Shown here: positions 1 through 35,082 of the stretch, piece by piece
Position numbering within the stretch: the first letter of the stretch is position 1
Layout of the letters: the number at the start of each line of letters is the position of its first letter
Assembly (NCBI GenBank): GCA_022827405.1
Contig: JAJDTA010000017.1
Coordinates: 1 to 35,082 of the forward strand
Direction: 5' to 3'
Source of the DNA: Acidimicrobiia bacterium
GTDB lineage: Bacteria > Actinomycetota > Acidimicrobiia > Acidimicrobiales > Bin134
Length of the DNA: 35,082 nt
Notes under the pieces: model-generated
Told to the model about the DNA's origin: nothing
Seen by the model: only the letters and a program-made list of their open reading frames with translations
Databases searched by the model: none
Position numbers and translations under genes: made by a program

Positions 1-174
1 GTGGGCGACCACTCGGTGGAGCTAATGCACGACTGCGTGCAGATGCACGGCGGCATCGGCGTCACCTACGAGCACGACCTGCACCTGTATCTGCGGCGGG
101 CCACCGTGAACCGGGGGTTGTTCGGAACGCCGGGCGACTACCGGGTAGGTCTGTCGAAGATGATGGGGTACTAG
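1..174 (+). CDS. acyl-CoA dehydrogenase, C-terminal end (partial)
   Basis: The first 57 codons visible are the end of an acyl-CoA dehydrogenase; the gene begins before the window. The translation contains MHGGIGVTYEHDLHLYLRRA, which matches the C-terminal helical domain of this family, where the Q-x-HGGxG-T-E-H pattern contributes to FAD and substrate contacts. The reading frame ends with TAG at 172-174. A second acyl-CoA dehydrogenase follows 75 bases downstream on the same strand, so the two probably form one operon and may act as a pair, as seen in several actinobacterial steroid and fatty-acid degradation loci. The substrate cannot be judged from this fragment. The last 27 bases of the gene, including the stop codon, recur just before the next gene. 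Confidence 0.85.
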   Translation: MGDHSVELMHDCVQMHGGIGVTYEHDLHLYLRRATVNRGLFGTPGDYRVGLSKMMGY

Positions 175-241
175 TGTGCCAGCGCCTGCATCTGAGGATG
201 ACCGCGGCTGGTCGGGTCTGTCGAAGATGATGGGGTACTAG
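148..241. repeat. 27-bp exact direct repeat between the two dehydrogenase genes
   Basis: Copies lie at 148-174 and 215-241, 67 bases apart. Each begins GGTCTGTCGAAG and ends GGGGTACTAG, so both include the stop codon of the upstream gene in the same context. The second copy runs directly into the ribosome binding site (GGGGGAG) of the downstream acyl-CoA dehydrogenase. The 40 bases between copies are not themselves repeated. Confidence 0.85.
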
Positions 242-249
242 GGGGAGCC

Positions 250-1503
250 ATGGACGACTTCGTGTATGCCGAAACCGATCCCGCCGAGCTGGTCCGATAC
301 CGGGAGGAGGTGGAGACGTGGATGAACGAGAACATGCCCCGGCGCGATCCCGTCAATCCCTGGCACCCCACCCAAGACGATGACTTGAAGAGCAGCCGCA
401 ACCGCGAGCTCCAGCGGCGGCTGTTCGACGGGGGATATGCCGCAGTCTGCTACCCCAAGGAGTACGGGGGCCAGAGCCTGACCGCCGCCCACCAGAAGAT
501 CATCGACGACGTGAGCATGGACTTCGACATGCCCATCTTGTTCAGCGTGCCCACCCTGTCGATCTGCGGGCCGGTGATCTTAGAGTTCGGCACCGAGGAG
601 CAGAAGCAGCGCTACATCCCGGCGTGGATCAGGGGCGACGAGCTGTGGGTGCAGTTCATTTCCGAGCCCAGCGGGGGCTCCGACATGGCCGGCGCCCTGA
701 CCCGGGCCGACCGGGACGGCGACGAGTTCATCATCAACGGGTCCAAGATCTGGAGCACGTTCGCCCAGCGCTCCGACTACGCCCTCATGCTGGCCCGCAC
801 CAACTGGGAGGTGCCAAAGCACCGGGGGCTGACGATGTTCATCGTCCCCATCCACCATCCCGGCATAGAGATTCACCCCATCCAGATGGTGGACCGCACC
901 GAGGAGTTCTGCCAGGAGTTCTTCAACGACGTGGTTATCCCCGCCGAGAACGTGGTGGGCGAGGTGAACGACGGCTGGACGGTGGCTAGCCGCCTGCTGT
1001 TCCACGAGCGGGCCGCGGTGGGCAACGCCTCCCCCTACACCCAGGGCCGCCACCGAAACCGCACGGCCGACGGGGTGGAGGATTTGGCCGCCATCGCCCG
1101 AGACCACGGTGGCGCCGACATCGGTCGCCACCGCCAGCGGCTGGGGCACATGGAAGCGCTCAGCCGAGTGGAGGAACTGCTGTCGGCCCGGGTGGTGAAG
1201 GGCATCAAGGGCGGTTTCCTCCCCGCCCCCGCCGGATCGCTAGTGCGTCTGTTCCACGGGCTGTCCCGCACTGAGCGCCAGACGGTGGCCATGGAGATGC
1301 AGGGCGACCGCGCCCTGGTGTGGAACCAGGGCGAGGACACCGGTGCCTTTGGCACAGAGTATGTGCAGCGCCAACAGGCCTGCATCGGCGGCGGCACCAC
1401 CGAGATGGCCCGCAACATCATCAGCGAGCGCATCCTCGGCATGCCCCGCGAGCCCGCCGCCGACCGCGACCTCCCCTTCAACCAAGTCCCCCGCAGCGGC
1501 TAG
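250..1503 (+). CDS. acyl-CoA dehydrogenase family protein
   Basis: This 417-residue protein has the full acyl-CoA dehydrogenase fold, which oxidises acyl-CoA thioesters to the 2,3-enoyl form using FAD. An N-terminal helical domain (about residues 8-120, with YPKEYGG near 75) is followed by the beta domain with QFISEPSGGSDMAG near 137-150, the FAD-binding signature. The C-terminal helical domain ends with GGGTTEMARNIISERILGMPRE, typical of the family end. The ATG at 250 is preceded by GGGGGAG at an ideal distance. It follows another acyl-CoA dehydrogenase and probably shares its transcript. Members with this arrangement often work on bulky acyl chains such as sterol side chains, but that is inference. 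The middle region (about 260-330) is less typical, so the substrate remains unassigned. Confidence 0.9.
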   Translation: MDDFVYAETDPAELVRYREEVETWMNENMPRRDPVNPWHPTQDDDLKSSRNRELQRRLFDGGYAAVCYPKEYGGQSLTAAHQKIIDDVSMDFDMPILFSVPTLSICGPVILEFGTEEQKQRYIPAWIRGDELWVQFISEPSGGSDMAGALTRADRDGDEFIINGSKIWSTFAQRSDYALMLARTNWEVPKHRGLTMFIVPIHHPGIEIHPIQMVDRTEEFCQEFFNDVVIPAENVVGEVNDGWTVASRLLFHERAAVGNASPYTQGRHRNRTADGVEDLAAIARDHGGADIGRHRQRLGHMEALSRVEELLSARVVKGIKGGFLPAPAGSLVRLFHGLSRTERQTVAMEMQGDRALVWNQGEDTGAFGTEYVQRQQACIGGGTTEMARNIISERILGMPREPAADRDLPFNQVPRSG

Positions 1504-1526
1504 GCCGCCGGGGCCGAGCCTCTGCT

Positions 1527-2414
1527 CTACGACGCCAGGGGGCGGCCGAAGGGGAGGGATTCCTGCCAGGTGGCCAGGAAACCCTCGGCTCGGTAGGCGG
1601 CGGCGAGGAAGAGGCCGTCGGGGTGATTGGCGATCTCCTCTAGGGAAGCGGTGATCTTGGCCGCGGCGTCGGCGACGATGGCCTCGGGGGTGGGGTCGCC
1701 GGTGGGCCACCAGGCGAACAGTGATCCGGCGGTGGAGATGAAATCGGGGACCACGGTGGTGCCGGCTCGGCCGAGAATGGCCAGGGCCCGGGCGGTCACC
1801 GGAATGGGGCCGTAGGGGACCAGGGTGCCCACTTGGAGCTGTTCGGCCACGGTGTGATTGACGGCACCCATCTTGGAGCCGGCGAACAGCACGTCGGCTT
1901 GGCCGTTCATTTCCACCATCGTGGCGCCCCGATCCTCAATGGCAGCTTTCAGGGCGTCGCAGATCGGTCCCGAGCCTTCGATGGCCACGGTGCGGCCGTC
2001 CAATCCGCCGCTGGCCTGATCGGCGGCGGCCACCACTCCAGAGACGGTGGCTTGATCGGCCACATCGCCCACCGCCGCCCGGGGGTCAGCCTCGGCTAAC
2101 GACTCCAGCACAGCGCGAGGCACCCGGGTGCCCGGCTCGGGGAGAAAGCGGCCCGAACCCACCATGGGGGCGATCTCGGCGGTGAACTTGGCCACCGCGT
2201 CGGCCCGGTCATCGTCCACCGCGTTGATCCCCGCCGAGGCCCCGCTGCGGCGCATCTCGAAGGTGGCGAAGGCATAGGTCATCGACCGGGCCAGGTCGCT
2301 GGCCCCGCCGGGCAGGATCTTTCGGGCCGAACGGACGATGCCCACCGACTCGGGCGCGTCGGCCAGATCGAAGACGATGAAAGCGTCGACCGTTTCGAGT
2401 TTCTCAGTGGGCAT
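1527..2414 (-). CDS. Glu/Leu/Phe/Val dehydrogenase-like protein, divergent
   Basis: A 295-residue protein whose second half resembles the NAD-binding domain of amino-acid dehydrogenases: VAIEGSGPICDAL (dinucleotide loop) near 150, ADVLFAGSKMGAVN near 180 and VVPDFISTAGSLFAWW near 230, comparable to the conserved VPDFLANAGG block of that family. The N-terminal half keeps LARSMTYAFA but the glycine- and lysine-rich substrate motif (GGGKGG in active enzymes) is replaced by SGASAGINA, so I do not see the usual catalytic lysine. It may be a reassigned or inactive relative. I chose the ATG at 2414, which overlaps the xseB stop as TAATG; a longer frame upstream would run through xseB. It is translationally coupled to xseB as the last gene of that operon. 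Confidence 0.65.
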   Translation of the reverse strand: MPTEKLETVDAFIVFDLADAPESVGIVRSARKILPGGASDLARSMTYAFATFEMRRSGASAGINAVDDDRADAVAKFTAEIAPMVGSGRFLPEPGTRVPRAVLESLAEADPRAAVGDVADQATVSGVVAAADQASGGLDGRTVAIEGSGPICDALKAAIEDRGATMVEMNGQADVLFAGSKMGAVNHTVAEQLQVGTLVPYGPIPVTARALAILGRAGTTVVPDFISTAGSLFAWWPTGDPTPEAIVADAAAKITASLEEIANHPDGLFLAAAYRAEGFLATWQESLPFGRPLAS

Positions 2415-2635
2415 TACTCGGACGACTCGCCCTCTTCGCTGTCCATACCGGCCACGATCTCCTTCACCCGCACATCGGCGTCGTTGATCCGCCCCCGGCA
2501 TACCCGGATTAGCTCGGCGGCCCGCTCGACCTTCACCGCCAGCACGTCGATGTCGATGTCCTCAGCCTCCAGCTCGCCCAAGATCTGCTGAAGTTCGCTC
2601 AGGGCGTCGGCGTAGCCGATCTCTTGTGTGCTCAT
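2414..2635 (-). CDS. xseB: exodeoxyribonuclease VII small subunit
   Basis: This 73-residue protein is the small subunit of exonuclease VII, which with XseA degrades single-stranded DNA from both ends in the cytoplasm. Its length is normal for the family. The sequence begins with YADALSELQQILGELE and continues with a predicted second helix containing KVERAAELI, the helical hairpin that coats the large subunit. The C-terminus is acidic. It starts with ATG 13 bases after the xseA stop and its own stop overlaps the next start (TAATG), so the three genes are co-translated. A purine-rich GAGAACGAGAAG stretch just upstream may serve as the ribosome binding site. Confidence 0.93.
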   Translation of the reverse strand: MSTQEIGYADALSELQQILGELEAEDIDIDVLAVKVERAAELIRVCRGRINDADVRVKEIVAGMDSEEGESSE

Positions 2636-2648
2636 CTTCTCGTTCTCC

Positions 2649-4061
2649 TCATTGCTGCTCAGAAACGGTGCTATGCAGTTCGCCCTCGGCCACGGTGGTT
2701 ACCAGCTCATCACCCGCGGCCAACGCCGCCGGGTAGCGCACAACTTTGCCGCTGTGGCGGGTGATCGACCAACCACGGGCCAAGATTTTCCGAGGATCGA
2801 GCAGGCGCACCCGGCTTTCCAGGTTGGCCAACTCCTTGGCCGCGGCTCTCGGTGTCCGCAGAGCCTGGCCAGCCACTCCCGACTTCTTCTGCTCCAACGT
2901 GCGCCGCCCGTAGACAATGGCCGCGGCGACCCGGTGGCGCATAGTTCCCGCGCAGTCGTCCACTTTGCGGGTTTCGCTTCGGGTCCGGGTCTCGGCCAGG
3001 TCGCGGACCCGCCCCGCCCGGCCTTCCAACCGGCTGCTGGCGCGATGCAGATGGCCCTCGGCGGCTCGGGCGGTGGTCTGGCTCACCGTCGTCAGTCGCC
3101 GGTCGGCATTGTCGGCGAGCCTCTGGGACCACTCGGCAATTGCCTCCCAGGCCAACTCGGTAGCCTCCAAATGGGCCCGGGCGGCGCCCACGATGAACAC
3201 CGCAGCCGCCGTAGGCGTCTTCTGGGCCTCGTGGGCCACCTCGTCGATGATGGTTCGGTCGATCTCATGGCCCACTCCGGTCACCACCGGCACGGGAGCG
3301 TCGGCAACGGCTCGGGCCACCACCTCGCTGTCGAAGGCCACCAGATCGGTTCGGGCCCCGCCCCCTCTCACCACCGCGATCACATCCACCCCGGCCCGGC
3401 CCACCGCCCTGATGGCCGAAGCGATGAGCGGGGGAGCGTCCACCCCCTGTACCGGGGTATCGGCCAGCACCACCTCCCATGCCAAGCCGCTGCTCTCCAG
3501 CTCATTGTGGAAGTCGTGGTGGGCGGCGCTCCCCTGGGAGGTGACCAGCCCGATGCGCAGCGGGGCGATTGGGAAGGGCACGGCCTGGTTCTTGGCCAAC
3601 AGGCCCTCGTCGCGCAGCTTCTCCAATAGCCGCAGCCGCTCGGCTTCCAGTTCGCCCAGCGTGAAGTTGGGGTCGATGCCCGACATGTAGATCTGGAGCC
3701 GGCCCCCCGGGGGCCAGAAGTCCAGCTTGCCCTGGATGCGGATCTTCATCCCGTCTTCCATGGCCATCCCGCCGTGGCGGCGCAGCGTCTCCTCCACCCG
3801 CTCGCGGTTGAACCGGAACAGTGCCACCGACACTGATGCCTCAGACTGCTTGCCGGTTCCGTTTGCGGGGTCGGGCTCGACCAAGTCGAAGTACATGTGC
3901 CCGCTGCGGGCCCGGCTCAGGTTGCGGATCTCGCCCTCCACCCACAGCTCATCGCCGAAGGCGTCGCCCAGCACCTGCTTGATCCGCTCGGCCAACTCGG
4001 CGACGGTGAACGTGGCCGGTCCGGCAACGGCGCCCGGATCAGCGGAGTCGAACAAGCTCAT
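2649..4061 (-). CDS. xseA: exodeoxyribonuclease VII large subunit
   Basis: This 470-residue protein is the catalytic subunit of exonuclease VII. An N-terminal OB-fold that binds nucleic acid spans about 15-120 (FTVAELAERIKQVL, then LWVEGEIRNLSRARSGHMYF). The catalytic core follows, with RIGLVTSQGSAAHHDF near 170, VIAVVRGGGARTDLVAFD near 235 and TGVGHEIDRTIIDEVAH near 265, all family hallmarks. The C-terminal half is long-helical and rich in Arg, Ala and Glu, as expected for the region that receives XseB, and ends with the conserved ILARGWSIT segment. The ATG overlaps the stop of the ABC exporter as ATGA, and xseB follows by 13 bases. Coupling to an exporter gene is not an obligatory arrangement. 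Confidence 0.95.
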   Translation of the reverse strand: MSLFDSADPGAVAGPATFTVAELAERIKQVLGDAFGDELWVEGEIRNLSRARSGHMYFDLVEPDPANGTGKQSEASVSVALFRFNRERVEETLRRHGGMAMEDGMKIRIQGKLDFWPPGGRLQIYMSGIDPNFTLGELEAERLRLLEKLRDEGLLAKNQAVPFPIAPLRIGLVTSQGSAAHHDFHNELESSGLAWEVVLADTPVQGVDAPPLIASAIRAVGRAGVDVIAVVRGGGARTDLVAFDSEVVARAVADAPVPVVTGVGHEIDRTIIDEVAHEAQKTPTAAAVFIVGAARAHLEATELAWEAIAEWSQRLADNADRRLTTVSQTTARAAEGHLHRASSRLEGRAGRVRDLAETRTRSETRKVDDCAGTMRHRVAAAIVYGRRTLEQKKSGVAGQALRTPRAAAKELANLESRVRLLDPRKILARGWSITRHSGKVVRYPAALAAGDELVTTVAEGELHSTVSEQQ

Positions 4062-5932
4062 ACTGCGCTATCCGCGGGAGACCGCTGCTCGTTGCGCACC
4101 AGCGTGCGGTACAACTCGGCGTACAGCCCTCCGGCGGCCAGCAGGTCTTCGTGGCGGCCCGACTCCACCAGCTCGCCCCGGTCGAGCACCAAAATCAGAT
4201 CGGCGTTGGTGACGGTGGACAGCCGATGGGCGATCACCACCGCGGTCCGCCCCTCCAGCGCGATGCCCAAGGCCTGCTGAACCAGCGCCTCGTTCTCGCT
4301 GTCGAGGTGGCTGGTGGCCTCGTCCAGCACCACGATGGCCGGGTCTTTGAGCAGCACTCGGGCTATGGCCAGCCGCTGCTTCTCACCGCCCGACAGCCGG
4401 TAGCCCCGCTCGCCCACCACGGTGTTGTAGCCCTCGGGCAGCGAGGCGATGAGGTTGTGGATGTGGGCTGAGCGGCAGGCGGCCTCCATTTCCGCCACGG
4501 TGGCGTCGGGCCTCACATAGCGCAGGTTGTCGGCCACAGTTTCGTGGAACAGGTGGGGATCCTGGGGCACCACCCCCATGGACGCCCGCAGCGATTCCTG
4601 GGCCACATCCCGCACGTCGGTGCCGTCGATCAGCACCGCCCCGGTATCCACGTCGTAGAGCCGGATCAACAGCGCGGCCAGGGTGGTCTTGCCCGCGCCC
4701 GACGGCCCCACCAGCGCCACCAGTTGTCCCGGCTCGATCACCGCCGACACGTGGTGCAGCACCGGCTGGCCGGTGGCCTCCGGGGCGGCGGTGTCGGTTT
4801 GCAGCGAGGCCAGCCGGTCGTCGCTGGGCGGATAGGTGAAGGTCACATCGGCCAGCTCGATTCGCCCCTTGGGCCGTTGCAGCCTGACCGCGTCGGGCCG
4901 GTCGGCGATTGGATTGGGGGTGTCCAGAACCTCGAACACCCGCTCGAACGACACCAGAGCGGTCATCACGTCTACCCGGGCATTGGTCAAGCTGGTGAGC
5001 GGGGTGTAGATCCGTACCACCATCAGCCCCATGGCGGCCAGGGTTCCCACGGTGATCGCCCCGGAGATCACCAACTGGCCTCCCACCCAGTACAGCATGG
5101 CGGCCCCCACCGCCCCCACCAGGCTCAGGGCGATGAAGAATGTGCGCCCGTACATGGCGCTGCGCACCCCGATATCGCGCACTCGCCCGGCAGTGGCGCC
5201 AAAGCCGTCGCGCTCTTGGTTGTGGCGCCCGAACAGCTTCACCAATAGCGCCCCCGACACGTTGAGCTTCTCGGTCATCACCGTGTTCATGGAGGCGTTG
5301 TGCTCCATCGACTCTCGGGTGAGGGCCTGGAGCTTCCGGCCCACCCGCTTGGTGGGCAGGATGAACACCGGCAACAGGGCCAGGGCCATCAGCGTGAGCC
5401 GCCACTCCAGCAAGAACATGGCCACCAGCGTGGTGGCCAAAACGATGGTGTTGGACACCACCGACCCCAGCGTGCCGGTGAACGCTCGTTGGGCCCCGAT
5501 CACGTCGTTGTTCATGCGGCTGATGAGAGATCCAGTTTGCACCCGGGTGAAGAACGCCATCGGCATCCGCTGCACGTGGTCGTACAGTCCCACCCGCAAG
5601 TCGTAGATCAAACCCTCGCCGATGCGGGCCGACCAGTAACGCTCAATAAACGACAGTGCCGCCTCCCCGAAGGCGGCCAACACGATGATGCCGGCCAGCA
5701 GGTGTACCTGGCCCCGGTCGCTATTGGCGATGGCGTCGTCGATGATCTGGCGGAACAAAAGCGGCGGCACCAGCGACAGCAGCGCCCCCAGCAGCAGCAC
5801 CACCACGAAACCGATGAGCATGCCCCGGTAGGGGCGCGCAAACCCCGCCACCCGGCGAATCGTCTGCCCGGCTATCTGCTTGCCCTTTACCCCGGTGGGA
5901 TCGTGGCCGATGGCGCCGTGGGCGCCGCCCAT
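4058..5932 (-). CDS. ABC exporter, fused membrane and ATPase domains (MsbA/multidrug type)
   Basis: A 624-residue half-transporter that would act as a dimer in the cytoplasmic membrane. The transmembrane domain occupies about residues 20-320, with hydrophobic segments such as LIGFVVVLLLGALLSLVPPLLF, and includes FFTRVQTGSLISRMNND, a coupling-region pattern of the type I exporter family. The nucleotide-binding domain follows with Walker A VGPSGAGKTT, Q-loop VVPQDPHLF, signature LSGGEKQR, Walker B IVVLDEATSHLD and the H-loop in VVIAHRLSTV. The frame is open far upstream but overlaps the opposite-strand CopC gene, so a start near ATG 5932 is preferred; a GTG at 5950 with GGCGGGG upstream is an alternative. 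It heads the xseA-xseB operon through an ATGA overlap. The exported substrate is unknown. Confidence 0.9.
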   Translation of the reverse strand: MGGAHGAIGHDPTGVKGKQIAGQTIRRVAGFARPYRGMLIGFVVVLLLGALLSLVPPLLFRQIIDDAIANSDRGQVHLLAGIIVLAAFGEAALSFIERYWSARIGEGLIYDLRVGLYDHVQRMPMAFFTRVQTGSLISRMNNDVIGAQRAFTGTLGSVVSNTIVLATTLVAMFLLEWRLTLMALALLPVFILPTKRVGRKLQALTRESMEHNASMNTVMTEKLNVSGALLVKLFGRHNQERDGFGATAGRVRDIGVRSAMYGRTFFIALSLVGAVGAAMLYWVGGQLVISGAITVGTLAAMGLMVVRIYTPLTSLTNARVDVMTALVSFERVFEVLDTPNPIADRPDAVRLQRPKGRIELADVTFTYPPSDDRLASLQTDTAAPEATGQPVLHHVSAVIEPGQLVALVGPSGAGKTTLAALLIRLYDVDTGAVLIDGTDVRDVAQESLRASMGVVPQDPHLFHETVADNLRYVRPDATVAEMEAACRSAHIHNLIASLPEGYNTVVGERGYRLSGGEKQRLAIARVLLKDPAIVVLDEATSHLDSENEALVQQALGIALEGRTAVVIAHRLSTVTNADLILVLDRGELVESGRHEDLLAAGGLYAELYRTLVRNEQRSPADSAV

Positions 5933-6013
5933 CGCATGCACAAACTGCACGATACGCCCCGCCAGTGACAGTCGGCTGTTCGTAGGGGGCTCGGCGGCAA
6001 ATAGTGTGGCGTC

Positions 6014-6622
6014 ATGAGGGCTCGGACCCGCAAGAGGGCTCAGAGGGCAGTGGCGCTGGTGGTGGCGATCGCCATCGTGCTGGCCCTTTTGTTCTCGCTG
6101 CTGGTGGTGTTCAGCGACACCGCCGCCGCCCATGCGGAGATGCGCCGGTCGGCCCCGAACCCGGGCCAAACGGTGGGCGGAATGGTCGACCGTGTGGAGA
6201 TGGAGTTCCGAGAGCCCATACGGCCCCACCAGTCCAACGGAGTGGCGCTGCAATACCCCGACGGCACCCGCGCTCTGACGAGGATTGAGGTGAACGGCCA
6301 TCTGGTGCGGGGCCGCTTCAACACGCTCACTGAGCCCGGCACATACAAGGTGATCTGGGAGCTGCTGGACGACTCCGATGGCGATTGGGCCACCGAGGAG
6401 TTCGAGTTCACCTACGACCCGGCTGCCGCCCCGCCCGAGTGGTTGCCCCCGTCGGCCGCCGAGGGATCAGGCGGCGATGGCGGCATCGGCGCCAGCACCA
6501 TCGCGCTGATAGTGATCATCCCGGTGGCCGTGGTGCTGGCCGTGTGGCTCTTCTGGCCCCGCCGCCGCGGGGCAGACCGGGCCCAGCAGCGGAGGAAGTC
6601 CCGCGCCAAGAAGCGCCGCTAG
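6014..6622 (+). CDS. CopC-domain membrane-anchored protein
   Basis: A 202-residue extracytoplasmic protein. An Arg/Lys-rich N-terminus is followed by a hydrophobic segment (about 14-35) ending at AHAEMRRSAPNPG, the typical first strand of the CopC/YobA copper-resistance fold, where the mature N-terminal histidine can bind copper. The domain continues through VEMEFREPI and GTYKVIWELLDDSDGDW to about residue 135. A Pro/Gly-rich linker leads to a C-terminal transmembrane helix (IALIVIIPVAVVLAVWLFW) and a basic tail, so the domain is anchored outside the cell. Actinobacterial proteins of this shape are usually annotated as copper resistance protein CopC; copper binding here is inferred. The start at 6014 has no strong ribosome binding site. 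Its end abuts tadA convergently. Confidence 0.82.
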   Translation: MRARTRKRAQRAVALVVAIAIVLALLFSLLVVFSDTAAAHAEMRRSAPNPGQTVGGMVDRVEMEFREPIRPHQSNGVALQYPDGTRALTRIEVNGHLVRGRFNTLTEPGTYKVIWELLDDSDGDWATEEFEFTYDPAAAPPEWLPPSAAEGSGGDGGIGASTIALIVIIPVAVVLAVWLFWPRRRGADRAQQRRKSRAKKRR

Positions 6623-6634
6623 CTCAGCGGCGCT
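6612..6634. terminator. hairpin shared by the ends of two convergent genes
   Basis: AGCGCCGCT at 6612-6620 and AGCGGCGCT at 6626-6634 form a perfect 9-bp GC-rich stem with a 5-base loop. The loop and stem hold the stop codons of both the CopC-type gene (plus) and tadA (minus), which are separated by one base. There is no T-tract on either side, so if it terminates transcription it is a bidirectional, non-canonical terminator. Confidence 0.6.
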
Positions 6635-7073
6635 CCGCGAAGAAGTCTCTGAGCAGGGCGGCGGACTCGTCTCGGCCGACGCCGGCCACCACGTCGAAGC
6701 TGTGGTTGAGCCGGGGGTCGGCCCCCAGGTTGTAGAGGGTTCCGCAGGCCCCGGCCTTGGGGTCCTCGGCGGCGAACACCACCCGGGCCACCCGGGCCAT
6801 TAGCGCCGCGCCGGCGCACATCGGACACGGCTCCAGCGTGGTGGCCAGCACCGCCCCGTCGAGGCGGGATGTGCCCTGAGCCGCGGCCGCATCCCGCAGG
6901 GCCAGGATCTCAGCGTGGGCAGTGGGGTCGTTGGTGCTCAACCGCTCGTTGTGTCGGGCGGCCAGCACTTCACCGTCGATGGCCACCGCCGCGCCGATGG
7001 GCACCTCGCCGAGCTCAGCGGCCCGGCGGGCCTCGGCCATGGCCAGCTCCATGAGCGCGCCGTCATCGATCAC
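6624..7073 (-). CDS. tadA: tRNA adenosine(34) deaminase
   Basis: A 149-residue zinc deaminase that converts adenosine to inosine at the wobble position of tRNA-Arg(ACG). The zinc and catalytic motifs are intact: TAHAEILALRDAA (His ligand and proton-shuttling Glu) near residue 52 and LEPCPMCAGAAL (two Cys ligands) near 82. PKAGACGTLYNL and the LNHSFDVVAGV segment are also characteristic of TadA rather than cytidine deaminase. The reading frame opens with GTG at 7073; an ATG at 7052 would give a slightly shorter protein and no clear ribosome binding site decides between them. The gene ends inside a hairpin shared with the convergent CopC-type gene. tRNA-Ser lies just upstream on the other strand. 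Confidence 0.93.
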   Translation of the reverse strand: MIDDGALMELAMAEARRAAELGEVPIGAAVAIDGEVLAARHNERLSTNDPTAHAEILALRDAAAAQGTSRLDGAVLATTLEPCPMCAGAALMARVARVVFAAEDPKAGACGTLYNLGADPRLNHSFDVVAGVGRDESAALLRDFFAERR

Positions 7074-7127
7074 AAGGTCAGGTTATGGGCTGGGAGGCCG
7101 CCCACACCGCTCACTATCCTGAAGGGC

Positions 7128-7217
7128 GGAAGGTTGCCAGAGCGGACGAATGGGGCGGCCTCGAAAGCCGTTGTGGCCTCCGGGTCACCATGGGTTCGAA
7201 TCCCATACCTTCCGCCA
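7128..7217 (+). tRNA. tRNA-Ser (anticodon CGA)
   Basis: The acceptor arms GGAAGGT (7128-7134) and ACCTTCC (7207-7213) pair perfectly, followed by discriminator G and an encoded CCA (7215-7217). The anticodon stem GCGGC/GCCGT encloses the loop CTCGAAA, placing anticodon CGA at 7162-7164, which reads UCG serine codons. A long variable arm (GTGGCC TCCG GGTCAC) and the T-loop GGTTCGAATCC confirm a class II tRNA. It marks the boundary between housekeeping-like genes and the catabolic block. Confidence 0.97.
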
Positions 7218-7310
7218 ATAGAGTTCCCCGATTGGCCAGGAACCTCGAGGACTAATCCCAGCACTTCGCGGATTTGCCTGAGCCTCTTCAATTCCAGGTA
7301 GTCGGACCAA

Positions 7311-7330
7311 CACATTCATCCACATTCATC
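7311..7330 (+). repeat. tandem 10-bp repeat in the cupin gene leader
   Basis: CACATTCATC occurs twice head to tail at 7311-7320 and 7321-7330, directly before the ribosome binding site (AGAGAGG) of the cupin gene. The rest of the tRNA-to-cupin gap (7218-7310) shows no clear feature to me. Confidence 0.6.
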
Positions 7331-7347
7331 CCAAGAGAGGCAGTTTC

Positions 7348-7890
7348 ATGAGCTTTACCGGACCTGTTCGCCGAATCATCACTGGCCACGACGACGGCGG
7401 CACTGCGATTATCGTCGCCGACGGCCCTACAAGCCGGATCTTTGACGCGCTTGGCGAGGAGGGCTTGGTTTTCCAGGAGATTTGGCACACCACCGAGACG
7501 CCTGCGTTGATCGACCGCGACCGACGCGAGGCCGAAGAGCCCGGACTGGTGCTCGCGCCGCCGACAAACGGGGTCCGCATTCGGGTGTTGGACATTCCGC
7601 CCGAAGCCGAGGGGGCGGACATGGACGCCGTGTTCGAGAACATCGGCGCGACCGATGCCAAGCTCGAATCCGACCGCCACCGGTCCTTCCACCGCACCGA
7701 GACCATCGATTTCGGAATCGTATTATCCGGCGAGGTCGTGCTGTTGATGGACGAGGGCGAGGCGACCGTCTACCCAGGCGACATCGTCGTACAACGCGGC
7801 ACCAACCACGGCTGGATGAACAGAACCGAACAACCGTGCCGAGTCGCCTTCATTCTGATAGACGGCCTATACACCGATGGGCTCGGCTAG
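7348..7890 (+). CDS. cupin-domain protein
   Basis: A 180-residue protein with one C-terminal cupin barrel. About residues 105-170 show the two cupin motifs in relaxed form: HRTETIDFGIVLSGEVVLLMDEGE (motif 1, with His, Glu and Gly positions) and VYPGDIVVQRGTNHGWMN (motif 2, with His). Histidines and the glutamate could bind a metal. The N-terminal 80 residues resemble the N-terminal part of other small cupin proteins found in aromatic catabolic clusters (TSRIFDALGEEGLVFQEIWHT). The ATG at 7348 follows AAGAGAGG. It is convergent to an FAH-family gene. The enzyme activity, if any, is unknown. A mutilated relative of this gene, conserving the GADMxAVFENIGATDAK core, lies near 22.9 kb. Confidence 0.8.
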   Translation: MSFTGPVRRIITGHDDGGTAIIVADGPTSRIFDALGEEGLVFQEIWHTTETPALIDRDRREAEEPGLVLAPPTNGVRIRVLDIPPEAEGADMDAVFENIGATDAKLESDRHRSFHRTETIDFGIVLSGEVVLLMDEGEATVYPGDIVVQRGTNHGWMNRTEQPCRVAFILIDGLYTDGLG

Positions 7891-7925
7891 CTCAGGGTGC
7901 GGCACTCCCGAGGCACACTGCATCG

Positions 7926-8906
7926 TCATTCGTCGACGACGACAGGCTGGTAAATCTCACCGAAGATAGAAGTGCCATCGTCGTCAAGAACCTCCATCCG
8001 GACGGTTTCTCCATCGCCTAGGAACTGTGTTGACGGCGCCCCCGAGTCGATGATCTCGATCGCGCGGCGCTCAGCGATGCAGGCTGAGCCCACGGAGCGG
8101 TCTGCGCTGGACACCGTTCCCGAACCAATGATCGTTCCCGCAGACAACAGGCGGGTATAAGCAGAGTGGGCGATGAGCTCTCCGAAGTGGAAAGTCATCT
8201 CGGATCCATGTGGGTGGCCGAACCACTCGCCGCTTCGCTCGACGCGCAATGGGAGGTTCACTCGGCCGTCGCGCCATGCGCCACCGAGTTCGTCTGGCGT
8301 CACCGCGACCGCTGCGAAAGCGGTGGACGGTTTCGCCTGGAGAAAGCCGAATCCAGCCGAGATTTCACGACCGGCGTAAGCCCGCAGGCTCACGTCATTG
8401 ATCAACACCAGTAGTTTGACGTGGTCGAGGGCATCGGCGGCAGTGGTCCGCATGGGAACTTCATCGACTACCACCCCAAATTCACCTTCAAAGTCGATGC
8501 CCTCGTCGAATCGGTATCCGCAGATCGCATCGGTCGGGCCACGCAGGTCGTCGGACGCACCCTGGTAGATGAATGGGTAGTCGCTGGGCTCGTTGGGTCG
8601 CTCGGGGTGCAGCGCCTGCGACATGAGGTCTAGGTGTGTCTGGAACACCGATCCGTCGAGCCACTGGGGCGCCCGCGGTAGCGGTGCCATCGCTTCGCCT
8701 GCCTTGAACACCGCGGGGGCGTCGCCGCTACCGGCCTCAATCTGATCAAATCGATCCTGGAGTGCCGGGGCCACGTCGTCCCACCGTCTAATCGCCTCGA
8801 GCAGTGTTTCTGCGATGTCATCGACCGCCACGCAGTGTTTTAGATCGCGCGAGACCACCACCAAACGCCCGTCGCCGCTCGGACCAGCCAACGTTGCGAG
8901 TTTCAT
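7926..8906 (-). CDS. fumarylacetoacetate hydrolase family protein (first of three)
   Basis: A 326-residue FAH-family protein. These metal-dependent enzymes hydrolyse or isomerise C-C bonds in 1,3-diketone acids produced by aromatic ring cleavage. The N-terminal section (about 1-110, MKLATL then RAPQWLDGSVFQTHLDLM) matches the longer subfamily that has an N-terminal FAH domain. The catalytic core has DEGIDFEGEFGVVVDEVP with the acidic metal ligands near 165-175, then LINDVSLR, LQAKPSTAFAAVAVTP and GTIIGSGTVSSAD near 270. The chosen ATG has GAGGGAG eight bases upstream; a longer frame would run into the neighbouring hydrolase gene. It lies 28 bases after the alpha/beta hydrolase and is co-transcribed with it. 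The substrate is unassigned, probably a ring-cleavage product. Confidence 0.88.
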   Translation of the reverse strand: MKLATLAGPSGDGRLVVVSRDLKHCVAVDDIAETLLEAIRRWDDVAPALQDRFDQIEAGSGDAPAVFKAGEAMAPLPRAPQWLDGSVFQTHLDLMSQALHPERPNEPSDYPFIYQGASDDLRGPTDAICGYRFDEGIDFEGEFGVVVDEVPMRTTAADALDHVKLLVLINDVSLRAYAGREISAGFGFLQAKPSTAFAAVAVTPDELGGAWRDGRVNLPLRVERSGEWFGHPHGSEMTFHFGELIAHSAYTRLLSAGTIIGSGTVSSADRSVGSACIAERRAIEIIDSGAPSTQFLGDGETVRMEVLDDDGTSIFGEIYQPVVVDE

Positions 8907-8934
8907 CGTGCATCTCCCTCGAAGAACTGCCCGC

Positions 8935-10191
8935 TCACACCGGCCCTGGCACCTCGTCAAACACCTCGGCAATCCAGTCCGCAATGAAATGCACGCCGTA
9001 GGTCATATTGTCGACGCTGACGTGCTCGACGCCCATTGTTCGGTCGTCGAAGATCTTCAGCTCTCGCTTAGGGCTGTTTACGAGCTGGTCGTACGTCTGG
9101 TGGGCATACTCGAGTGGGATCTGACGGTCGTTCTGGCCGTGGGTTACGAGGAAGGGCACGGTCACTTTGTTCAGCAGTCCGTCGAGGGTGATCTGGGAGC
9201 ACAAATCCAGGAACTCGTCCATGTCGGCGGCACCCCACACCCACCGCACGTGTTCCCAATAGTGGGGCACAGGGCGCTCGCCCTCGTTTTCCAAACGACG
9301 GCGCTGGACCTCGCCCCAATTGTGGTTCGCCCCCCAAATGGCACAGAGCGAGAACCGGGGTTCGGCAACGAGCAAGCGGGGAGCGTAGTAGCCGCCCAAA
9401 GAGATGCCAGCCACCCCGATGCGAGAGTTGTCTACGTCGGGACGCGCGCTGACGGCGTCGTAAACCACGCTGCCCCATTCGCAGGCGGGGGTGGCGAAGA
9501 GGCCATGAAGACGCAGCGCCTCACCTGTGCCTGGCTGATCGATGTTGAGGGTATTGATGCCACGTCTGGCGAGCTGATCTCCAAGACAGCTCCAGTGGAG
9601 CATCTCCTTTGTGGAGTCGAGTCCGTTCACGTAGACCATCGTCGGCCTCGGGCCCTCTCCTCGGTCAGCGCTCCGGAACCAGGCCGGGATCGTACCGTGG
9701 AGGTAGGGAATCTCGACCCGCTCCATGTTTGCGCCGCCCAATTCGACGGAACGGGCGAAGGAGCCAAGCGCCTTCTGGTACACCGCGGCCCGCTCGGTGC
9801 TGCCTTGGGCTTGCATGCGCTCGGCGATTTGGTAGTAGAGCGCCGCCCGGTTCAACTTGTCGGCGGCCGCAAATCCATGCCCGGCGGCGGAGTCCTCGTC
9901 GGCAAGTCCCACCAGTTTGTCGGCCATGATGACCCAAGACTTGAGAAAGTCACCTGTGCCAGGGTTGTCGCCTTGGGCGGCCGCCTCCCGCAGCGGTGCG
10001 CACATCTCCTCGATTTCCCCGATCTGCGCACCGCTTTCCAAGGCGATGCAGACGGAGAGATTCCACACGTAATTGCCGGGAAAATACGAGAACATCTCGG
10101 CCGTCACCCCCTCGGGCCGCAACGTATCAGCGACATCTTCATCGGCACAGCTGAATCCCCTGATAACGGTCATCTGTTGTGCTGATGCCAT
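8935..10191 (-). CDS. alpha/beta hydrolase of the dihydroxypseudooxynicotine hydrolase/FrsA type
   Basis: A 418-residue serine hydrolase. A helical N-terminal segment of about 150 residues precedes a canonical alpha/beta hydrolase core: VYVNGLDSTKEM (oxyanion region), INTLNIDQPGTGEA, the nucleophile elbow GVAGISLGGYY (Ser about 264), an acid region VTHGQNDRQIP and a late His in GVEHVSVDNM. This layout matches 2,6-dihydroxypseudooxynicotine hydrolase, which cleaves a C-C bond in nicotine breakdown, and the FrsA-like esterases. The chemistry could therefore be C-C bond hydrolysis rather than ester hydrolysis. The ATG at 10191 (MASAQQMTVIRG) or the Met six residues later are plausible starts; an upstream frame would overlap the divergent P450 gene. 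It is followed by an FAH gene, consistent with a two-step side-chain removal. Confidence 0.82.
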   Translation of the reverse strand: MASAQQMTVIRGFSCADEDVADTLRPEGVTAEMFSYFPGNYVWNLSVCIALESGAQIGEIEEMCAPLREAAAQGDNPGTGDFLKSWVIMADKLVGLADEDSAAGHGFAAADKLNRAALYYQIAERMQAQGSTERAAVYQKALGSFARSVELGGANMERVEIPYLHGTIPAWFRSADRGEGPRPTMVYVNGLDSTKEMLHWSCLGDQLARRGINTLNIDQPGTGEALRLHGLFATPACEWGSVVYDAVSARPDVDNSRIGVAGISLGGYYAPRLLVAEPRFSLCAIWGANHNWGEVQRRRLENEGERPVPHYWEHVRWVWGAADMDEFLDLCSQITLDGLLNKVTVPFLVTHGQNDRQIPLEYAHQTYDQLVNSPKRELKIFDDRTMGVEHVSVDNMTYGVHFIADWIAEVFDEVPGPV

Positions 10192-10197
10192 GGGAAT

Positions 10198-10207
10198 CCG
10201 TATACGG
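10198..10207. promoter_or_regulatory. palindrome in the divergent promoter of hydrolase and P450 genes
   Basis: CCGTATACGG is a perfect 10-bp palindrome within only 36 bases that separate two divergently transcribed genes. It could be a repressor half-site pair or contain an overlapping -10 element. Evidence is positional only. Confidence 0.4.
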
Positions 10208-10227
10208 TCGGCGCCGGAGGGAGGGCG

Positions 10228-11421
10228 ATGATCAGCCACACCGCATCAAGGGTCGATCCGTACAGCGACGAGTTTCTCGCAGAACCGTGGGATGACTTGA
10301 CCTTGATCCGGGATGCCGGTCACGCGGTCTGGCTCGACCGATACGGAATCTGGGCGATCGCTCGACATGACGACGTAGTGGCAGCGCTGCGCAATCACGA
10401 GAAGTTCTCGTCGAGTCGGGGCGTGGGGCTGGCCGACCTAGCCGTCGACCAATCATGGCGCCGACCGAGCATTCTCGTCGAAGCAGACCCTCCCGAGCAC
10501 ACTCGCAACCGGAAGGTGGTAGCGGGCACGATGACCCCCAAGGCACTGCGATCACTCGAAAGCGCATTCGCTAAGGCAGCTGGCCGGATAGTCGACGAGT
10601 TGATCGATCGCAGGCAATTCGATGGCGTTCGAGACTTGGCCGAGGTGTTTCCCACAGAGGTGTTTCCGCGGGCGTTCGGGATTGAGGTAAACGACGAGAC
10701 GCGACAACGGCTACTCGACTACGGATCCCTGGTCTTCAACGGCAACGGTGTCGAGAACCAACGCTTCCGCACTGCCATGGCGAATGCAGAAAAGACGATC
10801 GCCTGGGTCGCGGCGACATGTGCACGCGATGCGCTCCAGTCAGGAGGAATAGGCGCGGCGATCCACGACGCCGCCGAGGCGGCCGGTTTGACTCCTGATG
10901 ATGGAGCGATGCTGGTGCGCTCGTTCCTGTCGGCAGGGGTCGATACCACGGTCAGCGGAATTGCATTCGCGCTCAACAACCTGGCGACGGAGCCCGACCA
11001 GTGGCTGCTCGTGCGTGAGAATCCTCTACTTGCACGCGCTGCTTTCGAGGAGACCATACGCCGCGATTGCCCGGTCATTGGGTTCTTCCGCACGACGACG
11101 GGGTCCACCACTGTTGGCGATTTGGAGATCGCCGGAGATCAGAAAGTGCTCATATTGTTCGCAGGTGCCAACCGCGATCCACGTCGGTGGAACAACCCCG
11201 ATGGATTCGATGTCACACGGCGGCTTACCGGGCACTTGGGCTACGGCATCGGAATTCACACCTGCGTCGGCATGGTTATCGCCCGCATGGAGGGGGAGGC
11301 CGTCTTCACAGCTCTTCGCGATCGCGTGCGATTGATTGAACCGAATGGGGAACCCATTCCGCGCCTCAACAATTCACTGCGCGGGCTCGATTCCCTGCCC
11401 CTCAGCATCGAACCGGCATAG
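10228..11421 (+). CDS. cytochrome P450, CYP199-like
   Basis: A 397-residue soluble bacterial P450 monooxygenase. Key elements are visible: I-helix SAGVDTTVSG with the acid-threonine pair near 233, the ExxR motif in EETIRRD, FAGANRDPRRWNNPDGFDVTR, and the heme loop GHLGYGIGIHTCVGMVIARMEGEA with Cys ligand about residue 346. The GHxGxGxGIHxCVGxxxARxEGEA form is shared, from memory, with CYP199A and GcoA-type enzymes that demethylate para- or ortho-methoxylated aromatics, so an aromatic O-demethylase role is plausible. ATG at 10228 follows GGAGGGAGG. No ferredoxin or reductase gene is adjacent, so electron partners must be encoded elsewhere. It diverges from the C-C hydrolase-like gene and converges with the nine-gene operon. 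Confidence 0.93.
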   Translation: MISHTASRVDPYSDEFLAEPWDDLTLIRDAGHAVWLDRYGIWAIARHDDVVAALRNHEKFSSSRGVGLADLAVDQSWRRPSILVEADPPEHTRNRKVVAGTMTPKALRSLESAFAKAAGRIVDELIDRRQFDGVRDLAEVFPTEVFPRAFGIEVNDETRQRLLDYGSLVFNGNGVENQRFRTAMANAEKTIAWVAATCARDALQSGGIGAAIHDAAEAAGLTPDDGAMLVRSFLSAGVDTTVSGIAFALNNLATEPDQWLLVRENPLLARAAFEETIRRDCPVIGFFRTTTGSTTVGDLEIAGDQKVLILFAGANRDPRRWNNPDGFDVTRRLTGHLGYGIGIHTCVGMVIARMEGEAVFTALRDRVRLIEPNGEPIPRLNNSLRGLDSLPLSIEPA

Positions 11422-11441
11422 CGGGCGAGCCGTTCAGGCCT

Positions 11442-12377
11442 TCAGGTCGATTCGTCGAAGGTACGCCCGAGACGTTTGCGAGCCGAATCAATTAGAAGGC
11501 GATCGCGTTCGGCCTCAAGCATTGGCACATCGCGACCAGCGGCTGCTGCTTGAACGCCAGCTACGAGAGCGGCCTTTGTTGACTGGTCGAGCGCTGGTTT
11601 ACCGAGGTCTGCCCATCGACGCTCTTGGCTCGGCCCCAGGGCGTCAAGATAAGAGGCCAACCCACCGTCTCCCCCACCTAAGTGGTAACCCATGTGGACG
11701 CCGACCGCAGCCCAACGCAGTCCGGGTCCGTTGATGAGAGCAGTGTCGACGGCTTCGACGTCGGCGATCTCTTCCGCCACGATGTGAACTGCCTCACGGT
11801 ACAGGGCAGACGCCAACCGGTTTGCGATGTGCCCTACAGCGTCTTTTTTCAGCCGGACCGTGACACGATCTGTTGTTCGGTAGATTGCTTCGACTCGATC
11901 GCAGGTAGACGGGTCGATTCCATATATCTCAACGAGGGGTACGAGGTGCGGTGGGTGGAAGGGGTGTGCTGTGACGAATCGGTCCGAGACTCGAAGGCCA
12001 GGTGATAAGTCGCTCCACCGCAGCGATGAGGTCGACGATGCAATGATCGCCGTGTCGGCGACAACGGCCTCGATGTCTTCGTACAGGTGCCTTTTGGTCT
12101 GGATGGATTCGGGTGCGTTCTCCTGGATTAGCGATGCACCCGACAAGGCTTCAGCAAAGTCATCGGCAAACTCGACAGAGCCGGCCTCGACGGCCGGGCA
12201 GATTTCGGCAAGCTGAGACCGTGCTCGCCTGATCCGTTTGTCTGCGATCTCGTACGTTTTGGTCACCGGATCCCACAAGGTGACGGCAGCCCCGTAATGA
12301 GCGAAGAGAGCCGACCAGCTGGCACCTATCTGCCCCCCTCCGACGACTGCAATTCGCTGTCCCGATAAAGCGCTCAC
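11442..12377 (-). CDS. 3-hydroxyacyl-CoA dehydrogenase family protein
   Basis: A 311-residue NAD-dependent dehydrogenase. The N-terminal Rossmann domain has RIAVVGGGQIGASWS, then LIQENAPESIQTK (the conserved ExxPE element) near 85. ASSTSSLRWSDL and TAHPFHPPHLVPLVEI near 140 carry the catalytic His. The C-terminal helical domain has GHIANRLASALYREAVHIV and GPGLRWAAVGVHMGYHLGGG. This pattern and length fit the L-carnitine dehydrogenase/lambda-crystallin (gulonate 3-dehydrogenase) branch, which oxidises a secondary alcohol, rather than the long beta-oxidation enzymes. The start is GTG, overlapping the upstream stop as GTGA. It is the last gene of the operon and probably oxidises a hydroxyacid from ring cleavage; the substrate is inferred. 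Confidence 0.9.
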   Translation of the reverse strand: MSALSGQRIAVVGGGQIGASWSALFAHYGAAVTLWDPVTKTYEIADKRIRRARSQLAEICPAVEAGSVEFADDFAEALSGASLIQENAPESIQTKRHLYEDIEAVVADTAIIASSTSSLRWSDLSPGLRVSDRFVTAHPFHPPHLVPLVEIYGIDPSTCDRVEAIYRTTDRVTVRLKKDAVGHIANRLASALYREAVHIVAEEIADVEAVDTALINGPGLRWAAVGVHMGYHLGGGDGGLASYLDALGPSQERRWADLGKPALDQSTKAALVAGVQAAAAGRDVPMLEAERDRLLIDSARKRLGRTFDEST

Positions 12378-13180
12378 GAAAAGTTGTCGATCAGAAAGTC
12401 GATCGAGGTATCCACCAGTTCTGATAAGCGATCGCGTTCGATCTCCTTGTAGAAGTGATCGCCACCTTCGACCAGCACCAAAGTAGCCGATGTCCCCGTC
12501 CCTTCCAGCGCGGCGGCAAAGCGCTTGCTCTGCGCAACGGGCACATGAACATCGTTGGTGCCATGCACGAGCTCGAAACGTGTCGACGTGGCTCGAATGT
12601 GATGGACGGGGCTTGCATTCCTGGCCGCATCGGGAAGCTCGTCCACCACACCCCCCAACAACTGAGCCTCACGCGAGCCCGGTCCCCGGTCGACGGGGCC
12701 CCCCACCGCTTCAAGATCATCTTGATGTCGAGCAATGTCGGAGGGGGCGGACCAACAGGTTACGGCGGCCACCTCGACGTCGAGGCGTGGGTTGAGAGCA
12801 GCGAGTGCGGCCAGGTGGGCACCTGAGGACAGACCCCAGAGCGTGAGCGGAATCTCGGAGACCCCGTAAACACCGAGATCGGAGGTGACAAAGCGACACG
12901 CAGCAATCACATCCTCGAGCTGGGCAGGAAATATGGCCTCGCCGCTTAGCCGGTAGTCACAGGCAGCAACGGCAAGCTGGCGCTCCGCCATCCTCTCGAG
13001 GAACTCCTCACCGGGTCCGGTCATGTGCCCTGGCCCGTCGCGCCGCGACCCCCGGCGCCAGCCCCCGCCGTGCAGGTAGACGCAGACTGCTCGGGGCTCC
13101 TCTGGGACGTACAGGTCCAGCGCCAGCGGCCGAAAGCCCATGACTGACGCGTAGGTGATCGCATGGTGGACAGCGATCAT
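12374..13180 (-). CDS. alpha/beta hydrolase fold-3 (esterase/formamidase-like)
   Basis: A 268-residue serine hydrolase. The oxyanion motif HGGGW is at about 37-41, the nucleophile elbow GLSSG has Ser about 118, the acid is in VHGTNDVHVP, and the His is in GGDHFY. This combination is typical of the hormone-sensitive-lipase-like group and kynurenine-formamidase-like enzymes that hydrolyse small esters or amides. The ATG at 13180 starts four bases after the amidohydrolase gene; an upstream extension of the frame lies inside that gene and is out of keeping with the family. Its stop overlaps the next start (GTGA). With the amidohydrolase beside it, it may act on amide or ester intermediates of the pathway. 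Confidence 0.85.
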   Translation of the reverse strand: MIAVHHAITYASVMGFRPLALDLYVPEEPRAVCVYLHGGGWRRGSRRDGPGHMTGPGEEFLERMAERQLAVAACDYRLSGEAIFPAQLEDVIAACRFVTSDLGVYGVSEIPLTLWGLSSGAHLAALAALNPRLDVEVAAVTCWSAPSDIARHQDDLEAVGGPVDRGPGSREAQLLGGVVDELPDAARNASPVHHIRATSTRFELVHGTNDVHVPVAQSKRFAAALEGTGTSATLVLVEGGDHFYKEIERDRLSELVDTSIDFLIDNFS

Positions 13181-13184
13181 GTCG

Positions 13185-14444
13185 CTAGCGCGCCGCGGGT
13201 TGCTTGTGGAATCGGCCGCCCTGCATGATCGCCACGATCCTCTTGGGTTCCTCGAGTACGGTGATGTCGGCGACGGGGTCGCCTTCGACGACGAGCACGT
13301 CGGCCAGGTAGTTCTCGGCCAGCAATCCCAGCTCATCACCCATGCCCATCAGCTCGCCACCGAGCTTCGTCGCTGCTACCAGTGTCTCTGTTTCCGTGTA
13401 GCCGAGCTCGGTCACGAAGAGGGTTAGGTCGTGTGCGTTCTTGCCGATGGGGTTGTTTGGAAAGCCGTAGTCGCCACCGGGTAGCACCCTGATGCCACGG
13501 GCTCGCATTTTCGGATAGAGCTCACGCATGTGGTCGAGGCATGCCACTGAGCCCATCTGCTCTGCCATGGCCCGGTCGATCCCGTACTCCTCCCCGGCGT
13601 GGATGTTTGCCCAAATGATCCCCGGCGCCGGCGAGACGAACACCTCGTCTTTGGCCTCTTCGAGCATGTCGAGTGCCTCTTCGTCTGCATATGTGCAGTG
13701 GTAGATCGACCGAAAGCCGTGGCGGACGGCGAGCTTCACCGACTCTGCGGCCTGACAATGCGCGGCAAGCCAGACGCCGTACTCACGAGCAGTTTCTCCA
13801 GCGGCCTTCGCCTGGTCCTCAGAGTACTGGGTGATCTGGTTGCCGCCTTTGACGAAGACGTCGTCATTGCTGAGGAGCAGCTTGATCGAGTCGAAACCCT
13901 GCTCAGCGTGGGACCGAACCCAGTCTGCGAGCGCTGCCGGCTTATCCCAGTCCTCCGGCCTGTCGACTGGACCTCGGGGCACGGCATCTCGCTCTGCCGC
14001 ACAAGCCTTGAACCGCGGGCCGGGGATGACGCCGGCATCTAGCTTGTCTCGGAGGGCAACCTCGGTGGGCATCGGAATGAGAGATCCCGCGGAGTAGGCG
14101 GATGTAAATCCGGCGTCGAGGAGAATGCCGGCGTTTCGCTCGGCGCGGGCGAGTTCCGAAGGGAATCCTTCGATTTTCTCAAAGAAGGAGACATCGAGCG
14201 GAGGATTGAAAGATGGGTCTATATGGCCGACGGCTGACGGAAACGTGATATGAGCGTGCGATTCGACGAGCCCAGGCATGACGGTGCAGCCGGTTGCATC
14301 AACAATCTCGTGGCCGTCGTGGTGGTCTGGGTGGTGGCCGGATCGGACCTCGGTGATCCGGTCGCCATCAATGACTATTTCACCCGGGGTCGCCGCCGAT
14401 CCGGTCCCGTCGAATATTTGGCCTCCAGTGATGATGATGGACAT
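13185..14444 (-). CDS. metal-dependent amidohydrolase (imidazolonepropionase/prolidase-like)
   Basis: A 419-residue amidohydrolase-superfamily enzyme. The N-terminal small beta domain (IIITGGQIFDGTG, IVIDGDRITEV) leads to the metal site VMPGLVESHAH (His 63 and 65). Later ligands are visible in order: the candidate carboxylated Lys in DSIKLLLS, His in WLAAHCQAAES, His in SIYHCTYADEE, and Asp in VLPGGDYGF. The C-terminus returns to the composite domain (YLADVLVVEGDPVADI). The family hydrolyses cyclic or linear amide bonds at a binuclear or mononuclear metal site in the cytoplasm. It is not of the LigI/amidohydrolase_2 type used for 2-pyrone-4,6-dicarboxylate. AAGGAA precedes the ATG. It sits inside the nine-gene catabolic operon; its substrate is unknown. 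Confidence 0.9.
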   Translation of the reverse strand: MSIIITGGQIFDGTGSAATPGEIVIDGDRITEVRSGHHPDHHDGHEIVDATGCTVMPGLVESHAHITFPSAVGHIDPSFNPPLDVSFFEKIEGFPSELARAERNAGILLDAGFTSAYSAGSLIPMPTEVALRDKLDAGVIPGPRFKACAAERDAVPRGPVDRPEDWDKPAALADWVRSHAEQGFDSIKLLLSNDDVFVKGGNQITQYSEDQAKAAGETAREYGVWLAAHCQAAESVKLAVRHGFRSIYHCTYADEEALDMLEEAKDEVFVSPAPGIIWANIHAGEEYGIDRAMAEQMGSVACLDHMRELYPKMRARGIRVLPGGDYGFPNNPIGKNAHDLTLFVTELGYTETETLVAATKLGGELMGMGDELGLLAENYLADVLVVEGDPVADITVLEEPKRIVAIMQGGRFHKQPAAR

Positions 14445-14477
14445 GGGTTTGGTTCCATTCCTTGGTAGTCGAGTGTG

Positions 14478-15362
14478 TCAACTGTCGGTCGGTGTGTACA
14501 GGTCCATGGTGTAGGGCTCTGTGTCGTGTGCTGCGCTCCACCGAACTACGTGATTGCGCAAGATGCCTACGGCTTCTATCTCGGCCTCGATCTGATCTCC
14601 GGGCCGGAGGTAGTAGTCGAAGGGATTGGGCTGCACGGCGGCGACGCCGGAGATCGTCCCCGTCGTGATGATGTCGCCAGCTGAGTAACCCTGGGGCGAG
14701 TGGTAAGCGACGAGGTGGGGGATGTCGATGCGCATCTGTTTCGTATGGCCCTTCTGACGGACATCTCCGTTGACGCGTAGTTCCATGGCCAGGTTCTGGG
14801 CGTTATCGATTTCGTCGGCGGTGACGATGTAGGGCCCAATGGGGCAGAACGTCTCGATCGCCTTTGAGAACGAGAAGACTCCAGACTCCATCTCTCGGCG
14901 CTGGATGTCACGAGCTGTGATGTCGTTGAACACCATGTACCCAGCGATGTGGTCAACAGCCTCCTCGGCGCTGAACCAACGTCCTTGCTTGCCGATGATG
15001 ATGGCTAGTTCGAGCTCGTAGTCGACCTCATTGGTGAGACCCTCGGGATACACGATTGCATCGTCAGGTCCGATGATCGCGTCGACATTTTGAAAAAAGA
15101 CGATCCCTTTGTGGACGGGATGTGACCAGTCAACGGCAGCGAGCTCCTCGTGGTGGTCGAGGAAGTTGCCCGCGGTGTGGAAGAACTTCTTGGGCACGAT
15201 CGGCGCTTCAAGGCGAACTTCGCTCATGGCGATGCGTTCGCCGGTCTCGCGAACGTCACCAGCTCGCTCGAAGTACTCGCGAGTTGTTCCGCATTCGAGT
15301 TCGACCATTAGATCATCCTCGATGCGGCCGACTCTTCCGTTGTTGAAAGTTGCGAGTTTCAT
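14478..15362 (-). CDS. fumarylacetoacetate hydrolase family protein (second of three)
   Basis: A 294-residue FAH-family protein with the complete core: APIVPKKFFHTAGNFLDHHEE near 53-73, EVDYELELAIIIGKQGR with three acidic metal ligands near 115, GYMVFNDITARDIQRRE near 145, FSKAIETFCPIGPYIVTADE, and GDIITTGTISGVA near 230. Family members include 2-hydroxyhepta-2,4-diene-1,7-dioate isomerase, acylpyruvate hydrolases and 2-keto-pentenoate-type enzymes, all acting after extradiol ring cleavage. It shares the MKLAT start with the FAH gene at 7.9-8.9 kb but is shorter and lacks the extra N-terminal domain. GGAG lies just before the ATG. The next gene upstream in the operon ends 16 bases before the start. 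Confidence 0.92.
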   Translation of the reverse strand: MKLATFNNGRVGRIEDDLMVELECGTTREYFERAGDVRETGERIAMSEVRLEAPIVPKKFFHTAGNFLDHHEELAAVDWSHPVHKGIVFFQNVDAIIGPDDAIVYPEGLTNEVDYELELAIIIGKQGRWFSAEEAVDHIAGYMVFNDITARDIQRREMESGVFSFSKAIETFCPIGPYIVTADEIDNAQNLAMELRVNGDVRQKGHTKQMRIDIPHLVAYHSPQGYSAGDIITTGTISGVAAVQPNPFDYYLRPGDQIEAEIEAVGILRNHVVRWSAAHDTEPYTMDLYTPTDS

Positions 15363-15378
15363 GGAAATCTCCGGCCTT

Positions 15379-15975
15379 TCAATTGGAACAATTCAAATCT
15401 TGGGGAAGTGCGACCCGGAGGACTCTAAGTTGCATGGCGAGGGTGGCGTAGTAGCCGACGAGGGTCATCAGCTCGAACAGCCCCGGGAGGCCGAGAGCAG
15501 CTACGACGCGGTCGTAGAGCTCGTCGTCGAAATCGCCACATTCGTGGAGCGAGCGCACTGCCTGAACCACCGTCCGGTCGTTTGCGTCGGGCCACACCGC
15601 TGTAGAGTCGTTGCCCTCACGGATCGCGGTGATCTCAGCATTTGTGACACCCGCTGCTCGTGCGATTGGCTCGTGCGCGTGCCGCTCGAACTCGGATTTC
15701 CATGCGGCTGCGACCACGAGTATGGCGAGCTCCCGAGTCCGATCGGTCAACTCTGTTTCGTAGCGGATCGCTGCACCAACCGCTTGGAGGGCAGTTCCTA
15801 GAGCCGGTTGGAGCAGGAAGGCATTGAAAGGTCCTTCCAATCCACCGTCAGCATTGACAATCGAGAAGTACTGCGGGTCGCGCGACCTTAAGCCGGTGGT
15901 GAGCTCGTCGTAGAGACGTTGCTGGGCTTCGTTGAGCTCGGCTGGCCGGAAACGTTCAATCGGGCGCGCGATCAT
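15379..15975 (-). CDS. carboxymuconolactone decarboxylase-like protein
   Basis: A 198-residue all-helical protein of the carboxymuconolactone decarboxylase/AhpD superfamily. The core is ETELTDRTRELAILVVAAAWKSEFERHAHEPIARAAGV (described by its parts: RELAILVVAAAW, EFERHAHEPIARAAGV), where the conserved Glu and His of the E-x-x-x-H pattern are present. The CxxC pair of AhpD-type peroxidases is absent, so peroxidase chemistry is unlikely. A role as a decarboxylase or lyase in aromatic breakdown fits the surroundings but is not proved. The ATG overlaps the stop of the neighbouring FAH gene as ATGA, indicating tight coupling. The C-terminal LPGLFELMTLVGYYATLAM segment is also usual for this family. 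Confidence 0.85.
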   Translation of the reverse strand: MIARPIERFRPAELNEAQQRLYDELTTGLRSRDPQYFSIVNADGGLEGPFNAFLLQPALGTALQAVGAAIRYETELTDRTRELAILVVAAAWKSEFERHAHEPIARAAGVTNAEITAIREGNDSTAVWPDANDRTVVQAVRSLHECGDFDDELYDRVVAALGLPGLFELMTLVGYYATLAMQLRVLRVALPQDLNCSN

Positions 15976-16826
15976 GACTCCGACTCCATCTTGACTGCAT
16001 TGCGCAGCGTACCCATGTGTGACACCGAGACTTCGACGATGTCACCCTCGCGGAGGTATCGAGGGGGGCTTTCGCGGTTTCCCACGCCCGCTGGTGTACC
16101 GGTGGCGATGACGTCGCCGGGCTCGAGCGTCACCCCGCGGGAAAGGTATTCCACTAGCTCGACAGCCGAGTAGATCATCTTGCTCGTTGAGGAGTGCTGT
16201 TTCCTGACACCGCTCACTACCGTTGTGACCTCGAGATCGTCAAGGTCAATGTCGGTGGAGTCGACGAGGCATGGCCCCATGGGGGTGAAGGTGTCAAAGC
16301 TCTTGCCCAAGGTGAACTGCTTGAGGGGGGTCTCGAGTTGGGCCCGACGGCCCGAGACGTCGTTCACTGCCGTGATGGCTCCGATTGCTGTCCGTGCGCT
16401 GGCGGCGTTGGCGCGGTATGCCGATCGGCCGATCACAATACCCATCTCACCCTCCCAGTCGGGACGGGTCTCTTCTTGGGGCACGATGATGGTTTGTCCG
16501 TGCCCGATCACCGACGATGGGAATTTCGCGAACACAACTGGTTCTTCGGGTTCCTCGTTATTCGATTCTTCTGCGTGGTCGCGGTAGTTGATCCCAATGG
16601 CGAGGATCTTGGCTGGTCGGACTGGCGCGTCGAGCGCCACGTTGTCGAAGGGGTAATTCGGGCCATCGGCACTGCGGAGCTGGTTCCAGGCCTCGGTGGT
16701 TGGAATGAAGCCGCGCTCGGAAGCCGGCCCCGCATCGACGACGGTATCGCCTTCGAGACGACCGACGCGACGGCTGCCGTGCACGGCGAACACGACCGCC
16801 CTTAGCGACCCGGCGGCACCAGTCAC
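15972..16826 (-). CDS. fumarylacetoacetate hydrolase family protein (third of three)
   Basis: A 284-residue FAH-family protein. Core motifs are APVRPAKILAIGINYRDHAEE near 67, PDWEGEMGIVIGRSA with metal ligands near 120, AITAVNDVSGRRAQ, FTLGKSFDTFTPMGPCLV and GDVIATGTPAGVG near 240. This last set closely resembles ureidoglycolate lyase-like and 2-hydroxyhepta-2,4-dienedioate isomerase-type members. The start codon is GTG at 16826, immediately after the TAG of the SDR gene with no spacer, and its stop overlaps the next gene by ATGA. It differs strongly from the second FAH protein of the same operon, so the two probably catalyse successive steps (for example hydratase or isomerase and then hydrolase or decarboxylase). 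The exact substrate is not visible. Confidence 0.9.
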   Translation of the reverse strand: MTGAAGSLRAVVFAVHGSRRVGRLEGDTVVDAGPASERGFIPTTEAWNQLRSADGPNYPFDNVALDAPVRPAKILAIGINYRDHAEESNNEEPEEPVVFAKFPSSVIGHGQTIIVPQEETRPDWEGEMGIVIGRSAYRANAASARTAIGAITAVNDVSGRRAQLETPLKQFTLGKSFDTFTPMGPCLVDSTDIDLDDLEVTTVVSGVRKQHSSTSKMIYSAVELVEYLSRGVTLEPGDVIATGTPAGVGNRESPPRYLREGDIVEVSVSHMGTLRNAVKMESES

Positions 16827-17621
16827 CTACGCACCTACCATGTTGAAGCCTCCATCAGCCAGCATGTACGCGCCCGTAATGTGGTTGGCGTCGTCGGTGG
16901 CGAGGAACAGCGCAGCCCCAGCAATCTCGGCTGGCCCTGGGATGTGGTTCATGGGGGTCATGGAGCGCAGTTCCTCCGCTCGACCGCTCTTCCAGTCCTC
17001 TCGGCCGAGAGTTGCTTCGGTCTCGATGAAGCCCGGGGCGAAAGTGTTGATACGGACGGTGGGGGCAAACGCATGGGCGTAGGACTTTGTGAGCCCGATC
17101 AAGGCATATTTGGCCGCGGCGTACTGCGGAGCTCGAGCGCTGCCGCGAACCACGACCGTCGACCCGATGTTGACTATGTTGCCGTGGCCTTGTTCGAGCA
17201 TCCGCGTACCAAACTCATGAATGCAGAACATCGTTCCCTTCACATCGACGTCGATGACGTGATCGATCGAGGCTTCAGTGACATCGCGCCAGGACATCTG
17301 CTCTCGGGCCACATCACCCACGTTGTTGACCAGGGTGTCGATGGTCTCGATCTCAGCAAAGGACCTCTCCGCCATGGCCCGAACCTGATTCCAATCCGAG
17401 ATATCGGCTTGCAGGAGCAGCGCAGAACTGCCTGTCGCCTGTACCCGCTCAACGGTGCGCTTAGCGCCCTCCATCGAGTTCCGGTAGTGCACGCCGACGA
17501 CCCGGGCCCCCTCCTGGGCGGCCCGCACGGCAATCTCGGCACCGAAGCCGGTGCCTGCCCCCGTAACGAGAACAGATCGACCTTCGAAGCGCTTGGACAT
17601 GGGAACTTGCGTGGGAGCCAT
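16827..17621 (-). CDS. short-chain dehydrogenase/reductase
   Basis: A 264-residue classical SDR that oxidises or reduces an alcohol/ketone with NAD(P). The cofactor loop TGAGTGFG is near residue 20, NNVG near 100, the catalytic Ser in NIGSTVVV near 150 and YAAAK (Tyr and Lys) near 165. The C-terminal NTFAPGFIETEA and GAYMLADGGFNMVGA segments are standard. I place the start at the ATG at 17621, preceded by AAAGGA; the in-frame codon before it is TTG. A later ATG at 17600 is possible. It abuts the third FAH gene without a spacer. In this operon it could oxidise a dihydrodiol or reduce a ring-cleavage semialdehyde; which one is not determined. Confidence 0.92.
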   Translation of the reverse strand: MAPTQVPMSKRFEGRSVLVTGAGTGFGAEIAVRAAQEGARVVGVHYRNSMEGAKRTVERVQATGSSALLLQADISDWNQVRAMAERSFAEIETIDTLVNNVGDVAREQMSWRDVTEASIDHVIDVDVKGTMFCIHEFGTRMLEQGHGNIVNIGSTVVVRGSARAPQYAAAKYALIGLTKSYAHAFAPTVRINTFAPGFIETEATLGREDWKSGRAEELRSMTPMNHIPGPAEIAGAALFLATDDANHITGAYMLADGGFNMVGA

Positions 17622-17690
17622 CAATTCCTTTCGATGGGGAATCTCGCAACTGAGAGGTCTGCACCATGCCGAAACTCGGAAAGGCGTTTG

Positions 17691-18629
17691 TCAGACTGGC
17701 GGAGGGACATAGAGCCCTCGGTCCGGGTCGTTGTGGCTCTTTTGCGCAATGTCGGGGCCCATTGGGTTGGCGGTTCCCCATTGGTCGGCGACCATGGGCT
17801 CGACTATCGGGTACTTGTGGGGTACCCAGGTGGCCTCGTCCACCAACTCGAGTTCGGTCGTGTACTCCATTGTGTTGCCAGCCGGATCGATGAAATAGTT
17901 GAACATGTTGTCGCCGGCCTTGTGCTTGCCGGGCCCCCAGATGCGCTCGATGCCAGCCCGCATCACCCGGCCCGTCGCCATCATGTTCTCCTCCACACCA
18001 CGCATCTCGAATGAAAGGTGATGGAGAGACGCATGCGGGCCGCGGACGACCGCGAAGGTGTGATGCCAGGGGCTGCAACGCAGAAACCACATCAGGTCGC
18101 CCATGCCAGGCATCGTCAGCTGGTCGCTGATCGCCATTCCGAGGTGCTGCATGTACCAAGCGACCGTGCTTTCCGGATCGGCCGAGTTGATAACGACGTG
18201 TGACAGCGATCGCGGGATCGCCTCCATCGGCTCGATCTCGCGGGCTTCGTGCTCCTCGACTTCGCAGCAGACCTCGAGCGTTCGTCCGTCGCCGTCGAAG
18301 AATCGGAAGCCGTACCCGCCGCCGTAGGTCGTCAAATCCCTGGGCTCGGTCACCAGCTGAACATTGGCGCTGCCGAGCAAGGACGCGAGCCGGTCGACCG
18401 CGGCGCGATCTGCGGCGCCCAGGCTGATGAGGTCGATCCGCTTGTCGTCGGCCTCCCGCAGCCGCACGACAAAGGGTTCAGGTGAGCCTTCTGCGGCCAA
18501 ATAGGACAAGTTGCCGTCGGTGGCGACCTCGCTGAGGCCCCAGGTGTCGAGGTAGAAATTCCGCTGCTCCGCGTAGTTGGACACCGCGAGGTCGACGTGG
18601 CGGAGGTGGGTTATCAATCGTTCTGTCAT
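17691..18629 (-). CDS. extradiol ring-cleavage dioxygenase (vicinal oxygen chelate family)
   Basis: A 312-residue two-domain type I extradiol dioxygenase that opens a catechol ring next to the hydroxyls using Fe(II) or Mn(II). The first betaalphabetabetabeta domain (LRHVDLAVSNY near 9-19) is structural. The second, catalytic domain has the metal triad: His 144 in SLSHVVINSAD, His about 204 in LHHLSFEMR and Glu about 255 in GNTMEYTTE. SPWHHTFAV (about 186-194) carries the His expected to act as general acid/base. Length fits BphC and catechol 2,3-dioxygenase relatives. The ATG at 18629 lies 23 bases after the monooxygenase stop; the longer frame would overlap that gene. It supplies the ring-opening step of the operon, directly after the hydroxylase. 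Confidence 0.92.
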   Translation of the reverse strand: MTERLITHLRHVDLAVSNYAEQRNFYLDTWGLSEVATDGNLSYLAAEGSPEPFVVRLREADDKRIDLISLGAADRAAVDRLASLLGSANVQLVTEPRDLTTYGGGYGFRFFDGDGRTLEVCCEVEEHEAREIEPMEAIPRSLSHVVINSADPESTVAWYMQHLGMAISDQLTMPGMGDLMWFLRCSPWHHTFAVVRGPHASLHHLSFEMRGVEENMMATGRVMRAGIERIWGPGKHKAGDNMFNYFIDPAGNTMEYTTELELVDEATWVPHKYPIVEPMVADQWGTANPMGPDIAQKSHNDPDRGLYVPPPV

Positions 18630-18652
18630 AAGTACTTCCGGCTCCGAGATGG

Positions 18653-19777
18653 TCAGGCCGGCTCGCATAGCGCGCCGAGCGTTCGCATGAATAGTCCAGG
18701 GATGTCTGCGTCGGGGTCATCGTCGATCATCCACTGCCCCACTTGTACCGACGCATCCACCACGGTCTTGGCCCGGTCGTAACGGCGATCCATGAATGCG
18801 TCGAGCGCGGACGCGAGATCACTGTGGGCCAGCAAACTCTCGCCTAGGACTAACGCGTCCTCCATGGCCTGTGCGGCACCCTGCGCAATCGTCGGCGGGC
18901 AGGTATGGGCAGCATCGCCGATCAGGACTACGCGGCCGCGCCACCAGGGCGGTTCGAGGATCATTTTCTCGAACCAGGTGTAGTGGACGGTCGCTGGGTC
19001 GATCATCAGCTCGCGAATGTCCTCCCACGGTCCTTGGTAGGCCCCGGAAAGCTCGCGCATATAGGCGAGCTGGTCTTCTGGCGGCATCTCTTCGCGATCT
19101 TGCATCGGTTCCACGATGTAGGCGTACAGGGAATCCTCACCAGTTGGGCAGTAGCCGGCGATGTAGGCGGGACCCGCGTAACAGAGGTCGGTGCGCTCTA
19201 CCGAGTCTGGTCGGCTCGTGAAGACTCGGAAGATTCCCATACCGGTGGGCTCGGGCCTGGTAGTGATCCCGATCATGTCCCGCACCGTCGACTTGACACC
19301 GTCGGCTCCGATTACAAGGTCGTAGCGGCGGTTAGTCCCGTCGCTGAATGTCACATCAACCCCCGCGCCTTCGTCATCGAAGTTGGCTACCGTCATACCG
19401 AAACTCAGCGTTGCGCCGGCTGCCGACGCGGTGTCGACGAGAATCTCAGCTAGGTGCCTCCGTTCCATTCCGAGGGTCGCCGGGAGATCCGGGCCACCAG
19501 TCTTGATGTCATCGAGTTCCGCCACAAGGGTGCCGTCGGGTATGCGGATCCCGGTGGTGTCGAATGCGTAGCCGGCGTCTGATGCTGCTTCCCAGGCACC
19601 GATCTCTCGGAGCACTCGCAATGCGTTGCCTTGGATGGTGATACCTGAGCCAAGTGCGGTCACGTCGTTCTGGATTTCCACTATGTCTACATCGACGCCG
19701 TCTCTGGCTAGGACTGCGGCGACGACACATCCTGCGCTGCCCGCGCCCACCACTAGGGCCGTTTCAACTGCTGCCAT
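18653..19777 (-). CDS. FAD-dependent aromatic monooxygenase
   Basis: A 374-residue class A flavoprotein hydroxylase. The N-terminal dinucleotide fold is VVGAGSAGCVVA (about 9-20), followed by the DG motif DLVIGADGVKSTVR near 155 and the GD motif GRVVLIGDAAHTCPPTIAQG near 285. Family members such as 6-hydroxynicotinate 3-monooxygenase, MhpA and salicylate hydroxylase add a hydroxyl to an activated aromatic ring with NAD(P)H. The ATG at 19777 is preceded by AGGGGAAAG, and the first gene of the nine-gene operon therefore starts here. The start region, with the first 10 codons, is duplicated at 24.1 kb. It diverges from a LysR-type gene, originally the intact copy now 4.4 kb away, which is the likely regulator. 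Confidence 0.93.
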   Translation of the reverse strand: MAAVETALVVGAGSAGCVVAAVLARDGVDVDIVEIQNDVTALGSGITIQGNALRVLREIGAWEAASDAGYAFDTTGIRIPDGTLVAELDDIKTGGPDLPATLGMERRHLAEILVDTASAAGATLSFGMTVANFDDEGAGVDVTFSDGTNRRYDLVIGADGVKSTVRDMIGITTRPEPTGMGIFRVFTSRPDSVERTDLCYAGPAYIAGYCPTGEDSLYAYIVEPMQDREEMPPEDQLAYMRELSGAYQGPWEDIRELMIDPATVHYTWFEKMILEPPWWRGRVVLIGDAAHTCPPTIAQGAAQAMEDALVLGESLLAHSDLASALDAFMDRRYDRAKTVVDASVQVGQWMIDDDPDADIPGLFMRTLGALCEPA

Positions 19778-19947
19778 TCGACTTTCCCCTGCAAATGCGA
19801 AAACTGACTTGTCTTTGCTTGGCGAACAGTACTCAAGTGGCATTCATCAGCGAAGGTGAAACTGATAATACGTGCCATTGGTTTGAGTTATAGGGGAGGA
19901 TTTCGGTGAGAACCGACGGAGGCAATGAGCCGGCCACCGATCTCAAC
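19748..19947. repeat. left copy of a 200-bp direct repeat flanking the sulfatase/Rieske cassette
   Basis: This stretch matches 24134-24333 over 200 aligned bases with six substitutions and no gaps. It contains the first 10 codons of the FAD monooxygenase (minus strand), the whole divergent promoter with a LysR-type operator, the GTG start and the first 14 codons of a LysR gene (plus strand). It is intact toward the monooxygenase and broken on the LysR side. Confidence 0.95.
19846..19866. promoter_or_regulatory. LysR-type operator, left copy
   Basis: ATCAG at 19846-19850 and CTGAT at 19862-19866 are perfect inverted arms separated by 11 bases, the geometry of LysR-family recognition sites. 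It lies about midway between the monooxygenase start and the LysR start and is conserved in the second repeat. It probably controls the nine-gene operon; binding is inferred. Confidence 0.65.
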
Positions 19948-19970
19948 CTACGGACAGCTCTTGCTGGGCC
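19906..19970 (+). pseudogene. LysR regulator remnant with internal deletion
   Basis: The GTG start, ribosome binding site (GGGGAGG) and first 14 codons match the intact LysR gene at 24292, but after position 19947 the sequence jumps to a 23-base match (19948-19970) to 24636-24658, which encodes YGQLLLG in the middle of the intact gene. Relative to that gene, 302 bases are missing, which also shifts the frame. After 19970 no further similarity to LysR is visible, and 19971-20066 shows no recognisable gene. The remnant lacks the DNA-binding helix-turn-helix and cannot be functional. Confidence 0.85.
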
Positions 19971-20066
19971 AGGCGCTGGCGCCAGACCCGCCGGTCCTCC
20001 GAAATGCTCCACCGGTGGAGATCGGCCAGACCGCCTCCCAGGGCGAGACGATCCTCGTCAGACCCT

Positions 20067-21236
20067 TCAGACACTGAGTTCCAGCATGCCCTCGCCGATG
20101 ATCAGGCGCCCGGAGTAGCCGTCCTGAGCGGCGGCGAGCACATCCGCCGGGGTCGTCGACGGCACGATGTGGGACAACACCAGGTTGCGAACGCCGGCCG
20201 GCTCGGCGACGTCTCGACCAACCTGCTCGACGGTGGTGTGCGCAGTCAGCAGGTGTTCGCGCACTGCCGGACCGACATCGGGCGGGAGAATCGACGCGAG
20301 CCGGTCGGCAAAGGCCGGATCGATGACCTCGTGCACCAAGTAGTCCGCCCCATGCGCGAGGTCGATCAGATTCTCCGAAACCGTCGTGTCACCGGAGACC
20401 ACGATCGACCCGTCAGGAGTGTCGAACCGGAAGCCGTATGCAGGAGCCGTCGGGTGGTGATCGACGAGCGTCGCCGTCACGCGCACGTCGCCGTCCTCCC
20501 AAACCTCGATTGGGCCCGACAACCGGGGCGGGATGCCAGCCGGATCGACCGTCCAGTGTGGCGAGTGGTCGATGTCGTGGACATCGAACCAGTCGTCGGG
20601 AATCTTGAAGTTGCTGTCTCGCGCCCGATCGTTGAAGTCTGCCGCGAATGCCTTTCGCAGATACCTGGTCATGCCTTCGATCCCCGGCGTCGGGTCGTCC
20701 GGCTCGATCACCGAGGGTTCGGGCCGGTGCGGCGGGAACACTCGGGGGAGCGTGTCTCGGCGTCCAGGACCGAACACCTGAACTGGGTCGGTCGCTTTGT
20801 TCGCCATCATGGTCCCCGTGGCGTAGAGGGCCGGCCAGTCCACGCAATGATCACTGTGCATGTGCGTGAAGAACAGTGCCCGGAGCGACAGGAAGGTGTT
20901 GCTGGAATCGCCGCCGTTCTCACGCTGACCGAGTGCTGCCAAACGGTTGAGCGAGCCGACACCGAGATCGACGACATACATGCGGTCCGCATGGATGATT
21001 GCGGTGCAGACACCGACGCGGCTCGGATTGCTGATGACAGGCCCACCGGCCACACCGACCGTCACTAAACGGGTTCGTCCGCCGGCGCGGTCGCTCGGCG
21101 CCATCGCTTCGAACCCCGGGGCTATGCGTGGCGACGCTGAGGCGGCCGCAGCAGCATCCTCCGCAAGCGCTGCCAGCACCTCTCCCCGTTCGCGCTCCGG
21201 CATGCTGTTCACGGCCCGACTCACCACATCGCACAT
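20067..21236 (-). CDS. MBL-fold metallo-hydrolase (RNase Z-like)
   Basis: A 389-residue metallo-beta-lactamase-fold hydrolase. The zinc motif THMHSDHCVDW (His 125, His 127, Asp 129, His 130) is complete, a bridging Asp is in VVSGDTTVSENL, further ligands are in LVHEVIDPAF and VLSHIVPS. The arrangement and the LVTVGVAGGP start of the fold resemble the RNase Z/arylsulfatase-like branch rather than beta-lactamases, so it could be a phosphodiesterase, lactonase or alkyl-/arylsulfatase. An N-terminal helical stretch of about 45 residues precedes the fold. I use ATG 21236; a GTG at 21290 would extend the protein into sulfatase-derived sequence. It is downstream of a sulfatase in the same direction, within the repeat-bounded cassette. 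Confidence 0.85.
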   Translation of the reverse strand: MCDVVSRAVNSMPERERGEVLAALAEDAAAAASASPRIAPGFEAMAPSDRAGGRTRLVTVGVAGGPVISNPSRVGVCTAIIHADRMYVVDLGVGSLNRLAALGQRENGGDSSNTFLSLRALFFTHMHSDHCVDWPALYATGTMMANKATDPVQVFGPGRRDTLPRVFPPHRPEPSVIEPDDPTPGIEGMTRYLRKAFAADFNDRARDSNFKIPDDWFDVHDIDHSPHWTVDPAGIPPRLSGPIEVWEDGDVRVTATLVDHHPTAPAYGFRFDTPDGSIVVSGDTTVSENLIDLAHGADYLVHEVIDPAFADRLASILPPDVGPAVREHLLTAHTTVEQVGRDVAEPAGVRNLVLSHIVPSTTPADVLAAAQDGYSGRLIIGEGMLELSV

Positions 21237-21270
21237 CGTCTTCGCATTTCGTCGTGACTGTTCCGCGCCT

Positions 21271-21360
21271 TCAGACCGAGCCCATGGCACCCAAGCACCC
21301 GATCGACTGCCCAGCGTGGTCGTCGGTCAAGACGACGACGATGTTCGGGCGCCGAGTCAT
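21271..21360 (-). pseudogene. N-terminal stub of a second sulfatase
   Basis: From an ATG that overlaps the stop of the intact sulfatase (ATGA at 21357-21360), 29 codons encode MTRRPNIVVVLTDDHAG followed by QSIGCLGAMGSV and TGA. This is the unmistakable start of a sulfatase: the RPNIV strand and the DD pair that bind the metal. The intact neighbour has ADQ at this place, so the stub comes from a different sulfatase. The rest of the gene, including the Cys-x-Pro-x-Arg active site, is missing. Confidence 0.8.
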
Positions 21361-22826
21361 CCTGCCTCCATCGACCGGGAGCCCGCCGGCTGAGGCAGGT
21401 CGACCTGCGGAAATCGGGGATTGTCATCCCACGGCATCACGTCGGCGGTCGCGACCATCCACCGCAACAGCTCGGCGCTCAGCGTCGCTTCGAGCTCGGC
21501 GTGCTCGGGCTGGCCTGCGAGATTGTGCAGCTCCTGAGGGTCGGCGCGCCGGTCATAGAGCTCTGGCGGCTCGTACAGGCGCCACACATAGGTCCACTCC
21601 GTCGAGCGGATGGCCACCGCCTTGCCGACCGTCTCGGGTCGTTCGTGTTGCGCCTTGCCTTTGAGGTCGTACGGAAAGCCCGGGTTCTCCAGCTGGCCGT
21701 GTTCTTCGACGAGGAAGCCGCCCTCGGTGAACGCGTACTCCCGGTGCCCGACGTCCGGATCTCGAAGCACCGGAACGAGGCTGCGCCCGAAATGGGTGTA
21801 GTCGGGCTCGAAACCAGCGAGATCGTAGAGCGTGGGGACAATGTCGATCAGCTCGACCATCGCGTCGACAGCGCGTCCTTCGGCGATGCCGGGTCCGGCC
21901 ATCACCAGCGGATCTCGGGTGAGGCAGTCGTGCATGCCGGAGGGCCACTTCTCGATCAGGTCGTAGTCCCCCAGGTACTCGCCGTGGTCGCTGAAGAAGA
22001 CCACCACGGTGCTCTCGAGGTCGTCGCCGGCCGCTGCGAGTATGCGGCCGAACTGTGAGTCGAGCCGGGAGACCATGCCGTGATAGACCGCCGCGATCTC
22101 GCGCCACTCCTCGTCGGAGAGGCGGCCGAGCCCGTAGGTGTCGCGAACGTTCTGCATGAACGCCGGTTCGTGACCCGACTGCACATGCCCCGCCCGCTGC
22201 GGCAGCGCGGCGCGGTCGTGCATCGAGTACCAAGGCTCAGTCGCCGCGAACGGGCAGTGCGGGAAGATCATGGGCACGTAGAGCAGCCACGGCCGGTCAT
22301 GAGGTCGCTCGGCCAGCCACGCCTCGGCGGTTCGGGTGCACGCCTCGTCGAAATCGTGGTCGTGCTCGTCGTCGACCTTGCCGATGTAGAACGCTCTCGA
22401 CATCGGCCAGTCGGGATGCATCTGCCCCTTGGGGGCCATCATTGGGGTGTCCGGCGGCGTTGCCCAGCCGTATTCGTGACAGCTCTCCTCGGTGGCGCCA
22501 GGTGCCCAGGTGTCGCCACGCTCACCGACATGGACGACGTGGTAGCCACGCTGCTTGAACGACTTCAAGACATTCGGGTCGTCGGGGCGCAACAGATGGG
22601 TGAGGCTGCGGTGCCCCCGCGTGTGCGGATACCAACCGGTCAGAAACGACGCCCGGCTCGGCGAACACACGGGATGCTGGGTGAAGCAATTCGTGAAGCG
22701 GGTCCCTCGCTCTGCCAGGGCATCGATGTTCGGCGTACTGGCGAAGTCGGCACCGAACGCGCCGACTGCGTCGGCTCGTAGCTGGTCGGCCACGATCATC
22801 AACACGTTCGGCCGGTTGTTTGTCAT
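21357..22826 (-). CDS. sulfatase, formylglycine-dependent type
   Basis: A 489-residue type I sulfatase that hydrolyses sulfate esters. NRPNVLMIVADQLRADAVG opens the alkaline-phosphatase-like fold. The active-site signature is CSPSR with Cys about 54, the residue a formylglycine-generating enzyme must convert. FSDHGEYLGDY near 280 gives the usual metal ligands, and LYDRRADPQELHNLA near 445 the C-terminal domain signature. No signal peptide is visible, so it acts in the cytoplasm. The first aspartate pair is AD rather than DD, a common variation. AAGGGGCGGG precedes the ATG. No formylglycine-generating enzyme gene is in the window. In this neighbourhood a sulfated aromatic or sugar substrate is plausible but not shown. 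Confidence 0.92.
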   Translation of the reverse strand: MTNNRPNVLMIVADQLRADAVGAFGADFASTPNIDALAERGTRFTNCFTQHPVCSPSRASFLTGWYPHTRGHRSLTHLLRPDDPNVLKSFKQRGYHVVHVGERGDTWAPGATEESCHEYGWATPPDTPMMAPKGQMHPDWPMSRAFYIGKVDDEHDHDFDEACTRTAEAWLAERPHDRPWLLYVPMIFPHCPFAATEPWYSMHDRAALPQRAGHVQSGHEPAFMQNVRDTYGLGRLSDEEWREIAAVYHGMVSRLDSQFGRILAAAGDDLESTVVVFFSDHGEYLGDYDLIEKWPSGMHDCLTRDPLVMAGPGIAEGRAVDAMVELIDIVPTLYDLAGFEPDYTHFGRSLVPVLRDPDVGHREYAFTEGGFLVEEHGQLENPGFPYDLKGKAQHERPETVGKAVAIRSTEWTYVWRLYEPPELYDRRADPQELHNLAGQPEHAELEATLSAELLRWMVATADVMPWDDNPRFPQVDLPQPAGSRSMEAG

Positions 22827-22834
22827 GAGCCCGC

Positions 22835-22945
22835 CCCTTCGATGGAAGCCAGCAGGTCATCAGCTTCACCCCTGAAGCCGAGGGCGCGGACATGAACGCC
22901 GTCTTCGAGAACATCGGCGCCACCGACGCCAAGCTCGAGCACCGT
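22835..22945 (+). pseudogene. internal fragment of a cupin gene
   Basis: The plus strand encodes a stretch whose GADMNAVFENIGATDAKLE matches residues of the intact cupin protein at 7.3-7.9 kb (GADMDAVFENIGATDAKLE). About 65 bases (22874-22938) are identical except for five substitutions. Similarity fades upstream of 22870 (QQVISFTPEAEG) and stops after about 22940, shortly before the Rieske gene's stop. Both the start and the cupin barrel are missing, so this is a decayed fragment lying between two minus-strand genes. Confidence 0.8.
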
Positions 22946-22950
22946 GCGCG

Positions 22951-24000
22951 TCACTTCGCTGTGGATGGTTCGGCTTCGAGCTGGCGTCCGATGACCCGTC
23001 GAGCTGCGAGCGCACCGGAATCGATCTTAAGGCTGACCTCGGTCACCACGTCGCTTTGCCCGAGCACCCGTTCCACGTGCGCTAGTGCTTCCACGTCCTG
23101 GAGAACCACCGTGCGCTGCATGTCGGCCATCGCCTCGTCGACCCCCTCGTCGTCAACCGAGAAGTTGCGACACAACGCCCAGAAGTCGAGGGTGGTCCCT
23201 GCCGTGGACGGAGTGATGGCGTACAAGATCTTCAGATGAGCGGCATCGGGGTCGCTGCCGTCGAGGGCCGGGGCGACTCCCGCCGGTGCGATCCGAGAGT
23301 GCAGGACGTACTGGCAAATCGGGCGGTATTCGATGTCCTGCCAGCGATCGATCGGCGACGTCATTCCCGTGGTCTCGGAGTAGAACTTGGGACACTCGAC
23401 CGCCGCCATGCGGCGGCTGACCCTGACGGTCCCGGTCGCGTCATCGACCTCGGTCTCGATCGGCGTCGCTGCGACTTCGCGGGTTCCGATGTAGCCGGCA
23501 TGGAGGAAGGTCTCGTGCGACAGATCGAGCAAGTTGTCGACCAACAGCCCGTAGCGAGCGGCGATCGGTTCCATACCGTGGAGTACTGCCCAGCCAGGCT
23601 CGCTGAGCCATGGAAGGACCGGCGGCGCTGCCACTCCTGGGTGCGTGGGATCCCCGATCCACACCCAGATCCACGGCCCGGTCTGACAAAGGGGGTACGA
23701 GGCAACTGAGGCGCTCGAGGGAATTCTCGACTGGTTCGGGGCCCAGACGCACGTGCCGGACGACGAGAACGTCAGTCCGTGGTAGCCGCATTGCAGCTGC
23801 CCATCGACGACCTGGCCGAGTGACAGGGGGTAATTCCGATGAGGGCATCGGTCGACGAGCGCCGCCAGGGTTCCCTCGGCGTCCCGGAACAAAACGATGT
23901 TCTCGCCGCACACGGTGCGTGCCAGCGGGCCGTCACCGAGCTCGTCGACGGAGGCGATGACGAACCACTGGTTGGTCGGGAGCTCGGTGGGCATGGTCAT
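22951..24000 (-). CDS. Rieske non-heme iron oxygenase, vanillate O-demethylase-like
   Basis: A 349-residue terminal oxygenase. The Rieske [2Fe-2S] ligands are present in DRCPHRNYPLSLG and LQCGYHGLTF (Cys 52, His 54, Cys 71, His 74). The catalytic iron site is in NLLDLSHETFLHAG (His 162 and 167). Spacing and the LDLSHETFLH motif match the vanillate monooxygenase (VanA)/dicamba monooxygenase group, which removes O-methyl groups from aromatics using electrons from a separate reductase. The ATG at 24000 is preceded by GAGGACAACG; an extension upstream adds a few non-conserved residues. No reductase gene is adjacent. It lies in the repeat-bounded cassette, next to a truncated frame of unknown origin. 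Confidence 0.92.
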   Translation of the reverse strand: MTMPTELPTNQWFVIASVDELGDGPLARTVCGENIVLFRDAEGTLAALVDRCPHRNYPLSLGQVVDGQLQCGYHGLTFSSSGTCVWAPNQSRIPSSASVASYPLCQTGPWIWVWIGDPTHPGVAAPPVLPWLSEPGWAVLHGMEPIAARYGLLVDNLLDLSHETFLHAGYIGTREVAATPIETEVDDATGTVRVSRRMAAVECPKFYSETTGMTSPIDRWQDIEYRPICQYVLHSRIAPAGVAPALDGSDPDAAHLKILYAITPSTAGTTLDFWALCRNFSVDDEGVDEAMADMQRTVVLQDVEALAHVERVLGQSDVVTEVSLKIDSGALAARRVIGRQLEAEPSTAK

Positions 24001-24040
24001 CGTTGTCCTCGATTCGCGAAACATCGGTCGTTCGAAGTGA

Positions 24041-24163
24041 TCACAGGGCGGCGAGGAATGATTCGAGTGCTGTCATGTACCGCTCGTGGCCGCCGAGTGC
24101 GTCGTGGATGCCGTGCGCCTGGCCGGTAGCGGTCACCACTAGGGCCGGTTCAACTGCTGCCAT
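24041..24163 (-). pseudogene. hybrid frame: monooxygenase start joined to foreign tail
   Basis: The minus strand from ATG 24163 encodes MAAVEPALVV, the first 10 residues of the FAD monooxygenase, then switches at 24134 to TATGQAHGIHDALGG and HERYMTALESFLAAL before a stop. The tail could be the end of a gene that once preceded the Rieske oxygenase gene (its GxxHG...FL shape is reminiscent of an alpha/beta hydrolase end, weak evidence). The fused frame is unlikely to make a functional protein. Confidence 0.7.
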
Positions 24164-24333
24164 TCGACTTTCCCCTGCAAATGCGGAAACTGACTTGTCT
24201 TTGCTTGGCGAACAGTACTCAAGTGGCATACATCAGCGAAGGTGAAACTGATAATATGTGCCATTGGTTTGAGCTATAGGGGAGGATTTCGGTGAGAACC
24301 GACGAAGGCAATGAGCCGGCCACCGATCTCAAC
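24134..24333. repeat. right copy of the 200-bp direct repeat
   Basis: This copy matches 19748-19947 with six substitutions. Here the LysR side is intact and continues into the functional regulator, while the monooxygenase side is cut after 10 codons. The two copies are therefore complementary: each is whole toward a different gene. Confidence 0.95.
24232..24252. promoter_or_regulatory. LysR-type operator, right copy
   Basis: The inverted arms ATCAG (24232-24236) and CTGAT (24248-24252) with an 11-base spacer are identical to those in the left repeat. Here the site lies 40 bases before the LysR GTG and probably mediates autoregulation. All substitutions between the two repeats fall outside the arms and spacer. 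Confidence 0.65.
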
Positions 24334-25266
24334 GTCCTTGACCTCAATCTTCTCATCGCTTTGGACGCTCTGTTGCGTGAGCAGAGCGTGACCCGGGCCG
24401 CCGGCCGACTTCTGCGCAGCCAGCCGGCTTTGTCCGGCTCACTTCAGCGGCTGCGCCGCCAGTTCGATGACGAGCTGCTTGTCCGGGTGGGAAATCGATA
24501 CGAGTTAACCCCGTTGGCCGCTCAGCTCAAGACTCGCGTCGCGGTCCTGCTCGCCGACGTCGGACGTCTTTACGAGACGCGTTCAACTTTTGACAGTGCC
24601 CGATCTACCCGGGAGTTCACAATTGCGGTGTCCGACTACGGACAGCTCTTGCTGGGCCGTGCAATCGCGGCTGAGCTGGAGTCAGCAGCCCCTCACGCTC
24701 GTCTCCGGTTCCGACCTTTGAACGACGAATTGATTGCCACCGCCGCAACGGCGGTGAGGAATGTGGATGGCTTTGTTCTTCCTGTGGGCCTCATCGAGGG
24801 CATTCCACACTTCAAGGCCTATGAGGATCGTTGGGTTCTTTTGGTAGACATCGACAACCCAAAGGTCGGAGAACAGGTCACACTTGACGAACTAAGCGAA
24901 TTGGAATGGGTAACGGCCTTTCACCGCGAGGACTCGCCGGTACCTCCAGTTCGCCAACTTCAATTGCTTGGTGTGGACATGAGGGTCAGAGTCGTAGTGG
25001 AGGGGTTCGTGCCCTTGCCGTTGTACGTTCAGGGAACCGATTCCATTGCCGTAATCCAAGAGGGCTTGGCCCGACAGATCGCCCCGGCTGAGCGGTTCCG
25101 ATTCCTCGAGTGTCCATTCGATGTCGTTCCACTCGCTGAGTCATTCTGGTGGCACCCGTCACTTCAGAACGATCCCGGTCACGCGTGGTTCCGAGAATTG
25201 ATAGGTCAGGCTGGCCAACGCATAGAGAAAAAACTGCTCGAAATCAACTCCTCTTCCAATAACTAG
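24292..25266 (+). CDS. LysR-family transcriptional regulator
   Basis: A 324-residue regulator. The winged helix-turn-helix is at about 15-75: LDLNLLIALDALLREQSVT, AAGRLLRSQPALSGSLQRLR and ELLVRVGNRYELTP, the standard LysR pattern. The rest forms the effector-binding domain with REFTIAVSDYGQLLLG near 107 and LPLYVQGTDSIAVIQEGLA near 245, close to NodD/aromatic-responsive members by appearance. The start is GTG at 24292 with GGGGAGG seven bases upstream. It was probably once directly divergent from the FAD monooxygenase gene, now 4.4 kb away, and likely senses an aromatic inducer of that operon. Base composition looks less GC-rich than its neighbours. It may also influence the downstream transport operon. 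Confidence 0.93.
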   Translation: MRTDEGNEPATDLNVLDLNLLIALDALLREQSVTRAAGRLLRSQPALSGSLQRLRRQFDDELLVRVGNRYELTPLAAQLKTRVAVLLADVGRLYETRSTFDSARSTREFTIAVSDYGQLLLGRAIAAELESAAPHARLRFRPLNDELIATAATAVRNVDGFVLPVGLIEGIPHFKAYEDRWVLLVDIDNPKVGEQVTLDELSELEWVTAFHREDSPVPPVRQLQLLGVDMRVRVVVEGFVPLPLYVQGTDSIAVIQEGLARQIAPAERFRFLECPFDVVPLAESFWWHPSLQNDPGHAWFRELIGQAGQRIEKKLLEINSSSNN

Positions 25267-25280
25267 AGCCGATATCGAGT

Positions 25281-25304
25281 ATCAGCAGTTTCCGCTTTGC
25301 TGAT
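25281..25304. promoter_or_regulatory. inverted repeat between LysR and the transport operon
   Basis: ATCAGCA (25281-25287) and TGCTGAT (25298-25304) form perfect 7-bp arms with a 10-base spacer. It could be a weak terminator of the LysR gene, although no T-tract follows. Its outer arms ATCAG/CTGAT equal those of the LysR operators, with a wider spacing (14 instead of 11). The remaining 25305-25395 holds TTGACA at 25349 and a GC palindrome at 25357-25370, neither decisive. Confidence 0.45.
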
Positions 25305-25395
25305 GATGTAGACGTTGGTACGTTCCCCCGTGGGGCGATGTGCGTCCCTTGACACGCCCGCATGTGCGGGTGGACTCTGAGGGGGTCGATACACG

Positions 25396-27024
25396 ATGAA
25401 ACAATCCAGCCGACTTTTGAGGCTTCTGGCAGTCTTGCTCGCTCTCGTGCTGGTCACCGCTGCCTGTGGGGATAATGACGACGATGCCAGCCCCGGGGCA
25501 GGGGACTCAGTTGCCGATTCCGGCGATGCGGCCCCGTCCGGCGACGACAGCGGCGATTCCGGCGATGCGGCCCCGTCCAGCGGAGGTCTAACGCTCACGG
25601 TGGCCCTTGAATCCGATTACTCGCCGGCGACATACAACCCTCAGGCCTACGCACTGTCCCAATTCCCGTTCCACAGTCTGCTGTACGACTCACTCTTTGT
25701 TACGACTAGCGACGGCGAGATCGTGCCGAACATCGTCACCGAATTCGCGACCAACGAGGAGGCGACGCAGCTGACGTTTTCGCTTCGCGAAGACTTAGTC
25801 TTCGATGACGGCAGTCCTCTTGACGCAGAGCTGGTGAAGGCCAATTTGGATCGACGGCTTGAGGAAGATCTGCGGTCGTATAGCCTCTTCGGAGAGGGCC
25901 AGGAAGGCGAGATCGCCGATGTCGTCGTCAACGGGCCGTACGAAGTCACGATTCACTGGGCGTTCGAGCAAGGAATTGCAAACGGCCACGAATTCCTCGC
26001 CGACAACGTCGGTGCGATCGTCGGACCCAACGGTGCGGCCGACAGCACCACCCTCGAGACAGCACCAGAAGGCTCTGGCCCGTACCGCCTCGACCTTGAC
26101 GCGAGCACCCGTGGAGCCACCTATGTCCTCCGCAAGTGGGCTGACCACTGGAATGCCGATGCCTACGCCTATGACACGATCATCTTCAACATCATCACCG
26201 ACGCGCAGGCCCGGGCAAACGCCGTCCTCTCCGGGGAGGCCGACCTGGCGATCAAGATCGAACCAAACCAGATCAACCAACTGGAGTCGGAAGGTGCCCT
26301 TGCCAAGATTGGGGGAACCGTCGCGGCTGTGAACGTGCTCGACAAGACTGGTGAGCGAGTGCCCGCCTTCGGATTTGTGGAGACCCGCCACGCTCTGTCG
26401 CTGGCGATCGATCGTCAGACCATCGTTGATGCACTGCGGCCTGGCGCCCGGCCGACTGTGCAGTACTTCCCCGAGCAGGCTGTCGGATTCGACCCGACGT
26501 TGAATGAGCGGTACGCCTACGACCCCGACCGAGCCCGCGAGCTGTTGGCATCGGTCGGTCTCGAGGACGGCTTCGAAGTCGACAAGGTGGTGCTCGGCGA
26601 GCCGACCGATGTTGAGCTCGCCATCCAGCGGATGTGGCAGGAAGAGTTGGGGGTCACCCTGAACTTCCCGGCCGTCACCAACACCGGCGAGCTCTTCGCT
26701 TCCGTCAATACGACTGCCATCATCATCAACGAGTGGGGTCTCGGCCTCCGGCCCGCCGGATTCGTCGCAGGTCCTGTGACCAGTGGCTTCATGAACACCC
26801 AGGGCGCCGAGAGTGAGGCAATCAGCTCAGTGCTGGGCCCGGCGCTGGGTGGCAACCCAGAAGCCCTGGTAGCGCTGAACAACGCACTGGTCGACGAGGG
26901 CTGGTGGATTGGCCTCTACGAGACCTTCACATACGCTGGCTACAATCCCGACTCCATCCAGGGAGTGCCGTTCGGGGGCATCTCGGGCATCGTCGTCATG
27001 GCTGATGTCGAACCGGTGGGCTGA
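25396..27024 (+). CDS. ABC transporter substrate-binding lipoprotein (peptide/oligosaccharide family)
   Basis: A 542-residue extracytoplasmic binding protein of the SBP_bac_5 (DppA/OppA) family. The signal peptide (KQSSRLLRLL then hydrophobic LAVLLALVLV) ends in the lipobox VTAAC with Cys 24, so it is membrane-anchored by lipid. A low-complexity Asp/Ser/Gly linker (about 26-65) contains a 13-residue repeat. The binding fold then starts at LTVALESDYSPATYNP and includes SLLYDSLF, LREDLVFDDGSPLDAE, GSGPYRL and RHALSLAIDRQTIV, family hallmarks. It is the first gene of a five-gene operon. The GH1 enzyme at the operon end suggests that a glycoside or oligosaccharide, rather than a peptide, may be the ligand. 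A hairpin follows the gene. Confidence 0.92.
   Translation: MKQSSRLLRLLAVLLALVLVTAACGDNDDDASPGAGDSVADSGDAAPSGDDSGDSGDAAPSSGGLTLTVALESDYSPATYNPQAYALSQFPFHSLLYDSLFVTTSDGEIVPNIVTEFATNEEATQLTFSLREDLVFDDGSPLDAELVKANLDRRLEEDLRSYSLFGEGQEGEIADVVVNGPYEVTIHWAFEQGIANGHEFLADNVGAIVGPNGAADSTTLETAPEGSGPYRLDLDASTRGATYVLRKWADHWNADAYAYDTIIFNIITDAQARANAVLSGEADLAIKIEPNQINQLESEGALAKIGGTVAAVNVLDKTGERVPAFGFVETRHALSLAIDRQTIVDALRPGARPTVQYFPEQAVGFDPTLNERYAYDPDRARELLASVGLEDGFEVDKVVLGEPTDVELAIQRMWQEELGVTLNFPAVTNTGELFASVNTTAIIINEWGLGLRPAGFVAGPVTSGFMNTQGAESEAISSVLGPALGGNPEALVALNNALVDEGWWIGLYETFTYAGYNPDSIQGVPFGGISGIVVMADVEPVG
25515..25578 (+). repeat. in-frame 39-bp-period repeat in the lipoprotein linker
   Basis: A 25-base segment (starting CGATTCCGGCGATGCGG) occurs at 25515-25539 and identically at 25554-25578. 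It encodes the repeated DSGDAAPS in the flexible linker behind the lipid anchor. The period of 39 bases keeps the frame, so copy number changes would only alter linker length. Confidence 0.85.
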
Positions 27025-27043
27025 TGCCTAAATTGAGCTGACG

Positions 27044-27081
27044 AGGAGGGGTTCGCCGGCAGAGGTCGGCGAGCCCCTCTT
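27044..27081 (+). terminator. strong hairpin between binding-protein and permease genes
   Basis: A stem of about 15 pairs (27044-27058 with 27067-27081, including AGGGGTTCGCCG opposite CGGCGAGCCCCT with one G-U pair) closes an 8-base loop. It lies 20 bases behind the lipoprotein stop. No T-tract follows. It could be a partial terminator or an mRNA-stabilising element that keeps binding-protein levels above those of the permeases. Confidence 0.65.
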
Positions 27082-27130
27082 GCTCCATCCAGGCCGTTGG
27101 CCTGCTCAGAATATTGGGGGATCCGGAACC

Positions 27131-28072
27131 ATGCCGTTGTACATAGCAAAACGGCTTGCTATCGGCGTCGGAACCATCTGGGCAGCCTTCACGCTTACAT
27201 TCCTCCTCGTTCACAGTACCGACAACAGCCCCGGTGCCGTTCGACTCGGGATGGGGGCCACCCCCGAAGAGGTCGAGGTCGAAAACGAGCGCCTTGGCTG
27301 GAATCGACCCCTCCTGACTCAATACGCAGACGACCTCGGAAAGATGGTGCGGCTCGATTTCGGTCAGTCCCTCATCAACCGCGGAGATGTCAGGGACCAG
27401 CTCTCAGATCGGCTGCCGGTCACAGCTTCGATCTCGGTTCTGGCCACATTGCTCGCGGGCATCGTTGGCACCGCACTTGGGGTAGTAGCCGCAGTACGCG
27501 GCCGCGGTACGGCCAAGGCTGTCAACGCGTTTTCTGGTTTCTCGCTCTCAATTCCCTCGTTCTGGCTTGGTGTGGTGCTCGTCTACTTCTTCGCGATTCG
27601 GCTCGACCTTCTGCCAGCAACGGGATACAGCCGGTTCAGCGAGGGCGTCGGGAGTTGGCTACAGAGCCTCGCCCTCCCGGTTATCACTCTCGCGATCGGC
27701 GGTGCTGCCGTGGTGGCCCGAATGGCCGCGTCCGGAATGCGAGAGGCCTTGGCACGCGAGTACATAACAACCCTGCGGGCTATTGGCACACCAGAGTGGA
27801 GAATTCGCTACATACATGCCCTGCGGGCGGCGAGTCTGCCCGTGGTCGGCGCGCTTGGCGTCCAGTTCATCGTGCTTTTCGGTGGGTCGGTCATCATCGA
27901 AAACCTCTTCGCCCTTCCGGGGATCGGTCAAGCTGCGTTGTTTGGGGCAACAGGCAACGACTTCCCCATCCTCATCGGCGTGGTGGTCATGTCCACGGCA
28001 GTGGTGGTGATTACTAACCTCGTCCTAGACCTTCTCACCGCCGTACTCGATCCGAAGATGCGGACCAGATGA
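27131..28072 (+). CDS. ABC transporter permease, DppB type
   Basis: A 313-residue integral membrane permease of the peptide/nickel family. MPLYIAKRLAIGVGTIWAAF begins the first membrane helix, followed by a periplasmic region (VENERLGWNRPLLTQYADDL and FGQSLINRG) typical of DppB. Further helices are visible at about 105-130, 140-160, 180-200, 235-260 and 280-300. The ATPase-contacting EAA loop is REALAREYITTLRAIGTPEWRIR near 205-227. The ATG at 27131 agrees with the family start; an upstream extension would cover the intergenic hairpin flank. Its stop overlaps the next start (ATGA). Together with the fused protein downstream it forms the membrane channel of the importer. Confidence 0.93.
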   Translation: MPLYIAKRLAIGVGTIWAAFTLTFLLVHSTDNSPGAVRLGMGATPEEVEVENERLGWNRPLLTQYADDLGKMVRLDFGQSLINRGDVRDQLSDRLPVTASISVLATLLAGIVGTALGVVAAVRGRGTAKAVNAFSGFSLSIPSFWLGVVLVYFFAIRLDLLPATGYSRFSEGVGSWLQSLALPVITLAIGGAAVVARMAASGMREALAREYITTLRAIGTPEWRIRYIHALRAASLPVVGALGVQFIVLFGGSVIIENLFALPGIGQAALFGATGNDFPILIGVVVMSTAVVVITNLVLDLLTAVLDPKMRTR

Positions 28073-30009
28073 GCAGCATTCGGCAAGCCAAACATCAGCG
28101 CATTCCGGCGTTCCTGCGATCGTGGGGAGGAGTGTTCGGGGCCGGATGGCTGATCTTTATGTTTCTCGCCTCGATCACTGCTCGTTGGTGGCGCCCTTAC
28201 GACGTCGCGGAGCAGGACCTGATCGCACGGCTGCAGGGGCCCTCAAGCGAGTATTGGCTCGGTACCGATGCTGTGGGCCGCGACCTGTTCAGCCGAGTCT
28301 TCACCGCCGGCGCCTTACCCCTTCAGGCGTCGGCGGTGATGGTTGTCGTCGCTTTCGGCATCGGTCTGCCGCTTATCCTCATCGCGGCGGAAAGAGGCGG
28401 ACGCGTCGAAGAGGCCATCGGTCGCTTCGCTGAGACAATCATGTCGCTGCCATCCACGGTGATCCTGTTGGCGGCAATCGGGGCTATCGGCAATCGCATC
28501 TATCCCGTCATGATGATCTTCGGCCTGTTGGTCTCGGCAGCGCTGTACCGGATACTGATCGGGGTTGCGAAGTCCAGCCGACAACATCTGTACATTGATG
28601 CTGCCCGAGTCGACGGCATGGGCTCCATTCGGGTCAACCTTGCCCATGTTCTGCCCAGCATGGCCCGCCCGATCGCCGTTCAGGCAGCCATTGTCTACGC
28701 GATCGGACTGCTGATCATCAATGGTCTGGCGTTTCTCGGGTTCGGGCCCGGAGAACCTCAGCCCAGCTGGGGATTCATGATCAAAGACGCCTCCGACAAC
28801 ATTTTCAACTCCCCGTGGATGATGGTTCCTCCCGGCGTCGCCCTCTCGCTCACGGTCATGGCGGCGAATGCGCTGGCCGATGCGCTGGCCGGACCCCTCG
28901 GCATCCCGGAGTACACCCCCCCTAAGCGTCGCCGAACTATCTCCGCTTCCCCAGCACAGCAGTCTGAGGGCACAGACAACCTCGCCCTCGCGGTCCGCGA
29001 TTTGTCGGTGGTTGTCGAGGGGGGACCGACCCTTGTAAACGGGATATCCTTCGATCTCCGACAAGGTGAAGTTATGGGCCTGGTCGGTGAGTCTGGCTGC
29101 GGCAAGACGATGACCGCCAGATCGCTCCTCGGCTTGCTTCCCGCGGGCGTGGAAGTGAGTAGCGGTTCCATCATCTGGCAGGGAAGGCAGATCGCCGGTC
29201 TGCCCGAACGGGATGCGATCAAGATCCGCGGGCGGGAGATCGCCATGATCTCCCAGGAACCCATGGTCGCGCTGGATCCGCTGTTCTCCGTAAAGTCGCA
29301 ACTCACCCGTCCGCTTCGGCGGTTTCGCGGCGTGGGGAGACGCGAGGCCCGGCGAATCGCCCTTGAGCTTCTCCGACAGGTCGGCATAGTCGATGCCGAA
29401 CGGGTGCTCAGGTGCTACCCGCATCAACTCTCGGGCGGCATGGCCCAGCGGGTCGCGATCGCGCTGGCGCTCACCGGCTCGCCGAAGCTCCTGATTGCCG
29501 ATGAGCCGACCACCGCCCTGGATGTGACTGTGCAGGCCGAGATTCTGAGCCTATTGCGGGCACTGGTTGCTGAAACGGGCATGTCAGTGTTGCTGGTCTC
29601 CCACGACCTCGGTGTGGTGGCCGATATCTGCGACCGGATCGCGGTTATGTACTCCGGACAAGTCGTAGAGGCCGGAACGGTGGCAGAAGTGCTCGAAGAC
29701 CCGTATCACCCCTACACGATGGCGCTGCTCGGCGCGAACCCACATGTCGCCGACGATGCCCCTGAGCCCGAGCGGCTGGCTGCGATCTCCGGCAGCGTGC
29801 CGCCTCCGGGCAATTGGCCGGAGGGGTGCCGCTTTGCGGACCGCTGCCAGTTCGCGGCAAGCGAATGCAGCGTCGCCTTCGAGCCCGAGCCCGCCCACGT
29901 AGACGGCATGTCGCTGTGCATTCGAACTGGAGAACTCCGACGAACTGGCGCGCAGTGGGCGCCTGAGCACCGCGGCGCCGAACTGGCTGTGGAATCAAAG
30001 GCCCCATGA
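28069..30009 (+). CDS. fused ABC permease (DppC type) and ATPase (DppD type)
   Basis: A 646-residue single frame combining two usually separate importer components. Residues 1-285 are a DppC-type permease: an N-terminal helix, HWLGTD-like YWLGTDAVGRDLFSRV near 62, membrane helices, and the EAA loop YIDAARVDGMGSIRVNLAHVLP near 178. A short linker (about 285-305, PPKRRRTISAS) leads to a DppD-type ATPase with Walker A GESGCGKT, Q-loop MISQEPMVALDP, signature LSGGMAQR, Walker B LLIADEPTTALD, the H-loop SHDLG and a C-terminal Cys-containing oligopeptide-transporter extension (GCRFADRCQFA). No frameshift or stop is visible at the junction. Both genes around it overlap by ATGA. Such permease-ATPase fusions occur in some actinobacteria and Rhizobiales. 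Confidence 0.93.
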   Translation: MSSIRQAKHQRIPAFLRSWGGVFGAGWLIFMFLASITARWWRPYDVAEQDLIARLQGPSSEYWLGTDAVGRDLFSRVFTAGALPLQASAVMVVVAFGIGLPLILIAAERGGRVEEAIGRFAETIMSLPSTVILLAAIGAIGNRIYPVMMIFGLLVSAALYRILIGVAKSSRQHLYIDAARVDGMGSIRVNLAHVLPSMARPIAVQAAIVYAIGLLIINGLAFLGFGPGEPQPSWGFMIKDASDNIFNSPWMMVPPGVALSLTVMAANALADALAGPLGIPEYTPPKRRRTISASPAQQSEGTDNLALAVRDLSVVVEGGPTLVNGISFDLRQGEVMGLVGESGCGKTMTARSLLGLLPAGVEVSSGSIIWQGRQIAGLPERDAIKIRGREIAMISQEPMVALDPLFSVKSQLTRPLRRFRGVGRREARRIALELLRQVGIVDAERVLRCYPHQLSGGMAQRVAIALALTGSPKLLIADEPTTALDVTVQAEILSLLRALVAETGMSVLLVSHDLGVVADICDRIAVMYSGQVVEAGTVAEVLEDPYHPYTMALLGANPHVADDAPEPERLAAISGSVPPPGNWPEGCRFADRCQFAASECSVAFEPEPAHVDGMSLCIRTGELRRTGAQWAPEHRGAELAVESKAP

Positions 30010-31022
30010 CCACGACCGTCCAGTCGAATCCTCCGGCAATTGAGGTACGCGACCTCGTCGTCCGTTATGGCGGGGGTCGACGAGCCATGAAGGCGCCTCC
30101 CGCGGTCGATGGTGTCTGCTTCGACGTAGCGCCCGGTGAGACACTCGGACTCGTCGGCGAGTCGGGGTCGGGCAAGTCCACGATCGGAAAGGCGCTCTTG
30201 GGTTTGCAGCCGCCCACCGCAGGCACCATATGGCTGCACGGCAAGGACGTCACTACGGCATCATTGAAGGAGCGCCGGACCCTCGCATCCGAATTGCGCG
30301 TCGTTTTTCAAGACCCGTATTCGTCGCTAAATCCGGCCCGGCGAATCGGGCAAACCCTTGCTGAGTCGCTGCGCCTGATCGGGATAAAAGGTGACGCCGC
30401 TCGCGCCCGCGCCATCACAACCCTCGAATCCGTCGGGCTGCCCAGTGACAGCATTGACCGCTTCCCTTCGCAGTTCTCAGGTGGTCAGCGCCAGCGGATC
30501 GCCATCGCCCGCGCACTCGTTCGCGACCCCAACGTGCTCGTCCTCGACGAACCTGTGAGCGCCCTCGATCTATCCACCCAGGCTCAAGTACTCAACCTGC
30601 TCGCCGATCTCCGCGACGAGCACAAGCTGGCGTACCTGTTCATTGCTCACGATCTCGGCGTCGTCCGCTTCCTCGCCCATCGAGTTGTGGTGCTGTACCG
30701 CGGCCAAGTCATGGAGTCCGGCCCGGTCGAGGATGTGACAAGCCGCCCCCGCCATCCGTACAGCGTGGCGCTGACCGCTGCGGCGCCGGTTCCTCGTCCG
30801 GCCGAGCAGATCGATCGTCGCGCCCACCGTGAGGCTCTCAGCGTAGGCTCGGCCAGCACCGCGCCCCCCGACCCCAAAGGTTGCCCGTTCGCCTCTCGCT
30901 GCCCGTTGGCCGATGGGCAGTGCCATGCCGAGCGGCCGATGCTCCGACTGATCGGCGGTCAACGCGTCGCCTGTCACCACGCCGAACAAGTCGGTGTGAC
31001 CTGGCCCACACCCCCAAACTGA
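30006..31022 (+). CDS. ABC transporter ATPase, DppF type
   Basis: A 338-residue nucleotide-binding subunit, the second ATPase of the importer. Walker A GESGSGKST is near 55, the Q-loop is VVFQDPYSSLNPARR, the signature is FSGGQRQR near 160, Walker B VLVLDEPVSALD near 180 and the H-loop AHDLGVV. The C-terminal oligopeptide-transporter domain has PDPKGCPFASRCPLADGQC, whose cysteines in homologues can hold an iron-sulfur cluster. It overlaps the fused permease-ATPase by ATGA, so it pairs with the DppD half of that protein. An insertion (GGGRRAMKAPPAV) between the first strand and the A-loop is mildly unusual. The GH1 gene follows 25 bases downstream. Confidence 0.94.
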   Translation: MTTTVQSNPPAIEVRDLVVRYGGGRRAMKAPPAVDGVCFDVAPGETLGLVGESGSGKSTIGKALLGLQPPTAGTIWLHGKDVTTASLKERRTLASELRVVFQDPYSSLNPARRIGQTLAESLRLIGIKGDAARARAITTLESVGLPSDSIDRFPSQFSGGQRQRIAIARALVRDPNVLVLDEPVSALDLSTQAQVLNLLADLRDEHKLAYLFIAHDLGVVRFLAHRVVVLYRGQVMESGPVEDVTSRPRHPYSVALTAAAPVPRPAEQIDRRAHREALSVGSASTAPPDPKGCPFASRCPLADGQCHAERPMLRLIGGQRVACHHAEQVGVTWPTPPN

Positions 31023-31047
31023 TCGGGCAGCTCGCCTAGGAGGAACC

Positions 31048-32289
31048 ATGACATATTCGACGAACCCGGCCTCATTCCTATGGGGCGCGGCCACCGCTGG
31101 CCACCAGATCGAAGGTAACAACACCAATAGCGACACATGGTTCCTCGAGCACGTTGAGCCGACGGTGTTCGCCGAACCGTCCGGGGCGGCGTGCAATTCG
31201 TTCGAACGGTGGGAGGACGACCTCGCGCTCGTCGCCGGAATGGGTTTGAACAGCTACCGGTTTTCGGTGGAGTGGGCCAGGATCGAGCCGAACCCGGGAG
31301 AGTTCAGCACCGCCGCCCTCGACCACTATGAGCGGATCGTCGACGGCTGTCTTGAGCGGGACCTCGCTCCGGTCATTACCTACAATCACTTCACCGCCCC
31401 GCACTGGTTTGGAGCTCGGGGCGGCTTCTTGGATGCCGATGCGCCGATGCGGTTCGCCACCTACTGCGCCAGGGTCACAGAGGCATTCGGTGACCGCATC
31501 GCTTACGGTCTCACCCTCAACGAGCCCCAGTTGCATCGCTTGCTGGCGTGGATCCCGCTTCCCGACTTCGTGTACGAGGCGAACAAAGCGACTCTTGCCG
31601 CGGCGTCAAAGGCCGCGGGCGTCGATCGGTACCGGGTGGCCAATGTCTGGATTCCAGCTGAGTTCGAGGAGTTTGACGATGGATTCGCAGCGGGACATGA
31701 GGCGGCCCGCGCCGCTATCAAGGCGGCCGTACCTGATCTTCCAATTGGCCTCAGCATCGCCATGTGCGACGACTGCGTTGTCGGCGACGACACGACCGTG
31801 CGTGATCGCAAGCGGGCGGAGTGCTACGACCGCTGGCTGGACATAGCTGCCAACGACGACTTCATCGGCGTACAGAACTATGAGCGACGCTGGTACGACG
31901 GTGACGGAGCCGTTGAGGTCGACTCGTCACTGCCATTGAACGACATGGGCTCGGCCGTCGAACCCGGTTCACTGGCCGGGGCGGCGGCCTACGCGTACGA
32001 GCGCTCCGGCGTCCCAGTTCTGGTAACCGAGCACGGGGTAGCGACCGACGACGACACCCTGCGAGCTGGCCTAATTCCACCCGCCCTCGACCAACTGATG
32101 GATCTTCGTGACGGTGGTGTCCCCCTGCTCGGGTACTTCCATTGGTCGCTCCTCGACAACTTCGAGTGGGTGTTCGGCTACAACCACCACCTCGGGCTGC
32201 ACGAGGTGGACTTCAAGACCTTTGTGCGCACACCAAAGCCGAGTGCCCGGGTCTACGCCGAAGTCGTTGCCCGCCACCAGGCAGGCTGA
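31048..32289 (+). CDS. glycoside hydrolase family 1 (beta-glucosidase-like)
   Basis: A 413-residue retaining beta-glycosidase with a TIM-barrel. FLWGAATAGHQIEG opens the fold. SYRFSVEWARIEP near 70-82 and ITYNHFTAPHWF near 110 line the sugar pocket. The acid/base is Glu 159 in LTLNEP and the nucleophile is Glu 328 in LVTEHGV, where most GH1 enzymes have TENG. FHWSLLDNFEWVFGYNHHLGLHEVD provides the aglycone-site tryptophans. There is no signal peptide, so it acts on imported substrate. GGAGGA precedes the ATG. As the last gene of an ABC uptake operon it probably releases glucose and an aglycone from the transported glycoside. At about 410 residues it is somewhat shorter than typical 450-residue members. 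Confidence 0.92.
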   Translation: MTYSTNPASFLWGAATAGHQIEGNNTNSDTWFLEHVEPTVFAEPSGAACNSFERWEDDLALVAGMGLNSYRFSVEWARIEPNPGEFSTAALDHYERIVDGCLERDLAPVITYNHFTAPHWFGARGGFLDADAPMRFATYCARVTEAFGDRIAYGLTLNEPQLHRLLAWIPLPDFVYEANKATLAAASKAAGVDRYRVANVWIPAEFEEFDDGFAAGHEAARAAIKAAVPDLPIGLSIAMCDDCVVGDDTTVRDRKRAECYDRWLDIAANDDFIGVQNYERRWYDGDGAVEVDSSLPLNDMGSAVEPGSLAGAAAYAYERSGVPVLVTEHGVATDDDTLRAGLIPPALDQLMDLRDGGVPLLGYFHWSLLDNFEWVFGYNHHLGLHEVDFKTFVRTPKPSARVYAEVVARHQAG

Positions 32290-32294
32290 CCGGT

Positions 32295-33407
32295 TCAACG
32301 CCACACGTTGTTTGCAACCGCGACGACATGTCGGAGCTTGGCCCACTGCTGGTCCTCGGTCATGACGTTGCCGTGAACCGTCGAAGAAAACCCGCACTGC
32401 GGGCTGAGACAGAGCTGGTCAATTGCGACATAGCCACTGGCGTCATCGATCCTTGACTTGAGGTCGTCAGGATCTTCGAGCTCGGGGAACTTAGAGGTCA
32501 CCAGCCCGAGCACAACGGTCTTGTCTTCGGGAACAAATCGCAACGGAGCGAAGTCGCCGGAACGCTCGTCGTCGTATTCCAGGAAGTAGGCGTCGACGTC
32601 GAGTTCGCTGAACAACACTTCAGCCACCGGTTCGTACCCACCGCTAGCAAAATAGGTGCTGCGAAAGTTGCCACGACAGAGGTGAATACAGACCGTGAGA
32701 TCGTCGGGGCAACCTTCAAGGGCCGCATTGATCAGCGCCGCATAGGTTTGAGGGAGCGCATTGGGGTCGTCCCCTCGATCGATGGCGCCTTGACGCATGC
32801 CAGGATCGCAAAGGTACGCCAGGTTGGTATCGTCGAGTTGCACATAGCGACATCCGGCGGCGTAGAGCGCGGCGAGTTCGTCCCGATATACCTTCGCGAG
32901 ATCCTCGAAAAACGAATCGAGGTAGGGGTACGACACGATGTCTATTCCGGCGCGTCCTCCCCGGAAATGCGCCATCGTCGGCGACGGGATTGTGACTTTG
33001 GTGAGGCAGCCCGCCGGTGTGTGACTGGAGACGAATTCATAGTCGGCGACCTGAATCGGATGGTCGTGAGTGAGTCTGCCGGTCACTGTGATCCGCGGAG
33101 GCGCCTGATGAACGGTCTCTTCCGAGTCGGACGTCGCCGCGATCATGCCCTCGACTGTGATACCGCCAAGCTGCTGGAGGAAGTCCAGGTGGAACCACTC
33201 TCTGCGAAACTCACCGTCGGTGATGCTACGGATACCAGTCTCGGCCAGACGATTGACCAAAGCAGCGATCTCGGTGTCTTCAACTACGCGCAGCCCAGCT
33301 GCATCGATCTGCCCAGCTTGGTGGTTCACCCGAGCTTGGAGGATTGTTGGCGTGCGCAGCAGGCTACCGACATGATCGGCTCGAAATGGGGGGTTGGTCT
33401 TGGACAT
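32295..33407 (-). CDS. MetE-like (cobalamin-independent methionine synthase II family) protein
   Basis: A 370-residue protein homologous to the C-terminal catalytic half of MetE. FRADHVGSLLRTP opens the barrel, TDGEFRREWFHLDFL lies near 65, YVQLDDTNLAYL near 195, and the zinc ligands are His and Cys in CIHLCRGNFRST and Cys in LCLSPQCGFSST. The N-terminal half of MetE is missing, as in the stand-alone family. Relatives include methyltransferases and epoxyalkane:coenzyme M transferase, which activate a thiol on zinc for alkyl transfer, so the acceptor is uncertain. Near aromatic O-demethylation genes it might handle methyl groups, a speculation. AAGGA precedes the ATG. It converges with the GH1 gene and is followed upstream by the ligC-type gene. 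Confidence 0.86.
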   Translation of the reverse strand: MSKTNPPFRADHVGSLLRTPTILQARVNHQAGQIDAAGLRVVEDTEIAALVNRLAETGIRSITDGEFRREWFHLDFLQQLGGITVEGMIAATSDSEETVHQAPPRITVTGRLTHDHPIQVADYEFVSSHTPAGCLTKVTIPSPTMAHFRGGRAGIDIVSYPYLDSFFEDLAKVYRDELAALYAAGCRYVQLDDTNLAYLCDPGMRQGAIDRGDDPNALPQTYAALINAALEGCPDDLTVCIHLCRGNFRSTYFASGGYEPVAEVLFSELDVDAYFLEYDDERSGDFAPLRFVPEDKTVVLGLVTSKFPELEDPDDLKSRIDDASGYVAIDQLCLSPQCGFSSTVHGNVMTEDQQWAKLRHVVAVANNVWR

Positions 33408-33436
33408 TGACGCATTCCTTGCGTGGTCGGTTCAGC

Positions 33437-34381
33437 TCAGCTCCGAAGCTGCTGCTCAAGCTTGTGGAGCCACTTGTAGCAACTCATGACTTGGCGGACG
33501 GAGCTATTGGGCTCGCGGCCCTCGCGGATGGCGGCAATGAACTCACGGTCTTGGAGTTCGATGCCGTTCATGGAAACGTCGACATGAGACACGTCGATGG
33601 GTTCGTCGCGCCCTGTGAAGAGGTCGTCGTAGCGGGCAATGTAGGTGCCGGAATCGCCGATGTAGCGGAAAAATGTGCCGAACGGTCCATCGTTATTGAA
33701 CGAAAGTGAGAGCGTGAGGATCGAACCACCGCTGGTCTTCATCTGGATCGACATGTCCATGGCGATGCCGAGTTCGGGATGTTGGGGGCCTTCGAGCACA
33801 TTGGCCGCTACGATCTCCTCACCGACCTGGTAGGCGAATAGGTCCACCGTGTGGGCGGCGTGGTGCCAAAGCAGGTGATCGGTCCATGAACGAGGTTGTC
33901 CCAGGGCGTTGGTGTTGGTGCGCCTAAAGAAGTATGTCTGCACGTCCATCTGCTGGATGTTGAGCTCGCCAGCCTGGAGCTTGCTGCGCAGCCACTGATG
34001 CGACGGGTTGAAGCGCCGAGTGTGACCGACCATGGCCACAAGGCCCGAACGCTCCTGTGTAGCGAGCACGGCTTCCGCCTCGGCAAGCGAATCGGCGAGT
34101 GGGATCTCGACTTGGACGTGCTTGCCAGCCTCCATGCAGGCAATCGACTGGCGAGCGTGCATCGGAGTGGGGGTGGCCAGGATTACGGCGTCCACCTCGT
34201 CAATGTTCAGAGCCTCGTCGAGTTCGGTTCCCCAGTGGGCTATGCCGAATTCTTCGGCGACCTCGCGGGCGGTGTTGGACACGGGGTCGATGACCGACAT
34301 GACTTCGGCACCATCGATGGCGTCTATTCCCTCTAGGTGTTTGCGACCAAAGGCACCGGCACCAGCAAGGGCAAGCTTCAT
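33437..34381 (-). CDS. ligC: 4-carboxy-2-hydroxymuconate-6-semialdehyde dehydrogenase
   Basis: A 314-residue Gfo/Idh/MocA-family oxidoreductase. The N-terminal cofactor motif is LALAGAGAFGRKHLEG and the mid-section carries GKHVQVEIPLADSLAEA near 85, VAMVGHTRRFNPSHQW near 115 and NALGQPRSWTDHLLWHHAAH near 158. Those segments, and the FNNDGPFGTFFRYIGDSGTY block, agree closely with what I recall of Sphingobium LigC/Comamonas PmdC. That enzyme uses NAD(P) to oxidise the hemiacetal of the protocatechuate 4,5-cleavage product to 2-pyrone-4,6-dicarboxylate. GAGAGGATC precedes the ATG. It is divergent from a GalD-type tautomerase gene, another step of the same pathway, which strongly supports the assignment. 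The gene ends 29 bases before the MetE-like gene. Confidence 0.85.
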   Translation of the reverse strand: MKLALAGAGAFGRKHLEGIDAIDGAEVMSVIDPVSNTAREVAEEFGIAHWGTELDEALNIDEVDAVILATPTPMHARQSIACMEAGKHVQVEIPLADSLAEAEAVLATQERSGLVAMVGHTRRFNPSHQWLRSKLQAGELNIQQMDVQTYFFRRTNTNALGQPRSWTDHLLWHHAAHTVDLFAYQVGEEIVAANVLEGPQHPELGIAMDMSIQMKTSGGSILTLSLSFNNDGPFGTFFRYIGDSGTYIARYDDLFTGRDEPIDVSHVDVSMNGIELQDREFIAAIREGREPNSSVRQVMSCYKWLHKLEQQLRS

Positions 34382-34436
34382 CGTAGATCCTCTCGGCTTC
34401 CACTCGTGCAGATGATCTTGTCACCTGCCCGCCAGG

Positions 34437-34460
34437 AATGTCGACAATCTTGTTGACATT
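34437..34460. promoter_or_regulatory. 24-bp inverted repeat in the ligC/galD divergent promoter
   Basis: AATGTCGACAA (34437-34447) and TTGTTGACATT (34450-34460) are inverted 11-base arms with one mismatch and a 2-base centre. The site sits 55 bases from the ligC start and 15 bases before the galD start. The symmetry suits a dimeric repressor or activator; the TTGTnnACAA-like core resembles GntR/FCD-type operators. No regulator gene is visible nearby. Confidence 0.6.
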
Positions 34461-34475
34461 TGCGAAACTCGTCCA

Positions 34476-35082
34476 ATGGAAGACGGCATTCCTTGCATGA
34501 TCATGCGCGGTGGATCGTCCAAGGGGGCCTACTTCCTGCAAGAAGACTTGCCCACTGGTGCCGATGAGCGTGCTTCCCTGCTGCGTCGGATCATGGGCTC
34601 ACCAGACCCTCGCCAGATCGACGGGATTGGGGGGGCCCACCCACTCACGTCGAAGGTGGCAATTGTCGCGCCGTCTCCCGACGGAGAGGCCGATGTCGAC
34701 TATCTATTCCTCCAGGTCAACGTTGAAGACGACATAGTTTCCGACCGGCAGAACTGTGGCAACCTGCTTGCCGGCGTCGCCCCGTTTGCAATCGAACGAG
34801 GCGTCATCGATGCTCCCAGCGATGGCGAGGCGACGGTGAGGATCCGCATGCTCAACACCGACTCGATTGCCACTGCGCGGCTCGAAGTGCGCGACAGCGC
34901 CCCGGTCTACGACGGCGATATGACGATTTCGGGCGTGCCAGGAACCGCCGCAGCGATCTCTCTGGAGTTCGAGGAAATCGCCGGGAGCTCGGCCGCTGCG
35001 CTACTCCCGACCGGCAAGCCGTTTGATGAAGTCGAGGGCATCGCCTGCACGATGGTTGACAATGGCATGCCGGTGGTCGTGA
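34476..35082 (+). CDS. galD: 4-oxalomesaconate tautomerase, N-terminal part (partial)
   Basis: The frame opens at ATG 34476 and runs off the window after 202 codons. It belongs to the PrpF/diaminopimelate-epimerase-fold group: IPCMIMRGGSSKGAYFL near 5-21, RIMGSPDPRQIDGIGGAHPL near 40-59, SKVAIVAPS, DRQNCGNLLAGVAPFA near 95-110 (with a conserved Cys) and ALLPTGKPFDEVEG near 175. These match what I recall of GalD of Pseudomonas and LigU of Sphingobium, which interconvert the keto and enol forms of 4-oxalomesaconate in gallate and protocatechuate 4,5-cleavage. Divergence from the ligC-type gene supports this over PrpF of propionate metabolism. Genes for the remaining steps are expected just beyond the right edge. 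Confidence 0.85.
   Translation, partial: MEDGIPCMIMRGGSSKGAYFLQEDLPTGADERASLLRRIMGSPDPRQIDGIGGAHPLTSKVAIVAPSPDGEADVDYLFLQVNVEDDIVSDRQNCGNLLAGVAPFAIERGVIDAPSDGEATVRIRMLNTDSIATARLEVRDSAPVYDGDMTISGVPGTAAAISLEFEEIAGSSAAALLPTGKPFDEVEGIACTMVDNGMPVVV

What the first reader, a model, noticed from the sequence alone, without database searches (positions are those of the whole stretch)
19748..24333. A 4.2-kb cassette split a monooxygenase/LysR divergon, in the geometry of a single-crossover integration
Two 200-bp direct repeats with six substitutions (19748-19947, 24134-24333) flank MBL hydrolase, sulfatase and Rieske oxygenase genes. The left repeat is joined to the intact monooxygenase and to a broken LysR. 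The right repeat is joined to the intact LysR and to a monooxygenase cut after 10 codons. This reciprocal pattern is exactly what results when a circular DNA bearing a decayed copy of the divergon recombines once with the intact chromosomal divergon. Tandem duplication followed by decay, or a misassembly of related strains, are alternatives.
Basis: partly seen in the sequence, partly recalled or inferred. Interest (0 to 1): 0.78.

Follow-up and report, generated by a model that had tools for sequence, protein, structure and literature searches.

The report
Operon inserted inside a duplicated promoter
In an aromatic-compound degradation gene block of uncultured Acidimicrobiia bacteria, three genes sit between a monooxygenase gene and its neighbouring regulator gene, with a copy of the region those two genes share at each end; the rearrangement is real and seen in five related species, but it looks like ordinary genome rearrangement and no circular DNA could be shown.

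Summary
Two direct repeats (19748-19947, 24134-24333; 194 of 200 identical) flank MBL hydrolase, sulfatase and Rieske oxygenase genes. The left repeat joins the intact monooxygenase to a LysR remnant; the right joins the intact LysR to a monooxygenase cut after 10 codons. The left LysR also has a 302-bp deletion, then 23 bp more of LysR.

Misassembly is very unlikely: four other same-genus genomes carry the arrangement with the same three fixed differences between repeats. These are probably one event: a block of about 35 kb is mostly 98-99.9% identical among species whose flanks are mostly 88-96% identical.

In 9 of 14 relative loci examined, the monooxygenase and LysR genes are divergent (direct neighbours in three) with no sulfatase or Rieske match, so the split looks derived. 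In three loci an MBL gene lies downstream of LysR, so part of the cassette may belong to the same cluster.

The geometry fits a single crossover but equally a duplicative illegitimate insertion. No circle, plasmid, phage or close cassette-free form was found in what I searched. Both operons now start at a copy of the same intergenic region; shared LysR control is inference.

The parts
18653..19777 (-). intact FAD-dependent monooxygenase (MO), 374 aa
   Evidence: Pfam FAD_binding_3 2e-38; NCBIfam PRK06847.1 above its cut-off; 11 synonymous and 8 nonsynonymous changes among five genomes, pN/pS 0.24
19748..19947 (.). left copy of the 200-bp direct repeat (MO codons 1-10, intergenic region, first 42 bp of LysR)
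19846..19866 (.). ATCAG-N11-CTGAT inverted repeat in the left intergenic copy, a weak candidate LysR site (5-nt arms, seen by eye, no chance control)
   Evidence: identical in both copies of all five genomes; not listed by the repeat finder, whose minimum was set to 8
19906..19970 (+). LysR remnant: 42 bp of the start, a 302-bp deletion, 23 bp more
   Evidence: no microhomology at the deletion join
19971..20074 (-). fragment X: possible 5' end of a gene downstream of MBL, unidentified
   Evidence: open frame with GTG at 20074 overlapping the MBL stop; no Pfam, PDB or plasmid match; besides itself one weak hit (24 aa, 46%, E 8e-4) among 346 phylum genomes
20067..21290 (-). MBL-fold hydrolase, 407 aa
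   Evidence: Pfam Lactamase_B_2; relatives at 52-62% in four other-genus loci, next to the same divergon in three of them
21357..22826 (-). sulfatase, 489 aa
   Evidence: Pfam Sulfatase 2.1e-43; 19 synonymous and 13 nonsynonymous changes, pN/pS 0.21
22871..22938 (+). 68-bp scrap of a cupin gene, 91% identical to 7600-7667
   Evidence: cupin at 7348-7887
22951..24000 (-). Rieske oxygenase (VanA_C type); start at 24000 chosen by eye (ORF opens at 24024)
   Evidence: Pfam Rieske and VanA_C; 21 synonymous and 4 nonsynonymous changes, pN/pS 0.06
24041..24163 (-). fused 40-codon ORF: MO codons 1-10 joined in frame to fragment Y (24044-24133, possible 3' end of a gene), then stop
   Evidence: Y unidentified
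24134..24333 (.). right copy of the 200-bp direct repeat
24232..24252 (.). the same ATCAG-N11-CTGAT inverted repeat in the right intergenic copy
24292..25266 (+). intact LysR-family regulator, 324 aa
   Evidence: Pfam HTH_1 above its cut-off and LysR_substrate just below it; 7 synonymous and 0 nonsynonymous changes in its first 687 bp

Best explanation
Shown: a Rieske-sulfatase-MBL block lies between MO and LysR with a copy of their intergenic region at each end, one with intact MO, the other with intact LysR, in five genomes. Strongly supported: MO and LysR were once a divergent pair, and the split happened once, before a roughly 35-kb catabolic block spread among the five species. Inferred: the event was a duplicative illegitimate insertion. 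Synthesis ran through MO, the intergenic region and part of LysR, switched into the block, then switched back to MO codon 10 and copied the region again; the 302 bp of LysR were lost then or later. Inferred consequence: the MO operon and the inserted operon each start at a copy of the same promoter and may answer to the same LysR protein. My split among mechanisms: template-switch insertion about 0.4, circle integration 0.3, tandem duplication with deletions 0.2, other about 0.1.
For: Repeats and reciprocal truncations. Same 6.7 kb at 99-100% in 4 of 98 other genomes sampled, all same genus (G020 covers 6379 of 6701 bases), with three fixed copy differences. Divergent MO/LysR in 9 of 14 relative loci examined, direct neighbours in 3; no sulfatase or Rieske match in any of the 14 (E limit 1e-2, 1e-25). 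The breakpoints lie inside MO and LysR, and the one join with both parents visible has zero microhomology. Frames kept and change mostly synonymous in Rieske, LysR (first 687 bp), sulfatase and MO.
Against: No donor for the block was found, so its parental joins cannot be read; the template-switch step is chosen only because it needs the fewest joins, and zero microhomology at the one testable join does not favour it. Promoter activity and LysR binding are untested; a sigma-70 consensus scan of 19700-20100 found nothing; the shared inverted repeat has 5-nt arms and may be chance. MBL shows weaker constraint (6 synonymous, 11 nonsynonymous changes, pN/pS 0.63), and G020 has a 1-base insertion in it. 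Five genomes of one spread block count as one observation.
Confidence: 0.4

Rival explanations
1. Single-crossover integration: a circular DNA carrying the block and a decayed fragment of the divergon recombined with the intact divergon through about 200 bp of homology.
For: The reciprocal pattern of intact and broken genes is what a single crossover predicts. Three fixed differences between the repeats would be expected if the circle came from a slightly different strain.
Against: No plasmid or phage record with the block and no match in two IMG/VR scans. The circle would already need the same two outer joins, so it adds steps. MBL neighbours this divergon in three other loci.
Confidence: 0.3
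2. Tandem duplication of a segment from MO codon 10 through LysR and the block, followed by decay of the first LysR and loss of the second block copy.
For: Explains the direct repeats and the Y/MO join as one duplication join. In three loci of other genera MBL lies downstream of LysR, where the block would have to start.
Against: Needs several later deletions. No block remnant was found right of LysR in the window's self-comparison. In those three loci MBL is on the strand opposite to the one needed here. One weak match against this: in G005 only, 102 bp of the sulfatase match at 72.5% about 24 kb to the right of LysR, beyond the shared block; I take it for another sulfatase gene but did not check.
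Confidence: 0.2
3. Misassembly of related strains.
For: The window is one whole draft contig (35082 bases) in an assembly with 5.34% contamination.
Against: The longest identical run between the repeat copies is 43-70 nt, shorter than the k of 141 suggested by the contig names of those four records; the window's own contig name is not shown. Three copy-specific differences are shared by all five.
Confidence: 0.02

Closest known systems
   Same: Dioxygenase-like gene next to or near MO, LysR divergent from MO; in three loci also an MBL relative downstream of LysR
   Different: No sulfatase or Rieske match; one LysR match listed per locus (short remnants were not looked for); in five of the nine loci an FAH-hydrolase-like match lies between MO and LysR
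Campbell-type single-crossover integration (from general knowledge)
   Same: Direct repeats with reciprocally truncated genes at the two ends
   Different: No circular donor seen; the scraps at both joins need prior illegitimate joins
Template-switching (MMBIR/FoSTeS-type) duplicative insertion (from general knowledge)
   Same: Short direct duplication around an insert, short out-of-place scraps at a join
   Different: Microhomology could be tested at one join only and was zero; parents of the other joins unknown

Membership tests
Campbell-type integration | direct repeats flanking the insert with reciprocal intact/truncated genes | tested here: met
Campbell-type integration | circular donor carrying one repeat copy | tested here: inconclusive
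   none found in plasmids, phages or IMG/VR; absence from these collections is not proof, and metagenome contigs were not searched
Campbell-type integration | closely related unsplit target site | tested here: inconclusive
   not found: the other 17 of 22 genus genomes have no LysR match and only distant MO matches, 38% identity or less; among 397 order genomes, strong MO matches only in 4 that carry the split form
Template-switch insertion | microhomology at joins | tested here: inconclusive
   0 nt at the 302-bp deletion join; other joins lack a known parent
Tandem duplication | second copy, or remnant, of the duplicated block beyond the right LysR | tested here: not met
   no self-match of the cassette beyond LysR in the window; one 102-bp, 72.5% sulfatase match far right in G005 only
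Integrase-driven genomic island | tRNA target at the boundary | tested here: inconclusive
   tRNA-Ser(CGA) ends at 7217, where the flank alignment of G003 and G012 stops; but G010, which lacks the divergon, matches at 94% across the tRNA to 7330 and has a cupin-scrap match just beyond, so the tRNA edge may not be the block's original edge
Integrase-driven genomic island | repeat of the tRNA 3' end at the far boundary, and an integrase gene | tested here: inconclusive
   other matches of the tRNA itself in the fetched contigs are weak, E 0.03 or worse; ORFs near the boundaries were listed for G003 but only five of them were scanned

The most novel reading that the evidence does not exclude
Insertion with promoter duplication recruited a new operon (Rieske-sulfatase-MBL) into an existing LysR regulon in one step and was kept by selection because both operons then respond to one inducer. 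This would be a general route by which catabolic islands build regulons without losing the original promoter.
Probability: 0.25. Interest if true: 0.5.

Novelty: new member of a known kind. Interest (0 to 1): 0.3.

Why it matters
It is a well-preserved example of how a catabolic gene block grows: genes were inserted beside a regulator while both original neighbours kept the region between them. Because the structure is young (three fixed differences in 200 bp) and shared by five genomes, it could be used to test whether promoter duplication during insertion wires new genes into a regulon.

Tried and rejected
Identity of fragments X and Y: Pfam, PDB sequences, 346 phylum genomes each and plasmids gave no usable relative. 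Y had two PDB matches at E 0.69 and 1.2, taken as chance. X's single weak hit (24 aa, 46%, E 8e-4 in G670) was looked at only as an ORF list and not pursued. So I could not test whether X and Y are two ends of one gene, which would have favoured a circle opened inside that gene.

Cassette elsewhere: MBL (E limit 1e-30, 13 records), sulfatase (1e-60, 5) and Rieske (1e-60, 12) hit plasmids at under 60% identity, with no accession shared between the three lists. Megablast of 6.7 kb in plasmids and distant blastn of about 5 kb in phages found nothing. Sulfatase or Rieske relatives in three order genomes have no second cassette gene within the 15-20 kb fetched. MBL relatives at 37-42% in six other order genomes were not followed up. 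Of 683 plasmid records with an MO match I examined the three best.

Polymorphism of the two intergenic copies (1 of 200 sites left, 6 of 200 right) was considered as a sign of different constraint; Fisher p = 0.12, so not claimed. Paper searches: 'Acidimicrobiia' with 'p16x57bins' gave 0 papers; a six-term search on divergent-promoter duplication, five terms required, gave 0; an Acidimicrobiia island search, four of five terms required, gave 5 listings with abstract beginnings, none opened. I read no paper.

Errors corrected: the Rieske and permease-B frames were wrong (values for them void), redone. In one search the Y query was off-frame and X slightly short, redone. One search dropped the one-base insertion column of G020 in MBL, so its 'no stops' for that row hides a frameshift.
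Full report
What is there. The window is the whole of contig C39 (35082 bases) of a 3.77-Mb draft genome in 237 contigs, 95.67% complete and 5.34% contaminated. Two 200-bp direct repeats, 19748-19947 and 24134-24333, are 97% identical, E = 1.9e-92. Each holds MO codons 1-10, 128 bp between genes and the first 42 bp of LysR. Left of the first repeat MO continues intact; right of the second LysR continues intact (Pfam). The left LysR then lacks 302 bp, resumes for 23 exact bp and stops. The right MO is cut after 10 codons and fused in frame to 30 further codons. Between the repeats lie Rieske, sulfatase and MBL genes, all on the minus strand.

Not an assembly artefact. A search with the 6.7-kb region in 99 genomes (the window's own and 98 others) found it at 99-100% identity in four others, all of the same genus (G020's contig ends inside LysR, covering 6379 of 6701 bases). 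The repeats differ at 6, 4, 6, 6 and 7 of 200 sites in G000, G003, G005, G020 and G012; three differences are fixed in all five. The longest identical run between the copies is 43, 52, 47, 70 and 70 nt in those genomes, shorter than the 141-mer suggested by the contig names of the four named records.

Probably one event, recently spread. Against G003 and G012, the window left of a tRNA-Ser(CGA) at 7128-7217 aligns at about 91% and from 7321 on at about 99%. In 1-kb steps, full windows left of the tRNA run from 87.6 to 94.5% between the window and the others, except 96.6-96.9% in the last kilobase for G005 and G020; G003 against G012 reaches 96.0% there. Inside the block the steps run from 97.3 to 100%, mostly 98-99.9%. 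On the right, the block ends near position 45.8 kb of the G003 stretch against G012 and 48.9 kb against G005, with 89-94% in most pieces beyond. So about 35 kb is far more alike than its surroundings, and the five copies most likely represent one rearrangement. The left edge is not clean: G010, which lacks the divergon, matches at 94% across the tRNA to 7330 and has a cupin-scrap match a little further on. The other 17 of 22 genus genomes have no LysR match and only distant MO matches. In 397 order genomes strong MO matches occur only in four of the five carriers. In G003 the part of the block beyond the window holds LigB, PrpF, amidohydrolase and another FAD monooxygenase; within the window are an extradiol-dioxygenase-like gene, FAH hydrolases and others: an aromatic catabolic block. 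GC3 of the genes measured right of the tRNA is 0.61-0.84 against 0.85-0.91 in four genes left of it (with Rieske and permease B).

The split looks derived. I examined 14 relative loci: four from the MBL scan (L063-L066), the three best plasmid-collection MO hits of 683 records (L078-L080) and all seven other-genus LysR hits (L081-L087), the last ten. Nine have a strong MO match (50% or more) divergent from LysR. In three (L063 Nocardioides insulae, L065 N. albus, L082) the two are direct neighbours; in L064 about 1 kb separates them; in the other five an FAH-like match lies between. The remaining five have no LysR match (L080), no MO match (L085, L087), neither (L066), or a weaker 36% MO that converges on LysR (L081). 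No sulfatase or Rieske match appeared in any of the 14 (E limit 1e-2, 1e-25). In three of the four MBL loci MBL lies downstream of LysR on LysR's strand; in N. insulae an MFS transporter gene lies between. This is ascertained by MBL: none of the ten loci found by MO or LysR had MBL at E 1e-25.

How it probably arose. Both breakpoints lie inside MO or LysR; on their other sides are open frames X and Y that look like gene fragments but match nothing known. A 68-bp cupin scrap (91% to 7600-7667) lies between sulfatase and Rieske. I infer that the block was assembled by several illegitimate joins. At the only join where both parents are visible, the 302-bp deletion, there is no microhomology. A circle carrying the divergon fragment would need the outer joins already, plus a crossover. 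A template-switching insertion needs the two outer joins only. Tandem duplication needs later deletions, and no block remnant lies right of LysR in the window; in G005 only, 102 bp of the sulfatase match at 72.5% far to the right, beyond the shared block. The data do not decide; I lean to the duplicative illegitimate insertion.

What it may do. The right copy of the intergenic region sits upstream of the Rieske-sulfatase-MBL genes, the left one upstream of MO and the genes after it. Each copy keeps the same ATCAG-N11-CTGAT inverted repeat in all five genomes (10 of 10 copies), but its arms are 5 nt, I found it by eye, made no chance control, and the copies are 96-98% identical anyway, so this is weak. 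Shared control by LysR is inference. Coding frames of MO, sulfatase, Rieske and LysR (its first 687 bp) are open in all five, with synonymous changes in the majority. MBL is looser (6 synonymous, 11 nonsynonymous), and G020 has a one-base insertion in it.

Verdict. A real rearrangement, probably a single inherited event, of a known kind. The circle is possible but not shown.

Noticed in passing
window 7128-7217 and 7321-35082: A roughly 35-kb catabolic block starting next to a tRNA-Ser(CGA) is mostly 98-99.9% identical among five species with mostly 88-96% identical flanks: recent spread between species. All 22 genus genomes match at least part of the tRNA-Ser region; empty sites were not compared.
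   Followed up: partly
window 7600-7667 and 22871-22938: 68-bp fragment of a cupin gene repeated at 91% between sulfatase and Rieske.
   Followed up: partly
G003 C30 and G012 C34, between the tRNA-Ser and the cupin gene: About 4.5 kb with two long ORFs (651 and 605 aa in G003) is present here and absent from the window and G005; not scanned for families.
   Followed up: no
window 20337 equivalent in G020: One-base insertion in the MBL gene of G020, decay or assembly error.
   Followed up: no
window 28069-30009: A peptide-type transporter gene joins permease (OppC_N, BPD_transp_1) and ATPase domains in one 646-aa ORF.
   Followed up: no
window 148-174 and 215-241: Exact 27-bp direct repeat upstream of the acyl-CoA dehydrogenase gene.
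   Followed up: no
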